Shown here: piece by piece, positions 1-64,000 of the stretch
How the letters are laid out: each line of letters begins with the position of its first letter
Position numbering within the stretch: the stretch's first letter is position 1
Source: Piscinibacter sp.
GTDB lineage: Bacteria; Pseudomonadota; Gammaproteobacteria; Burkholderiales; Burkholderiaceae_C
Direction: 5' to 3'
DNA: 64,000 nt
NCBI GenBank assembly: GCA_017983795.1
Contig: JAGOAS010000020.1
Location: forward strand, 29,574-93,573
The notes under the pieces: generated by a model
The model's input: only the letters and a program-made list of their open reading frames with translations
Told to the model about the DNA's origin: nothing
Databases searched by the model: none
Position numbers and translations under genes: made by a program

Positions 1-367
1 ACAGCCAGTTGACGTCGGTGGCCAGCTGCGCGTCACCGGCAACCTCGATGCGCGGCTTCTCGCCGCCCAGCGCCTGCAGGAAGGCCAGCGCGGGGTTGGA
101 GGCGTCGACCGACACGCGCAGCTCGGGTGCCTCCGGCACGGCCTCGCCGCACCACTCGAGCAGCCCGGCCGGCGTGATGCGGATGGCCAGCGGCGGCATG
201 GCCGGCAGCAGCGTCGGCCAGCCCTGCAGCGTGAGCAGCAGGCAGCGCCCGGCATGCGGCTGCAGGCGTTGCATCGCCACCGGCTCGGCGGCGATGACGT
301 GGTTGGCGAGGAGAATGGTGCGCTCCATGACCGCCGCGGAGGCGAGCGCTTGCAGGCTGTGCAGCAT
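1..367 (-). CDS. ubiJ: UbiJ, ubiquinone biosynthesis accessory factor (3' end cut by window edge)
   Basis: This is the first 122 codons of a leftward gene, starting at the ATG at 367. The N-terminus (MLHSLQALASAAVMERTILL) and the late motif GDAQLATDVNWL match UbiJ, an SCP2-like lipid-binding protein that helps organise the aerobic ubiquinone biosynthesis (Coq) complex. The rest of the gene lies outside the window, and ubiB would be expected next. In other Burkholderiales ubiJ directly follows ubiE and a Tim44-like gene. Here both are present at 1532-2808 on the same strand, but galE lies in between. A TACAAT hexamer sits six bases before the ATG, so the transcript may be leaderless. Confidence 0.85.
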   Translation of the reverse strand, partial: MLHSLQALASAAVMERTILLANHVIAAEPVAMQRLQPHAGRCLLLTLQGWPTLLPAMPPLAIRITPAGLLEWCGEAVPEAPELRVSVDASNPALAFLQALGGEKPRIEVAGDAQLATDVNWL

Positions 368-373
368 TCACGG

Positions 374-379
374 ATTGTA
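374..379 (-). promoter_or_regulatory. Putative -10 box for ubiJ (TACAAT)
   Basis: TACAAT on the minus strand ends six bases upstream of the ubiJ ATG. A start site at the usual distance from a -10 box would fall at or beside the start codon. I see no convincing -35 hexamer, and no Shine-Dalgarno sequence precedes the ATG. Confidence 0.4.
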
Positions 380-468
380 GGCACGGCACCACAGCGCCCC
401 CCAAGGTCGAGGGCACGCCGGCCGCGCCGCACGGAGAAGAATCTCGGTAGTTCCCCTGCACCGCCATC

Positions 469-1503
469 ATGAGCACCCGCCGCCCCACCGTCCTCCTCAC
501 CGGCGCCACCGGCTACATCGCCTCGCACACCTGGCTGGCCCTGCAGGCCGCCGGGCTGCGCGTGATCGGCCTGGACGACTTCTCCAACAGCTCGCCCGAG
601 GTGCTGGTGCGGCTCGAGCGCCTGTCCGGCCTGCGGCCCGAGTTCGAGCGGGTCGACGTCTGCGACACCGGCGCGCTGGAGCGCGTGTTCGCCGCCGAGC
701 GCATCGACGCCGTGGTGCATTTCGCCGCCTTCAAGGCGGTCGGCGAGAGCAGCGCCAAGCCGCTCGAGTACTACCGCAACAACATCGGCGGCCTGGTGGC
801 ACTGGCGCGCACCATGCAGCGCCACGATTGCCGCCGCCTCGTGTTCAGCTCGAGCGCGACGGTCTACGGCCAGCCGGAGAAGCTGCCCATCACCGAAGAC
901 GCGCCGCTGTCGACCACCAACCCCTACGGCGCCACCAAGCTGATGGGCGAGAACATCCTGCGCGACCTGGAGCGCTCCGAGCCCGGCTGGGGCATCGCGC
1001 TGCTGCGCTATTTCAACCCGGTGGGCGCGCACGAGAGCGGCCTGATCGGCGAGGCGCCGCAGGGCACGCCGAACAACCTGATGCCTTACGTGACGCAGGT
1101 GGCGGTGGGCCAGCGCGACAAGCTGCGCGTCTTCGGCGGCGACTACGACACGCCCGACGGCACCGGCGTGCGCGACTACATCCACGTGCTCGACCTGGCC
1201 GACGGCCACGTCGCCGCGGTGCAGCGCCTGCTCGGCGAGAACGGCTCGTTCACCGTCAACCTCGGCACCGGCCGCGGCTACAGCGTGCTCGAGGTGATCC
1301 GCGCCTTCGAGCGCGCCAGCGGCCGCGCCGTGCCCTACGAGATCGTGCCGCGCCGCCCCGGCGACGTGGCCGCCTGCTACGCCGACCCGGCGCTGGCGCA
1401 GCGCCTGCTCGGCTGGCGCGCGCAGCGCGGCCTGGACGCGATGTGCGCGGACAGCTGGCGCTGGCAGTCGATGAACCCGAAGGGCTTCGAGGCCGCGAGC
1501 TGA
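469..1503 (+). CDS. galE: UDP-glucose 4-epimerase GalE
   Basis: The 344-residue protein is close to the 338 of E. coli GalE. It interconverts UDP-glucose and UDP-galactose in the cytoplasm for exopolysaccharide or LPS precursors. It is an extended SDR: a Rossmann motif near residue 10 (LLTGATGYIASHTW), the catalytic serine region (FSSSATVYG), and the catalytic Tyr and Lys in NPYGATKL. The third glycine of the usual TGxxGYIG motif is alanine here (GYIAS). The ATG is preceded by a gene-free strip of 101 bp shared with divergent ubiJ. It stands alone on the plus strand between ubiquinone genes, so it looks like an insertion into that cluster. The family call is firm; exact sugar specificity is inferred. 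Confidence 0.9.
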   Translation: MSTRRPTVLLTGATGYIASHTWLALQAAGLRVIGLDDFSNSSPEVLVRLERLSGLRPEFERVDVCDTGALERVFAAERIDAVVHFAAFKAVGESSAKPLEYYRNNIGGLVALARTMQRHDCRRLVFSSSATVYGQPEKLPITEDAPLSTTNPYGATKLMGENILRDLERSEPGWGIALLRYFNPVGAHESGLIGEAPQGTPNNLMPYVTQVAVGQRDKLRVFGGDYDTPDGTGVRDYIHVLDLADGHVAAVQRLLGENGSFTVNLGTGRGYSVLEVIRAFERASGRAVPYEIVPRRPGDVAACYADPALAQRLLGWRAQRGLDAMCADSWRWQSMNPKGFEAAS

Positions 1504-1531
1504 GGGCGCCCGAGCGCGGCGGCGCCGCGCG

Positions 1532-2083
1532 CTACATCAGCGCCTGCTGCCGCGCCAGCCGCCAGTCCTCGCCGCCCGGGCGGCGCGCCAGCATCCACAC
1601 TTCGCGGAACGGCGCCGGGCCGCGGCGCGCCGATTCGCGCACCACGCCGCTGAACTCGATGCTCGCCAGCTCGAGCGGGCCGACCGCTTCGAACGCGATC
1701 AGGTGCGCCTCGAGCGCCAGCACCTCGGTGCGGTTCGGCTCAGGGCCGCGCGCCGGCAGCTCGGCCGCGAGCTCCTCGAACATGTCTTCGGTGGTGAGGC
1801 GCCGCAGCGCGTCGAGATCGGCCGCATCCCAGGCCGATTGCAGGCGCAGGAACTGCTCGCGCGCGGCGCGCAGCAGCGCGCGCTCGGCATGGCCTCGCGC
1901 GGCGCGCGCCAGCAGCGGCCGCGGCGGCGCCGCGCGCCGCGTCCAGCGGGCCAGCGCCAGCGGCATGCGCAGCCGCGTCGCTCCGGCCACCAGCAGCGGC
2001 GTCAGCACCGACAGCGCGAGCGACACCACCAAGCCGGACGGCGAGCCACGCTGCAGCAGCGCCAGCAGCGGGTTGCTCAGCAC
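1532..2083 (-). CDS. Tim44-like domain membrane-associated protein
   Basis: This is a 183-residue protein with an N-terminal hydrophobic segment (about residues 15-35), a basic linker, then a Tim44-like alpha+beta domain ([19 protein letters not shown] through the C-terminal [16 protein letters not shown]). It starts at a GTG (2083-2081) that overlaps the ubiE stop by seven bases, so the two are translationally coupled. Genes of this type sit between ubiE and ubiJ in many Burkholderiales, suggesting a role linked to ubiquinone synthesis or membrane assembly. No enzymatic motif is visible, and the function is not established. Confidence 0.8.
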
Positions 2084-2808
2084 TTGATCCCCACGTGCAG
2101 CGCCACCACGCCGGCGCTCAGGTTGTGCACGTCGACGTGGCCGAAGCCGGCGCTCTTCATCATCGCCTTGAGCTCGGCCTGGCCCGGGTGCATGCGGATC
2201 GACTCGGCGAGGTAGCGGTAGCTGTCGGCGTCGCCGGCCACCAGCTGCCCGATGCGCGGCAGCACGTTGAAGCTGTACCAGTCGTAGGCCTTGGCCAGCG
2301 GCGGCGCCACCTTGGAGAACTCCAGCACCAGGAGCCGCCCGCCCGGGCGCAGCACGCGGTTCATCTCGGCCAGGGCGCGATCCTTGTGGGTCATGTTGCG
2401 CAGGCCGAAGGCGACGCTGACGAGATCGAAGCTGCCGCTCGCGCAGGGCAGCACCTCGGCGTCGCAGATCACCGTGGGCAGCACCAGGCCTTCGTCGAGC
2501 AGGCGGTCGCGGCCGCGCCGCAGCATGGCCTCGTTGATGTCGGTGTGCACCACCGTGCCCTTCTCGCCGACCTTGCGCGCGAAGGCGCGCGACAGGTCGC
2601 CGGTGCCGCCGGCGAGGTCGAGCACGCGGTCGCCTTCGCGCAGGTTGGCCACCGCCACCGTGTAGGCCTTCCAGGCGCGGTGCAGGCCCATCGACATCAG
2701 ATCGTTCATCACGTCGTACTTCGACGCGACCGAATCGAACACGCCGCGCACACGCGCGGCCTTCTGCGTCTCGTCGACGGTCTCGAATCCGAAATGGGTG
2801 TCGCTCAT
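2077..2808 (-). CDS. ubiE: Ubiquinone/menaquinone C-methyltransferase UbiE
   Basis: The 243-residue class I SAM-dependent methyltransferase carries out the C-methylation step of ubiquinone (and menaquinone) biosynthesis. The SAM-binding motif [13 protein letters not shown] lies at residues 61-73. The UbiE signatures [14 protein letters not shown] (31-44) and [11 protein letters not shown] are both present. The start is the ATG at 2808 giving [13 protein letters not shown]; the open frame continues upstream, but only through the DUF971 gene in another frame. The DUF971 gene ends 23 bases before it, so DUF971-ubiE-Tim44 probably form one transcript. Confidence 0.96.
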
Positions 2809-2831
2809 CGCGGCGCTTTCAGGGGTCGTTC

Positions 2832-3248
2832 TCAGTGATGGTGGCCGCAGGACGACGCGGCGGGCGCGGCCATGGGCGCGTCGCGGTCGACGCCGGCCTC
2901 GCGCAGCCGGGCCTCGTAGCGCTGCCAGAGCTCGTCCTGCTGCGCGCCGAGGTGATAGAGGTAATCCCACGAATAGATGCCCGAGTCGTGGCCGTCGCTG
3001 AAGCTCGGCTGCACGGCGTAGTTGCCCACCGGCTCGAGCCCGGTCAGCATGACCTCGCGCTTGCCGGTCTGCAGCACCTCCTGGCCGGGGCCGTGGCCCG
3101 CCACTTCGGCCGAAGGCGAATAGACGCGCAGCAGCTCGAACGGGATGCGGAAGGTCTTCCCGTCGGAAAAGCCCACCTCGAGCACGCGCGACTGCTCGTG
3201 CACGGTGATGGAGCTGGGCTGGGGTGTTTCGGGGCGGAGGCCGGCCAT
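2832..3248 (-). CDS. DUF971 family protein
   Basis: This 138-residue protein has the DUF971 fold, related to the N-terminal domain of gamma-butyrobetaine hydroxylase. Typical blocks are [27 protein letters not shown], split here by position at about residues 24-50, and [12 protein letters not shown] near residue 90. The C-terminus ends in Cys-Gly-His-His-His, a possible metal-binding tail. It is commonly found just upstream of ubiE in betaproteobacteria. A role in iron-sulphur or metal handling has been suggested for the family; nothing in this sequence proves it. Confidence 0.85.
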
Positions 3249-3336
3249 GGATGCGAGGGAAAAGACGGTGCGGCCGCAGTGTAGCCAAGCCCCCTGCCCG
3301 ATGCGATGAGGGGCTTTGACGGCCCTTTGAAGGCCG

Positions 3337-3795
3337 TCAGCCGGCAGCGCTCAAGGCCTCGACCACGCAGGCATCGAGCTCGGCCAGCGCCATGCCGATG
3401 CGCTGCAGCGCGTCCGGCCTGACCTCGCGCTGGCGCGGACCCCACACCGCCTGCGGGAAGTGGCTGTCCCAGTCGAAGCGCGCGATCACGTGCCAGTGCA
3501 GGTGCGGCGCCATGTTGCCGAGCGCGGCGAGGTTGATCTTGCTCGGCCGCAGCTGCTCGATCAGCACGCGCTCGATGCGGCACACCAGATCCATGCAGCG
3601 CTGTCGCTCCGGCGCGAGCAGCGCCGAGAACTCGGCCACATGGTGGCGCGAGATCACGCGGTAGAAGGCAGGGAAATCGGCATCCTCGGCGCGGATCACG
3701 CGCCAGGCCTCGTCCTGCCAGAGCGGCACGCCGCCGGCCTGCGTGCACAGCGCGCAGCCGGCCTGGGCATCGGGCAGGGGCTGGAAGGCGATCAC
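3337..3795 (-). CDS. HIT family (histidine triad) protein
   Basis: The 152-residue protein has the HIT active-site motif His-x-His-x-His (HLHWHVI, residues 98-104), typical of nucleotide hydrolases and transferases. The N-terminal pair CALC (14-17) may bind zinc, as in many HIT proteins. It starts at a GTG (3795-3793) nine bases after the diguanylate cyclase stop, with GAGG upstream, so it is probably co-transcribed with that gene. It is longer than and distinct from the HinT protein at 36531. Substrate unknown. Confidence 0.85.
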   Translation of the reverse strand: MIAFQPLPDAQAGCALCTQAGGVPLWQDEAWRVIRAEDADFPAFYRVISRHHVAEFSALLAPERQRCMDLVCRIERVLIEQLRPSKINLAALGNMAPHLHWHVIARFDWDSHFPQAVWGPRQREVRPDALQRIGMALAELDACVVEALSAAG

Positions 3796-3804
3796 TGGGC
3801 TGCC

Positions 3805-5772
3805 TCAGGCCGACACGGCCTGGCGCGCCGGCTCCGCGTCCGCGCCCGGCGCGGGGCGCGGTGCCGCATCACCAGCGCGGCGCGAGCGCGCGCAGCGCAG
3901 GCGGTCACGCCCCTCGGCCTTGGCGCGCAGCAGCTGGCGTTCGGCCTCCTCGACCAGCGCCTCGACGCTCTCGAAGGCCTCGCCGAGCGCCGCCGCGCCC
4001 ATCGACAGCGTCACGCCATGCGGTGCCGGCAGGTCGGGCAGGTGCTGCGCGGCGACCTTGGCGCGCAGCCGCTCGAACACCTCGGGCATCTCGTCGATCG
4101 CGGTGCCGGGCATCACCAGCAGCCATTCGTCGCCGCCCCAGCGGCCGATGCGCTCCTGGCCGCGCAGCACCTCGCCGGCGGCCTGCGCGACGGCGCGCAG
4201 CACGCGGTCACCGGCACCCTGGCCGAGGCGCTCGTTGATCTGGTTGAAGTGGTCGAGATCGAGCAGCGCCACGCTCAGCTCGATGTCCAGGCGCCGGCAC
4301 AGCGCGAACTGCTGCTGCGCGAAGGCGAGCACGGCACGCCGGTCGGGCAGCCCGGTGAGTGCGTCGCGCTGCACCAGGTCGGCACGCTGGCGGCGGCGGC
4401 GCAGGCCGCGCGCCGCGAACCAGGCCAGGGCAGCGAGCAGGCCGGCCAGCGCGATCAGCGCCGCCCACAGCGCGCGCTGCTGCGCCTCGCGCGCCTGCAA
4501 GGCGAGCCGGTCGGCCTCGGCGCGATGGCGCAGGTCGGCCAGCTCGGCCTCGCGGCGCGCGATCTCGTAGCGCGCCTGCAGACGCAGCAGCTGGGTGTCG
4601 CGCACCGACTGCTGACCCTGCTGCGCCGCTTCGTTGGCGCGCCGCAGCTCCGCGTAGGCCTGCGCGTGCATGCCCTGCGAGGCGTAGCCCTCGGCCATGC
4701 GCTGCAGCAGGCGCGCACGATCCGGCGCGGGCAGCACGGCGCGCTCGAGCAGCCGCGCCTTCTCGATCTCCTGCAGCACCTCGGCCTTCTTCAGCCGCGC
4801 CAGCGCCTCGATCACCAGCCCGTGGGCCGTGGCCAGCCGCACCGGCGCGTCGCCTTCCTGCAGAGCGGGCAGCGCGCCGCGCACCAGCTCGATCACGCGC
4901 TGCGGTTCGTTCTGCGCCAGCCGCAAGGCCGCGAGGTCCAGGGTGGTGATGGCCACGCCGGTGGGCTCGGCGATCTCGCGGTTGAGCGCCAGCGAGGCCT
5001 CGAAGGCGTGTGCCGCGCGCTCGGGCTGACCCAGCCGCGCCAGGGTGTTGCCCATCTCCCACTCGATCCAGCCGCGCTGGAAGCGCGCCGGCTGGCCGCC
5101 CAGCACCTCGAGCGCGCGCTCGAAGTAGCGCTCGGCCGGCGCCTTGCCCGACAGCGAGCTGGCCATGCTGCCCATCGCGATCAGCGCCGAGGTCTCGATG
5201 TGCAGCTGGCCGAGCTTGCGGCCGCAGCGTTCGGTCTCCTCGGCGACACGCCAGGCCTCGTCGAGCGCGTAGGTCTCGCGCAGCAGGAACAGGTCGCCGA
5301 CCGAGATCTCGCACAGCAGGTACTCGTCGCCGATGGGCAGCGCGGCGCGGCGCAACTCGACGCTGCGCTCGATCAGCTTGGCGGAGTCCTCGCGGCGGAA
5401 CAGCGCGCCGATCGCGTAGGCCTCCAGCCAGAGGTGGTGGCGCGGCGTCGCGGTGGGGATGCGGCCGAGGCGCGCGCGCGCCTCGTCGACGCTGCGTTGC
5501 GCTTCGCTGGTGCGGTCCAGCAGGGTGTAGAGCGCCGCCTTGCCGAGCAGGCGCCAGAAGCGCGCCTCGGAATCGAGCGCGTCCAGCGCCGCATCGTCGA
5601 CCAGCGCGAAGGCGGCGCGCGGGTCGTCGAGCGAGCGCTCGAGCACCGGGCGCAGCGGCTCGGGCAGCGCCGGCGCGGCCCAGATCGAGGCACTCGCGAG
5701 CAGCCCGGCGAGCACCGGCACGAGGCGGCGGCTCGGCAGTTGCAGCAGGGAGCGGAAGGCGCGGGCGGGCAT
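3805..5772 (-). CDS. TPR-containing membrane diguanylate cyclase (GGDEF domain, degenerate motif)
   Basis: The 655-residue sensor protein has a signal peptide (about 1-32), a long periplasmic region of TPR-like helical repeats (about 40-400), a transmembrane segment (about 432-455), then a cytoplasmic GGDEF domain (about 475-630). GGDEF domains make cyclic di-GMP. The active-site loop reads GGDEW near residue 546-550, with Trp replacing the usual Phe. The product-inhibition I-site RxxD five residues before it reads RGQE. Catalysis may persist because the acidic residues are intact, but feedback inhibition is probably altered. The stimulus is unknown. It is divergent from the solute-binding protein at 5845. 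Confidence 0.88.
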   Translation of the reverse strand: MPARAFRSLLQLPSRRLVPVLAGLLASASIWAAPALPEPLRPVLERSLDDPRAAFALVDDAALDALDSEARFWRLLGKAALYTLLDRTSEAQRSVDEARARLGRIPTATPRHHLWLEAYAIGALFRREDSAKLIERSVELRRAALPIGDEYLLCEISVGDLFLLRETYALDEAWRVAEETERCGRKLGQLHIETSALIAMGSMASSLSGKAPAERYFERALEVLGGQPARFQRGWIEWEMGNTLARLGQPERAAHAFEASLALNREIAEPTGVAITTLDLAALRLAQNEPQRVIELVRGALPALQEGDAPVRLATAHGLVIEALARLKKAEVLQEIEKARLLERAVLPAPDRARLLQRMAEGYASQGMHAQAYAELRRANEAAQQGQQSVRDTQLLRLQARYEIARREAELADLRHRAEADRLALQAREAQQRALWAALIALAGLLAALAWFAARGLRRRRQRADLVQRDALTGLPDRRAVLAFAQQQFALCRRLDIELSVALLDLDHFNQINERLGQGAGDRVLRAVAQAAGEVLRGQERIGRWGGDEWLLVMPGTAIDEMPEVFERLRAKVAAQHLPDLPAPHGVTLSMGAAALGEAFESVEALVEEAERQLLRAKAEGRDRLRCARSRRAGDAAPRPAPGADAEPARQAVSA

Positions 5773-5844
5773 GGGCTGGCCCGTATTGTCGCCTCAAGGT
5801 GCGCCGATAGGATCCACGCACCTCAACGGCCCACGCCCACCCAC

Positions 5845-6825
5845 ATGAGCATTCACCTGACCCGCCGCACCGCCCTCGCGCTCGTTCTGGCCACGACCCT
5901 CGCGCCGCTGGGCGCCCGGGCCGAGAACTGGCCGGCCAGGCCGATCCGCTGGGTGGTGGCCTACCCGGCCGGCGGCGGCTCGGATTTCCTCGCGCGCCAG
6001 CTCGCGCCGCAACTCGGCCGGCAGCTCGGCCAGAGCCTGGTGATCGACAACCGGCCCGGCGCGGCCGGCATCGTCGGCACCGACAACGTCGCCAAGTCGC
6101 CCGCCGACGGCTACACCATCCTCACCGGCGACAACGGCGCGATGGTGTTCCACGAGGCGATGTACAGGAAGATTCCGTACGCGCCGGCGGATCTCACGCC
6201 GGTCGGCTTCATGGCGCGCTTCCCGCTGATCGTCGCGGTCAACCCCGCGGCCGGCTTCACGGACGCGAAGCAGTGGCTCGACGCGATCAAGAAGAATCCG
6301 GGCAGGTTCAGCTACGCCTCGCCCGGCGTCGGCAGCCCGCACCACCTGGCGATGGAACTGCTGAAGCGCCGCACCCAGAGCTTCGTGGTGCACGTGCCCT
6401 ACCGCGGCACCGCGATGGCGGTGCAGGACGTGATCGCCGGCCAGGTGCCGATGATGGTGCTCGACACCGCCGCCGGCCTGCCGCAGATCCGCTCGGGCAA
6501 GGTCAAGGCGCTGGCGGTGATGTCGAGAAAGCGCATCGCCGCCCTGCCCGACGTGCCCACGCTCGACGAGCTGGGCATCGAGGACTTCGAGGTCACCGCC
6601 TGGCAGGGCCTGTTCGTGCCCAGGGGCACGCCGGCGGAGATCGTCGCGCGCCTCAGCGCCGAGATGAACAAGGCCATCACCGCACCCGATGTGAAGGCCA
6701 AGCTGGAAGACTTCGGCCTCGAGGTGCTGCCCGGCGACGGCCCGGCGCTGGCCGCCTTCATCCAGCAGGAGACCGGCTTCTGGCACGCGCTCATCAAGGA
6801 GCGCAAGCTCTCCGCGGAGCAGTAG
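5845..6825 (+). CDS. Bug/TctC-family periplasmic solute-binding protein
   Basis: The 326-residue protein has a clear signal peptide (residues 1-23, cut after ARA) followed by the Bug-family fold: WPARPIRWVVAYPAGGGSD, VIDNRPGAAGIVGTDNVAKS, and the C-terminal ETGFWHALIKE. These proteins capture small carboxylates or amides for tripartite tricarboxylate transporters. They are hugely expanded in Burkholderiales, often as orphans as here, since no TctA or TctB gene is nearby. The ligand cannot be predicted. The start ATG at 5845 was chosen because it begins the signal peptide. Its promoter must lie in the 72-bp divergent gap with the GGDEF gene. Confidence 0.92.
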   Translation: MSIHLTRRTALALVLATTLAPLGARAENWPARPIRWVVAYPAGGGSDFLARQLAPQLGRQLGQSLVIDNRPGAAGIVGTDNVAKSPADGYTILTGDNGAMVFHEAMYRKIPYAPADLTPVGFMARFPLIVAVNPAAGFTDAKQWLDAIKKNPGRFSYASPGVGSPHHLAMELLKRRTQSFVVHVPYRGTAMAVQDVIAGQVPMMVLDTAAGLPQIRSGKVKALAVMSRKRIAALPDVPTLDELGIEDFEVTAWQGLFVPRGTPAEIVARLSAEMNKAITAPDVKAKLEDFGLEVLPGDGPALAAFIQQETGFWHALIKERKLSAEQ

Positions 6826-6831
6826 CCGGGG

Positions 6832-9800
6832 TCAGACCAGCACGCGCTCGATACCCCCGTCGTTGGCGCGCTCGACGTAGTCGGGCAGCCAGTCGGGGCC
6901 GAGGATGCGGCTGGCCATCTCGATGACGACGTAGTCGGCTTCGAGCAGGCCGTTCTGCAGATCGCCGGCGTAGCGGTGCAGGCCCTGCAGGCAGCTCGGG
7001 CAGGAGGTCAGGATCTTGATCGGGCCCTTCTCCGGCACGGCGCCCGCGCCGCCTGCGGCGCCTTTCATCATCTCGCGCAGCGCGGCCTCGTCCCTGCGCA
7101 GCTCCTCGGTCTTGCGGAAGCGCACCTGGGTGGAGATGTCCGGCCGCGTAACGCCCAGCGTGCCGCTCTCGCCGCAGCAGCGCTCGCTCTTGAGCACGTT
7201 CTCGCCGACCAGCGCCCGCACCGTCTTCATCGGATCCTGCTGCTTCATCGGCGAGTGGCAGGGGTCGTGGAAGAGGTAGCCGCCGGCCGCCTGGCCCGCA
7301 CCGAGCGTGATGCCCTTCTCGAGCAGGTACTCGTGGATGTCGACGATGCGGCTGCCGGGGAAGATCTCCTCGAACTTGTAGCCCTGCAGCTGGTCGTAGC
7401 AGGTGCCGCAGCTCACGACCACGGTCTTGATGTCGAGGTAGTTCAGCGTATTGGCGACGCGGTGGAAGAGCACCCGGTTGTCGGTGATCATCTTCTCGGC
7501 CTTGTCGTACTGGCCGGCGCCGCGTTGCGGGTAGCCGCAGCACAGGTAGCCGGGCGGCAGCACGGTCTGCACGCCGGCGTGCCAGAGCATCGCCTGCGTC
7601 GCCAGGCCCACCTGCGAGAACAGCCGCTCCGAGCCGCAGCCGGGGAAGTAGAACACCGCCTCGGTGTCGGCCGTGGTCGTCTTCGGATCGCGGATGATGG
7701 GCACGTAGGCCTTGTCCTCGATGTCCAGCAGCGCACGCGCGGTGCGCTTGGGCAGGTTGCCCGGCATCTTCTTGTTGATGAAGTGAATCACCTGCTCCTT
7801 GATCGGAGCGGGGCCCACCGTCGCCGGCGGCGCGGCGGTCTGGCGGTTGGCCAAGCCGCGCAGCACGTTGTTGGCGAAGCGCTGCGCGCGGAAGCCGATG
7901 CCGACCATCGCGGTGCGCATCAGCTTGATGGTCTCGGGGCTGGTGGCGTTGAGGAAGAACATCGCCGCCGCGTTGCCGGGGCGGAAGCTCTTCTGCCCCA
8001 TCTTGCGCAGCAGGTTGCGCATGTTCATCGACACGTCGCCGAAGTCGATCTTCACCGGGCAGGGCGCGAGGCACTTGTGGCACACCGTGCAGTGGTCGGC
8101 CACGTCCTCGAACTCCTGCCAGTGCTTGATGCTGACGCCGCGGCGCGTCTGCTCCTCGTAGAGGAAGGCCTCGATCAGCAGCGAGGTGGCGAGGATCTTG
8201 TTGCGCGGGCTGTACAGCAGGTTGGCGCGCGGCACGTGCGTGGCGCACACCGGCTTGCACTTGCCGCAGCGCAGGCAGTCCTTGACCGAATCGGCGATCT
8301 GGCCGATGTCGCTCTGCTGCATGATCAGCGACTCGTGGCCCATCAGCCCGAAGCTGGGCGTGTAGGCGTTGGTGAGGTCGGCCTTGATGTCGCCGCCGCG
8401 CAGCAGCTTGCCCTTGTTGAAGCGGCCCTCGGGGTCGACGCGGCGCTTGTAGTCGGTGAAGCCGGCGAGCTCCTCGTCGCTGAGGAACTCCAGCTTGGTG
8501 ATGCCGATGCCGTGCTCGCCGGAGATCACGCCGCCCAGGCTGCGCGCCAGCGCCATGATGCGGCCGACCGCCTCGTGCGCGGTCTGCAGCATCTCGTAGT
8601 TGTCGCTGTTGACCGGGATGTTGGTGTGCACGTTGCCGTCGCCGGCGTGCATGTGCAGCGCCACCCAGACGCGGCCCTTGAGCACGCGGTCGTGGATGCG
8701 CTGGCATTCGGCGACGACGGGCTCGAGCGCGGCGCCGGCGAAGATGCTTTGCAGCGGCGCGCGGATCTGCGTCTTCCACGAGGCGCGCAGCGTGCGGTCC
8801 TGCAGATCGGCGAAGAAGCTGCGCCTGGTGTCGGGCTGCACGACGTCGAGCTGCGCCATCCAGTGCTGCCACAGGCCGCGCACCTCGCGCAGCAGCGCGA
8901 GCGCCTGCTGCACGCGGTCTTCGAGCAACTCGGCCGAAGCAATCTCTACAGCGTCGTCGCTCTTGCCCAGCGGCAGCTCGCCCTCGGTGAAGAAGGCCTC
9001 GAGCGCGTCGACGGTGGCCAGCTTGTTGCGCAGGCTGAGCTCGATGTTGATGCGCTCGATGCCGTCGGTGTACTCCGCCATGCGCGGCAGCGGGATCACC
9101 ACGTCCTCGTTGATCTTGAAGGCGTTGGTGTGGCGGCTGATCGCCGCGGTGCGCTTGCGATCCAGCCAGAACTTCTTGCGCGCATCCGCGCTCACCGCGA
9201 CGAAGCCTTCGCCGGCGCGGCTGTTGGCGATGCGCACCACCTCGCTGGTGGCGCGCGCCACCGCATCGGCGTCGTCGCCGGCGATGTCGCCCACCAGCAC
9301 CATCTTGGGCAGGCCGCCGCGCTTGGACTTCGTCGCGTAGCCGACTGCCTTGAGGTAGCGGTCGTCGAGGTGCTCGAGGCCGGCGAGGATGGCCCCGCCG
9401 TTCTTCGCTTCGGCGAACATGAAGTCCTTGATCTCGACGATCGAGGGCACCGCATCCTTGGCGTTGCCGAAGAATTCCAGGCACACCGTGCGCGTGTGCG
9501 CCGGCATGCGGTGCACGATCCAGCGCGCCGAGGTGATCAGGCCGTCGCAGCCTTCCTTCTGCACGCCGGGCAGGCCGGCGAGAAACTTGTCGGTGACGTC
9601 CTTGCCCAGGCCTTCCTTGCGGAACACGCGGCCGGGGATGTCGAGCCGCTCGGTCGACAGAGGCGTCTTGCCGTCGGCGGCGAAGGTGCGCAGCTCGAAG
9701 CTGGCCAGCTCCACGTCGTGGATCTTGCCGAGGTTGTGGTTCAGGCGCACGACCTCGAGCCACTGCGCCTGCGGCGTCACCATGCGCCAGGAGGCGAGGT

Positions 9801-10764
9801 TGTCGAGCGCCGTGCCCCACAGCACGGCCTTCTTGCCGCCGGCGTTCATCGCGATGTTGCCGCCGATGCAGGAGGCCTCGGCCGAGGTCGGGTCGACCGC
9901 GAATACGTAGCCGCCGCGCTCGGCGGCATCGGCCACGCGCTGCGTGACCACGCCGGCCTCGCTCCACACCGTGGCCACCGGCTCTCCGACACCGGGCAGC
10001 GCGACCATCTCCACCTCGCTCATCGCCTCGAGCTTCTCGGTGTTGATGACGGCGCTGTTCCAGGCCAGCGGCACCGCGCCGCCGGTGTAGCCGGTGCCGC
10101 CGCCGCGCGGGATGATGGTCAGGCCGAGCTCGATGCAGCCCTTCACCAGCGCGGCCATCTCGGCCTCGGTGTCGGGCGTGAGCACGACGAAGGGGTACTC
10201 GACGCGCCAGTCGGTGGCGTCGGTGACGTGGGCCACGCGCGAGAGGCCGTCGAACTTGACGTTGTGCTTGGCGGTCACGCGGCCGAGCACGCGCGTCACG
10301 CGGCGGCGCAGCTCGGCCATCTCGCCGAACTGGCGCTCGAAGCGCTCCACCGCCGAGCGCGCCGCCGTGAGCAGCTCGCCGACGGCGGCGTCGCGCTCGC
10401 CGTCTTCCTGCGGCGAGCGGCGCGCCTCGATGGCGCCGAGCCGGTGGTGCAGGGCCTCGATCAGCGCGGCGCGGCGCTTCGGGTTGTCGAGCAGGTCGTC
10501 CTGCAGGTAGGGGTTGCGCTGCACCACCCAGACGTCGCCCAGCACCTCGTAGAGCATGCGCGCCGAGCGGCCGGTGCGGCGCTCCTGGCGCAGGCGGTTC
10601 AGCACCTCCCAGGCGCGTGCGCCGAGCAGGCGGATGACGATCTCGCGGTCGGAGAACGAGGTGTAGTTGTAGGGAATCTCGCGCAGTCGCGGAGCGAGCC
10701 CCTCGGCCGCGGCGCCGGCACGGGACACGGCCGCCATGTGGGTCAGGGAAGCGGGTGCGTTCAT
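6832..10764 (-). CDS. Large FAD/FMN- and Fe-S-containing oxidoreductase (DUF3683, GlcD-GlcF-like fusion)
   Basis: This 1310-residue cytoplasmic protein fuses several modules. An N-terminal DUF3683 region spans about 20-140. A FAD-binding_4 domain follows, with the pyrophosphate loop [15 protein letters not shown] near residues 211-226. A FAD-linked oxidase C-terminal domain with [14 protein letters not shown] lies near 705. Two ferredoxin clusters follow ([11 protein letters not shown] near 830 and [11 protein letters not shown] near 889). Last come two cysteine-rich CCG domains (FPGCGSE/CCGYP and DPCHSP/CCGESG). This layout resembles D-lactate or D-2-hydroxyacid dehydrogenases that pass electrons to quinones. 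The ATG at 10764 begins the conserved N-terminus; the frame stays open 100 codons upstream. It is divergent from ugpB. The substrate is not known. Confidence 0.9.
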
Positions 10765-10921
10765 GAGAGCCGGGGGCGGACGCTTCCCCCGTGTTGGCAC
10801 TTGAGGGCGAATCGTACCGCAGCGCACCATTTCCCCGGGATTCACCGGGCTGCTGCCGTGGACGGCCGGGCGTAGCATGCGCCGGCCCACGAGGCCATCC
10901 GCCAACCCACACGGAGATGTC

Positions 10922-12232
10922 ATGAGGACCGTCCGCCTTGCCCTCGCCGCCGCCGCGTTCGCCGCGGCCACGCTTCCCGCCCACGCCCAGACCGAGATCC
11001 AGTGGTGGCACTCGATGACCGGCGGCCTCAACGACTGGGTGGTCGACCTGGCCAACGGCTTCAACGCCAGCCAGAAGGACTACAAGGTCGTGCCGACCTA
11101 CAAGGGCTCGTACGACGAGTCGATGACGGCCGCGATCGCCGCCTTCCGTGCCGGCAACGCGCCGCACGTCCTGCAGGTGTTCGAGGTCGGCACCGCCACG
11201 ATGATGGCCAGCAAGGGCGCCATCGTCCCGGTGGGCAAGGTGATGACCGATGCGGGCTACAAGTTCGACCCCAAGGCCTACATCTCGGCGGTGGTCGGCT
11301 ACTACACGGCGCCGAACGGGCAGATGCTCAGCTTCCCGCTGAACAGCTCGACCACGGTGCTCAACTACAACAAGGACGCCTTCCGCAAGGCCGGGCTCGA
11401 CCCGAACAAGCCGCCCGCCACCTGGCCCGAGCTGGTGGCCGCCGCCGCCAAGCTGAAGGCCTCGGGCGTGGCCTGCCCGTTCACCACCAGCTGGCAGGGC
11501 TGGACGCAGCTGGAGAGCTTCTCCACCTGGCACAACACGCTGTTCGCGACGCAGGGCAACGGCTTCGGCGGCACCAGCGCGCGGCTGATCTTCAACAGCC
11601 CGCTGCACGTGCGCCACATCGAGAACCTGGCCAACATGGCCAAGCAGGGCCTGTTCCAGTACCGCGGCCGCGGCAACCTCGGCGACGCGCCTTTCTATTC
11701 GGGCGAGTGCGCGATGCAGACGGCTTCGTCCTCGACCTACGCGAGCATCAAGAAGAACGCCAAGTTCGAGTTCGGCATCGCCCCCCTGCCCTACTACCCC
11801 GACGTGCCGGGCACGCCGCAGAACACCGTGATCGGCGGCGCCTCGCTGTGGGTGATGTCGGGCAAGAAGGCGCCCGAGTACAAGGGCGTGGCGACCTTCT
11901 TCAACTACCTGACCAACGCCGAGATCCAGGCCAAGAGCCACCAGCGCACCGGCTACCTGCCGGTGACCCTGGCCTCCTTCGAGCTGACCGAGAAGTCGGG
12001 CTTCTACAAGCAGAACCCCGGCACCGACACGGCGGTGAACCAGATGATCCGCAAGACCACCGACAAGTCGCGCGGCATCCGCCTGGGCAACTTCGTGCAG
12101 ATCCGCGCCATCGTCGACGAGGAGCTCGAGCAGGTCTGGGCCGGCAAGAAGGGCGCCAAGGAGGCGCTCGACAGCGCGGTGCAGCGCGGCAACGAGCAGC
12201 TGGAACGCTTCGAAAAGGCCAACAAGAGCTGA
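10922..12232 (+). CDS. ugpB: sn-Glycerol-3-phosphate ABC transporter, periplasmic binding protein UgpB
   Basis: The 436-residue binding protein has a signal peptide (1-22, cut after AHA) and the UgpB hallmark start [17 protein letters not shown]. Conserved [23 protein letters not shown], here at about residues 61-83, and the Trp-rich ligand site ([17 protein letters not shown]) follow. It captures glycerol-3-phosphate and glycerophosphodiesters for import. The ATG at 10922 has GGAG eight bases upstream. It heads ugpBAECQ, whose genes are 1-12 bp apart, so one transcript is likely. In E. coli the operon is under PhoB control, but I could not find a clear Pho box in the 157-bp divergent gap. 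Confidence 0.95.
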
Positions 12233-12238
12233 TCCCGC

Positions 12239-13126
12239 TTGGCTTCCGAAAAACGCGTCGTCTTCCGTTCCGGCTGGCTGCCCTGGGCGCTGCTCGCGCC
12301 CCAGGTGGCCGTCATCGCCGTGTTCTTCTTCTGGCCGGCGGGGCAGGCGCTGCTGCAGTCGTTCCAGCAGTCCGACGCCTTCGGCACCTCCACCGAGTGG
12401 GTCGGGCTGCAGAACTTCGCTCGCCTGTTCGGCGACCCGACCTACCTCGCCTCGTTCCAGACCACCGCGCTGTTCTCGGTGCTGGTGGCCGGGCTGGGCA
12501 TCGCCATCTCGCTGCTGCTGGCGGTCTACGCCGATCGCGTGGTGCGCGGCGCGCTCGCCTACCGCACGCTGCTGATCTGGCCCTACGCGGTGGCGCCGGC
12601 GGTGGCCGGGGTGCTGTGGCTGTTCATGTTCGCGCCGTCCATCGGCATCGTCTCGTACGCGCTGCGCAGCGTCGGCATCGAATGGAACCACCTGCTCAAC
12701 AGCGGCCAGGCCATGACGCTGATCGTGCTGGCCGCGGTGTGGAAGCAGCTCTCCTACAACTTCCTGTTCTTCCTCGCCGGGCTGCAGAGCATCCCGAAGT
12801 CGCTCATCGAGGCCGCGGCGATCGACGGCGCACGCCCCTGGCGGCGCTTCTGGACCATCCAGTTCCCGCTGCTCTCGCCGACCACCTTCTTCCTGTTCGT
12901 GATCAACGTCGTCTACGCCTTCTTCGACACCTTCGCGATCGTCGACGCCGCGACGCAGGGCGGCCCGGGCAAGGACACCGCCATCCTCGTCTACAAGGTC
13001 TACTACGACGGCTTCAAGGCGCTCGACCTGGGCGGCTCGGCGGCGCAGTCGGTGGTGCTGATGGCGATCGTCATCGCACTCACGGTGGTGCAGTTCCGCT
13101 TCGTCGAGAAGAAGGTCACCTACTAG
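12239..13126 (+). CDS. ugpA: Glycerol-3-phosphate ABC transporter permease UgpA
   Basis: The 295-residue inner-membrane permease has six hydrophobic segments and the EAA loop ([20 protein letters not shown]) that docks on the ATPase. The N-terminus [19 protein letters not shown] matches UgpA. No ATG is available. The start is the TTG at 12239, seven bases after the ugpB stop, and only a weak GAG precedes it. Translation therefore probably depends on coupling to ugpB. Confidence 0.94.
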
Positions 13127-13133
13127 GCTCCGC

Positions 13134-13985
13134 ATGGTCGAACGCCGCCCCACCCTCGGCATCCTGGCGCACGTCGTGCTGCTGCTGGGTGTGCTGCTCG
13201 TCGCCTTCCCGCTCTACGTGACCTTCGTCGCGTCGACGCAGACCGCCGAGGAGATCCTGCAGGCACCGATGTCGCTCGTGCCCGGCAGCCACCTGGTCGA
13301 GAACTACCTCGCCGCGCTGAAGGGCACGGGCATGGGGGCGGCCTCCAACGCGCCGGTCGGCCGCATGATGATGGTCAGCCTGGTCACCGCACTGGTGATC
13401 GCCTTCGGCAAGATCGGAATCTCGCTGCTGTCGGCCTTCGCCATCGTCTACTTCCGCTTCCCGCTGCGCAACGTCTTCTTCTGGGCCATCTTCGTCACGC
13501 TGATGCTGCCGGTGGAAGTGCGCATCGGGCCGACCTACGAGGTGGTGGCCGGGCTCGGCATGCTCAACAGCTACGCCGGCCTGACGGTGCCGCTGATCGC
13601 CTCGGCCACCGCCACCTTCCTGTTCCGCCAGTTCTTCCTCACCGTGCCCGACGAACTCGTGGAAGCGGCCCGCATCGACGGCGCCGGGCCGATGCGATTC
13701 TTCATCGACGTGCTGGTGCCCCTGTCGGCCACCTCGATCGCGGCGTTGTTCGTCATCCAGTTCATCTACGGCTGGAACCAGTACCTCTGGCCGCTGCTGG
13801 TGACCACCGACGAAGCCATGTACCCGGTGGTCATCGGCATCAAGCGCATGATCAGCGGCGGCGACGCCGCCACCGACTGGAACATCGTGATGGCCACTGC
13901 GATGCTGGCGATGATCCCGCCGGCACTCGTCGTTCTGCTGATGCAGAAGTGGTTCGTCAAGGGCCTCGTGGACACCGAAAAATAG
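13134..13985 (+). CDS. ugpE: Glycerol-3-phosphate ABC transporter permease UgpE
   Basis: The 283-residue partner permease of UgpA has six membrane segments and the EAA loop [20 protein letters not shown] at about residues 180-199. The block [17 protein letters not shown] after the first membrane segment is typical of UgpE. It starts eight bases after ugpA and ends twelve bases before ugpC. Together with UgpA it forms the membrane channel for glycerol-3-phosphate. Confidence 0.94.
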
Positions 13986-13997
13986 AAGAAGGCAGGC

Positions 13998-15068
<1,071 letters not shown>

Positions 15069-15069
15069 G

Positions 15070-15831
15070 ATGAAGGCCTGGCCCTACCCGCTCTGGATCG
15101 CGCACCGCGGCGCCGGCAAGCTGGCGCCGGAGAACACGCTGGCGGCCTTCCGCGTCGGCGCCTCGCACGGCTGGCGCGCCTTCGAGTGCGACGTGAAGCT
15201 CGCTGCCGACGGCGTGCCCTTCCTGCTGCACGACGACACCCTGCGGCGCACCACGCCGGCACGCGGAACGGCCGGCGAGCGCAGCTGGGCCGAGCTCTCG
15301 CGCCTCGACGCCGGCGGCTGGCACAGCCGCGCCTTCGCCGGCGAGCCGCTGCCCAGCCTGGACGCGATCGCCACCTACGTGCTGCGCAACGGCTTCGCGC
15401 TCAACATCGAGATCAAGCCCACGCCGGGCCAGGAGCTCGAGACCGGCCGCGTGGTCGCGCGCGAGGCGGCGCGGCTGTGGGCCGCGAGCCGCGTCGCGCC
15501 GGTGGCGCCGCCGCTTCTGAGTTCGTTCCGCCCCGAGGCGCTGCAAGGCGCGCGCGAGACGGCACCCGATCTGCCGCGTGCCCTGCTGCTCGACACGCTG
15601 TGGACCGGCTGGTTCGACGTCGCGCGCGCGCTCGACGTGGTGGCCTGCGTGACGAACCACAAGATCATGGACGAGGGCTTGATCGCGCAGTTGCGCGCCG
15701 CCGGCCTGCGCGCGCTGGTCTATACGGTGAACGACAGCGCCGAGGCGCAACGCCTGCTGACGCTCGGCATAGCCGGGATCATCACCGACGCGGTGGATCG
15801 GTTCTCGCCGGGCGACTCACTTCGCGACTGA
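15070..15831 (+). CDS. ugpQ: Glycerophosphodiester phosphodiesterase UgpQ
   Basis: The 253-residue cytoplasmic enzyme splits imported glycerophosphodiesters into glycerol-3-phosphate and an alcohol. The GDPD-family catalytic features are visible: IAHRGAGKLAPENTLAAF (residues 10-27, with His and Glu), the metal-binding Glu and Asp in FECDVKLAADG, the second His in LLHDDTLRRTT, and IEIKPTPG. As last gene of the ugp operon it lets the cell use phospholipid breakdown products as a carbon and phosphate source. Its last 15 bp overlap the 3' end of the convergent acetyltransferase gene. Confidence 0.94.
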   Translation: MKAWPYPLWIAHRGAGKLAPENTLAAFRVGASHGWRAFECDVKLAADGVPFLLHDDTLRRTTPARGTAGERSWAELSRLDAGGWHSRAFAGEPLPSLDAIATYVLRNGFALNIEIKPTPGQELETGRVVAREAARLWAASRVAPVAPPLLSSFRPEALQGARETAPDLPRALLLDTLWTGWFDVARALDVVACVTNHKIMDEGLIAQLRAAGLRALVYTVNDSAEAQRLLTLGIAGIITDAVDRFSPGDSLRD

Positions 15832-16422
15832 GTAACCCAGCGGCTCCTCGATGCCGCGCACGCGCGCATAGACGCGCGTGCTGCGCACTTCGCCGAAGGG
15901 CGTGAGGCTGTCGCCGCGCAGCAGCGCTTCGAGCGTGAAGCCGGCGCGCTCGGCGAGCTTCCAGCTGGCGCTGTTGGCATCGTCGGTGCGGATCTCCACG
16001 CGGCGCGCGGCGAGCCGGTCGAAGGCGAAGCGCGCCAGCGCGCGCACCGCCTCGGTGACGTAGCCCTGGGCGCCGCAGCCGGTGCGGCGCCAGTAGCCGA
16101 TCTCGAAGCCGCGCAGCGTCCAGTCGATGCGGTGCAGGCCGGTGCCGCCGAGGAAGCGGCCTTCGCGGCCCATCACGTCGCGCTCGAAGATGAACATCGC
16201 CAGGTCTTCGCGCAGCAGGTAGCGCGCCTGCATGCGCCGGCAGTAGGCCTCGGAGTCGTCGAGGGTCTTCTCGGTGTGCGCCCAGGGCATCCAGGGCCTG
16301 AGCTCGGCGCGCGTCTCGCGCTCGGCCTCGTTCATCGTCGGCCCGTCGCCGGGCCGCGGGCAGCGCAGGATCAGGCGCTCGGTCTCGATGCGCTCGGGCA
16401 CCTCGATCAGCACGGGGTCCAT
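15817..16422 (-). CDS. GNAT family N-acetyltransferase (RimJ/RimL type)
   Basis: The 201-residue protein begins with the typical ETERLILRCPRPGDG block and contains the acetyl-CoA-binding GCGAQGYVTEAVRALARFAF motif (about residues 117-136) and DDANSASWKLAERAGF. This is the arrangement of ribosomal-protein or small-molecule N-acetyltransferases of the RimJ/RimL class. It lies 21 bp after the MFS transporter and is probably co-transcribed with it; together they may handle a toxic or antibiotic-like compound. The substrate cannot be named. Confidence 0.85.
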   Translation of the reverse strand: MDPVLIEVPERIETERLILRCPRPGDGPTMNEAERETRAELRPWMPWAHTEKTLDDSEAYCRRMQARYLLREDLAMFIFERDVMGREGRFLGGTGLHRIDWTLRGFEIGYWRRTGCGAQGYVTEAVRALARFAFDRLAARRVEIRTDDANSASWKLAERAGFTLEALLRGDSLTPFGEVRSTRVYARVRGIEEPLGYSVAK

Positions 16423-16443
16423 GGTCGTCGTCTCCCTGTTCTC

Positions 16444-17772
16444 TCAAGTCGTGGTCTGTGCAGTGATGCCCGCGGACTCGGCACCGATCCGCTCGTCGTG
16501 GTGTTCGGTCGCGGGCAGCTCGCGCAGGTCGCGGATCACCGCCACGCGCGAGGCCACCAGTGCGAGCAGCAGCGCCGTGCCGCCGGCGAAAGCGAGCGAT
16601 GCGCGCAGGCCGACGTGCTCGCCCAGCCAGCCGCCGAGCAGCGCGCCCGGGCCGGCCGGGATGAGGATGAGCCAGCGCATCGTGCTCGTCATGCGGCCGA
16701 GCAGCGGCTCGGGCGTCACCGCCTGGCGCAGCGCCAGGAAGTTGATGAACACCAGCACCGCGCCGGCGCCGAACATCAGCAGCATCAGCGCGAAGGCGGC
16801 GATGCCGAGGCGGCCGGCCGGCGCGAGCGCGAGCAGGCCCCAGCCCGTGCCGCACACCGCGAAGCCCAGCGTCAGGCAGCGGCCGGGGCCGATGCGCCGG
16901 CTGATGCGATCGCCCCAGACGCTGCCCAGCACCGTGCCCAGGCCCATGCCGGTGTAGCTCAGCCCGATGGCCTGCTCCGACAGGCCCAGCGTGCGCGTCG
17001 CCAGCAGGATCTGCACCACCAGCGCGGCGTGATGGCACATCTGCCAGACGCCCACCGCGCAGGCCAGCGCGACCAGCAGGCGCTGGCTGCGCACGAAACG
17101 AACGCCGGCGCGCAGGTCGCGCCAGAAATGCGCATCGGCGCGCGGCGTGCGGCGCTCGTCGACGACGATGCCGCGCAGGATGGCGGCCGAGAAGAGCAGC
17201 ATCGCCGCATCGACCAGCAGGGCCAGCGGCGCACCGACGAGCCGGATCAGCACGCCGGCGAAGCCCGGCCCGGCCACCTCGGCGCCCGAGCTGGCGAGCG
17301 CGTTCTTGGCGTGCGCCTCCACCAGCCGCTCGCGCGAGACCACCTGCGTCAGCACGATCTGCGCGGCCGAGCCGGCGGTGGTGTAGACCGTGCCGATCAC
17401 GAAGCCGACCACGTACAGCCAGGGCATGGTCAGCCAGCCCATCCACCACGCCAGCGGCACGCTGGCCACCACCAGGGCGAGCGTGGCCTCGCCGACGATG
17501 TACACCGGCAGCTTGCGCACGCGATCGAGCCACACGCCGGAGGGCAGCGAGAACAGCACGAAGGGCACGATCTCCATCGCGGTGAGCAGGCCCATCTGCG
17601 TCGGCGAGGCGTGCAGCAGCAGCGCCGCCGTCAGCGGCAGCGCGAGCAGGGTCACCTGGCCGCCGAAGGAGCTGATCAGGATCGAGCTCCACAAGCGGCG
17701 GTAGGTGGCCTGGCGCAGCAGGTCGTCACGGGGCAGCAGGCCCTCCAGCCAGCGCCGCAGAGGTGTCGTCAT
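16444..17772 (-). CDS. MFS transporter (macrolide-efflux-like, MFS_3 type)
   Basis: The 442-residue membrane protein has about twelve hydrophobic segments. It contains LWSSILISSFGGQVTLLALP near the N-terminus, LPSGVWLDRVRKLPVYIVGE (a motif A equivalent, about residues 75-94), and a central loop. This pattern matches MFS exporters related to macrolide-efflux proteins (MefA/EntS-like). It is probably a drug or metabolite exporter, with no substrate evidence. The 5' leader contains a 7-bp GC hairpin at 17799-17816. Confidence 0.85.
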   Translation of the reverse strand: MTTPLRRWLEGLLPRDDLLRQATYRRLWSSILISSFGGQVTLLALPLTAALLLHASPTQMGLLTAMEIVPFVLFSLPSGVWLDRVRKLPVYIVGEATLALVVASVPLAWWMGWLTMPWLYVVGFVIGTVYTTAGSAAQIVLTQVVSRERLVEAHAKNALASSGAEVAGPGFAGVLIRLVGAPLALLVDAAMLLFSAAILRGIVVDERRTPRADAHFWRDLRAGVRFVRSQRLLVALACAVGVWQMCHHAALVVQILLATRTLGLSEQAIGLSYTGMGLGTVLGSVWGDRISRRIGPGRCLTLGFAVCGTGWGLLALAPAGRLGIAAFALMLLMFGAGAVLVFINFLALRQAVTPEPLLGRMTSTMRWLILIPAGPGALLGGWLGEHVGLRASLAFAGGTALLLALVASRVAVIRDLRELPATEHHDERIGAESAGITAQTTT

Positions 17773-18195
17773 GGTCGCGTCCTCTCGTCGTCTTCGTCGG
17801 GCGCCGGTGGGCGCCCTGGTGGGTCGTTGAACCCGTTCGTGGCGAGGAAATCGAAGCCCCGATTCACCCGCCGGAACTCTCGGCGGGCGCTCCGGTGGGA
17901 GCAGGAGCCGAGAGGATCAGTTGCCGGCGAAGCACCGCGAAGGCGGGCGCTTCACGCTGCATCGCGGCACACCCGCCGCCGCGCCGCCGAGGCCGGCGCT
18001 GTGCGTGGGGTGGATGGCGTGGTGCATGGCAGCTGGGGCTGGGTGAATGGCGATGATGCTAGCAGCGCCGTCGCGCCCGATGCAATGCGGGAAACGTGGG
18101 GGTGGTGGCGCGGCGCGATACCGCCGGACGCGCCGCGCCGGCCGCAACGCGCTCGTGCTTGCCCTCGTGCGCTGCGCCGCCGCAGCATGCGCGCC
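17773..18195. other. Gene-free divergent region (423 bp)
   Basis: This stretch lies between the leftward MFS gene and the rightward CREST-family gene. It holds a perfect 7-bp hairpin (17799-17816, loop GGTG), several GC-rich inverted half-sites and no open frame with recognisable protein features. Open frames crossing it on either strand are composition artefacts. Promoters for both flanking genes must be here, but no convincing -35/-10 pair stands out. Confidence 0.5.
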
Positions 18196-18954
18196 ATGAA
18201 CCCACGCCGCATCCTCGCTTCGCTCGCCGCGCTGCTCGCGCTCGGCCTGCTGCTGCACGGCCCGATTCCGCAATGGGCCTCGTACCACCACTTCGCCGAC
18301 CAGCGCGGCTGGCTCGGCATTCCGCACGCCGCCGACGTGCTCAGCAACCTGCCCTTCGCACTGATCGGCGCCTGGGCCTTGTGGAGCGTGCGTGCGCAGC
18401 CGCGCCACGATGCCTCGCTCGCCTGGCACGCCTTCGCGCTGGCGCTGCTGGCCACCGCGGCCGGCTCGGCGCTCTACCACTGGGCGCCGGGCAACGCCTC
18501 GCTCGCCTTCGACCGCCTGCCGATCGCCTGGGCTTGCGCGGCACTGCTGTGCGCCTTCTTCGCCGAGCGGCTCGATGCGCGCTGCGGCTCGCCCGCCGCG
18601 CTCGCGGCCGCGCTGCTGGCCGCCAGCGCCTCGGTGCTGCTGTGGTGGCTCAGCGAAGCGGCCGGCCGCAGCGACTTGCGCGCCTACCTGTTCGTGCAGT
18701 TCCTGCCCATGCTGCTGGTGCCCGCGGCGCTGCTGATGCGCCTGCGCCCGCGCTTCGCGGCGGCCGCGCCGGATATGGCCTGGTGGGGCGTGCTGCTGGG
18801 CTACACGCTCGCCAAGGGCCTGGAGCTGGCCGACCACGCGGTGTTCGATCAGCTTGGCCTGGTCAGCGGCCACACGCTGAAGCACCTCGCTGCCGCCGGC
18901 GCCGCGCTGTGGCTGCTGGCGGCCCGCCGGATCAGCTGCGGTAGTCCGCGTTGA
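18196..18954 (+). CDS. CREST-superfamily (alkaline ceramidase-like) membrane protein
   Basis: The 252-residue polytopic protein has about seven hydrophobic segments. It carries spaced conserved residues of the CREST/ceramidase superfamily: [20 protein letters not shown] near residues 32-51, [21 protein letters not shown], and [11 protein letters not shown] near the C-terminus. The serine and histidines match the zinc-dependent hydrolase core of alkaline ceramidases. Bacterial members have unknown substrates. An ATG nine bases earlier (18187) is an alternative start. The 3' end overlaps argJ by 23 bp in convergent orientation. Confidence 0.7.
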
Positions 18955-20161
18955 TCTTCACGTAGTCGTAGCTCAGGTCACAGGTCCACACCGTGGCCTG
19001 CGCGCTGCCGCGATGGAGGTTCACGCGCACCGTGATCTCGGGCTGCTTCATCACGCGTGCGCCGTCTTCCTCGCGGTACTCGGCCCGGCGGCCGCCGCGA
19101 TGGACGACGTGCACCTCGTCGAGGAAGAGGTCGATCAGCGACTGGTCGAGGTCGGCGATGCCGGCGTAACCCACCGCCGCGAGGATGCGGCCGAGATTCG
19201 GGTCGCTGGCGAAGAAGGCCGTCTTCACCAGCGGCGAATGCGCGATCGCATAGGCCGCCTGGCGGCATTCGTCTTCGCTGCGCCCGCCTTCGATGCGCAC
19301 GGTGATGAACTTGGTGGCGCCCTCGCCGTCGCGCACGATGGCCTGGGCGAGCTGCTGCGACACGGCGATCAGCGCCTCGCGCAGCGCGCGGCCCTCGGCC
19401 GAATCGAGCCGCGTGATCGGCGCATGGCCGGCGCGCTGCGTGGCGATCAGCACGAAGGAATCGTTGGTCGAGGTATCGCCGTCGATGGTGATGCGGTTGA
19501 AGGACTGGTCGGCCGCCTCCTTCACCAGCGGCTGCAGCAGCTCCGGCGCGATCGCCGCATCGGTGGCGACGAAGCCGAGCATGGTCGCCATGTTCGGGCG
19601 GATCATGCCGGCGCCCTTGCTGATGCCGGTGATGGTGACCGTCTTGCCGCCGATCGTCAGCTGGCGCGACGCCGCCTTCGGCAGCGTGTCGGTGGTCATG
19701 ATGGCCTCGGCCGCCAGCGCCCAGTTGGCCGCCTTGGCATCGGCCAGCGCGGCGGGCAGGCCGGCCTCGATGCGCTCGCTGGGCAGCGTCTCCATGATCA
19801 CGCCGGTGGAAAACGGCAGCACCTGCTCGCTCTTCACGCCGAGCAGCTTGGCCAGCGCCGCGCAGGTCGAGCGCGCGCGCGCCAGGCCGTCGGCCCCGGT
19901 GCCGGCGTTGGCGTTGCCGGTGTTGACGACGATCGCGCGCATGCCCTGGCCGGCGGCCAGATGCTCGCGGCACACCTGCACCGGCGCGGCGCAGAAGCGG
20001 TTGGCCGTGAAGACGCCGGCCACCGCCGAGCCTTCGGCCAGCTTCACCACCAGCAGGTCGCGGCGATTGGCCTTGCGCACGCCGGCCATGGTGATGCCCA
20101 GTTCGACGCCGGGCACGGCGTGCAGGTCCGCAGGGTTCGGCGCACTCAGGTTGACGGGCAT
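18932..20161 (-). CDS. argJ: Bifunctional ornithine acetyltransferase / N-acetylglutamate synthase ArgJ
   Basis: The 409-residue enzyme moves acetyl groups from N-acetylornithine to glutamate, the cyclic route of arginine synthesis. The autoprocessing site appears as [16 protein letters not shown] (about residues 180-195). Cleavage is expected between Ala and Thr of MATML, giving alpha and beta chains. Other family blocks are [23 protein letters not shown] and the C-terminal [16 protein letters not shown]. It starts 23 bp after secA. argB lies about 21 kb away at 41448, so arginine genes here are scattered. Confidence 0.97.
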
Positions 20162-20184
20162 GTCGGCCTCTTCTTGCGATCAGC

Positions 20185-22929
<2,745 letters not shown>

Positions 22930-23098
22930 GCGGCGTCGTGATTGACGCGCTCGACGCGTCCGCAAACGTGCGGGCGAGACCGTCGAACGCCGGGAGCCTG
23001 GAGGTGGGGCCACCGCCTCGCCTTGCAAGGCGGGCAGCGCCGGTCGAACACGCAAGTTTACATCTGCGTGCCCGGCCGGCCGCGGGGCGGGGAGTGCT

Positions 23099-24079
23099 TC
23101 AGCGTCGGGTGTGAGCGGCCTTCTCGGCGGCGGCAACGGCGGCCTCGCCGCCCGCGAGGAAGCGCGCCGGATTCTGCGGAACGCCCTCGACCAGCACCTC
23201 GAAGTGCAGGTGCGGGCCGGTGGAGCGGCCGGTGTTGCCGACCTGCGCGACCAGCTGCCCGCGCTTGACGATGTCGCCGGTGTGCACCAGCACCTTGGAG
23301 GTGTGCGCGTAGCGCGTCACGAGGCCGTTGCCGTGGTCGATCTCGAGCATCTGGCCATAGGCCGGGTGGATCTCGGTCGACTGCACCACGCCGCCGGCCG
23401 CCGCCAGGATGGGCGTGCCCACGTCGGCCGGGAAATCCAGCCCGGTGTGCAGCGCGGAGCGGCCGGTGAAGGGATCCTGGCGGAAGCCGAAGCCGGAGCC
23501 GACCGCGCCGTTGACCGGCGCGCTGTTGGGGATCATCAGCGCCTTCAGGCGCGACTCGAGCAGGCGCGATTCGATCAGCGTGAACAGGTCGGCGCTGTCA
23601 TCGGCCGACTGGTCGAGCGAATCGACCAGGCCGCGCAGCTGCTCGAGCGTCACCGCCTGCGGCGGGATGTAGGGGCCGCCCTGGCCGGCCGACGCGCTGA
23701 CGGGCTTGCCGCTGCTGCTGCGCGGCGCACCGCGCAGTTCCTCGGGCTTCACGCCGGCGAGGCCCGAGACACGGTCGCCCATGGCTTCGAGCTTGACCAG
23801 CTTGGCCTGCATCTCGCCGACCTTCTGCGCCATCGCGTCGAGGTTCTCGCGCATGAAGCGGTCGCGCTGGGCGAACTCGTCGCGGACCACCAGGCGCACG
23901 ATCTGGCTGACCACCGGCCAGCCCTCGCGCGCGGCCTTCAGGAAGACGAAGTGGTAGACCGTGCCCGAGAGCAGGGTCAGCGCCGCGACCAGCGACACCA
24001 GCATCGCGCCGATCTGCCAGCGGTTGAAGTGCAGGACACGCGTGCGGGCCAGCGTGCCGTGGGTGATCAGAATCTGCAT
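23099..24079 (-). CDS. M23 family (LytM) metallopeptidase, membrane-anchored
   Basis: The 326-residue protein has one N-terminal membrane anchor (about residues 22-48), a coiled-coil-like stretch (about 65-110) and a C-terminal LytM domain. The zinc and catalytic residues are in [11 protein letters not shown] and GPHLHFEV. Such proteins cut peptidoglycan crosslinks or activate amidases. The position between dciA and secA is usual for betaproteobacteria. The ATG at 24079 has a strong ribosome site (GGAGTG); the longer open frame upstream is spurious. Only 15 bp separate its start from that of dciA on the other strand. Confidence 0.9.
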
Positions 24080-24082
24080 CGC

Positions 24083-24088
24083 TACACT
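24083..24088 (+). promoter_or_regulatory. Putative -10 box for dciA (TACACT)
   Basis: TACACT lies six bases before the GTG start of dciA, inside the 15-bp gap between two divergent start codons. There is no Shine-Dalgarno sequence for dciA. If used, the transcript would begin at or next to the GTG (leaderless). Confidence 0.35.
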
Positions 24089-24094
24089 CCTCGT

Positions 24095-24412
24095 GTGAGC
24101 TCCAAACCGCCTCCGCTCGTCCCGGACTCCATTGACCTGTCCGAGGCCCTGCGGCGCAGCGCACCGCTCACCCAGCTCCGCGCGCGATTGCAGGAATCCG
24201 CCGATCGCTTCGAGGCCATCCGCGGCGCGCTGCCGGGCGCGCTGGCCCGGCACGTGCGGCCGGGACCGGTCGACGAGGAAGGCTGGTCGCTGCTGGTGGC
24301 CAATGCCGCGGTGGCCGCCAAGCTGCGCCAGATCAAGCCTCACCTGGAAGGCCTGCTGAGGGAGCAGGGCTGGCAGGTTAGCTCAATCAGGATACGGGTT
24401 CAATCGAACTGA
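24095..24412 (+). CDS. dciA: DciA-like (DUF721) replicative helicase loader
   Basis: The 105-residue basic protein belongs to the DUF721 family. DUF721 includes DciA, the loader for the replicative helicase DnaB in bacteria that lack the phage-derived DnaC/DnaI. Visible family features are SEALRRSAPLTQLRARLQES, the central LLVANAAVAAKLRQIKPHLE and the terminal SIRIRVQSN. The start is taken as GTG 24095; a GTG at 24059 in the same frame would add twelve residues but would run into the M23 gene start. The family is clear; the DciA role is by homology. Confidence 0.78.
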   Translation: MSSKPPPLVPDSIDLSEALRRSAPLTQLRARLQESADRFEAIRGALPGALARHVRPGPVDEEGWSLLVANAAVAAKLRQIKPHLEGLLREQGWQVSSIRIRVQSN

Positions 24413-24475
24413 CAGGCGGTTGCACCGGTTGCCGCGGCGCTCGCGCGGAGCCCGCTGCGGCGTGACGCATGTCAC

Positions 24476-24551
24476 TGGTGCCGGCTTTCGGAATCGAACC
24501 GAAGACCTTCCGCTTACAAGGCGGGTGCTCTACCAACTGAGCTAAGCCGGC
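24476..24551 (-). tRNA. tRNA-Thr (anticodon TGT)
   Basis: The minus strand folds as a complete 76-nt tRNA. The 7-bp acceptor stem begins GCCGGCT. The D-arm is AGCTCAGTTGGTAGAGC. The anticodon stem CCGCC/GGCGG-like pairing surrounds loop CTTGTAA with anticodon TGT. The T-arm contains GGTTCGATTCC. Discriminator A and an encoded CCA end at 24476. TGT reads threonine ACA-type codons. It lies between dciA and sspB. No tandem tRNA accompanies it, and no integrated element is seen at its 3' end. Confidence 0.96.
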
Positions 24552-24588
24552 CGAAATGGCCTTCTCGCGCGGGCCAGTATAGGCCGCG

Positions 24589-25086
24589 CTACTTGATGCG
24601 CTTGAGCGAGGGCCGCCCGCCCGCGGGAGGCTCGGGCGGCTCGGGCGCTTCGTTCGGGCCTGCGCTGCCCTCGGCCGGGCCGGCCTCGGTCAGCGACAGG
24701 TGCGGGCCGCGCGGCGCCGGGCTGTCGCCGCCCGGCGCTGCGCCAGCACCCTCGCTCGGCACGGGGAAGGCCATGCCCTGGCCGTTCTCGCGCGCATAGA
24801 TCGCGATCACGTGGTCGATCGGCACGACGATCTCGCGCGCCACCCCGCCGAAGCGGGCCTTGAACTCGATGAACTCGTTGCCGAGCTTGAGGCCGCTGGT
24901 GGCCTCGAAGCCGACGTTGAGCACGATCTCGTTGTTCTTCACGTACTCGACCGGCACCTGCACCGACGCGTCGACGAACACCGCGACATACGGCGTGAAG
25001 CCGTTGTCGGTGCACCAGTCGTGCAGCGCCCGGATCAGGTAGGGGCGCGTCGACGAGCCGGTCGGCGCCGCAGGCGAGGTGCTCAT
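24589..25086 (-). CDS. sspB: ClpXP protease specificity-enhancing factor SspB
   Basis: The 165-residue adaptor delivers ssrA-tagged proteins to ClpXP. The N-terminal substrate-binding domain (residues 14-112; TRPYLIRALHDWCTDNGFTP, FKARFGGVAREIVVP) is followed by a Pro/Gly/Glu-rich linker and a C-terminal RPSLKRIK. That ending matches the ClpX-docking motif found at the end of E. coli SspB. The ATG at 25086 was chosen because it starts eight bases after the sspA stop. sspA-sspB is a conserved operon. Confidence 0.96.
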   Translation of the reverse strand: MSTSPAAPTGSSTRPYLIRALHDWCTDNGFTPYVAVFVDASVQVPVEYVKNNEIVLNVGFEATSGLKLGNEFIEFKARFGGVAREIVVPIDHVIAIYARENGQGMAFPVPSEGAGAAPGGDSPAPRGPHLSLTEAGPAEGSAGPNEAPEPPEPPAGGRPSLKRIK

Positions 25087-25094
25087 CGTGCGCC

Positions 25095-25706
25095 TTACTT
25101 GCGCATCACCTTCTCGGACGGCGTCAGCGCCTCGATGTAGGCCGGGCGCGAGAAGATGCGCTCGGCGTACTTCAGGAGCGGCACGGCGTTCTTCGACATG
25201 TCGATGCCGTAGTAGTCGAGGCGCCACAGCAGCGGCGCGATCGCGACGTCGAGCATCGAGAAGTCGTCGCCGAGCATGTACTTGTTCTTCAGGAAGATCG
25301 GCGCGAGCATGGTCAGGCGGTCGCGGATCTGCGCGCGCGCCTTCTCCAGCTGCTTGTCGGTCGGCTTGATGCCGCGCGACTCCAGGATATTCACGTTGGC
25401 GAACAGTTCCTTCTCGAAGTTGAAGAGGAACAGCCGCACGCGCGCACGCGCCACCGGATCGCCCGGCATCAGCTGCGGATGCGGGAAGCGCTCGTCGATG
25501 TACTCGTTGATGATGTGCGACTCGTACAGGATGAGGTCGCGCTCCACGAGGATGGGCACCTCGTTGTACGGATTCATCAGCGCGATGTCTTCGGGCTTGG
25601 CGAAGAGATCGACGTCGCGGATCTCGAAGTCCATGCCCTTCTCGAAGAGCACGAAGCGGCAGCGGTGCGAGTAAGGGCAGGTGGTTCCGGAATAAAGCAC
25701 CATCAT
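25095..25706 (-). CDS. sspA: Stringent starvation protein A (GST-fold, RNA polymerase-associated)
   Basis: The 203-residue protein has a thioredoxin-like N-terminal domain (MMVLYSGTTCPYSHRCRFVL) and an all-alpha glutathione S-transferase C-terminal domain. SspA binds RNA polymerase and supports stress and stationary-phase transcription. It lies downstream of the cytochrome bc1 operon (113-bp gap) and upstream of sspB, the usual betaproteobacterial order. Two consecutive ATG codons (25706 and 25703) are both possible starts. Confidence 0.94.
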   Translation of the reverse strand: MMVLYSGTTCPYSHRCRFVLFEKGMDFEIRDVDLFAKPEDIALMNPYNEVPILVERDLILYESHIINEYIDERFPHPQLMPGDPVARARVRLFLFNFEKELFANVNILESRGIKPTDKQLEKARAQIRDRLTMLAPIFLKNKYMLGDDFSMLDVAIAPLLWRLDYYGIDMSKNAVPLLKYAERIFSRPAYIEALTPSEKVMRK

Positions 25707-25819
25707 GGCGGTGTGCTCCTAGAGGCGTCGTAAAACACGAACGCAGTGGGCGCCGGGATCGGGCAGCACCACTGCGCTCGGATCCGCCGCCCGGGTGAGG
25801 ACGGCGGACGCGGAGACGG

Positions 25820-26587
25820 TCACTTCACGTCTTTCCAGTACGCGGCGTTCAGTCGCCAGGCGATCACGGTGAACAGGCCGAGGAAGATCAGCACCCACAC
25901 GCCGATGCGCACGCGCTGGCCGCGCGCCGGCTCGCCCATCCACTGCAGGTAGGCGACCAGATCGCCGACGGCGCTGTCGTAGTCCTGGGCCGACAGCTTG
26001 CCCGGCGTGAGCTGCTCGAAGCCCTCGAAGCGGTGCACGGTCTTGGCCGGATCGTGCGCGTCCTTCTCCTCGACGTACTTGGCGACGCGCTGGCCCTGCA
26101 GTTCCCACAGCACGTGCGGCATGGCCACGTCCGGGAAGACCAGGTTGTTCCAGCCGGTGGCCTTGGTGTCGTCGCGGTAGTAGCTGCGCAGGTAGGTGTA
26201 GAGGTAGTCGGCACCCGAGCCGCCGCTGCCGGCGCGCGAGCGCGCGATCACGGTGAGATCCGGCGGCGTGGCGCCGAACCACTCCTTGCCCTGCTTGGCG
26301 GTGATGGCCGCCTGCATGGTGTCGCCCACCTTGTCGGTGGCGAACAGCAGGTTGTCCTTGATCTGCTGCTCGGTCAGGCCGATGTCGCGCAGGCGGTTGT
26401 AGCGCATGTACGCGGCCGAGTGGCAGTTCAGGCAGTAGTTGACGAACAGCTTGGCGCCGTTCTGCAGCGCGCCCAGGTCGTTGGCCTTCTCCTGGGGGAA
26501 CTTGTCCCAGGCGGGGCCGCCTTCGTTGGCCAGCGCCGAGCCCGCGAGCCCGAGCGCCATCAGCAGGGAGAGGATGATCTTCTTCAT
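25820..26587 (-). CDS. petC: Cytochrome c1 subunit of the bc1 complex
   Basis: The 255-residue protein has a signal peptide (1-20), the haem-c site CLNCHS (near residues 52-57), the distal axial methionine region (LTVIARSRAG, PHVLWELQG), and a C-terminal membrane anchor (about 228-246, VLIFLGLFTVIAWRLNAAYW). It passes electrons from the Rieske protein to soluble cytochrome c on the periplasmic side of the membrane. It is the last gene of petABC, 20 bp after petB. Confidence 0.97.
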   Translation of the reverse strand: MKKIILSLLMALGLAGSALANEGGPAWDKFPQEKANDLGALQNGAKLFVNYCLNCHSAAYMRYNRLRDIGLTEQQIKDNLLFATDKVGDTMQAAITAKQGKEWFGATPPDLTVIARSRAGSGGSGADYLYTYLRSYYRDDTKATGWNNLVFPDVAMPHVLWELQGQRVAKYVEEKDAHDPAKTVHRFEGFEQLTPGKLSAQDYDSAVGDLVAYLQWMGEPARGQRVRIGVWVLIFLGLFTVIAWRLNAAYWKDVK

Positions 26588-26607
26588 GATGTTGTGTCCC
26601 GGGCGCG

Positions 26608-28011
26608 TCAGTGGGCAGCGAAGGTCACGCGGTCAGGCACCGGCTTGAATTCGCCGAGCCGGCTCCACCAGGGCATCAGCAGGAAGAAGCCGAAGTAGAA
26701 CAGCGTGCCGACCTGAGACACGTAGTTGCCGACTTCCGACGGCGCCTGCGAGCCCAGGTAACCCAGGATGAAGAAGAAGACGACGAACACGGCGTAGACG
26801 CCCTTGTGCCAGCCCGGGCGGTAGCGGATCGACTTCACCGGGCTCATGTCGAGCCAGGGCAGGAAGAACAGGATGATGACGGCGCCGCCCATCACCACCA
26901 CGCCCCAGAACTTGGCGTCGAAGAACTTCAGCAGGCCGATGGCGACCAGCGCGCCGACCAGCACGCCGATCTTGGCCATGCCGCCGAAGCGACCCTTGAG
27001 CACGGCCAGCACGGCGCCCAGCGCGACGATCGCCGCCAGCACGTTGACCATCAGGTCGGTGGTGGCGCGCAGCATCGAGTAGTACGGCGTGAAGTACCAC
27101 ACCGGGGCGATGTGCGCCGGCGTCTTCAGCGGGTCGGCCGGGATGAAGTTGTTGTACTCGAGGAAGTAGCCGCCGAACTCGGGCGCGAAGAACACGATCG
27201 CGGTGAAGGCGATCAGGAACACCGCCACGCCGAGGATGTCGTGCACCGTGTAGTACGGATGGAAGGGGATGCCGTCCAGCGGGATGCCGCGCGAGTCCTT
27301 CTTGGCCTTGATCTCGACGCCGTCCGGGTTGTTCGAGCCGACGTCGTGCAGCGCGAACAGGTGCGCCACCACCAGGCCGAGCAGCACCAGCGGCACGGCG
27401 ATGACGTGGAAGCTGAAGAAGCGGTTCAGCGTCGCGTCGCTCACCACGTAGTCGCCGCGGATCAGCAGCGCCAGGTCGGGACCGACGAAGGGAACGGCGG
27501 CGAACAGGTTCACGATCACCTGCGCGCCCCAGTAGCTCATCTGGCCCCAGGGCAGCAGGTAGCCCATGAAGGCCTCGGCCATCAGGCACAGGAAGATCGC
27601 GCAACCGAAGATCCACACCAGCTCGCGCGGCTTGCGGTAGCTGCCGTAGATCATGCCGCGCCACATGTGCAGGTACACGACGATGAAGAACGCGCTCGCG
27701 CCCGTCGAGTGCAGGTAGCGGATGATCCAGCCGCCCGGCACGTCGCGCATGATGTACTCGACCGACGCGAAGGCCTGCGCCGCGTCGGGCTTGTAGTGCA
27801 TCACGAGGAAGATGCCGGTGACGATCTGGATCACCAGCACCAGCATCGCCAGCGAGCCGAAGAAGTACCAGAAGTTGAAGTTCTTCGGCGCGTAGTACTC
27901 CGACATGTGCACGCGGTAGGCCGCGAATGCCGAAGGGAAGCGGTTCTCGAACCAGGTCGTCACCTTCTGGGCGACCGGTGCGTCGGCGGGGACTTCCTTG
28001 AAATCAGCCAT
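26608..28011 (-). CDS. petB: Cytochrome b subunit of the bc1 complex
   Basis: The 467-residue integral membrane subunit holds two b haems and the quinol oxidation and reduction sites. It has the full N- and C-terminal cytochrome b domains. Recognisable blocks are GGWIIRYLHSTGASAFF, YLLPWGQMSYWGAQV, the Qo-site PEWY equivalent reading PVWY in HIAPVWYFTPYYSMLR, and paired histidines in the second and fourth helices. It is 23 bp downstream of the Rieske gene. Quinol oxidised here is made by the Ubi enzymes encoded at the start of the window. Confidence 0.97.
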   Translation of the reverse strand: MADFKEVPADAPVAQKVTTWFENRFPSAFAAYRVHMSEYYAPKNFNFWYFFGSLAMLVLVIQIVTGIFLVMHYKPDAAQAFASVEYIMRDVPGGWIIRYLHSTGASAFFIVVYLHMWRGMIYGSYRKPRELVWIFGCAIFLCLMAEAFMGYLLPWGQMSYWGAQVIVNLFAAVPFVGPDLALLIRGDYVVSDATLNRFFSFHVIAVPLVLLGLVVAHLFALHDVGSNNPDGVEIKAKKDSRGIPLDGIPFHPYYTVHDILGVAVFLIAFTAIVFFAPEFGGYFLEYNNFIPADPLKTPAHIAPVWYFTPYYSMLRATTDLMVNVLAAIVALGAVLAVLKGRFGGMAKIGVLVGALVAIGLLKFFDAKFWGVVVMGGAVIILFFLPWLDMSPVKSIRYRPGWHKGVYAVFVVFFFILGYLGSQAPSEVGNYVSQVGTLFYFGFFLLMPWWSRLGEFKPVPDRVTFAAH

Positions 28012-28034
28012 GGTCGTCTCGATCCTGTCCTGGG

Positions 28035-28634
28035 TTAGGCCTTCTTGTCTTCACCGATCAGCAGTCGGGTGTCGGACAGGTACACGTGCGGCGGCACCTC
28101 GAGGTTGTCCGGCGCTGGCTTGTTCTTGAACACGCGGCCGGCCAGGTCGAAGGTGGAGCCGTGGCAGGGGCAGAGGAAGCCGCCCTGCCAGTCGTCCGGC
28201 AGCGAGGGCTGCGGGCCGGCCTGGAACTTGTCGGACGGCGAGCAGCCGAGGTGCGAGCAGATGCCCACCACCACCAGCACTTCCGGCTTGATCGAGCGCG
28301 CCTCGTTGCGCGCGTACTCGGGGGTCAGTTCGCCCGGGTTGCGCAGCGACTTCGGATCGGCCAGCTGGCCGTCGAGCTTGGGCAGCGTGGCGAGCTGCTC
28401 GGGCGTGCGCTTGATGATCCACACCGGCTTGCCGCGCCACTCCACGGTGAGCTTCTCGCCCGGCTTGAGGCCGCCGATGTCCACCTCGACGGCGGCACCC
28501 GCGGCGCGGGCTCGCTCGGAAGGCTGGAACGAACTGACGAAGGGCACGGCGGTAAAACCGACACCCACGGCGCCTGCGCATCCGGAGGCGATGAGCCAGG
28601 TGCGCTTGCCGTTGTCGACGGAACTGTCACTCAT
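28035..28634 (-). CDS. petA: Rieske iron-sulphur subunit of the bc1 complex
   Basis: The 199-residue protein has a twin-Lys/Arg N-terminus (GKRTW) before a single membrane helix (about residues 12-34), as expected for Tat-dependent Rieske proteins. The 2Fe-2S ligand motifs CSHLGCSP and CPCHGSTF are both intact. The start is ATG 28634 (MSDSSVDNGKRTW); the frame stays open twelve codons further, but those residues are not family-like. Export probably uses the TatABC system encoded at 34913-36477. Confidence 0.97.
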   Translation of the reverse strand: MSDSSVDNGKRTWLIASGCAGAVGVGFTAVPFVSSFQPSERARAAGAAVEVDIGGLKPGEKLTVEWRGKPVWIIKRTPEQLATLPKLDGQLADPKSLRNPGELTPEYARNEARSIKPEVLVVVGICSHLGCSPSDKFQAGPQPSLPDDWQGGFLCPCHGSTFDLAGRVFKNKPAPDNLEVPPHVYLSDTRLLIGEDKKA

Positions 28635-28810
28635 GGGGATCCTCTGGCGAGTCTTCGTTATCAGGGTCAACCCGGCATTCTAGCGGACGCGTCAAGGGGG
28701 TCCCGGCGCAACGCTGCTTCCTTGACTTCCCCGGCCGCGCGGCAATACTCCGGGGCGCCGCGCAGAAATGACGGCGACCCCTACACAAACGACTGCAGAG
28801 GAGTACCCCG

Positions 28811-29239
28811 ATGGGATTCGCTACCGAGTTCAAGGAATTCGCGATGAAGGGCAATGTCGTCGACCTCGCGGTCGGCGTCATCATCGGTGCGGCGTTCGGC
28901 AAGATCGTCGATTCGATCGTGAAGGATCTGATCATGCCGATCGTCGGGCGCGTGCTCGGCGGGCTCGACTTCTCGAACTACTTCGTCAAGCTGGCCGATC
29001 CGCCGGCCGGCTACAACGGCCCGATGACCTACGAGGCGCTCAGCAAGGCCGGCGTGCCGCTGTTCGCCTACGGCAACTTCATCACCGTGGCGATCAACTT
29101 CATCATCCTCGCCTTCATCATCTTCGTGATGGTCAAGCAGATCAACCGGCTGAAGAAGGAAGCCCCGCCCGAGGCGCCCGCCGCGCCGCCGGAAGACGTG
29201 GTGCTGCTGCGCGAGATCCGCGACGCGCTGAAGAAGTGA
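28811..29239 (+). CDS. mscL: Large-conductance mechanosensitive channel MscL
   Basis: The 142-residue protein matches MscL in length and sequence. It has the N-terminal amphipathic helix ([13 protein letters not shown]), pore helix [20 protein letters not shown], second membrane helix (about 76-98) and a charged C-terminal bundle ([12 protein letters not shown]). It opens under membrane tension to save cells from hypo-osmotic lysis. A strong ribosome site (GAGGAG) lies eight bases before the ATG. It is transcribed alone, divergently from petA. Confidence 0.97.
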
Positions 29240-29244
29240 GACGC

Positions 29245-29279
29245 GCGTTCCGCCCCGCTCTTGCGGCGTGACGGAACGC
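29245..29279 (+). terminator. Candidate hairpin terminator after mscL
   Basis: GCGTTCCG pairs with CGGAACGC across an inner CCGC/GCGG stem, starting five bases after the mscL stop. No T-run follows, so it may be a processing or Rho-assisted signal rather than a classical terminator. Confidence 0.4.
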
Positions 29280-29376
29280 ACACGCCGGGGCTTGGGTTTG
29301 GGCCCATACTCCGCGCACGTCTGCCCGGTGGCGTGAAGGGTGTCCGCGGCCGGGCGGCCGTGGATGCTCCGCCCCG

Positions 29377-31929
29377 ATGAACCTTCCCGACCCTCGCCAG
29401 AAAGCCGCCATCGATGCGGCCGTCAGCCTGATCAACAAGACCGCGGCCTCGGTGGCCGATCGCGTCTCCGATCTGCTGGGCACGCTCTCGCTGTCTGCCA
29501 CCAAGACCGCCGAGCGCGATGCGCTGCTCGCGGGCCAGTTCGACCTGCGCCGCAACATGGCGGCGTTCCACCTGACTTTCCGCGATCAGCTGCGTGACGG
29601 CATCGCGCGCGACCTGGCGCCGCGCGCCGACGGACGGCGCCGCCTCGAGGCGACCGACTGGCATTCGCTCAGCCTGGTCGACGACAACGAGGTCGAGCAG
29701 CGGCTCTATGCCGACCGCATCGGCGCGCAGATCATGCAGGAATGCGAATGGGAGCAGTCCGAGGTGGCCTCGCACCTGGCCTCGCTGCTGAACACCGCGC
29801 GCCGCGACGACGATCGCAACCCGCTGCGCCCGGCCGCGATCGGGCTGGCCACCTACCGTGCCATCGAGGCCGCGACGGCGGCCGCCGAGCCGCGCAAGCT
29901 GCTGGCGCGCGAGATGGGCTCGGCGATGGCCAAGGCGATGAAGCCCTGCTACGCCGACATCCTGCACGACCTGCAATCGCGCGGCGTGAAGCCGGCCAGC
30001 CTCAACGTGCGCTCGGGCGATGGCCCGGGCTTCCACCTGCCCGGCGTGAACTCCGGCTACGCGACGCTGCAGCACAGCGAGTACCGCTCCACCGGCGGCT
30101 TCGCACCCAGCAGCGGCTTCGGCACGGCCGACGTGCCGCCGGCGCCGCTGCGCGGCCCCGGGCTGGCCGGCCTGCCCGCGGGGGGCGGCGGCGCCGGTGG
30201 CGCCCCCGGTACGCTGACGCGCGCCGACCTGGGCGCGCGCGTGGCCTCGGCGCACGCCCAGGCCGACGTGCAGCTGATGGCGCTGCTGCGCCGCCTGAAC
30301 ACGCTGGCCAGCCGCCCCGGCGAACTCGATGCACCCGGCAGCGGCCTGCGCGGCGGCTACAGCAGCACCGGCCGCCCGGCCCTGGCCGGCCTCGCGCCCG
30401 AGCACCACGCGCCGCGCGGCGGCGCCGGCGCGGTGCCCTACGGCGACCGGCTCACCGGCCTCATGGCCGTCAACCTCATCCGCGCGCACCGCGAGGAGCT
30501 GGTGCAGGCGTCGAGCGGCAAGCTCGACCACATGGTGATCGACGTCGTCGGCAGCCTGTTCGACCAGATCCTGTCCGACCCGCGCGTGCCGCCGCAGATG
30601 GCGCGCCAGATCGCGCGCCTGCAGCTGCCCGTGCTGCGCGTGGCGATGAACGACGCCAGCTTCTTCTCGTCGCGGCGCCATCCGGTGCGCCGCTTCGTCA
30701 ACCGCATCGCCTCGCTGGCCTGCGCCTACGACGACTTCGCCGACGGGCCCGGCAAGGAGCTGCTCGACCGCATCCGCCAGCTGGTGCAGGAGATCGTCGA
30801 GGGCGACTTCGACCAGATCGCGCTGTATACCGACAAGCTCGCCGAGCTCGAGCAGTTCATCGCCGACCAGACCCAGGCCAAGGTGCAGCAGACGCCCGCC
30901 GCGGCCACGCTGGAGAGCAAGGAATCGGAGCTGCGCATCCAGCAGCGCTACATGCTGCAGCTGGTGGCCGCGCTCAAGCCGATCACGCTGCCGCCCTACC
31001 TGCGCGACTTCGTCTCGCAGGTGTGGAGCCAGGCGCTGGTGCTGGCGGTGCGGCGCGACGGCGCCGCGTCGGACCGCTACCAGCGCTACAAGCGCGCCGG
31101 CCGTGACCTGATCATGAGCGTGCAGCCCAAGGGCTCGCCGATGCTGCGCAAGAAGTTCCTGATGCAGCTGCCGCAGCTGATGAAGGATCTCAACGAGGGC
31201 ATGGCGCTGATCGGCTGGCCCGATCCGGCGCAGAAGGCCTTCTTCGCGCAGCTGCTGCCGGCGCACGCCGAATCGCTGAAGGCGGCGCCGCTGTCCGAAC
31301 TCGACCACAACCTGCTGGCCAAGCAGGTCGAGGGCGTCTTCAACACCACCATCCCGGGCATCGAGTCGCTGTCGGTGTCGGATGTGGTGCCCGAGGTCGA
31401 AAACGAGGTCATCGAGCGGCGCTTCACGCCCGAGGAGGCACGCCAGGTCGGCCTGATCGAGGAGAGCGCGGTCGACTGGTCGGGTACGGTCGACATCGAG
31501 ATCGAGCCCGGCGCCGACACGGGCGATGGCGGCGACACGCAGCCCGACGCGCTGCACAGCGGCCAGGATTCGCTGCCCAGCGATCTGGGCCTGGACATCA
31601 ACCTCGAGCTCACGCCCAGCGAACCGCCCGAGCCCTCGCGCGGCCCGCAGCTGATGGACCACATCAAGCTCGGCTTCGCCTACCAGATGCACCTGAAGGA
31701 CGAGTGGCAGAAGGTGCGCCTCACCTACGTCAGCCCGGGGCGCAGCTTCTTCGTCTTCTCGCGCGGCAAGAAGCACCAGGAGACCATCTCGATGACGGCG
31801 CGCATGCTCGCGCGCATGTGCGAGACCGGGCGCATGCGCGCCTTCGAGAACGCCTACCTGATCGAGCGCGCCACCGCGCGCGCGCGCAAGCAGCTCGCCG
31901 CGCTCAAGGCGGCGCCGACGAAGCACTGA
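29377..31929 (+). CDS. DUF1631 family protein
   Basis: The 850-residue cytoplasmic protein belongs to DUF1631, a family of large, mostly helical proteins common in beta- and gammaproteobacteria and sometimes mislabelled thymidine phosphorylase. Conserved pieces are FDLRRNMAAFHLTFRDQLRDG near the N-terminus, WHSLSLVDDNEVEQRL, HPVRRFVNRIASLACAYDDF (about 430-450) and a C-terminal PilZ-like segment (KLGFAYQMHLKDEWQKVRLT). A variable Gly/Pro/Ala-rich linker covers about 215-290. The C-terminal segment hints at cyclic di-GMP or envelope signalling, but no function is established. Its 3' end overlaps pdxA by 26 bp. Confidence 0.88.
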   Translation: MNLPDPRQKAAIDAAVSLINKTAASVADRVSDLLGTLSLSATKTAERDALLAGQFDLRRNMAAFHLTFRDQLRDGIARDLAPRADGRRRLEATDWHSLSLVDDNEVEQRLYADRIGAQIMQECEWEQSEVASHLASLLNTARRDDDRNPLRPAAIGLATYRAIEAATAAAEPRKLLAREMGSAMAKAMKPCYADILHDLQSRGVKPASLNVRSGDGPGFHLPGVNSGYATLQHSEYRSTGGFAPSSGFGTADVPPAPLRGPGLAGLPAGGGGAGGAPGTLTRADLGARVASAHAQADVQLMALLRRLNTLASRPGELDAPGSGLRGGYSSTGRPALAGLAPEHHAPRGGAGAVPYGDRLTGLMAVNLIRAHREELVQASSGKLDHMVIDVVGSLFDQILSDPRVPPQMARQIARLQLPVLRVAMNDASFFSSRRHPVRRFVNRIASLACAYDDFADGPGKELLDRIRQLVQEIVEGDFDQIALYTDKLAELEQFIADQTQAKVQQTPAAATLESKESELRIQQRYMLQLVAALKPITLPPYLRDFVSQVWSQALVLAVRRDGAASDRYQRYKRAGRDLIMSVQPKGSPMLRKKFLMQLPQLMKDLNEGMALIGWPDPAQKAFFAQLLPAHAESLKAAPLSELDHNLLAKQVEGVFNTTIPGIESLSVSDVVPEVENEVIERRFTPEEARQVGLIEESAVDWSGTVDIEIEPGADTGDGGDTQPDALHSGQDSLPSDLGLDINLELTPSEPPEPSRGPQLMDHIKLGFAYQMHLKDEWQKVRLTYVSPGRSFFVFSRGKKHQETISMTARMLARMCETGRMRAFENAYLIERATARARKQLAALKAAPTKH

Positions 31930-32962
31930 CGCCTGCAACGAGCCGGCGCGCCATGCGCACGGCGGCCGCGAGGCTCGAAGCATCCGCGCGCCCGCTGCCG
32001 GCGATGTCGAAGGCGGTACCGTGGTCGGGGCTGGTGCGCACGAAGGGCAGGCCCAGCGTCACGTTCACGCCCTGCTCCACGCCCAGGTATTTCACCGGGA
32101 TCAGGCCGTGGTCGTGCGTCATCGCGATCACGATGTCGAACTCGCCCGGGTGCGCCGGCGGCGCGTGGCGCGCGCGCATGAACACCGTGTCGGGCGCATA
32201 GGGGCCGCTGGCGGCGATGCCCTCGGCGCGCGCCGCGGCGATCGCCGGGGCGATGATGCGGATCTCCTCGTCGCCGAACAGCCCGCCCTCGCCGGCATGC
32301 GGGTTGAGCCCGGCCACGGCGATGCGCGGCGCCGGCTGGCCCCAGCGCGCCGACGCTGCGTGCGCGATGCGGAGGGTCTCCAGCACCGCGTCGAACGTGA
32401 CGCCCTCGATGGCGCGGCGCAGCGACACATGGATGGTCACCAGCACCGTGCGCAGCTCCTCGTTGGCCAGCATCATGCGCACCGGCGGCGGCGCGCCGCC
32501 ATCGGTGGCGAGCGCCTGCAGCATCTCGGTGTGGCCCGGGAAGGCGATGCCGGCAGCGGCCAGCGCCTCCTTGTGGATCGGCGCCGTCACGATGCCGGCC
32601 GCTTCGCCGCCACGCACCAGCGCCACGGCCTGCGCTATGCAGCGCGCCGCGGCGGCGCCGGCGCGTGCGTCGATGCGGCCGAGCGGCGCATCGAGCAGAT
32701 CGGCCGGCAGGCCCTGCGCTTGCAGCACCGGCAGACACAGTGGCGGCACCTGCCAGGCATCGGCTGCACGCTCGACTTCGGCGACCGCCAGCAGGCCGCC
32801 CGTGAGCCGCGCGGCGCGGCGCATCACGCCGACATCGCCGAGCACCACGCAGCCGCGCGCCGCGTCGCTGCGGAACAGGCGGGCGATGATCTCCGGGCCG
32901 ACGCCGCATGCATCGCCCATCGTGATCAGCAGCGGCAGCGCGCTGTCCATCGCGGCGCTCAT
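31904..32962 (-). CDS. pdxA: 4-Hydroxythreonine-4-phosphate dehydrogenase PdxA
   Basis: The 352-residue enzyme oxidises 4-phosphohydroxy-threonine in the DXP-dependent pyridoxal phosphate pathway. Family signatures are ITMGDACGVGPEI near the N-terminus (most PdxA read GDPxGIGPE; here the proline is alanine and the next residue cysteine), the metal histidine in PGHTEM, TAPIHKEAL, GLNPHAGE and PDHGTAFDIAG. The ATG at 32962 forms an ATGA overlap with the upstream gene; MDSALP (32950) is an alternative start. It is co-transcribed with the Nif3-like gene. Confidence 0.94.
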   Translation of the reverse strand: MSAAMDSALPLLITMGDACGVGPEIIARLFRSDAARGCVVLGDVGVMRRAARLTGGLLAVAEVERAADAWQVPPLCLPVLQAQGLPADLLDAPLGRIDARAGAAAARCIAQAVALVRGGEAAGIVTAPIHKEALAAAGIAFPGHTEMLQALATDGGAPPPVRMMLANEELRTVLVTIHVSLRRAIEGVTFDAVLETLRIAHAASARWGQPAPRIAVAGLNPHAGEGGLFGDEEIRIIAPAIAAARAEGIAASGPYAPDTVFMRARHAPPAHPGEFDIVIAMTHDHGLIPVKYLGVEQGVNVTLGLPFVRTSPDHGTAFDIAGSGRADASSLAAAVRMARRLVAGVSASSAPP

Positions 32963-33708
32963 GCCGGGTTGTCGATGTCGATGAACTGGTGCTCGAGCCC
33001 GAAGGTCTCGGCCACCTGCGCCGCCACCGCCGGCGCGCCATAGCGTTCGCTCGCATGGTGGCCGCAGGCGAGGAAGGCCACGCCGGTCTCGCGCGCGTAG
33101 TGCGCCTGCGGCTCGGAGATTTCGCCGGTGATGAAGGCATCCGCGCCGGCGGCGATCGCGGCCTCGAAGTAGCCCTGCGCGCCGCCGGTGCACCAGGCCA
33201 CGCGCTTGAGCGGCCGGCCATCGCCTTCGACGACCGTGGGTGCGCGGCCGAGGCGGAACTGCAGCAGCGCGCCGAGCGCCGCCGCGCTGAGCGGCTTCTC
33301 CGGCGCGCCGATGAAGCCGAGGTCCTGCTCGCCGAAGCGCCCGTCGGCCACCAGCTTGAGCTTGGCGCCGAGCTGCGCGTTGTTGCCCAGCTCGGGGTGC
33401 GCGTCCAGCGGCAGGTGGTAGGCGAACAGGTTGATCTGGTGGGCGAGCAGCTTCTCCAGCCGCGCCTTCAGCCAGCCGGTGACGCGCCCGTCGTGCCCGC
33501 GCCAGAACAGGCCGTGGTGCACCAGGATCGCATCGGCCTGCGCCTCGATGGCGGCCTCGATCAGCGCCAGGCTCGCGGTGACGCCGGAGACCAGCTTGTG
33601 AACCTCCGCCTTGCCCTCGACCTGCAGGCCGTTCGGCCCATAATCCTTGAAGCGGCCGACCTCCAGCAGCGCCTGCAGGTGCGAGTCGATCTGATTGCGG
33701 TGGGCCAT
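32959..33708 (-). CDS. Nif3/YbgI-like dinuclear metal-centre protein (DUF34)
   Basis: The 249-residue protein carries the DUF34/Nif3 metal-binding histidines: DAILVHHGLFWRG (near residues 60-72), the block LFAYHLPLDAHPELGNNAQL, and the C-terminal CGHHASERYGA. The family is often named GTP cyclohydrolase 1 type 2, but its cellular role is unresolved. MAHRNQIDSHLQALL is the start at ATG 33708; the longer open frame upstream runs through the protease gene and is not real. It overlaps pdxA by four bases. Confidence 0.9.
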   Translation of the reverse strand: MAHRNQIDSHLQALLEVGRFKDYGPNGLQVEGKAEVHKLVSGVTASLALIEAAIEAQADAILVHHGLFWRGHDGRVTGWLKARLEKLLAHQINLFAYHLPLDAHPELGNNAQLGAKLKLVADGRFGEQDLGFIGAPEKPLSAAALGALLQFRLGRAPTVVEGDGRPLKRVAWCTGGAQGYFEAAIAAGADAFITGEISEPQAHYARETGVAFLACGHHASERYGAPAVAAQVAETFGLEHQFIDIDNPA

Positions 33709-33732
33709 CGCGTCGGTCTTTCGGGTGGAGTG

Positions 33733-34908
<1,176 letters not shown>

Positions 34909-34912
34909 GCGC

Positions 34913-35713
34913 TCAGGACGACGACGAGTTGCCGGCGCCGCCCTCTTCGGCCGGCGCCTGCGTGTGCTTGATGAAGATCTGCGCCGCCCAGATGCCGGCC
35001 TCGTAGAGCAGGCACATCGGGATCGCCAGCGCGAGCTGCGAGACGATGTCCGGCGGCGTGATCACCGCGGCGATGATGAAGGCGATGACGATGAAGTAGC
35101 TGCGGAACTGGCGCAGCTTCTCGACGCTGACCAACCCCATGCGCGCCAGCACCACCACCACCACCGGCACTTCGAAGGCGGCGCCGAAGGCGATGAACAT
35201 GGTCATCACGAAGCTCAGGTAGGCCTCGATGTCGGGCGCAGCCGTGATGCTCTTCGGCGCGAAGCTCTGGATGAATTTGAACACCTGGCCGAAGACGAAG
35301 AAGTAGCAGAACGCCACGCCGACGAAGAACAGCACGGTGCTGGAGATCACCAGCGGCAGCACCAGCTTCTTCTCGTGCGAGTACAGGCCCGGCGCGACGA
35401 AGGCCCAGGCCTGGTAGAGCACCACCGGCAGCGCGGCCAGGAAGCCCGCCAGCAGCGTGATCTTCAGCGGCACGATGAAGGGCGAGATCACGTTGGTGGC
35501 GATCAGCGTCGCGCCCTGCGGCAGGTGCGACACCAGCGGCGCGGCCAGCAGGTCGTAGAGCGCGGCCGGGCCGGGGTAGACGGCCAGCACGCCGAAGCAC
35601 AGCGCCACCGCGATGGCGGCGCGGATGAGCCGGTCGCGCAGCTCGACCAGGTGCGAGACAAAGGGCTGCTCGGTGCCCGCGAGTTCGTCGGGCTTGTCGT
35701 CGTTGGAGCTCAT
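34913..35713 (-). CDS. tatC: Twin-arginine translocase subunit TatC
   Basis: The 266-residue protein has six membrane helices and the TatC signatures FVSHLVELRDRLIRA (signal-peptide binding, residues 18-32) and FVAPGLYSHEKKLVLP. It is the receptor and core of the Tat pathway, which exports folded proteins such as the Rieske subunit. It begins four bases after tatB. The C-terminus is a short acidic, Ser-rich tail. Confidence 0.97.
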   Translation of the reverse strand: MSSNDDKPDELAGTEQPFVSHLVELRDRLIRAAIAVALCFGVLAVYPGPAALYDLLAAPLVSHLPQGATLIATNVISPFIVPLKITLLAGFLAALPVVLYQAWAFVAPGLYSHEKKLVLPLVISSTVLFFVGVAFCYFFVFGQVFKFIQSFAPKSITAAPDIEAYLSFVMTMFIAFGAAFEVPVVVVVLARMGLVSVEKLRQFRSYFIVIAFIIAAVITPPDIVSQLALAIPMCLLYEAGIWAAQIFIKHTQAPAEEGGAGNSSSS

Positions 35714-35717
35714 CGGT

Positions 35718-36200
35718 TCAGGCCTGCGGCCGCGGCGGCCTGAAGCGGGCGACGCGCGCCGCGCCCGATTGCGCCTTGCCGCGCACGCCGTGGCGCTGCT
35801 TGTACCACTGCGGCATGGCGCTGCGCTTGACGCGCCACTTCTTGTTCGGGCGCCGGTATTCGGGCACCGGCGTGGCGAGCGCTTCGGCCGCGCCCGGCTC
35901 GGAAGACGACGAGATCGCCTCCGACCAGGACTTGTCGAGTTCCGCCGAGGTCTCGCGGATCTCGTTGCCGACGGTCTGCTCGACGTCGCGCGCCGCATCC
36001 TCGAACGTGCTCTTCATCTTCTTGAGCTCGTCCAGCTCGATGGAGCGGTTCACCTCCGCCTTCACGTCGGCCACGTAGCGCTGCGCCTTGCCCAGCAGGT
36101 GGCCGACGGTGCGCGCCACCCTCGGCAGCCGCTCGGGGCCGATGACGATCAGCGCCACGGCACCGATCAGCGCGATCTTGTCGAAGCCGAAGTCGATCAT
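35718..36200 (-). CDS. tatB: Twin-arginine translocase subunit TatB
   Basis: The 160-residue protein has one N-terminal membrane helix ([20 protein letters not shown]), the hinge motif [11 protein letters not shown] and a long amphipathic then charged helix. This is the TatB layout, longer than TatA. The C-terminal 40 residues are rich in Arg, Lys and Pro. It lies between tatA (40 bp upstream) and tatC. Confidence 0.95.
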
Positions 36201-36240
36201 GCGGACGGGCCGGCGCCAGCGGTGGCGCGGCGCGGAATCA

Positions 36241-36477
36241 TCACGACTTGGTCTTGGCTTCCACGTCCACCGTGTTGGCGTCGGTGGCCTTGCTGGCAGT
36301 CACTTGCTGCGTCGGCGCGGCCTCGCTGCCGCTCGCGGCACCGTCCTTCATGCCGTCCTTGAAGCCCTTGACGGCACCGCCCAGGTCGGAACCGATGTTC
36401 TTGAGCTTCTTGGTGCCGAACACGAGCAGCACGATGACCAGCACGATCAGCCAGTGCCAGATGCTGAATGAACCCAT
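36241..36477 (-). CDS. tatA: Twin-arginine translocase pore subunit TatA
   Basis: The 78-residue protein has the TatA helix ([20 protein letters not shown]), the motif [18 protein letters not shown] and a short acidic tail. TatA polymerises to form the transport channel. The ATG at 36477 follows a 53-bp gap after hinT that may hold a secondary promoter. Confidence 0.96.
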
Positions 36478-36530
36478 GACTTTCTCCAGTCGTCAACGAC
36501 GTTGCTTGGATTCTAGGGGAGTGGTCCGGT

Positions 36531-36878
36531 TCAGCCCTTGCTCCAGGGCCTGGGCCCGCCCATGACGTGCATGTGGACATGCTGGACTTCCTGCATGCCG
36601 TCGCGCCCCGTGTTCACCACGATGCGGAATCCGTTCGTCACGCCGAGCTCGCGCATCAGCTTGGGCGCCATCGCCGTCATGCGGCCGAGCATGGCCGTGT
36701 GGCTCTCGTCGGTGTCGTACATCGTGGCGATGTGCTGCTTGGGGATGATCAGCACGTGCACCGGCGCCCAGGGCGCGATGTCGTGGAACACCAGCAGCTC
36801 GTCGTCCTCGTGGGCCTTGCGGGCCGGGATCTGCCCGGCCACGATCTTGCAGAAGATGCAGTTGGGATCGGCGCTCAT
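36531..36878 (-). CDS. hinT: Histidine triad nucleotide-binding protein HinT
   Basis: The 115-residue protein is the short HIT type: CIFCKIVAGQIPARK at the start (zinc Cys pair), APWAPVHVLIIPKQH, and the active-site HVHMHVMGG near the C-terminus. HinT removes AMP from phosphoramidates such as lysyl-AMP. It sits between the DUF4870 gene and tatA in the conserved his-tat operon and is distinct from the 152-residue HIT protein at 3337. Confidence 0.95.
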   Translation of the reverse strand: MSADPNCIFCKIVAGQIPARKAHEDDELLVFHDIAPWAPVHVLIIPKQHIATMYDTDESHTAMLGRMTAMAPKLMRELGVTNGFRIVVNTGRDGMQEVQHVHMHVMGGPRPWSKG

Positions 36879-36888
36879 GAACGTGCCC

Positions 36889-37254
36889 TCAGACGGCCAT
36901 CGGCTTGCCGTCGTTCCAGCTCAGAAAACCCTTGACGATGCGGTAGATGGTCCAGACCGCGTCCGCGGCCAGGATGACGAAGCCCACCAGCACGAACATC
37001 GTGATGAAGCCCACCACCGCCCACAGCATGCTCCACCAGAAGGTGCGGATCTGCCAGGCGAAGTGGCTCTCGTAGAGGGTGCCCTTGGTGTCGTCGCGCT
37101 TCACGTAGTTCATCACCACGGCGACGATGCCGGTGATGCCCACGACGAAGCTCGCCGCCTGCAGGATGTAGATGATCATCGTCAGCTGCTTGAGGCTTTC
37201 CAGCTTCGCAGCATCGGGTGCCGGGTTCGGCGTCGCGTCGACCACGTCGTTCAT
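36889..37254 (-). CDS. DUF4870 family membrane protein
   Basis: The 121-residue protein has a soluble N-terminal stretch followed by three hydrophobic segments (about residues 26-48, 70-90 and 95-110), with [14 protein letters not shown] in the middle as in DUF4870 proteins. It starts at ATG 37254 in an ATGA overlap with hisE and ends ten bases before hinT. Its function is unknown; the conserved operon position links it only by association with the Tat system. Confidence 0.85.
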
Positions 37255-37610
37255 CGCTTCTTCTCCTCCTCGTCGCGGGATTGTGCCTTGCGGGCCGCGA
37301 ATTCCTCGAGGCCCGACAGGCCCTCGCGCCGGCGCAGTTCGGCCAGCACGTCGGCCGGGCTGAGCCCATGTGCGCTCAAGGCCAGCATGGAGTGGAACCA
37401 CAGGTCGGCGACCTCGTAGACGATCTTCTCGCTCACGCCGTCCTTGCAGGCCATCACCGTCTCGGTGGCCTCCTCGCCGATCTTCTTCAGGATCGCGTCG
37501 GGCCCCTTGGCGAACAGGCGCGCCACGTAGCTCTTGTCGGGGTCGCCGCCCTTGCGGCTCTCGATCACCGCGGCCAGCCGCGCCAGGGTGTCGTCGCTGG
37601 TGATGCTCAT
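37251..37610 (-). CDS. hisE: Phosphoribosyl-ATP diphosphatase HisE
   Basis: The 119-residue enzyme removes pyrophosphate from phosphoribosyl-ATP, the second step of histidine synthesis. The MazG-like metal site is in [17 protein letters not shown] and [15 protein letters not shown]. It overlaps hisI by ATGA and DUF4870 by ATGA, so translation of all three is coupled. The C-terminus is a Lys/Arg/Glu-rich tail. Confidence 0.95.
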
Positions 37611-37996
37611 TTGTAGATGCGCTCCGGATCCTTCAGCACCGGCTCCACGGCCGTCCAGCGCTCGCCCTCGAGCCGCTGGTAGAAGCAGGAATGGCGACCG
37701 GTGTGGCAGGCGATGCCCGGCTCGTGCCCGAGTTGCGTGACCTTCAGCAGCACCACGTCGTTGTCGCAGTCGAGGCGCAACTCGTGCACCTTCTGGATGT
37801 GGCCGGACTCCTCGCCCTTGTGCCACAGCCGCCCGCGCGAGCGGCTCCAGTAGACCGCCTCGCCGCGCTCGGCAGTCAGCCGCAGCGCCTCGCGGTTCAT
37901 GAACGCGAACATCAGCACGTCGTTCGTGCCGAGCTCCTGCGCGATCACGGGCACCAGGCCCTGCCCGTCCCACTTCACCTCGTCCAGCCAGTCCAT
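37607..37996 (-). CDS. hisI: Phosphoribosyl-AMP cyclohydrolase HisI
   Basis: The 129-residue enzyme opens the purine ring of phosphoribosyl-AMP, the third histidine step. Metal-ligand blocks are [11 protein letters not shown] and [13 protein letters not shown], with [20 protein letters not shown] earlier. In most Burkholderiales it follows hisF within a full his operon. Here the gene before it is a NUDIX gene, 21 bp away, so the remaining his genes must be elsewhere. A TACACT hexamer seven bases before the ATG (38004-38009) may drive it separately. Confidence 0.96.
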
Positions 37997-38017
37997 GGGC
38001 GGCAGTGTAGCCAGCGC

Positions 38018-38446
38018 TCAGGCTTCCCTGTACGTCGCGCCGGAGAAGCCGCGCTCCTCGGCGAACCAGCGCAGCACCGGAATCGTGCCCGGCAGCACCG
38101 GCGTCACCTGCACCGGCAGATCCTGCCAGGCCATCGCCTGGCGCTCGCGCATCTCGAATTCACCGGCCCATTCGTAGACCTTGCAGAAGTGCAGGCGCAC
38201 CCGGGCATGCGGATAGTCCATCAGCTCGATCTTCCACGGCTGCACCGCGCCGATCGTGATGCCGATCTCCTCGTGCAGCTCGCGGCGCAGCGCCTGCTCG
38301 ACGCTCTCGCCGGCCTCCAGCTTGCCGCCCGGGAACTCCCAGTAGCCGGCGTAGACCTTGCCTTCGGGGCGGCTGGTGAGCAGGAAGCGGCCTTCGGCGT
38401 CGATCAGCACGCCCACCGCCACGTCGACGGGGGTGCGCTCACTCAC
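38018..38446 (-). CDS. NUDIX hydrolase, MutT-like (8-oxo-dGTP diphosphatase type)
   Basis: The 142-residue protein contains a full Nudix box, [18 protein letters not shown] followed by HEEIGI (about residues 42-65), and the MutT-like FEFPGGK equivalent YWEFPGGK. It probably cleans oxidised nucleotides such as 8-oxo-dGTP. The start is GTG 38446 ([14 protein letters not shown]), overlapping the DUF815 stop by eight bases. An upstream ATG at 38491 lies inside DUF815 and is less likely. DUF815-NUDIX pairs are common in betaproteobacteria, usually near argJ-secA. Confidence 0.9.
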
Positions 38447-39308
38447 CGTGATGCCTTCCGGCGTAGTCCTTCGCGAACTGGAACGCCACACGCCCGGAGC
38501 GCGAGCCGCGCTCCAGCGCCCACACCAGGCTCTCCTGGCGCGCCGCCGCGATCGCGTCTTCCGGCACGCCGTAGCCGCGCAGCCACTGCGCGACGATGGC
38601 GAGGTACTCGTCCTGGCTGAACGGGTAGAAGCTGATCCACAGGCCGAAGCGTTCCGACAGCGAGATCTTCTCCTCCACCACCTCGCCGGGATGCACCTCG
38701 CCGTCCTCGGTGTGCTGGTAGCTGAGGTTCTCCTTCATGTACTCGGGCAGCAGGTGGCGGCGGTTGCTGGTGGCGTAGATCAGCACGTTGTCGGAGGCCT
38801 GCGCCACCGAGCCGTCGAGGATGGACTTGAGCGCCTTGTAGCCGGGCTCGCCCTCGTCGAAGCTGAGGTCGTCGCAGAAGACGATGAAGCGCTCCGGGCG
38901 CATCGCCACCAGCTCGACGATGTCGGGCAGGTCGACGAGGTCGGCCTTGTCCACCTCGATCAGGCGCAGGCCCTGCGACGCGAACTCGTTCAGGCAGGCC
39001 TTGATCAGCGAGCTCTTGCCCGTGCCGCGCGCGCCGGTGAGCAGCACGTTGTTGGCCGCGTGGCCCTCGACGAACTGGCGCGTGTTGCGCAGCAGCCGTT
39101 CCTTCTGCGGCTCGACCTCCACCAGCGTGCCGAGCCGGATGCCGGCGACGTGCCGCACCGGCTCGAGCAGGCCCGAGGCGCCGCGCTTGCGGTAGCGGAA
39201 CGCGATCGAGGCGCTCCAGTCGGGCGCCGAGAGGGCGTGCGGCAGCACGGCTTCGAGGCGCGCCAGGAGGCGTTCGGCGCGCGCGAGAATCGATTCGAGA
39301 TCGGCCAT
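38439..39308 (-). CDS. DUF815 family AAA+ ATPase
   Basis: The 289-residue P-loop ATPase has Walker A GARGTGKSSLIKA (about residues 91-103), Walker B FIVFCDDLSFD and sensor ATSNRRHLLPEYM. DUF815 proteins are AAA-like ATPases of unknown role, found widely beside mutT. Both conserved nucleotide motifs are intact. It is 55 bp downstream of slmA on the same strand and overlaps the NUDIX gene. Confidence 0.92.
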   Translation of the reverse strand: MADLESILARAERLLARLEAVLPHALSAPDWSASIAFRYRKRGASGLLEPVRHVAGIRLGTLVEVEPQKERLLRNTRQFVEGHAANNVLLTGARGTGKSSLIKACLNEFASQGLRLIEVDKADLVDLPDIVELVAMRPERFIVFCDDLSFDEGEPGYKALKSILDGSVAQASDNVLIYATSNRRHLLPEYMKENLSYQHTEDGEVHPGEVVEEKISLSERFGLWISFYPFSQDEYLAIVAQWLRGYGVPEDAIAAARQESLVWALERGSRSGRVAFQFAKDYAGRHHGE

Positions 39309-39363
39309 GGGGCCGGAAGTTTACGCGTGCGCTTCGCGCCGCGTCGGCTTGCGCCGCAGCGCG

Positions 39364-40047
39364 TCAGCCGACCAGCAGGCGCAGCGCCGCGTCGAGGTGC
39401 TCGGTGGGCGTGCGCTTGAAGCCCGAGCGCGCGTAGCGCTGCAGGCGGCCGACCGCGAAGGCGGTCAGCACCGAGGCCTGGGCGTTGGCGTCCACCGTCG
39501 GCGTGGCGGAGCCGGCCGCCTCGGCAGCGGCGCGCAGGCTCTGGCGCAGCTGCGATTCGATGCGGTCGAAAAACTGGTTCATGCGCGCCAGCAGGCGTTC
39601 GTTCTCGAACACCAGCGCGTCGCCCACCATCACGCGCGTCATGCCGGGGTTCTTCTCGCCGAACTGCAGCAGCACGGTGATCACCTTGCGCACCTGCGTG
39701 AGGGCATCGCTCTCGCGTTCGCCGATCTGGTTGACGAGCGTGAAGATCGAGCTCTCGATGAACTCGATCAGGCCCTCGAACATCTGCGCCTTGCTGGCGA
39801 AGTGGCGGTACAGCGCCGCTTCGCTCACGTCCAGCCGGGCGGCCAGTGCGGCGGTGGTGATGCGTTCGGCGCCCGGCTGCTCGAGCATGGACGCCAGCGT
39901 CTGCAGGATCTGGATGCGGCGCTCGCCCGGCTTCGGACGCTTGCGCGTCGGAGCGGCGGCCGCGGTGGAAGACTCGTTGCCGGACGCCGCATCGGACACG
40001 TCGGTGTCGACAGGAAGGTCTGACGCGGAGGGTTCGGTTTGGCTCAT
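39364..40047 (-). CDS. slmA: SlmA-like nucleoid occlusion factor, TetR family
   Basis: The 227-residue TetR-type protein has a low-complexity N-terminus (about 1-35), then the DNA-binding helix-turn-helix (TTAALAARLDVSEAALYRHF, about 63-82) and a C-terminal dimer domain. SlmA binds chromosomal sites and blocks FtsZ assembly over unsegregated DNA. It follows the HAD gene with an ATGA overlap, as in the conserved argB-HAD-slmA order. The role is by homology; the E. coli protein is shorter at the N-terminus. Confidence 0.88.
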   Translation of the reverse strand: MSQTEPSASDLPVDTDVSDAASGNESSTAAAAPTRKRPKPGERRIQILQTLASMLEQPGAERITTAALAARLDVSEAALYRHFASKAQMFEGLIEFIESSIFTLVNQIGERESDALTQVRKVITVLLQFGEKNPGMTRVMVGDALVFENERLLARMNQFFDRIESQLRQSLRAAAEAAGSATPTVDANAQASVLTAFAVGRLQRYARSGFKRTPTEHLDAALRLLVG

Positions 40048-40781
40048 CGCAGCGTATGCAACGTCTTCAGCGAAAAGATTCTGGCATACACGTACGGTGG
40101 CATGTGGCAAGGGTGAACACCAACTTTCGCCTCGCGCTGTCCGGCGTTGATTCCATCACGCAAAGTCCCCTTGAACCTTCCGTCGAGGTAGCGCGCCATC
40201 CACACGCTGCGCATGCCCAGGCCATGCGCCGCCTTCTGGTGGGCCAGCGTGTCTTCCACCAGCACGCACTGCGAGGGCCGCAGCTTCAGGCGCGCGATCA
40301 CGTGGCGGAACATGCGCGCATCGGGCTTGGGGCGCGGCTGGCCGAACATGGCCATGTCCTCGATGCACAGGATGCCGTCGAACAGCGGCGTGAGGCGCAG
40401 CGCGTTCATGACGCGCAGCGCGTAGTCGCGCGGAGCATTGGTGAGGATGAACTTGCGGCCGCGCAGGCGCTTGAGCGCGGCCCGATCGTGGGCGCTCGTG
40501 CGCAAGCGCTCTTCCAGCCCCGGCAGGCGATGCGTCTGCTCGAGGAAGTGCGCTGCGCGCACGCCGTGATGGCGCACCAGGCCGAGCAGCGTCGCGCCGT
40601 AGTGATGCCAGTAGTGCTGGCGCAAGGCCGAGGCCTCGTCGGCGCCGAGGCCGAGATGCTCGACGATGTAGTCGGTCATCGCGCGGTTGGTCGGCCCGAA
40701 GGCGGCGTGGCTGGCGTCGTGCAGCGTGTTGTCGAGATCGAAGAACCAGACACGCTCGCGCGCCGCAGGGTGGGCGCTCAT
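40044..40781 (-). CDS. HAD-family hydrolase, pyrimidine 5'-nucleotidase type
   Basis: The 245-residue phosphatase has HAD motif I WFFDLDNTLHDASH (about residues 13-26), motif II ILTNAP, and motif III/IV RPKPDARMFRHVI with VLVEDTLAHQKAA. The signature resembles yeast SDT1-like pyrimidine nucleotidases. It starts at ATG 40781, sharing one base with the Dph6-like stop, and overlaps slmA by four bases. The last 25 residues (PPYVYARIFSLKTLHTLR region) form the normal family tail. Confidence 0.9.
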   Translation of the reverse strand: MSAHPAARERVWFFDLDNTLHDASHAAFGPTNRAMTDYIVEHLGLGADEASALRQHYWHHYGATLLGLVRHHGVRAAHFLEQTHRLPGLEERLRTSAHDRAALKRLRGRKFILTNAPRDYALRVMNALRLTPLFDGILCIEDMAMFGQPRPKPDARMFRHVIARLKLRPSQCVLVEDTLAHQKAAHGLGMRSVWMARYLDGRFKGTLRDGINAGQREAKVGVHPCHMPPYVYARIFSLKTLHTLR

Positions 40782-41446
40782 CAGCGCAGCTCCGCGACGA
40801 AGTGCTGCCCGGGCGCAGGTGCCTGCTGGCGCAGCTCGTGCACCTGCACGACGTCGTGCGCCACCGGCTGCGCGAAGCGCGGGCCGTCGAAGACGAAGGT
40901 GTGGAACTCGCCGTTCTCGCCGCAGGCGTCGACGCCCGCCGGCAGATCGGCGAGGAAGCGCGCATCGAACTCGCGGCCGCAGAAGCTCGCGTCGAGAAAG
41001 CGCGCATCGACGCAGACCACGCGGGCGCGGTAGCCCAGCGCGAGCAGCTCGTCGACCAGCGCGCGCCGATCCTGCTGCCACAGCGGCAGCTCGGCGGCGA
41101 GGCCGGTGCTGGCGCAGACCTTCTCTTCCCAGTCGCGGTGCGCCTGCAGGTCGATGTCGCCGAACAGGCCGTGGGTGAGGCCCTGCGCGGCGAAGCCTTG
41201 GAGCTGCTGCGTGAACACCGTCTCGTAGTCGGCCCAGCCGGCGCGGCCGATCACGAGCGGAATGCCCAGCGCCTCGGCCTGGGCCTGCATCAGGTGCGGC
41301 GGAATCGCGTGCGAGCGCGAACGCTGGCCGCCTTCGTCGAACATCGCCAGCAGCGCCTCGACGCGCCAGCCCGAGGCCAGCGCGCGGTGCAGCGCCAGCA
41401 TCGAATCCTTGCCGCCGCTCCAGCTGAAGAAGGCGCGCCCGTTCAC
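40781..41446 (-). CDS. Dph6-related ATP pyrophosphatase (adenine nucleotide alpha hydrolase-like)
   Basis: The 221-residue protein has the PP-loop SWSGGKDSMLALHRA near residue 9 and the Dph6-type blocks EALGIPLVIG, GLFGDIDLQAHRDWEE and DACGENGEFHTFVFDGP. Eukaryotic and archaeal Dph6 makes diphthamide on elongation factor 2. Bacteria lack that modification, so this protein must amidate or adenylate something else. It starts at a GTG (41446) one base after the argB stop, so it is coupled to arginine synthesis genes. Confidence 0.85.
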   Translation of the reverse strand: MNGRAFFSWSGGKDSMLALHRALASGWRVEALLAMFDEGGQRSRSHAIPPHLMQAQAEALGIPLVIGRAGWADYETVFTQQLQGFAAQGLTHGLFGDIDLQAHRDWEEKVCASTGLAAELPLWQQDRRALVDELLALGYRARVVCVDARFLDASFCGREFDARFLADLPAGVDACGENGEFHTFVFDGPRFAQPVAHDVVQVHELRQQAPAPGQHFVAELR

Positions 41447-41447
41447 C

Positions 41448-42359
41448 TCAGTGGGAACGGATCATGGTGCCGTAGGCCTGGTCGGTCAGCACCTCCAGCA
41501 GCATGGCGTGCGGCACGCGGCCGTCGATGATGTGCACGGTGTTGACGCCGTTCTTGGCGGCATCGAGCGCCGAGCCGATCTTGGGCAGCATGCCGCCGCT
41601 GATGGTGCCGTCGGCGAACAGCGCGTCGATCTCGCGCGCGGAGAGGTTGGTGAGCAGCTTGCCGGCCTTGTCGAGCACGCCCGGCGTATTGGTCAGCATC
41701 ATCAGCTTCTCGGCCTTGAGCACCTCGGCGAGCTTGCCGGCCACCACGTCGGCGTTGATGTTGTAGTTCTCGTTGTCCTTGCCGAAGCCCAGCGGCGAGA
41801 TCACCGGGATGAACTGGTCGTCCTGCAGCGCCTTGACCACCGCCGGGTCGATCGATTCGATCTCGCCGACCTGGCCGACGTCGTGCTCGATGCTCGGATC
41901 CTTCTGGTCGACCATCTTCAGCTTGTGCGCGCGGATCAGCCCACCGTCGCGGCCGGTCAGGCCCACGGCCTTGCCGCCGGCGACGTTGATCAGGCCGACG
42001 ATGTCCTGCTGCACCTGGCCGGCCAGCACCCACTCGACCACTTCCATGGTCTCGGCATCGGTGACGCGCATGCCCTGGATGAAGGTGCCCTTCTTGCCCA
42101 GCTTGGCCAGCGCCTCCTCGATCTGCGGCCCGCCGCCGTGCACCACCACCGGGTTCATGCCGACCAGCTTGAGCAGCACCACGTCCTCGGCGAAATCCTG
42201 CTGCAGCGCCGGGTCGGTCATCGCGTTGCCGCCGTATTTGATGACGATGGTCTTGCCGTGGAACTTGCGGATGTAGGGCAGCGCCTGCGCGAGGATCTCG
42301 GCCTTGTCGCGCGAGCTGACGTGCTTGAGGTCGTGGTCGGCGTTCGGGCTTGCGCTCAT
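41448..42359 (-). CDS. argB: Acetylglutamate kinase ArgB
   Basis: The 303-residue kinase phosphorylates N-acetylglutamate, the second arginine step. Clear blocks are [43 protein letters not shown] and the C-terminal [25 protein letters not shown]. The N-terminal extension is of the hexameric, arginine-inhibited type. The start is ATG 42359; the frame stays open upstream, but that sequence belongs to the divergent lipoprotein region. A TACAAT promoter element lies about 39 bp upstream. Confidence 0.97.
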
Positions 42360-42397
42360 GGACGTGGCCTTTCGAAGGGCTTGATGCAGGGCGGCAA

Positions 42398-42429
42398 ATT
42401 GTAGGGAACTCGCAGCCGGCACCGATAAT
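42398..42429. promoter_or_regulatory. Divergent -10 boxes for argB (TACAAT) and the DUF2242 gene (GATAAT)
   Basis: TACAAT on the minus strand (42398-42403) suits argB, with a leader of about 32 bases. GATAAT on the plus strand (42424-42429) ends eleven bases before the lipoprotein ATG at 42441, giving a very short leader. The two hexamers are 20 bp apart, so polymerases would compete. No clear ARG box was recognised. Confidence 0.45.
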
Positions 42430-42440
42430 CCGTCGCATCC

Positions 42441-43004
42441 ATGGGAGCACGGGGAAGCACAGGCATCACGATCGCGCTGCTGGCGTCGGCGGCGCTGGCG
42501 GGCTGCGCCTGGGCGCCGGGCGGCAGCACGCGCGTGCCGCATTCCGTGTACCAGAGCGAGCGCTTCCAGAGCGACGAGACCTTCTCGCGCCTGTTCGATG
42601 CCAGCGTGAATGACACCTGCGAGGCCGCGCGCCGTGCGCTGCTGAGCCAGGGCTACGTGATCACCGCCTCGCGCGCCGACGCCATCGCCGGCAGCAAGCG
42701 CTTCCAGCCCGAGGGCGAGGTGCACATGGAGATCGGCTTCACGGTGGTGTGCGTGCCCGAGGGCGCCAACGAGCGGCCCGCCACCGCCTACGTCTCCGCG
42801 CAGCAGGACCGCTACGTCATCAAGAAGGCCGCCAACAACACCAGCCTGGGCGTGGGCGCGCTGGGCTCGATCTCAGTGCCGCTGTCCTCCAGCGAGGAGG
42901 CGCTGGTGAAGGTCGGCTCCGAGACCATTCCCGCCGGCCAGTTCTACGACCGCTACTTCGCGCTGATGCAGCGGCTTCTCACAGACATGCGCGAAGGGCG
43001 TTAG
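42441..43004 (+). CDS. DUF2242 family lipoprotein
   Basis: The 187-residue protein has a lipoprotein signal ending in LAGC (Cys about residue 22), then a DUF2242 body with [20 protein letters not shown] and [20 protein letters not shown]. It is predicted to be lipid-anchored facing the periplasm. No enzyme motif is visible, and function is unknown. It is a single-gene unit bounded by the argB promoter and by a hairpin repeat after the stop. Confidence 0.85.
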
Positions 43005-43023
43005 AACCAAGCAGTCGCCGCGG

Positions 43024-43088
43024 AACCGGCTTTGCCGGGCCGCTGGCGGCGCCCCCTGGGGGGAGCGCCGTAAGGCGCTCCGGGGGGG
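43024..43088. repeat. GC-rich hairpin repeat / bidirectional terminator between convergent genes
   Basis: The 85-bp gap between the lipoprotein and the acyl reductase contains GAGCGCC-GTAA-GGCGCTC (43063-43080) flanked by runs of C and G (CCCCCTGGGGGG and GGGGGGG), plus a small CGGC/GCCG hairpin. Sequences of this kind recur in intergenic regions of Comamonadaceae and relatives and act like bidirectional terminators. Whether it is repeated in this genome cannot be seen from one window. Confidence 0.6.
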
Positions 43089-43089
43089 T

Positions 43090-45084
43090 TCAGAAATGGA
43101 TGCCGCGCATCATCTGCTGCATGGCCACGGCCTCGGCGCTGAGTTGCGGCTTGCCGCCCTTCTCGCCCTTGGCGGCGTCGCTGTCGGGGAACATGCGGAA
43201 GCTGGTGTTCATCACGATCTGCGCGACGCGCGGCGCCACCGCGTGCAGGATCTCGCCGAACTGGCCGAGCCGCGTGGCGATGCGCACCGGCTTGTCGATG
43301 CAGGCCTGGGCGATCAGGTCAGCCGCCTCCTCCGGGCTCAGCGTCGGCACGTTCTGGTAGATCTTGGTGGGCGCGATCATCGGCGTGCGCACCAGCGGCA
43401 TGTTGATGGTCGTGAAGGTGATGCCCACGTCGGCGTACTCGCTCGAGGCGCAGCGCGTCCAGGCGTCGAGCGCCGCCTTGCTGGCCACGTAGGCCGAGAA
43501 GCGCGGCGCGTTGGTCAGCACGCCGATCGAGCTGATGTTGACGATGTGGCCCTTCTTCTTGGCCACCATGCCGGGCAGGAAGCCCATGGTCACGCGCAGG
43601 CAGCCGAAATAGTTCAGCTGCATGGTGCGCTCGTAGTCGTGGAAGCGGTCGTAGCTCGACTCGATGGCGCGGCGGATCGAGCGGCCGGCGTTGTTGATCA
43701 GGAAGTCGACGCCACCATGCTCCTCGGTGAGCTTCTGGATGAAGGCGGCGCAGTCGGCTTCGTCGGCGATGTCGACGCTGTAGCTGTGCACCTGCGCCTC
43801 CTTGCCGGCGAAGGCGCGGATCTCCTTCACCGCCTCGGCGAGCTTGTCGTTGTCGCGCGCGCAGATGATGGTGATGGCGCCGGCCTGCGCGAACTTGCAC
43901 GCCGCCGCCAGGCCGATGCCGGAGGAGCCGCCGGTCACCAGCACCACCTTGCCGGCCACCGTGCCCTTGAGGCTGCGGTCGATGAACAGCGCCGGGTCGA
44001 GGTGCCGCTCCCAGTAGTCCCACAGCCGCCAGGCGTAGTCGTGCAGGTTGGGGCATTCGATGCCAGTGCCCTTGAGCGCGGCGTCGGTCTCGCGGCGGTC
44101 GAAGCGCGTCGGGTAGTTGACGAAGGTCATCATGTCCTCGGGCAGGCCGAGGTCCTTCATCACGGCGCGGTAGACGCGCCGCACCGGCGCCAGCGCCATC
44201 AACCCCTTCTTCACGCTCTTGGGGATGAAGCCGAGCAGCGCCGCGTTGACGAACAGGTTCATCTTGGGCGCGTGCGCGGCCTTCGAGAAGATGTCCAGCA
44301 CGTCGCCGACGCGGTAGCCCACCGGATCGACCAGGTGGTAGCACTTGCCGCTGGCGTGGAAGTGGTGGCTGATGTGGTCGAGCGCGGCGACGACGAAGTC
44401 CACCGGCACGATGTTGACGCGCCCGCCCTCCAGGCCGACGCTGGGCATCCACGGCGGCAGGATCTGCCGCATGCGCTGGATCAGCTTGAAGAAGTAGTAG
44501 GGTCCGTCGACCTTGTCCATCTCGCCGGTGCGCGAGTCGCCCACCACCATCGCCGGGCGGTAGACCGTCCAGGGCACCTTGCACTCCTTGCGCACGATCT
44601 TCTCGCTCTCGTGCTTGGTCATGAAGTACGGATGGTCCAGGCCCTCGGCCTCGTCGAACATGTCCTCGCGGAATACGCCTTCGTAGAGGCCCGCGGACGC
44701 GATCGACGACATGAGGTGGAAGTGCTTCGCGTCGATCGCCTTGGCGAACTCCACCGCGGCGCGCGTGCCGTCGATGTTCGCGTGGATCTGGCTCTCCTCG
44801 TCGGCCGAGAGGTCGTAGACCGCGGCGAGGTGGTACATGTGGTCGATCTGGCTCTTCAGCGCCTTCACGTCGTCGCTGCCGACGCCGAGCTTCTTGCTCG
44901 TCAGGTCGCCGTACACCGGCACCGCGCGCGACTTGCCCACGCCCCAGTACTGCAGCAGCTCGGGCACCTTGCCTTCCGACTCGGGGCGCAGCAGGAAGTA
45001 CACGACGGCGCCGCGCCGCGCCAGCAAGGTCTTGACGAGACGCCGGCCGATGAAGCCGGTGGCGCCGGTGACGAAATACTGCAT
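43090..45084 (-). CDS. Two-domain SDR, fatty acyl-CoA/aldehyde reductase-like
   Basis: The 664-residue protein fuses two short-chain dehydrogenases. The N-terminal extended SDR (1-370) has VTGATGFIGRRL at 5-16 and catalytic Tyr153/Lys157 (YFMTK). The C-terminal classical SDR (378-640) has VTGGSSGIGLA at 383-393, NNAG, and Tyr532/Lys536 (YVASK). This architecture and length match the bacterial fatty acyl-CoA reductases of Marinobacter and mycobacteria, which make fatty alcohols for wax esters. A perfect AGGAGG precedes ATG 45084. It is divergent from a phasin gene, consistent with storage-lipid metabolism. The exact substrate is not proven. Confidence 0.82.
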   Translation of the reverse strand: MQYFVTGATGFIGRRLVKTLLARRGAVVYFLLRPESEGKVPELLQYWGVGKSRAVPVYGDLTSKKLGVGSDDVKALKSQIDHMYHLAAVYDLSADEESQIHANIDGTRAAVEFAKAIDAKHFHLMSSIASAGLYEGVFREDMFDEAEGLDHPYFMTKHESEKIVRKECKVPWTVYRPAMVVGDSRTGEMDKVDGPYYFFKLIQRMRQILPPWMPSVGLEGGRVNIVPVDFVVAALDHISHHFHASGKCYHLVDPVGYRVGDVLDIFSKAAHAPKMNLFVNAALLGFIPKSVKKGLMALAPVRRVYRAVMKDLGLPEDMMTFVNYPTRFDRRETDAALKGTGIECPNLHDYAWRLWDYWERHLDPALFIDRSLKGTVAGKVVLVTGGSSGIGLAAACKFAQAGAITIICARDNDKLAEAVKEIRAFAGKEAQVHSYSVDIADEADCAAFIQKLTEEHGGVDFLINNAGRSIRRAIESSYDRFHDYERTMQLNYFGCLRVTMGFLPGMVAKKKGHIVNISSIGVLTNAPRFSAYVASKAALDAWTRCASSEYADVGITFTTINMPLVRTPMIAPTKIYQNVPTLSPEEAADLIAQACIDKPVRIATRLGQFGEILHAVAPRVAQIVMNTSFRMFPDSDAAKGEKGGKPQLSAEAVAMQQMMRGIHF

Positions 45085-45247
45085 GGGGTTCCTCCTGGAT
45101 GTTCTGGGGGCGGCTCGACGGAGCGGGTTTGCACTTATTCTTGTCCAAAGGCCCAAACGCGACGCTGCGCGCTTACCCGGAGCGCACCGCGCGTGGCGTA
45201 GAGCCTGCGCCCTAGAGAATTAGGCTGCCCGCTCCAAGGCGTCTGCC

Positions 45248-45253
45248 TATAGT
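45248..45253 (+). promoter_or_regulatory. Putative -10 box for the phasin gene (TATAGT)
   Basis: TATAGT lies 37 bp before the phasin ATG in a 206-bp divergent region shared with the acyl reductase. The -35 region is weak. An AAGGA ribosome site follows closer to the start codon. Confidence 0.35.
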
Positions 45254-45290
45254 GCGAAGTATCCCGGTTGCTCATTGAAGGACAGACACC

Positions 45291-45803
45291 ATGGTCAAGA
45301 AGCTCAAGCAGATGGCGAACAAGAAGGCTGCATCCACGGGCAATCTGCTCGACAGCGCGCTCGCCGGTTCGGTGAAGGATTCGGCGCAGCAGATCTGGCT
45401 GGCCGGCATGGGCGCCTTCTCGAAGGCGCAGGAAGAAGGCGGCAAGGTCTTCGAGGCGCTGGTCAAGGAAGGCCTGTCGCTGCAGCGCAAGACCCAGGCC
45501 GTGGCCGAAGAGAAGCTCGGCGCCGTGACCAGCAAGATGAGCGGCATGGCCGGCGACGTGCAGACCAAGGCCGGCCAGCACTGGGACAAGCTCGAAACCA
45601 TCTTCGAGGAGCGCACCGCCAAGGCGCTCAACAAGCTCGGCGTGCCCTCGGCCAAGGACGTCGACGCGCTGATCAAGCGCATCGATGCGCTCGGCGCGCA
45701 GGTCGCCAAGCTCTCCAAGGGCGGCGCCGCGGCCCCGGCCAAGAAGGCCCCGGCCAAGAAGGCGGCTGGCAAGCGCGCGACGGCCAAGAAGGCTGCGGCC
45801 TGA
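45291..45803 (+). CDS. Phasin (PHA granule-associated) with histone-like Lys/Ala-rich tail
   Basis: The 170-residue protein has a phasin domain (about 15-130) with the typical QIWLAGMGAFSKAQEEGGKV and long amphipathic helices. The tail reads AAPAKKAPAKKAAGKRATAK and resembles the DNA-binding tail of PhaF and AlgP. Such phasins coat polyhydroxyalkanoate granules and tether them to the nucleoid so they segregate at division. It is followed by a strong terminator, so it is monocistronic. No PHA synthase gene is in the window. Confidence 0.9.
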   Translation: MVKKLKQMANKKAASTGNLLDSALAGSVKDSAQQIWLAGMGAFSKAQEEGGKVFEALVKEGLSLQRKTQAVAEEKLGAVTSKMSGMAGDVQTKAGQHWDKLETIFEERTAKALNKLGVPSAKDVDALIKRIDALGAQVAKLSKGGAAAPAKKAPAKKAAGKRATAKKAAA

Positions 45804-45832
45804 GCATTGAACGACGTCGCTCGACGTGGTTC

Positions 45833-45866
45833 GACGGGGCACCTGCGGGTGCCCCGTCTGCATTTG
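45833..45866 (+). terminator. Strong hairpin terminator after the phasin gene
   Basis: GACGGGGCACC (45833-45843) and GGTGCCCCGTC (45848-45858) form a perfect 11-bp stem with a TGCG loop, followed by TGCATTTG. It lies 30 bp after the phasin stop. The T-tract is short, but the stem is long and GC-rich. Confidence 0.75.
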
Positions 45867-45935
45867 AGCAGGCTCAATCCACGCTAGAGGCAGCGCACCA
45901 TGGCCGGCGCCGCGCCCACACCTAGACTGCAAGGC

Positions 45936-47165
45936 ATGCAGACACGACCCCGCATCGGCGTCGCGCTGGCCGGTGGCGGCCCGCTGGGCGCGATCTACGA
46001 ACTCGGCGCGCTGTGCGCGCTGGACGAAGCCATCGTCGGCATCGAGCTGGCCGACTGCGACGCCTACGTCGGCGTGTCGGCCGGCGGCTTCATCGCCGCG
46101 GCGCTGGCCAACGGCATGAGCCCGCGCGAGCAATGCGCCTCCTTCATCGAGAACGAAGGCGCGGCGCACGACATCTTCGAACCCGGCCTGCTGATGCGCC
46201 CGGCCTGGGGCGAGTTCGCACGCCGCCTCGCCTCGCTGCCGCGCGTGGCGGCGCAGGCCCTGTGGGTGGGCGTGCTGCAGCGCCACTCGGCGAGCGTGAC
46301 GGTCGAGCAGCTCGCGCACGCGCTGCCCACGGGCCTGTTCTCCAACACCGGCATCGAGGCGCAGCTGCGCCGCCAGTTCGCGCAGCCCGGCCGCAGCAAT
46401 GACTTCCGCGAGCTGCGCCGCAAGCTGGTGCTGGTGGCCACCGATCTGGACAGCGGCGAGAGCGCGCCCTTCGGCCTGCCCGGCTTCGACGAGGTGCCGA
46501 TCTCGCAGGCGGTGCAGGCGAGCTCGGCGCTGCCGGGGCTGTTCCCGCCGGTGGAGATCGGCGGACGCTTCTTCGTCGACGGCGCGCTGAAGAAGACGCT
46601 GCACGCCTCGGTGCTGCTCGAGGACGGGCTGGACCTGCTGATCTGCCTCAACCCGCTGGTGCCCTACGACGCCGCGCACGCGCGCCGCGAGCGCGTGCTG
46701 GAAAGCGGCGAGCCGCGCATCCCGCGGCTGATCGACGGCGGCCTGCCGGTGGTGCTGTCGCAGACCTTCCGCACGCTGATCCACTCGCGCCTCGAGCTCG
46801 GCATGAAGGGCTACGAGCGCAGCCACCCGGGCACCGACATCCTGCTCTTCGAGCCCGACCAGCGCGACCCGGAAATGTTCCTCGCCAACACCTTCGGCTA
46901 CTCGCAGCGGCGCTGGCTGGCCGAGCACGCTTACCGGCAGACGCGCGAGCAGTTGCGCGCGCAGCGGCCGCAGATCGCCGCCAAGCTGGCGCGCCACGGC
47001 CTGGCGCTGAACGACAAGGCGCTCGACGACCACCACCGCAGCCTGCTGCGCCGCCCGGCGCGGCGCGGCCCGCCGGTGCTGCCCTCGGCGCTGGCGGTGA
47101 AGAAGCTCGAGCAGGTGCTCGACGATCTGGAAGTCGCGCTCGCGGCGCGTGCGCGCGCCGGCTGA
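45936..47165 (+). CDS. Patatin-like phospholipase/esterase
   Basis: The 409-residue protein is a patatin-family acyl hydrolase. It has the oxyanion loop GGGPLGAIYELG (13-24), nucleophile Ser48 in GVSAGG and the dyad Asp in FVDGAL. The C-terminal 150 residues are family-specific. It is often found with phasin or PHA genes; patatin-type PHB depolymerases have been described in other bacteria, so a granule or membrane-lipid substrate is plausible but unproven. ATG 45936 is preferred over ATG 45900; TAGACT (45923-45928) lies seven bases before it. Confidence 0.85.
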   Translation: MQTRPRIGVALAGGGPLGAIYELGALCALDEAIVGIELADCDAYVGVSAGGFIAAALANGMSPREQCASFIENEGAAHDIFEPGLLMRPAWGEFARRLASLPRVAAQALWVGVLQRHSASVTVEQLAHALPTGLFSNTGIEAQLRRQFAQPGRSNDFRELRRKLVLVATDLDSGESAPFGLPGFDEVPISQAVQASSALPGLFPPVEIGGRFFVDGALKKTLHASVLLEDGLDLLICLNPLVPYDAAHARRERVLESGEPRIPRLIDGGLPVVLSQTFRTLIHSRLELGMKGYERSHPGTDILLFEPDQRDPEMFLANTFGYSQRRWLAEHAYRQTREQLRAQRPQIAAKLARHGLALNDKALDDHHRSLLRRPARRGPPVLPSALAVKKLEQVLDDLEVALAARARAG

Positions 47166-47642
47166 TCAGAGCCGGCCGGGGAACCACCACAGCAGCGCGC
47201 TCGTCATCACCAGGTAGCGCGCGAACTTGCCGATCGCCATGTAGAGCACGCAGGGCCAGAACGGCAGGCGCAGCCAGCCGGCCACGGCGCACAGCGGATC
47301 GCCGACGATCGGCAGCCACGACAGCAGGCAGGCCCGGGCGCCGAAGCGCTCCAGCCACTTGAGCGCGCGCGCCTCGACGTGCTTGTGCGTGAAGTGCTCG
47401 TAGGCGCGCTCGGCGCCGTAGCCCATCGCCCAGCTGATCGCCCCGCCGATGGTGTTGCCGGCGGTGGCCACCAGGATGGCCGGCCAGAACAGGTCGGGGT
47501 TGAGCTTGAGCAGCCCGAATACCGCCGGCTCCGAGCCCAGCGGCAGCAACGTGGCCGAGATCAGCGCGACCACGAATACCGTGCTGAGCCCGTATTCGGG
47601 CAGCGCGAGTGTCGTCAGCAGCGACTGCAGCCAAGCCTCCAT
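47166..47642 (-). CDS. YqaA family membrane protein (DedA/VTT-like)
   Basis: The 158-residue protein has four or five hydrophobic segments and the YqaA signature blocks ISATLLPLGSEPAVFGL, GNTIGGAISWAMGY, LLSWLPIVGDPLCAVAGWLR and GKFARYLVM. DedA-type proteins flip undecaprenyl phosphate or phospholipids. YqaA is a short, uncharacterised branch. The start is taken as ATG 47642 (MEAWLQSLL); an ATG at 47669 adds nine residues. It is convergent with the patatin gene with almost no gap. Confidence 0.85.
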   Translation of the reverse strand: MEAWLQSLLTTLALPEYGLSTVFVVALISATLLPLGSEPAVFGLLKLNPDLFWPAILVATAGNTIGGAISWAMGYGAERAYEHFTHKHVEARALKWLERFGARACLLSWLPIVGDPLCAVAGWLRLPFWPCVLYMAIGKFARYLVMTSALLWWFPGRL

Positions 47643-47750
47643 CGCGTCGATTATCGGCACCCCCTGCATTGATGCAGCGCAGGAAGAAGGCGGCAGGTGC
47701 GCTGGCTATACTTCTGCCTCACTTTTCAGCAGCTCCCCTCCCCGTCCCCC

Positions 47751-48803
47751 ATGCGCATCGGCCATATCACGCTGGCGAACCGGCTGTTCGCCGCCCCGAT
47801 GGCCGGGGTGACCGACCGCCCGTTCCGCATGCTGTGCAAGAAGCTCGGCGCGGGCTATGCGGTCAGCGAGATGGTGACCTCGCGCCGCGAGCTGTGGAAC
47901 AGCCTGAAGACCAGCCGGCGCGCCGACCACCGCGGCGAGAGCGATCCCATCGCGGTGCAGATCGCCGGCACCGACGCGGCGATGATGGCCGAGGCGGCCG
48001 CCTACAACGTCGAGCGCGGCGCGCAGATCATCGACATCAACATGGGCTGCCCGGCCAAGAAGGTGTGCAGCAAGTGGGCCGGCTCGGCGCTGATGCAGGA
48101 CGAGCCGCTGGCCACCGCGATCATCGAAGCCGTGGTCGCGGCCTGCGCGCCGCACGGCGTTCCGGTGACGCTGAAGATGCGCACCGGCTGGTGCGCCAGC
48201 GAGCGCAACGCGGTGCGCATCGCGCGCCTGGCCGAAGCGGCCGGCGTGGCGATGGTGACGGTGCACGGCCGCACGCGCGAGCAGGGCTACGGCGGCGAGG
48301 CCGAGTACGACACCATCGCGGCGGTGAAGGCGGCGGTGGCGATTCCGGTGGTGGCCAACGGCGACATCGATTCGCCGCGCAAGGCGCGCGCGGTACTCGA
48401 GGCGACGAAAGCCGACGCGATCATGATCGGCCGCGCGGCGCAGGGCCGGCCGTGGATCTTCCGCGAGATCGCGCACTACCTCGCCACCGGCGAGGAGCTC
48501 GAGGCGCCCGAGACGCTGCAGGCCAAGGCCTGGCTCACCGAGCACCTGCACGACCACTACGGCCTGTACGGCGAACTCTCCGGCGTGCGCAGCGCGCGCA
48601 AGCACATCGGCTGGGCCGTGCACGGCCTGCCCGGCGGCGCGGCCTTCCGCGATCAGATGAACCGCATCGACGAAGCCACGGCCCAGCTGCGCGCGGTGGA
48701 AGAATTCTTCGACCGCCTCGCCGATACCCATACCCGGCTGCCGGCCACGCGCCGCGCGGCCAACGACGACCATCTCGCACGAGATTTTCCACAACAAGCA
48801 TGA
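47751..48803 (+). CDS. dusB: tRNA-dihydrouridine synthase DusB
   Basis: The 350-residue flavoenzyme reduces uridine to dihydrouridine in tRNA D-loops. The FMN barrel start is ANRLFAAPMAGVTDRPFR. The catalytic cysteine is Cys100 in NMGCPAKKV. VTVHGRTREQGYGGEA and MIGRAAQGRPW complete the family pattern. It forms an ATGA overlap with fis, the same dusB-fis operon as in E. coli. TATACT (47707-47712) may be its -10 box. Confidence 0.96.
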   Translation: MRIGHITLANRLFAAPMAGVTDRPFRMLCKKLGAGYAVSEMVTSRRELWNSLKTSRRADHRGESDPIAVQIAGTDAAMMAEAAAYNVERGAQIIDINMGCPAKKVCSKWAGSALMQDEPLATAIIEAVVAACAPHGVPVTLKMRTGWCASERNAVRIARLAEAAGVAMVTVHGRTREQGYGGEAEYDTIAAVKAAVAIPVVANGDIDSPRKARAVLEATKADAIMIGRAAQGRPWIFREIAHYLATGEELEAPETLQAKAWLTEHLHDHYGLYGELSGVRSARKHIGWAVHGLPGGAAFRDQMNRIDEATAQLRAVEEFFDRLADTHTRLPATRRAANDDHLARDFPQQA

Positions 48804-49036
48804 GCAAGAAGCACCTCGAGGAGAGCGTCCGCGACAGCCTGGACGGCTACTTCAAGGACCTGCGCGGCGTGGAGCCGAACGGGATGTACGACATGATCCT
48901 CCGCGTGGTCGAGAAGCCCCTGCTCGAGACCGTGATGAAACACGCCGAGGGCAACCAGAGCCGCGCGGCCGACTGGCTGGGCATCAACCGCAATACGCTG
49001 CGGCGCAAGCTGCTCGACCACAAGCTGATCAAGTAA
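48800..49036 (+). CDS. fis: Nucleoid-associated regulator Fis
   Basis: The 78-residue DNA-binding protein is slightly shorter than E. coli Fis (98). The C-terminal helix-turn-helix [20 protein letters not shown] is strongly conserved. The N-terminal beta-hairpin that activates transcription in enterics is shortened, as usual for betaproteobacteria. It overlaps dusB and is ten bases before purH, so dusB-fis-purH are probably co-transcribed. Confidence 0.95.
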
Positions 49037-49046
49037 GAGCCTCACC

Positions 49047-50600
49047 ATGACCACCGCGCTCATTTCCGTTTCCGACAAGACCGGCGTGCTCGAGTTCGCG
49101 CGCAGCCTCGCCGCGCTCGGCGTCGAGCTGCTGTCCACCGGCGGCACCGCCAAGCTGCTGGCCGATGCCGGCCTGGCCGTCACCGAGGTGGCCGAGCACA
49201 CCGGCTTTCCCGAGATGCTCGACGGCCGCGTCAAGACCCTGCACCCGAAGATCCACGGCGGCCTGCTGGCGCGCCGCGATCTGCCGGCGCACGTGGCGGC
49301 GCTGAAGACGCACGGCATCCCGACCATCGACATCCTCTGCGTGAACCTCTACCCCTTCGAGGCGACCGTGGCCAAGCCCGGCTGCACGCTGGAAGACGCG
49401 ATCGAGAACATCGACATCGGCGGGCCGGCGATGGTGCGCTCGGCGGCGAAGAACTGGCAGGACGTGGCCGTGCTCACCGACGCGTCGCAGTACGAAGGCG
49501 TGCTCGCCGAGCTGAAGGCCGGCGGCATCAGCAAGAAGACCAAGTTCGCGCTCTCGGTGGCCGCGTTCAACCGCATCGCCAACTACGACGCGGCGATCAG
49601 CGACTACCTCTCGTCGATCCAGGACGACGGCACGCGCGCGCCCTTCCCCGGCCAGTTCAACGCCGGCTTCGTCAAGGTGCAGGATCTGCGCTACGGCGAG
49701 AACCCGCACCAGAGCGCCGCCTTCTACCGCGAGCGCACGCCTGCCGCCGGCACGCTCGCCACCGCGAAGCAGCTGCAGGGCAAGGAGCTCTCGTACAACA
49801 ACATCGCCGATGCCGATGCCGCCTGGGAATGCGTGCGCAGCTTCGACGCGCCGGCCTGCGTGATCGTCAAGCACGCCAACCCCTGCGGCGTGGCCGTCGG
49901 CGCGAGCATCGAGGAGGCCTACGCCAAGGCCTGGCAGACCGATCCGACCTCGGCCTTCGGCGGCATCATCGCGCTGAACCGCCCGCTCGACGAAGCGACC
50001 GCGCAGCGTATCGGCACCAACAAGCAGTTCGTCGAGGTGCTGATCGCACCGAGCGTGACGCCCGAGGCGCGTGCCATCTTCGCCGCCAAGCAGAACGTGC
50101 GCGTGCTGGAAGTGCCGGCGGGCGACGCGGTCAACGCGCTGGACTTCAAGCGCGTCGGCGGCGGCCTGCTGGTGCAGAGCTCGGACGTGCGCAACGTGGC
50201 GCGCGAAGAGCTGCGCGTGGTCACCAAGCTCGCGCCGACCGCGGCGCAGCTCGACGACCTGTTGTTCGCCTGGAAGGTGGCCAAGTTCGTCAAGAGCAAC
50301 GCCATCGTCTACTGCGGCGGCGGCATGACGCTGGGCGTGGGCGCGGGGCAGATGAGCCGGCTCGATTCGGCGCGCATCGCTTCGATCAAGGCCGGCCATG
50401 CCGGGCTCTCGCTCAAGGGCTCGGCGGTGGCGAGCGACGCCTTCTTCCCCTTCCGCGACGGCCTCGACGTGGTGATCGACCAGGGCGCGAGCTGCGTGAT
50501 CCAGCCCGGCGGCTCGATGCGCGACGACGAGGTGATCGCGGCGGCCGACGAGCGCGGCATCGCCATGGTGCTGACCGGCGTGCGCCACTTCCGCCACTGA
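49047..50600 (+). CDS. purH: Bifunctional AICAR formyltransferase / IMP cyclohydrolase PurH
   Basis: The 517-residue enzyme performs the last two steps of IMP synthesis. The N-terminal cyclohydrolase domain (1-200) has [18 protein letters not shown] and [17 protein letters not shown]. The C-terminal formyltransferase domain has [28 protein letters not shown] and the terminal [20 protein letters not shown] region, here near residues 472-493. It follows fis closely. The dusB-fis-purH-ruvC order is typical of Burkholderiales, but here plsC and cdsA lie before ruvC. Confidence 0.97.
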
Positions 50601-50619
50601 ATCCGGGCGGCAGCCGCGC

Positions 50620-51237
50620 ATGAAGCTGCCCGAGCTCGCGGGCCTGTTCCTCGCCTTTCTCGCCCGCCTCATCACGGGCGCGCAAGGCCACTGGTACGGC
50701 AGCCCGCCCAAGGCCGAGCAGCGCATCTATTTCGCCAACCACCAGAGCCATTTCGACTGGGTGCTGATCTGGGCCGCGCTGCCGCGCGAGCTGCGCGCGG
50801 TGACGCGGCCGATCGCCGCGCGCGACTACTGGACCTCGAGCAAGCTCAAGCACTGGATCACGCGCGAGATCTTCAACGCGGTCTACGTATCGCGCCAGCG
50901 CTCGGCCGACGAGGATCCGCTCGAGCCGCTGATGGAAGCGCTGCGCCACGGCGACTCGCTGGTGATCTTCCCCGAGGGCACACGCGGCTTCGCCGCCGAC
51001 CCGGCGCCGTTCAAGGCGGGACTCTTTCACCTCGCCGAAGCCTTCCCCGAGGTGCAGCTGATTCCGGCCTGGATAGCCAACGTGCAGCGCGTGATGCCCA
51101 AGGGCGAGGTGGTGCCGGTGCCCATCCTCTGCTCGGTGACCTTCGGCGCGCCGCTGCAGCTGCAGCCGGGCGAGGACAAGCGTGTCTTCCTCGACCGCGC
51201 GCGCGAGGCGGTGATGGCGCTGAGAGAGGTGGATTGA
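50620..51237 (+). CDS. 1-Acyl-sn-glycerol-3-phosphate acyltransferase (PlsC family)
   Basis: The 205-residue membrane-associated acyltransferase has the catalytic NHxxHxD block NHQSHFDW (near residues 41-48), the substrate-binding FPEGTRGFA and a short N-terminal hydrophobic segment. It would make phosphatidic acid from lysophosphatidic acid. The cytidylyltransferase that uses phosphatidic acid is the next gene, at 51512. The 274 bp between them holds two large hairpin elements. Confidence 0.88.
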
Positions 51238-51277
51238 TGCTCTGCGTTGCGCTTCTCGTTCCGCCGTCGTCGGAGCG

Positions 51278-51350
51278 CGGCATGGGTCGGGCAGGCTGGG
51301 CTGTGCGCGGCCCGATATCCGTGCTCGCCCAGCCTGCCCGACCCATGCCG
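51278..51350. repeat. Hairpin element A: 24-bp perfect inverted arms, 25-nt spacer
   Basis: The left arm 51278-51301 and right arm 51327-51350 are exact reverse complements over 24 bp. The spacer 51302-51326 contains CCCGATAT and the palindrome GATATC. The spacer matches 22 of 25 bases of element B when B is read on the other strand. The arms match B at only 15 of 24 positions, yet pairing is perfect in both. There is no T-run, so it is not a simple terminator. Confidence 0.9.
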
Positions 51351-51399
51351 TGGCAGCCGTGGCGCGCTGCGCATTCCTTGGGCGCGCTCGGTGGTGGAA

Positions 51400-51472
51400 C
51401 GGCTGGGCCGGGGCCTGCCGGTCGAGCACCGATATCGGGCGGCGCGCAGACCGGCAGGCCCCGGCCCAGCCG
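51400..51472. repeat. Hairpin element B: inverted, covarying partner of element A
   Basis: The left arm 51400-51423 and right arm 51449-51472 pair perfectly over 24 bp, with a 25-nt spacer (51424-51448) again centred on GATATC. Its length (73 nt) and layout are identical to element A, but it points the other way, 49 bp downstream. As RNA in the plsC-cdsA message, both would form very stable hairpins. Confidence 0.9.
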
Positions 51473-51511
51473 CGCTCGGTGCAGCCGCGCTCAGCGCAGC
51501 CAACAATAGTC

Positions 51512-52486
51512 ATGGGCGCGCTCAGAGACCTCAGCGTCAGCCAGCAGATCGGCCTGCTGTTCGTGCTGCTGTTCGGCTTGCTGGCCATCGTCAGCATCGT
51601 CGCCACCACGCGCTCGGTGCGCGAGCGCACGCCGGAAGACCAGGAGCGCTTCGACCGCTTCGTGCGCGACCTGCGCGCCGTCTGGCTCGGCGCGGTGCTG
51701 TTCTGGGTCGCCTGGGCCTCGGGCGCCTTCGTCTCGACGCTGCTGTTCGGCGTGCTCTCCTTCGTCGCGCTGCGCGAGTTCGTCACGCTGACGCAGACGC
51801 GCCGCGGCGACCACCGCAGCCTGCTGCTGGCCTTCTTCGTCGTGCTGCCGCTGCAGTACGGCATCGTCGCCACCGAGCACTTCGACCTCTTCACCGTATT
51901 CATCCCGGTGTACGTGTTCCTCGCCATCCCGCTGGTCAGCGCCTTCGGCAACGACCCGACGCGCTTTCTCGAGCGCACCGCCAAGATCCAGTGGGGCATC
52001 ATGGTCTGCGTCTACGGCATGAGCCACGCGCCGGCGCTGCTGCTGCTCGACCTGCCGCGCTACGAGGAGCGCGGCGCCTTCATGGTGCTGTACCTGGTGC
52101 TCGTAGTGGCCAGCGCGCAGATCGTGCAGGAGGTGGCCAGCCGCTGGCTGCGCCGCCGCCCGGTGGCGCGCGCCATCAGCCGTTCGTTCTCGTGGCGCGC
52201 CTGGTGGATCGGCGCGCTCTCGGCCGGCGTCGTCGGCGCGGCGCTGTACTGGGCCACACCCTTCAAGCCCATCCCGGCGCTGGTGATGGGCTTCATCGCC
52301 GGCGGCGCCGGCAGCTTCGGCGAGTTCGTGATGAAGGCGCTCAAGAAGGACGCCGGCGTGCGCAGCTGGGGCGGCAAGCTGGCCGTCACGGGCGCGGTCG
52401 GCCTGCTCGACCGGGTGGCTCCGCTGTGCTTCGCGGCGCCGGTGTTCTTCCACGCGGTGCGCTGGTACTTCAGCCTGCGGTCGTGA
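51512..52486 (+). CDS. cdsA: Phosphatidate cytidylyltransferase CdsA
   Basis: The 324-residue polytopic membrane enzyme converts phosphatidic acid and CTP to CDP-diacylglycerol. About eight hydrophobic segments are visible. The C-terminal CDP-diglyceride synthase signature appears as [20 protein letters not shown] followed by GLLDRVAP. The end of the signature deviates slightly from the classic DRxD (DRVAP). ATG 51512 begins [16 protein letters not shown]; no good ribosome site precedes it, and the second hairpin ends 39 bp upstream. Confidence 0.9.
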
Positions 52487-52494
52487 TCCGACGC

Positions 52495-53043
52495 ATGAAG
52501 ATCCTCGGCATCGACCCCGGCCTGCGAACCACCGGCTTCGGCGTGATCGAAGTCGAGGGCGCGAAGCTGCATTACGTGGCCAGCGGCACCATCCGCACCG
52601 AGGCTGCGGCGCTCGGTGACCTGCCCGGCCGGCTGAAGATCATCTTCGAGGGCGTGCGCGAGGTGACGGCGCGCTACCAGCCCGATTGCGCCTCGGTGGA
52701 GATCGTCTTCGTCAACGTCAACCCGCAGTCGACGCTGCTGCTCGGCCAGGCGCGCGGCGCGGCGCTGGCCGCGCTGGTCAGCACCGAGCTGGCGGTGGCC
52801 GAATACACCGCGTTGCAGATGAAGAAGGCGGTGGTCGGCCACGGCCAGGCGCGCAAGGAGCAGGTGCAGGCCATGGTGGCGCGGCTGCTCGCGCTGCCCG
52901 GCGAGCCGGGGCGCGACGCCGCCGATGCGCTCGGCCTGGCGATCTGCCACGCCCACGCCGGCGCCTCGTTCGCGGCGATTTCGCGAAGCACGACACTGTC
53001 GCGCCGCTCGCACGCCCAGTACCGCAAGGGCAGAACCTACTGA
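52495..53043 (+). CDS. ruvC: Holliday junction resolvase RuvC
   Basis: The 182-residue endonuclease cleaves Holliday junctions during recombination repair. Catalytic residues are Asp7 (MKILGIDPG), Glu69 (ASVEIVFV) and a C-terminal acidic pair in [15 protein letters not shown]. The [14 protein letters not shown] block is typical. ATG 52495 was chosen because it begins the conserved beta-strand; the much longer open frame upstream is spurious. It is eight bases after cdsA. ruvAB are not nearby. Confidence 0.95.
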
Positions 53044-53077
53044 CGGGAAACGCCTTCAGGCGACAATCGCGCCTCCT

Positions 53078-55129
53078 ATGTATGCCCTGTTCGAAGACGC
53101 CGGCAAATTCCACGCCGGCCGCGTGATGACCGAAGCCGAGAGCTCGATGCAGATCGAGCTCGAGTCCGGCAAGCGCGTGAAGGTGAAGTCGGCCAACGTG
53201 CTCTTGAAGTTCGACAAGCCGCAGCCCGCCGAGCTGATCGCCTCGGCGCAGACGCTCGCGCGCGACATCGACCTCGACCTGGCCTGGGAGTTCGCCCCCG
53301 AGCAGGAGTTCGGCTTCGCCGACCTGGCGCGCGACTACTTCGACGCCGCTGCCGGCGTCGAGAAGCAGGCCGCCGCGCTGTTCCGCCTGTTCGAGGCGCC
53401 GCACTACTTCCGCCGTCTCGGCAAGGGCAACTTCAAGAAGGCGCCCGAGGAAACCGTCAAGGCCGCGCTGCTGGGCATCGAGCGCAAGAAGGCGCTGCAG
53501 GCGCAGATCGAGGCCTGGGCCGGCGAGATCGTGCAGGGCCAGTGCCCGGCGCCGGTGCGCGAGCAGCTCTACAAGATCCTCTTCAAGCCGGACAAGAACG
53601 CGCCCGAGTACAAGGCGGTGGTCGAGGCGGCCAAGCGTTCGCAGCGCCCGCCGCTGGAACTGCTCAAGGCCGCGGGCGCGATCGACTCGCCCTACCAGTT
53701 CCACTGGAAGCGTTTCCTGTTCGACAACTTCCCCAAGGGCACCGGCTTCCCGGCGCTCGCCGCGCCGCCGATCAAGGACGATCTGCCGCTGTCGCCGGCG
53801 AAAGCCTTCTCGATCGACGACTCGCACACCACCGAGATCGACGATGCGCTCTCGGTGCAGGGCCTGGGCACGGGCACGGTGGTGTTCGGCATCCACATCG
53901 CTGCGCCGGCGCTGGCGTTTGCCGCCGAGTCGGCGCTCGACAAGCTGGCGCGCGAACGCCTGTCCACCGTCTACATGCCGGGCTGGAAGCTCACCATGCT
54001 GCCCGACGAGGTGGTGCAGGCCTACACGCTCACCGCCGGCCGCGCCTGCCCGGCGGTATCGCTCTACGTCACGCTCGACGAGGCCACGCTCGAGGTGAAG
54101 GGCAGCGAGACGAAGCTGGAGCGCGTGGACATCGTCTCCAACCTGCGCCACGACCAGCTCGATGCGGTGATCACCGAGGCCACGCTGACCGGCGACGCGC
54201 CGGCGGCCTACGAACACGCGGCGGAGCTGGCCTTCGCCTTCCGCCTCGCGCGCCACCTGAAAGCGAAGCGCGAGGTCGTGCGCGGCAAGCCCGAGACCTT
54301 CAACCGCCCCGACTACAACTTCCGCCTCGAAGGCAACGAAGGCCGCGAGCCGCAGGGCCAGGAGCGCGTGCTCATCAGCACGCGCCAGCGCGGCGCGCCG
54401 CTGGACCTGATCGTCGCCGAGGCCATGATCCTCGCCAACAGCACCTGGGGCGGCTGGATCGCCGAGTGCGGCGTGCCCGGGATCTACCGCAGCCAGATGA
54501 GCCTCGCGCCGGGCGTGAAGGTGCGCATGGGCGTGAAGCCCGCGCCGCACGCCGGCATGGGCGTGGCGCAGTACACCTGGGCGACCTCGCCGCTGCGCCG
54601 CTACGTCGACCTCGTCAACCAGTGGCAGATCATCGCCTGCGCGCGCCACGGCCGCACCGCGGCACTGGCCGCGCCCTTCAAGCCCAAGGACGCGGCGCTG
54701 TTCTCCGTCATCTCGGCCTTCGACGCCGCCTATGCCGAATACAACGGCTTCCAGTCGGCCATCGAGCGCTACTGGACGCTGCGCTTCCTCGAGCAGAACG
54801 GCCTCTTCGAGCTCGAGGCCGCGGTGATGAAGGACGGCCTGGTGCGCGCCGAGACGCTGCCGCTGGTCTTCCGCGCGCTCGGCGCCGAGGCCCTGCCGCG
54901 CGGCGCGCGCGTGCGCGTGAAGATCACCGGCACCGATCTGCTGACGCTCGACCTGCACGCGAGCCTGCTCGGCCGCATCGACGATCCGGCCACCACGGCC
55001 GACGATGCGCCGGTGGACGAGGCCGAGATCGAGGAAGCGGCCGAGAGCGCCGGGCCGCTGACGCTGGCCATCGACGTGTCGGGTGACGGCGAGGCGTCGA
55101 ACGAAGCGGCCACAGCCAGTTCGAACTGA
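53078..55129 (+). CDS. RNB-domain ribonuclease (RNase II-like)
   Basis: The 683-residue exoribonuclease has an atypical N-terminal region with a small beta domain (MYALFEDAGKFHAGRVM) and a helical segment. The RNB catalytic domain (about 245-550) follows, with AFSIDDSHTTEIDDALSV supplying the metal-binding aspartates and TSPLRRYVDLVNQWQ near its end. A C-terminal S1-like domain comes last. This variant is usual in Burkholderiales upstream of a TonB-like gene. It degrades RNA 3' to 5'. GACAAT (53062-53067) ends ten bases before the ATG. Confidence 0.9.
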   Translation: MYALFEDAGKFHAGRVMTEAESSMQIELESGKRVKVKSANVLLKFDKPQPAELIASAQTLARDIDLDLAWEFAPEQEFGFADLARDYFDAAAGVEKQAAALFRLFEAPHYFRRLGKGNFKKAPEETVKAALLGIERKKALQAQIEAWAGEIVQGQCPAPVREQLYKILFKPDKNAPEYKAVVEAAKRSQRPPLELLKAAGAIDSPYQFHWKRFLFDNFPKGTGFPALAAPPIKDDLPLSPAKAFSIDDSHTTEIDDALSVQGLGTGTVVFGIHIAAPALAFAAESALDKLARERLSTVYMPGWKLTMLPDEVVQAYTLTAGRACPAVSLYVTLDEATLEVKGSETKLERVDIVSNLRHDQLDAVITEATLTGDAPAAYEHAAELAFAFRLARHLKAKREVVRGKPETFNRPDYNFRLEGNEGREPQGQERVLISTRQRGAPLDLIVAEAMILANSTWGGWIAECGVPGIYRSQMSLAPGVKVRMGVKPAPHAGMGVAQYTWATSPLRRYVDLVNQWQIIACARHGRTAALAAPFKPKDAALFSVISAFDAAYAEYNGFQSAIERYWTLRFLEQNGLFELEAAVMKDGLVRAETLPLVFRALGAEALPRGARVRVKITGTDLLTLDLHASLLGRIDDPATTADDAPVDEAEIEEAAESAGPLTLAIDVSGDGEASNEAATASSN

Positions 55130-55130
55130 G

Positions 55131-55994
55131 ATGCTGAAGAAGCTGCGCAAGCTCTCGACCCTGCAGATCGCGCTGCTGTTCTCGGTCGCGGTGCACGCGG
55201 CGCTGCTGGGCGTGCGCTTCGTCGACCCCGAAGGCTTCAACCGCATCTTCCAGGACACGCCGCTGGAGGTCATCCTCGTCAACTCGCGCTCGGGCGAGGC
55301 GCCCTCGGTGGCCGCGGCCATCGCGCAGGCGAATCTGCAAGGCGGCGGCGAGGCCGAGCGCGGCCGTGCGACCTCGCCCTTGCCGCCCTCGGCCACCATG
55401 GAGCTGGGCGACTCCACCGAAGACGCGCGCCGCCAGGTCGAGCAGCTGCAGGAGACGCAGCAGCAGCTGCTCGCGCAGATGCGCCGCGAACTCGCGCTGC
55501 TGCCGCCGCCCGACCCGCAGCGCGACCAGGGCTCGCCGCAGGAGCGTTCGCTGGAAGAGAAGCGCCGCCGCCTGATCGAACTGCTGGCCGAGATCGAGAA
55601 GCGCATCAACGAAGAGAACGCTCGGCCCAAGAAGCGCTACATCAGCCCCGCCACGCGCGAGGAGGTCTACGCGCTCTACTACGACCAGCTGCGCCGCAGG
55701 ATCGAGGAGCGCGGCACGCGCAACTTCCCCGAATACCAGGGCAAGAAGCTCTACGGCGAGCTGGTGATGAACGTGACCGTGGACGCCGAGGGCCGCGTGC
55801 TCGACACCGAGGTGGTGCGCCCGTCGACCTCGAAGACGCTCGACCGCCGCGCCGTGGCCATCGTCAAGGCGGCGGCGCCTTTCGGCCCGTTCAGCACGGC
55901 GATGCGCCGCAAGGCCGACCAGCTCGTCATCACCTCGCGCTTCAAGTTCACGCGCGACGAAGGCCTCTCGACCACCTTGAGCACGCCGCAATGA
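55131..55994 (+). CDS. TonB family C-terminal domain protein (energy transducer-like)
   Basis: The 287-residue protein has an N-terminal membrane anchor (about 12-30, [18 protein letters not shown]) with the TonB-like Ser-x-x-x-His pair. A coiled-coil/Gln-rich region (about 98-130), a charged Glu/Arg helix, and a TonB C-terminal domain (about 195-287; [20 protein letters not shown]) follow. No ExbB/ExbD genes are adjacent. It starts one base after the RNB gene and overlaps aroE by four. It probably links inner and outer membranes, but its partner is unknown. Confidence 0.85.
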
Positions 55995-56860
55995 GTGCCG
56001 GGCAGCCCGACCGTTACGCGGTGGCCGGCAATCCGGTCGAGCACAGCCAGTCGCCCTTCATCCACGCCGAGTTTGCGCGGCAGACCGGCCAGGCGCTCGA
56101 CTACGGCCGCCTGCTGTGCCCGCTGGCCGCCTTCGCCGCCACGCTGCGCGCTTTCGCGGCCGACCGCAGCGCCGGCGCGGTGCGCGGCTGCAACGTCACC
56201 GTGCCCTTCAAGTTCGAGGCCTTCGCGCTGGCCGCGCGCCACACGCCGCGCGCGCTGCGCGCCCAGGCCTGCAACACGCTGCGCTTCGACCCGGAGGCCG
56301 AAGGCGGCTGGCTGGCCGACAACACCGACGGCATCGGCCTCGTGCGCGACATCGAAGCCAACGCCGGCGTGGCCCTGGCGGGAAAACGCGTGCTGCTGAT
56401 CGGCGCGGGCGGCGCGGCGGCCGGTGCGCTCGGCCCGCTGCTGGAAGCGCGGCCCGCGGTGCTGGTGGTGGCGAACCGCACCGTGGCCAAGGCGGAGGAA
56501 CTGGTCGCGCGCCATGCCGATCTGGCCGGCGGCTGCGCACTCGCTGCCCGCGCGCCGCGCGAGGCCGGCGAGCGCTTCGACGTGGTGATCAACGCCACCG
56601 CCTCCAGCCTGCAGGGCGCGCAGGTGCCGGTGGACAGCGCGGTGCTCGCGCCCGGCGCGCTGGCGCTGGACATGATGTACGGCCCGGCCGCGCAAGGTTT
56701 CATCGCCTGGGCCGAGGCGCATGGCGCGCGCGGCCGCGACGGCCTGGGCATGCTGGTCGAGCAGGCCGCCGAGGCCTTCTTCCTCTGGCGCGGCGTGCGG
56801 CCGGAGACGGCGCCGGTGCTGGCTGCGCTGCGCGCCCGGCTGGCCGCGAAAGTGCGTTGA
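55991..56860 (+). CDS. aroE: Shikimate dehydrogenase AroE
   Basis: The 289-residue NADP-dependent enzyme makes shikimate in aromatic amino acid synthesis. The substrate-binding start [20 protein letters not shown], the catalytic Lys in GCNVTVPFK, the Asp in NTDGIGLV and the Rossmann loop [14 protein letters not shown] are all intact. It is coupled to TonB-like and mtgA genes by overlapping start and stop codons, a conserved Burkholderiales order. Confidence 0.96.
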
Positions 56861-57639
56861 TGCGTGCGGTGCTGCGCGCGCTATGGCGCCTGGCCGCACT
56901 GTTCATGCTCTCGGCACTCGCGCTGCAGCTGTACTTCGTCGCGCGCATCGGATTGATGGCGGTGGTCGATCCGCAGTCCACCACCTTCCAGCGCTCGGAG
57001 GCCTGGCGGCTGCTGGTCGAGAAGCGGCAGATCCTGTGGGCGCAGCAGTGGGTGGGCTACGAGCGCATCTCGCCGCAGCTCAAGCGCGCGGTGATCGCCT
57101 CGGAAGACGCCGAGTTCACCGAGCATGGCGGCGTCGACTGGGACGCGATCGAGAAGGCCTGGGAACGCAACCAGCGCGCCGAGGAACTGGCCCAGCGCCT
57201 CAACGCGCAACAGGAGCGCCGCGCCGCCCGGCTGCCGGCGGCGAAGCCGGTGCCGCCGCCGCGCGTGGCCAAGGTGGTGGGCGGCTCCACCATCACCCAG
57301 CAGCTGGCCAAGAACCTCTTCCTCGGCAGCGAACGCAGCCTGGTGCGCAAGGGCCAGGAGTTCGCCATCACCATGATGCTGGAAGCACTGCTGAGCAAGC
57401 AGCGCATCCTGGAGATCTACCTCAACAGCGTCGAATGGGGCGAAGGCCTGTTCGGCGCCGAGGCCGCGGCGCGGCACTACTTCCACGTGCCGGCCCAGTC
57501 GCTCGGCACCGTGCAGGCGGCGCGCCTCGCGGTGATGCTGCCGGCGCCCAAGCGCTTCGAGAAGCGGCCGAACTCGCCCTACGTGATCGGCCGCGCCGGC
57601 ACCATCGCCGCGCGCATGGGCGCGGTCGACCCGCCCTGA
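56860..57639 (+). CDS. mtgA: Monofunctional peptidoglycan glycosyltransferase MtgA
   Basis: The 259-residue membrane-anchored glycosyltransferase polymerises lipid II. It has one N-terminal helix (about 10-35), the catalytic Glu82 in ASEDAEFTEHGGVDWD, and GGSTITQQLAKNLFL (141-155), both GT51 hallmarks, plus YLNSVEWGEGLFGAEAAAR. Between residues about 105 and 137 there is an extra Gln/Arg/Ala-rich then Pro-rich stretch, roughly 27 residues longer than in E. coli MtgA. It shares one base with the aroE stop. Confidence 0.93.
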   Translation: MRAVLRALWRLAALFMLSALALQLYFVARIGLMAVVDPQSTTFQRSEAWRLLVEKRQILWAQQWVGYERISPQLKRAVIASEDAEFTEHGGVDWDAIEKAWERNQRAEELAQRLNAQQERRAARLPAAKPVPPPRVAKVVGGSTITQQLAKNLFLGSERSLVRKGQEFAITMMLEALLSKQRILEIYLNSVEWGEGLFGAEAAARHYFHVPAQSLGTVQAARLAVMLPAPKRFEKRPNSPYVIGRAGTIAARMGAVDPP

Positions 57640-57660
57640 GCCGGGACAAGCCGCGCTTTC

Positions 57661-57666
57661 TAGAAT
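57661..57666 (+). promoter_or_regulatory. Putative -10 box (TAGAAT) before the 57673 gene
   Basis: TAGAAT ends six bases before the ATG at 57673, the same distance as the hexamers before ubiJ and dciA. No ribosome-binding sequence lies in between. A leaderless transcript is likely if this promoter is used. Confidence 0.4.
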
Positions 57667-57672
57667 GACTCC

Positions 57673-58281
57673 ATGGCCCCGACGCTGACCGAAGAGATCG
57701 CCGCTGCCGCCGCCCGGCTGGTGGTGGAAGACGGCATGGAGTACGGCCCCGCCAAGCGCAAGGCGGCCAAGCTGCTCGGCCGCACCAGCCTGCGCTCTGC
57801 CGAGATGCCGGCCAACGAGGCGGTGGAAGACGAGGTGCGCGCCTACCTGCAACTCTTCTGCGCCGACACGCAGCCGGCCGAGCTGCGCGCGCTGCGCGAG
57901 GTGGCGGCGCAGTGGATGGAGCGCCTCGCGCCGCTGCGTCCGCACCTGGCCGGCGCCGTCTGGCGCGGCACGGCGACGCGGCTGTCGGCGGTGCACCTGC
58001 AGCTCTACTGCGACGACTCCAAGCAGGCCGAGATCTTTCTCATCGACCAGCGCGTGCCCTACGAAGTGGGCAGCCGCCCCGGCCCGCGCGGCGAGAGCGT
58101 CGACGTGCTGACACTGGCGAGCACCAGCCGCGTCCTGGGCGAAAGCGTGACCCTGCACCTCACCGTGCTCGACCACGACGACCTGCGCGGCGCGCTCAAG
58201 CCCGACGCGCGCGGCCAGACGAGTTGCGGCGACCTCGCCGGCCTGCGCCGCCTGATGGCCCAGTCGGTGGCCCAATCATGA
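57673..58281 (+). CDS. Conserved hypothetical protein, unknown function
   Basis: I do not recognise a named family with confidence. The 202-residue soluble protein has a helical N-terminal part (EEIAAAAARLVVEDGMEYGP, PANEAVEDEVRAYLQLF) and a mixed C-terminal part with GAVWRGTATRLSAVHLQLYC and DDSKQAEIFLIDQRVPYEV. That pattern recalls a nucleotidyltransferase-like fold but lacks a clear catalytic motif. It overlaps the TlpA gene by ATGA, so it is co-translated with a thioredoxin-like protein. Confidence 0.75.
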   Translation: MAPTLTEEIAAAAARLVVEDGMEYGPAKRKAAKLLGRTSLRSAEMPANEAVEDEVRAYLQLFCADTQPAELRALREVAAQWMERLAPLRPHLAGAVWRGTATRLSAVHLQLYCDDSKQAEIFLIDQRVPYEVGSRPGPRGESVDVLTLASTSRVLGESVTLHLTVLDHDDLRGALKPDARGQTSCGDLAGLRRLMAQSVAQS

Positions 58282-58799
58282 AGCGACGCAATCTTGTCCT
58301 CGCGGGCGCGGTCGGCGCCGCAGCAGCCGCCGCCGGCATCGGTGCAGCCTGGTGGCGGCTGCGCCCCGAGGAACTCCCACTGCCTCCCGGCTTCTGGCAG
58401 ACCCGCTTCGAGAAGCCAGAAGGCGGAGAGTTGGTGCTCGCCAACTATCGTGGCAAGCCGCTGGTGCTGAACTTCTGGGCCACCTGGTGCCCGCCCTGCA
58501 TCACCGAACTGCCGCTGCTCGAGCGCTTCCAGCGCGAACAACAGGGGCGCGGCTGGACCGTGCTCGCGCTGGCGGTCGACAGCCCGACACCGGTGCGCGA
58601 GTTCCTGCTCAAGCGGCCGCTGGCCCTGCCCGTCGGGCTGGCCGGGTTGGACGGTATCGAATTCGGCCGCTCGCTGGGCAATACTCAGGGCGGACTGCCC
58701 TTCACCGTGGTGCTGGGCAGCGACGGCACGGTGCGCTCACGCAAGCTGGGGGCGCTCAAGGAGCCCGAGCTGCAGGCCTGGATCGCCGCGATCGCGTGA
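58278..58799 (+). CDS. TlpA-like membrane-anchored thioredoxin-fold protein
   Basis: The 173-residue protein has an N-terminal signal anchor (about 5-26), then a TlpA/ResA-like thioredoxin domain with the redox pair in [14 protein letters not shown] (near residues 70-83) and the cis-proline region [12 protein letters not shown]. It would reduce or isomerise periplasmic disulphides, for example in cytochrome c assembly. In many relatives aroQ follows this gene before accB, but here a 262-bp gene-free stretch follows. Confidence 0.88.
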
Positions 58800-59061
58800 C
58801 TTCCGTCGCGTTTTGCAAGCACCAAAGCCGCCGATTGTCAATTGCTCCCAAATTGCGCCAAAGCGCGTAAAGTCGCGGCCTTCGCGCAGCCAATGTGAGC
58901 CCGGCGTTCAACCGGAGCCATCGCCCTGGGGCCGGCTGTGCAGCATCACGAACGATGCTCGAGTTGCACAAGATCGAGTCCGTAGTGCCCCGTATGGCGC
59001 CGGATATCGGCAGCAAGAGACCACCAGAGGCCTGAGACCTCGCACAACCGTTGGAGAGCGC

Positions 59062-59535
59062 ATGGACCTTCGCAAGCTCAAGACACTGATCGATCTGGTG
59101 TCGGAATCGAACATCTCCGAACTGGAAATCACCGAGGCCGACGGCAAGGTGCGCATCGTCAAGTCGGACCCCGCTGCCGCCGTGATGCCGCTGCCCGGCG
59201 TCGTGCACATGCCGGCGGCCCCGCTGGTCGCCGCGCCCGCCGTGGCCGCGGCGGCACCGGCGGCCGCTGCCGCGACAGCCCCCGCGCCCGTGGTCGAGAC
59301 CGGCCACGTCGTCAAGTCGCCGATGGTCGGCACCTTCTATCGCTCGTCCAGCCCGGGCGGCAAGCCCTTCGTCGAAGTGGGCAGCGAGGTCAAGGAAGGC
59401 GAGCCGGTCTGCATCATCGAGGCGATGAAGATCATGAACGAGATCGAGGCCGACAAGGCCGGCAAGATCACCAAGATCCTGTGCGAGAACGGCCAGGCGG
59501 TCGAGTTCGGCCAGCCGCTGTTCGTCGTCGAGTAA
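59062..59535 (+). CDS. accB: Biotin carboxyl carrier protein of acetyl-CoA carboxylase, AccB
   Basis: The 157-residue carrier has an N-terminal helix ([20 protein letters not shown]), an Ala/Pro-rich flexible linker (about 50-80) and the biotinyl domain with the modified lysine in EAMKIMNEI. It shuttles carboxyl groups in the first committed step of fatty acid synthesis. GGAGAG precedes the ATG. The upstream 262-bp region (58800-59061) carries no gene and presumably the acc promoter. Confidence 0.97.
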
Positions 59536-59547
59536 CGAGCGCGCTCG

Positions 59548-59646
59548 ATGTTCAAGAAGATCCTGATCGCGAATCGCGGGGACAACGCCGCAGGCGTTGC
59601 GGCGAAGCCAGATTGCCCTGCGGGCGCAGCTCGCCAGGGCGATTGA
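59548..59646 (+). pseudogene. Degenerate duplicate of the accC 5' end (32-codon frame)
   Basis: This frame begins [11 protein letters not shown], identical to the first eleven residues of AccC, but then reads a different 21 residues and stops at 59644-59646, eleven bases before the true accC ATG. Over the 33 shared bases it differs from accC at five sites, all synonymous. The following 28 bases contain the hairpin CAACGCC-GCA-GGCGTTG. After it, a stretch similar to accC codons 12-20 appears in another frame. It looks like a relic of an older accC start. Confidence 0.75.
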
Positions 59647-59657
59647 GCCGAGGCACC

Positions 59658-61007
59658 ATGTTCAAGAAGATTCTCATCGCCAATCGAGGCGAAATCGCCC
59701 TGCGCATTCAGCGCGCCTGTCGCGAGATGGGCATCAAGTCGGTGGTGGTGTACTCCGAGGCCGACCGCGACGCCAAGTACGTGCGCCTGGCCGACGAGGC
59801 GGTGTGCATCGGCCCGGCGCCCTCGGCGCAGAGCTACCTCAACATGCCGGCGATCATCTCGACCGCCGAAGTCACCGATGCCGAAGCCATCCACCCCGGC
59901 TACGGCTTCCTGTCGGAGAACGCGGACTTCGCCGAGCGCGTCGAGCGCAGCGGCTTCACCTTCATCGGCCCGACGCCCGAGTCGATCCGCCTGATGGGCG
60001 ACAAGGTCTCGGCCAAGCAGGCGATGATCAAGTCCGGCGTGCCCTGCGTGCCCGGCTCGGAGGGCGCGCTGCCCGAGGATCCGAAGGAGATCATCCGCAT
60101 CGCGCGCAGCATCGGCTACCCGGTGATCATCAAGGCGGCCGGCGGCGGCGGCGGGCGCGGCATGCGCGTGGTGCACACCGAGGCGGCGCTGATCCACGCG
60201 GTGCAGACCACGCGCGGCGAAGCCGGCGCGGCCTTCGGCAATCCGGCCGTGTACATGGAGAAGTTTCTCGAGCGGCCGCGCCACATCGAGATCCAGGTGC
60301 TGGCCGACCAGCACAAGAACGCCGTCTGGCTGGGCGAGCGCGACTGCTCGATGCAGCGCCGCCACCAGAAGATCATCGAGGAGGCACCGGCGCCGGGCAT
60401 CCCGCGCCGCGTGATCGAGCGCATCGGCGATCGCTGCGCCGCCGCCTGCAAGAAGATCGGCTACCGCGGCGCCGGCACCTTCGAGTTCCTCTACCAGGAC
60501 GGCGAGTTCTACTTCATCGAGATGAACACGCGCGTGCAGGTGGAGCACCCGGTGACCGAGCTCGTCACCGGCATCGACATCGTGCAGATGCAGATCCGCG
60601 TGGCGGCCAACGAGAAGCTGCCCTTCGCGCAGCGCAACATCCAGATGCGCGGCCACGCCGTCGAGTGCCGCATCAACGCCGAGGATCCGTACAAGTTCAC
60701 GCCCTCGCCGGGGCGCATCACCACCTGGCACGCGCCGGGCGGGCCGGGCGTGCGCGTCGACTCGCACGTCTACGCCAACTACTTCGTGCCGCCCAACTAC
60801 GACTCGATGATCGGCAAGATCATCGTGCACGGCGACACGCGCGACCAGGCGCTGGCGCGCATGCGCATCGCCTTGTCGGAGACGGTGGTGGAAGGCATCC
60901 TGACCAACATCCCGCTGCACCGCGAGCTGATGGCCGATGCCAAGTTCATCGAGGGCGGCACCAGCATCCACTACCTCGAAGGCTGGATGTCCGAGCACAA
61001 GCGCTAG
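59658..61007 (+). CDS. accC: Biotin carboxylase subunit of acetyl-CoA carboxylase, AccC
   Basis: The 449-residue ATP-grasp enzyme carboxylates biotin on Acc[21 protein letters not shown] begins the preATP domain, [13 protein letters not shown] is the ATP-binding glycine loop (about 163-175), and [14 protein letters not shown] is the catalytic block. The start is ATG 59658, because the copy of the same start at 59548 is out of frame and soon stops. The short upstream frame ending eleven bases before it could allow translational coupling. Confidence 0.97.
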
Positions 61008-61017
61008 GTTTCCGGTG

Positions 61018-61917
61018 ATGATCGAACTGCTGCTGCTCGCGCCGGAGGAGGCGGTCGAGACGGTCACCGACGCGCTGATCGACGAACTCGGCGCGCTCTC
61101 GGTCTCCGTCGAGGACGCCGATGCCGACACCGACGCCGAGCACGCGCTGTTCGGTGAGCCCGGCATGCCGGCGCCGGCGGGCGGCTGGAAGCGCTCGCGC
61201 ATCGTCGCGCTGTTCGAGAACGATCAGGCCGCCACCGAGGCCGGCACCTTGCTGCTCGCGCAGGACTGGGCGAAGGACGTCGCGCTCGTCGCGATGCGCC
61301 CGGTGGCCGAGCAGGACTGGGTGCGCCTGACGCAATCGCAGTTCGCGCCCGTCGAAATCGCGCCGGGCTTCTGGATCGTGCCGAGCTGGCATGAGGTGCC
61401 CGCAGGCGCGCAGCGCGTGATCCGCCTCGACCCCGGCCTCGCCTTCGGCACCGGCACGCATCCGACCACGCGCATGTGCCTGCGCTGGGCGGCACGCCAA
61501 GCCCCGGCGCTCGCGCCGCACTGGACGCGTGTGCTCGACTACGGTTGCGGCTCGGGCATCCTCGCCATCGGCGCCGCCCTGCATGGCGCCGGCCGCATCG
61601 ACGCGGTCGACATCGACCCGGCGGCGGTCGAGGCGACGCGCGCCAACGCCACTGCCAACAAGGTGAGCGTGAACGCCGGCCTGCCGGAGCTGGCGCAAGG
61701 ACAGTACCCGCTCGTCTTCGCCAACATCCTCGCCACGCCGCTCAAGCTGCTCGCCCCGCTGCTGTGCTCGCATGTCGCGGCGGGCGGGCATCTGGTGCTG
61801 GCCGGCATCCTCGAGCGCCAGGCCGACGAACTGACGGCGGCCTATGCGCCCTGGCTCACGCTGCGGGTGGACGATCGCGACGACGGCTGGGTGCTGATGA
61901 CCGGCACGATGGCATGA
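61018..61917 (+). CDS. prmA: Ribosomal protein L11 methyltransferase PrmA
   Basis: The 299-residue SAM-dependent methyltransferase trimethylates L11. The N-terminal substrate domain is followed by RLDPGLAFGTGTHPTTRMCL (about 139-158), the SAM motif VLDYGCGSGILAIGA and FANILATPL, all characteristic of PrmA. ATG 61018 was chosen because it gives MIELLLLAPEEAVE. It follows accC by ten bases, the usual accB-accC-prmA order. Confidence 0.95.
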   Translation: MIELLLLAPEEAVETVTDALIDELGALSVSVEDADADTDAEHALFGEPGMPAPAGGWKRSRIVALFENDQAATEAGTLLLAQDWAKDVALVAMRPVAEQDWVRLTQSQFAPVEIAPGFWIVPSWHEVPAGAQRVIRLDPGLAFGTGTHPTTRMCLRWAARQAPALAPHWTRVLDYGCGSGILAIGAALHGAGRIDAVDIDPAAVEATRANATANKVSVNAGLPELAQGQYPLVFANILATPLKLLAPLLCSHVAAGGHLVLAGILERQADELTAAYAPWLTLRVDDRDDGWVLMTGTMA

Positions 61918-61924
61918 TGCCGGC

Positions 61925-62890
61925 ATGAGCCTGGCGACCCGATGCACCTCCTGCGGAACCGTCTTCCGCGTGGTGCAGGACCAGCTCAAGGTCTCCGAAG
62001 GCTGGGTGCGCTGCGGACGCTGCAACGAGGTCTTCAACGCGCTCGAAGGCCTGTTCGACCTGGAGCGTGACTCGCCGCCCGCGTGGTCCGAATCCAAGCA
62101 GTTCACGCCCGCCGCCGCGCCCGAGGCCGACGAACACGAACAAGCGCCCGACCCTGATCTCGTCGACAAGATCGACGAGCAGTTGTTCGGTACTCCGGCA
62201 CGCCGCACCGGCTTCGGTGCGCTGACCGGTCTCGGCGGCGGAACCGACCGCAGCAGGGGGCCGGACTTCGCCGATGCCCGCTTCGACACCGACATTCCGC
62301 TCGATGCGCTCGACGGCAGCGAGGGTACGCCGACCCGCACCGTTGCCGCCAGCGAGCCCGCCGCCGACCCGGACGACGCGCCGGCCTTCGTGCGCGACGC
62401 CGAACGCGTGGCGCGCTGGCAGTCTTCCGGCGCACGCAAGGCGCTGCTCGCACTCGCGCTGCTGCTGCTCGGCGGCCTCGGCCTGCAATGGGCGCACCAC
62501 TTCCGCGATCAGCTCGCAGCACGGCTGCCGGCAGCGGCGCCGGCGCTCGCGGCCTGGTGCGGATGGGTCGGCTGCAGCATCGAGCCGCCACGCCGGCTCG
62601 AGGACATCGTGGTCGAGAGCACCGCACTGGCCAAGGCCGCCTCGGGCGACGCCTTCCGCCTCAACGTCGTGCTGCGCAACCGCGCCACGACCGTCGCCGC
62701 GCTGCCCTGGATCGAACTCTCGCTGACCGACGTGAACGGTGAACTGCTGGCCCGCAAGGCGCTCGGCCCGCAGGATCTGCGCGCGCGTTCAGGCGAGATC
62801 GGCGCCGGCGGCGAGGTCAACCTGCAGGCCGCGCTGTCGACCGGCGCGCTGCGCGTGACCGGCTACACCGTCGAGATCTTCTACCCGTGA
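61925..62890 (+). CDS. Zinc-ribbon and DUF3426 membrane protein
   Basis: The 321-residue protein starts with an MJ0042-type zinc ribbon (CTSCGTVFRV and CGRCNEVF), has an acidic low-complexity middle, one membrane helix (about 160-180, ALLALALLLLGGLGLQW) and a C-terminal DUF3426 beta domain. It always accompanies prmA in Burkholderiales, with unknown function. It begins seven bases after prmA, so it is co-transcribed. Confidence 0.9.
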   Translation: MSLATRCTSCGTVFRVVQDQLKVSEGWVRCGRCNEVFNALEGLFDLERDSPPAWSESKQFTPAAAPEADEHEQAPDPDLVDKIDEQLFGTPARRTGFGALTGLGGGTDRSRGPDFADARFDTDIPLDALDGSEGTPTRTVAASEPAADPDDAPAFVRDAERVARWQSSGARKALLALALLLLGGLGLQWAHHFRDQLAARLPAAAPALAAWCGWVGCSIEPPRRLEDIVVESTALAKAASGDAFRLNVVLRNRATTVAALPWIELSLTDVNGELLARKALGPQDLRARSGEIGAGGEVNLQAALSTGALRVTGYTVEIFYP

Positions 62891-62945
62891 GCGCAGTGCG
62901 CCGCGGGACTCACCCTCTTCTCGCCTCTCACTCCACGGAGATTCC

Positions 62946-63860
62946 ATGTCGATCCTGATCTGCGGCTCGCTCGCCTTCGACACCATCACCACCTTCCCCG
63001 GGCGCTTCGCCGAACAGATCCTGCCCGACCAGGTGCACATCCTGAACGTGTCCTTCCTCGTGCCGACGCTGCGGCGCGAGTTCGGCGGCTGCGCCGGCAA
63101 CATCGCCTATTCGCTCGCACAGCTCGGCGGCGAAGCGCTGGTCATGGCCACGCTGGGCAACGACGGGCACAGCTACGTCGAGCGCATCCGTTCCTGGGGC
63201 GCGAGCACGGAGTACGTGCGCGTGATCGAGGACAGCTACACCGCGCAGGCGATGATCATCACCGACATCGACAACAACCAGATCACCGCTTTCCATCCCG
63301 GCGCGATGCAGCAGGCGCACGTGACCGCGGTGCCGCGGCGCAAGGACATCGAACTGGCCATCATCGCCCCCGACGGCCGCGACGCAATGATCCAGCACGC
63401 CCAGCAACTCGCCGACGCGCGCATCCCGTTCGTCTTCGATCCCGGCCAGGGCCTGCCGATGTTCAGCGGCGAGGAGCTGAAGGACTTCATCGCCAAGGCC
63501 ACCTGGGTGGCCGTGAACGACTACGAGGCGCGGATGTTGTGCGAGCGGACGGGACTGACGCTCGAATCACTCTCGAAGTCGCACCTCAAGGGCGTGATCG
63601 TGACGCTGGGCGCGGACGGGTGCGATGTGTGGGAACAAGGGGCGCGCACGCATGTGCCCGGCGTGAAGGCGGAAGCGGTGGTGGATCCGACGGGGTGCGG
63701 GGATGCGTTTAGGGCGGGGGTGCTGTTCGGGCTAAACAGACGCAGTTCGCTGCACGATTCGTGCAGCGTCGGAAACGAACTAGGTGCCGTCAAGATTCAA
63801 TCACGAGGCGGCCAGAACCACCGGGTAAGCCTGAAAGCACAGCCCCGGACTATGCTATGA
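62946..63860 (+). CDS. PfkB-family carbohydrate/nucleoside kinase
   Basis: The 304-residue kinase matches the ribokinase/adenosine kinase family. It has SLAFDTITTFPGRFAEQILP near the start, FGGCAGNIAYSLAQLGG, and the catalytic loop DPTGCGDAFRAG with the base Asp (about 251-262). The conserved family end GNELGAVKIQSRGGQNH is present, followed by twelve apparently extra residues. From about 63500 codon choice shifts to G-ending codons, and from 63731 it includes rare CTA, AGA, GGA, CAA, TCA and CGA. The 3' end may therefore be foreign or replaced. The substrate is unknown. Confidence 0.82.
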   Translation: MSILICGSLAFDTITTFPGRFAEQILPDQVHILNVSFLVPTLRREFGGCAGNIAYSLAQLGGEALVMATLGNDGHSYVERIRSWGASTEYVRVIEDSYTAQAMIITDIDNNQITAFHPGAMQQAHVTAVPRRKDIELAIIAPDGRDAMIQHAQQLADARIPFVFDPGQGLPMFSGEELKDFIAKATWVAVNDYEARMLCERTGLTLESLSKSHLKGVIVTLGADGCDVWEQGARTHVPGVKAEAVVDPTGCGDAFRAGVLFGLNRRSSLHDSCSVGNELGAVKIQSRGGQNHRVSLKAQPRTML

Positions 63861-64000
63861 ACGCATAGCGGGTGGTCGCGTCCCAGCGCATGGTGTAAGT
63901 CCACAGCCCGGAGAGAGCTGAGATGCGCGGTACTCAGCGGGCTACTGCCGACAGCCGAGTGGGAACAGTATCGCTGAGGGTTTGCAGGCCCTCAAGCTGC
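63861..64000 (+). other. Structured non-coding sequence, possible 5' end of a group II intron or other mobile element
   Basis: After the kinase stop the sequence loses coding character and becomes stem-rich. A GCTATG/CATAGC hairpin (about 63854-63869) is followed by GTGGTCGCGTCC, GGTGTAAGTCCAC and GTGGGAACAG. Short blocks like these are reminiscent of domain I in bacterial group II introns. The window ends before any reverse transcriptase or domain V could be seen, so this stays tentative. Confidence 0.3.

Follow-up and report, generated by a model that had tools for sequence, protein, structure and literature searches.

A twin-hairpin repeat in operons of two Piscinibacter genomes, probably a lineage-restricted mobile palindromic element

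Several described systems resemble the locus analyzed here. In REPINs, the replicating unit is outlined as two inverted units joined by a less conserved linker, with compensatory changes (PMC3116915). REP sequences are defined by a GTAG or CGTC tag at the foot of the hairpin (PMC3733652), and the REP and RAYT definitions applied below were also taken from PMC8266576. Among the MITEs, Chunjie of Geobacter uraniireducens is presented as a non-autonomous intergenic element of 178-235 bp that can sit in an operon (PMC10969869). The same source introduces the Rickettsia palindromic elements, palindromic repeats with an open frame and a conserved peptide. Template-switch hairpins, described for rRNA and RNA genes, acquire symmetric stem changes of several bases in one event (PMC8794818).

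The window, that is, the whole 64-kb stretch of Piscinibacter DNA under analysis, contains two hairpins between neighboring genes that were initially named plsC and cdsA. Pfam agrees with this naming, assigning Acyltransferase (PF01553, plsC-like) and CTP_transf_1 (PF01148, cdsA). The features of the locus are as follows.

51235-51237: stop codon TGA of plsC; the ATG of cdsA is at 51512
51237..51511, plus strand: insertion from the plsC stop to the cdsA start, missing from the 7 other Piscinibacter genomes
51237..51509, plus strand: bridging mini-ORF of 90 codons; its ATG overlaps the plsC TGA by 1 nt and its TAG lies 2 nt before the cdsA ATG
51272..51277, plus strand: foot of hairpin A, GGAGCG
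51278..51301, plus strand: 5' arm of hairpin A, type A
51302..51326, plus strand: spacer of A, which may fold into an inner stem of 6 bp with an 8-nt loop CCCGATAT; conserved across all 19 copies of the genome
51327..51350, plus strand: 3' arm of hairpin A
51351..51399, plus strand: linker between the hairpins, moderately conserved as judged by eye
51400..51423, minus strand: arm of hairpin B, type B
51424..51448, minus strand: spacer of B, inverted relative to that of A
51449..51472, minus strand: second arm of hairpin B
51473..51478, minus strand: foot of hairpin B, CGCTCG (CGAGCG on the minus strand)

The recomputed coordinates agree with the initial annotation. Hairpins A (51278-51350) and B (51400-51472) are each 73 nt long, lie 49 bp apart in opposite orientation, and have 24-nt arms with 100% complementarity around 25-nt spacers. 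Two counts were likewise reproduced, the identity of the A spacer and the inverted B spacer at 22 of 25 positions and the difference of the arms at nine of 24. The spacer had also been described as centered on GATATC; this motif in fact occupies spacer positions 13-18 and is off-center. Base composition alone, at this spacer length, predicts about 7e-9 such perfect structures in the 64-kb window, and of the 13 inverted-repeat pairs listed for it (arms of at least 16 nt, separation up to 150 nt), only these two are both perfect and spaced. The remark that T-tracts are lacking holds as well, with 0 terminator-like matches (GC hairpin plus T-tract) between 51150 and 51600; the same interval contains no sigma-70-like match. 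The element core, comprising hairpin A, the linker, and the inverted hairpin B, is about 207 bp long and is bordered on each side by 12-37 nt of poorly conserved flank.

A search of the source genome (4.24 Mb) with a degenerate spacer pattern allowing 3 mismatches yielded 19 spacers, and the reversed-pattern control yielded 0. Sixteen of these spacers form 8 inverted pairs, 115-122 nt apart. The 11 loci (C36, which is the plsC-cdsA locus, and C3, C7, C15, C16, C29, C35, C39, C40, C43, and C45) comprise 8 intact pairs and 3 deletion derivatives (C16, C29, C45). In Piscinibacter aquaticus KACC 15278 (G200; this genome is 77% complete), 8 spacers form 4 pairs at 4 loci (g269k, g1255k, g3536k, g4261k). 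Two sites are common to both carriers (C16 = g1255k and C29 = g4261k), giving 13 distinct sites. The unit of the family is the A+B hairpin pair: the inverted doublet is repeated at 8/11 loci in the source genome and at 4/4 in P. aquaticus. At C45:198009 (L018), a deletion has joined the A and B hairpins into a recombination product, and the reading phase is preserved.

The distribution of the element is narrow. Among 8 Piscinibacter genomes, a covariance model detected it in the source genome and P. aquaticus and found none in the 6 others. In an exact 22-mer scan of one genome per species (84,980 species), real copies outside the source occurred only in P. aquaticus KACC 15278; a match on an Oscillibacter contig (L038) had no arms and was rejected. 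Under stricter filters, the source genome was the sole match in 299 family genomes, G200 not being among the genomes listed. A further 17 loci, 15 of them in 14 other family genomes and 2 in congener G202, matched the spacer with 2-3 mismatches; they pair at 3 to 12 of the 24 arm positions and were rejected as chance. Collections of plasmid, phage, and viral contigs contained no match to the element, and among the literature matches listed no title or abstract beginning describes this family. Thus, the proposed search for further copies by spacer and covariance model has produced 11 loci here and 4 in P. aquaticus, and the suggestion of a mobile palindromic family is supported by the multiple copies, their paired arrangement, and the empty sites in relatives described below.

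Like a REPIN, the Piscinibacter element is an inverted pair with a less conserved linker and symmetric arm changes. It differs from REPINs in its 24-bp stems, its long conserved spacer, and its restriction to 11 loci, as well as in the lack of a detected RAYT in its carriers, the lack of the GTAG/CGTC tag, and its location mostly at operon stop-start junctions. A member of the REP/REPIN family proper, mobilized by a RAYT that is now lost, would account for the inverted hairpin doublet, the common foot beside the stem, the compensatory stem changes of the kind outlined for REPINs (PMC3116915), and the unpaired bases that interrupt the inner stem. However, 13 of the 19 hairpins of the source genome have GGAGCG or CGAGCG as the foot bordering the stem, hence mostly (G/C)GAGC, and none of the 19 has GTAG or CGTC; the hairpins are 73 nt long; and the loci are only 11. 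The initial annotation considered a RAYT gene elsewhere in the genome, but Y1_Tnp/RAYT (PF01797) gave 0 matches in the source genome and in the P. aquaticus genome. The only Y1_Tnp (REP/IS200-type) match in the 8 Piscinibacter genomes, L089 (G193:C1:347916-348239), belongs to a genome in which the element was not found. Membership in the REP/REPIN family proper therefore seems distinctly unlikely.

The resemblance to MITEs consists in the short, multi-copy, non-autonomous character of the element and the empty sites in relatives. Unlike MITEs, it appears to lack conserved terminal inverted repeats at its edges and a clear target duplication of fixed length, and no parent transposon was found. 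BLAST of the locus against its own genome, with 40 of the 493 first-look candidates scored, returned the known copies and matches outside the element, no longer relative, and no ends shared with an autonomous transposon. In summary, the element works like a REPIN or a MITE, but it has neither the RAYT nor the tag by which REPs are recognized and no clear transposon ends.

The insert between plsC and cdsA is absent from 7/7 other Piscinibacter genomes. At the empty junction the two genes overlap in G091 and G202 and are separated by 1 nt in G204, G200, G193, and G201 and by 10 nt in G203. The C15 and C39 junctions also lack the element in 7/7 congeners, with 40-90 nt of other sequence at the latter in G204 and G203. 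In G203 this junction, located between two permease genes (L117/L124), contains about 90 nt of GC-rich extra sequence, more than in other congeners. The C7 junction has no insert in two congeners (G204, G091); in G202 the same genes are separated by another insert, about 750 nt long (L092), apparently a second hit on this stop-start junction. The C43, C45, C35, g269k, and g3536k junctions are empty in 3-7 relatives each, and both sites found only in P. aquaticus (g269k, g3536k) are empty in the source genome. One such empty counterpart, of an ABC permease junction filled in P. aquaticus (L040), lies in the window itself at 13007-13257 (G000:C36:42580-42830), with 7 nt between the genes. Empty counterparts could thus be read for 9 of the 13 sites (C36, C7, C39, C15, C43, C45, C35, g269k, g3536k). 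The nine do not include C16 and C29, at which both carriers have the element, C3, or C40, whose downstream flank is partly masked.

Most insertions fall between co-directional genes (12/13 sites; 10/11 in the source genome alone), with C3 located between convergent genes. Eight of the nine sites with an empty counterpart are tight co-directional stop-start junctions, where tight means a co-directional gap of at most 25 nt in at least one relative; the ninth, C15, is a wider co-directional gap. Tight co-directional gaps make up 239 of the 4676 intergenic bases in the window, as delimited by a home-made gene finder. The resulting junction bias has p 4e-10 for 8/9, or p 2e-9 for 8/10 if C3 is counted as a miss on account of its convergent genes. 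At five of the 11 operon-orientation sites, Pfam places both flanking genes in one complex: ABC permease pairs at C39, C45, and C43, an ABC ATPase pair at g3536k, and an oxoacid:ferredoxin oxidoreductase pair at C16. The g269k site is probably a sixth one-complex junction, the Pfam search having covered its upstream permease only. Coupling by overlap is described as frequent for genes of one complex (PMC12548453).

Target duplications are short and imperfect. They are clear only at C7 (CATGA) and C39 (ATGAGC); partial junction repeats occur at C45 (TGACGTG/TGACATG) and g1255k (GCGATGAG) and are weak at C36. At 11 copies, 12-37 nt separate the hairpin feet from the edges of the insertion. The flanks from junction to foot vary in length and sequence, in which they differ from the ends of classical transposons, and are weakly alike, a similarity that is reached by 1 of 300 single-base shuffles on the left and 0 of 300 on the right.

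The orientation of the element is also biased. At 11 of the 12 co-directional sites, hairpin A adjoins the upstream stop and hairpin B the downstream start (two-sided p 0.006). The exception is C15, a reversed copy without a bridging ORF. By a bridging ORF we mean a frame that opens with ATG, GTG, or TTG at the upstream stop, crosses the element, and ends at the downstream start. Such a frame is present at 9 of the 11 distinct operon-orientation sites, or 11 of 13 when orthologues are counted separately, and is missing at C35 and g269k. Relative to the first base of the downstream start, the end of its stop falls in the range from 11 nt upstream to 3 nt downstream, and lies 12 nt upstream at g4261k. 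Dinucleotide shuffles give an expectation of 0.99 bridging sites against the 9 observed (p 3e-10); these shuffles overstate the significance of the ORF, and the copies share ancestry. At 8 of the 9 bridging sites, the reverse-complemented core would likewise give an open frame in phase. Openness is thus not specific to orientation, and we therefore rely on the phase-only null of 1/3, for which p is 0.0014. For the same reason the bridging ORF does not explain the orientation bias, which has another cause.

The bridging frame brings in the possibility that a small basic peptide is the selected product and that the element is a functional mini-gene, like the Rickettsia palindromic elements. The Piscinibacter element shares with these the open frame, and the B-end frame and peptide are common to all 11 bridging copies, with weak codon constraint. 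Nominally, symmetric change in type-A arms is commonest where both arms are at third codon positions (i=9, 15, 18), and in type-B arms it is rarest where both are at second codon positions. However, many Rickettsia elements lie inside ORFs, in frame, whereas this element lies between two ORFs and bridges a stop to a start. The A half is in another frame in part (g1255k) or wholly (g3536k), and the bridge is nevertheless kept, which speaks for continuity rather than for the peptide. The N/S evidence is weak. With 10 copies for each half, the predicted frame of A has a ratio of 0.56, the lowest of the forward frames, and that of B is nearly tied for lowest (0.62 vs 0.64); the ratios of the reverse frames are as low (0.54 for A, 0.60 for B). 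Three mini-ORFs searched against Pfam, including that between plsC and cdsA, gave no match. Three loci have lost much sequence; all three deletion derivatives keep the reading phase. We regard a functional mini-gene as quite improbable.

The evolution of the arms is best described separately for the two hairpin types. Each intact pair consists of one type-A and one type-B hairpin, mutually inverted. In most copies the inner arm reads ..CGGGCAGGCxGGGC in type A and ..GGCCTGCCGGTC in type B. Since both arm types stand at each intact locus, the nine arm differences between the two hairpins of the window are mainly differences between A and B. The initial reading of these differences as compensated changes is thus replaced by the type distinction for most of the nine, but symmetric change itself is real within types: the outer arm halves still change symmetrically, and the inner halves are mostly fixed. 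In the 456 arm cells of the source genome (24 arm pairs in 19 sequences), 75 are changed on both sides, part of them reflecting the A/B difference, 1 is changed on one side (G-U type, the standard pair), and 28 are unpaired. The covariation is far above that of slid controls, in which it collapses. Eleven of the 27 hairpins of both carriers are perfect at 24/24 positions, with 11 different arm sequences.

Mismatches carry a strand signal. In a table of arm positions for 24 of the 27 hairpins (12 A and 12 B; the recombinant A of C45, the A of g1255k with an indel, and the recombinant B of C29 were dropped), transition-type mismatches read on the spacer strand comprise 14 A-C vs 2 G-T, in addition to 7 other mismatches. 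The A-C excess on the spacer strand is alike in A and B, though these are inverted relative to each other in the transcript. Because the rows share ancestry, we grade this bias as only suggestive. In the spacer, positions 8 and 19 are complementary in all 19 copies of the source genome (13 G-C, 6 C-G), so that six inner base pairs, one of them an invariant G-T, can form around a loop of 8 nt; the g4261k B spacer of P. aquaticus breaks this pairing.

Comparison of filled sites between the two species gives a mixed picture. In the C29 orthologues, two inner B-arm positions differ symmetrically and a third differs by a mismatch, and the orthologous C16 locus shows decay as well, with deletions and mismatches. 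Copying from another locus may account for the symmetric C29 differences. Arm decay without compensation at homologous loci had been put forward as evidence against a family maintained in folded form; decay is indeed seen at both orthologous filled loci, but alongside some symmetric differences. L046 and L016, taken at one point as orthologues, are opposite ends of one gene and were dropped from this comparison.

An alternative explanation of such stems is a structured mRNA element, in which the twin hairpins affect the operon transcript (its stability, its processing by RNase III, attenuation, or the control of re-initiation) and the stems stay paired through selection on the RNA. In favor of this reading, the predicted fold of the twin hairpins is very strong (-201.5 kcal/mol, z -9.8), 12/13 sites lie between co-directional genes, 11/12 of these in one orientation, and the covariation is far above that of the slid controls. 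However, G-U pairs are regarded as a common intermediate in the change of RNA stems, and template switching is presented as a one-step symmetric change of several bases (PMC8794818). The near absence of G-U intermediates, with one one-sided cell against 75 two-sided, argues against selection on RNA pairing alone. The transition mismatches follow the spacer strand and not the mRNA strand. Rfam 15 gave nothing above the gathering score, the best matches, to microRNA models, reaching 39 bits where the gathering scores are 78 and 168, and the element is absent from the same operons of relatives. The structured RNA considered in the initial annotation thus loses ground, and we consider it unlikely. 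DNA-level correction and/or recognition of folded DNA is a likelier cause of arm pairing than selection on RNA. The symmetric stem changes are shared with template-switch hairpins; here they occur in a bacterial repeat family, and the mechanism is inferred only.

Recognition at the DNA level could also mean a putative cruciform or dyad site that binds a chromosomal protein and has spread through recombination. The perfect arms and the highly conserved spacer with GATATC would suit such a site. On the other hand, the source genome has only 11 loci, 10 of them between co-directional genes, and the outer arm halves keep complementarity rather than sequence. A role as a protein-binding site is accordingly very improbable.

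Most probably, the element is a lineage-restricted, non-autonomous mobile palindromic element of REPIN/MITE-like type, which was inserted between plsC and cdsA after the split from the known congeners. Its sites are best read as translationally coupled junctions to which it is directed or at which it is tolerated. By analogy with the proposal for REPINs, it may move as folded single-stranded DNA through an enzyme acting on the hairpins. The arms would be kept paired by template-switch (quasipalindrome) correction in replication and/or by the need of the enzyme for a good hairpin. Insertion would occur into or next to overlapping stop and start codons, with a short and often decayed duplication, so that the left junction copy would supply the upstream stop and a start, and the right copy a stop and the downstream start. 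Retained copies would be mostly those in reading phase, with both genes intact. Ribosomes could then run through the hairpins, unfolding them as they translate, and start again at the next gene, and translational coupling would be preserved.

It is a tentative but plausible further step to regard this combination, that is, insertion aimed specifically at overlapping stop-start codons in a single orientation, copies kept in phase, and the ribosome handed through, as an operon-tolerant transposition strategy. Both transcription and translation would be expected to suffer from a mobile element within an operon. If the proposal is true, this family would illustrate how selfish DNA may spread in operons while leaving translational coupling unbroken, and the copies would be natural test pieces for two models of coupling, unfolding and re-initiation. 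The symmetric arm changes, in a unit whose hairpins are opposite in the transcript, provide a natural experiment on template-switch correction versus RNA selection.
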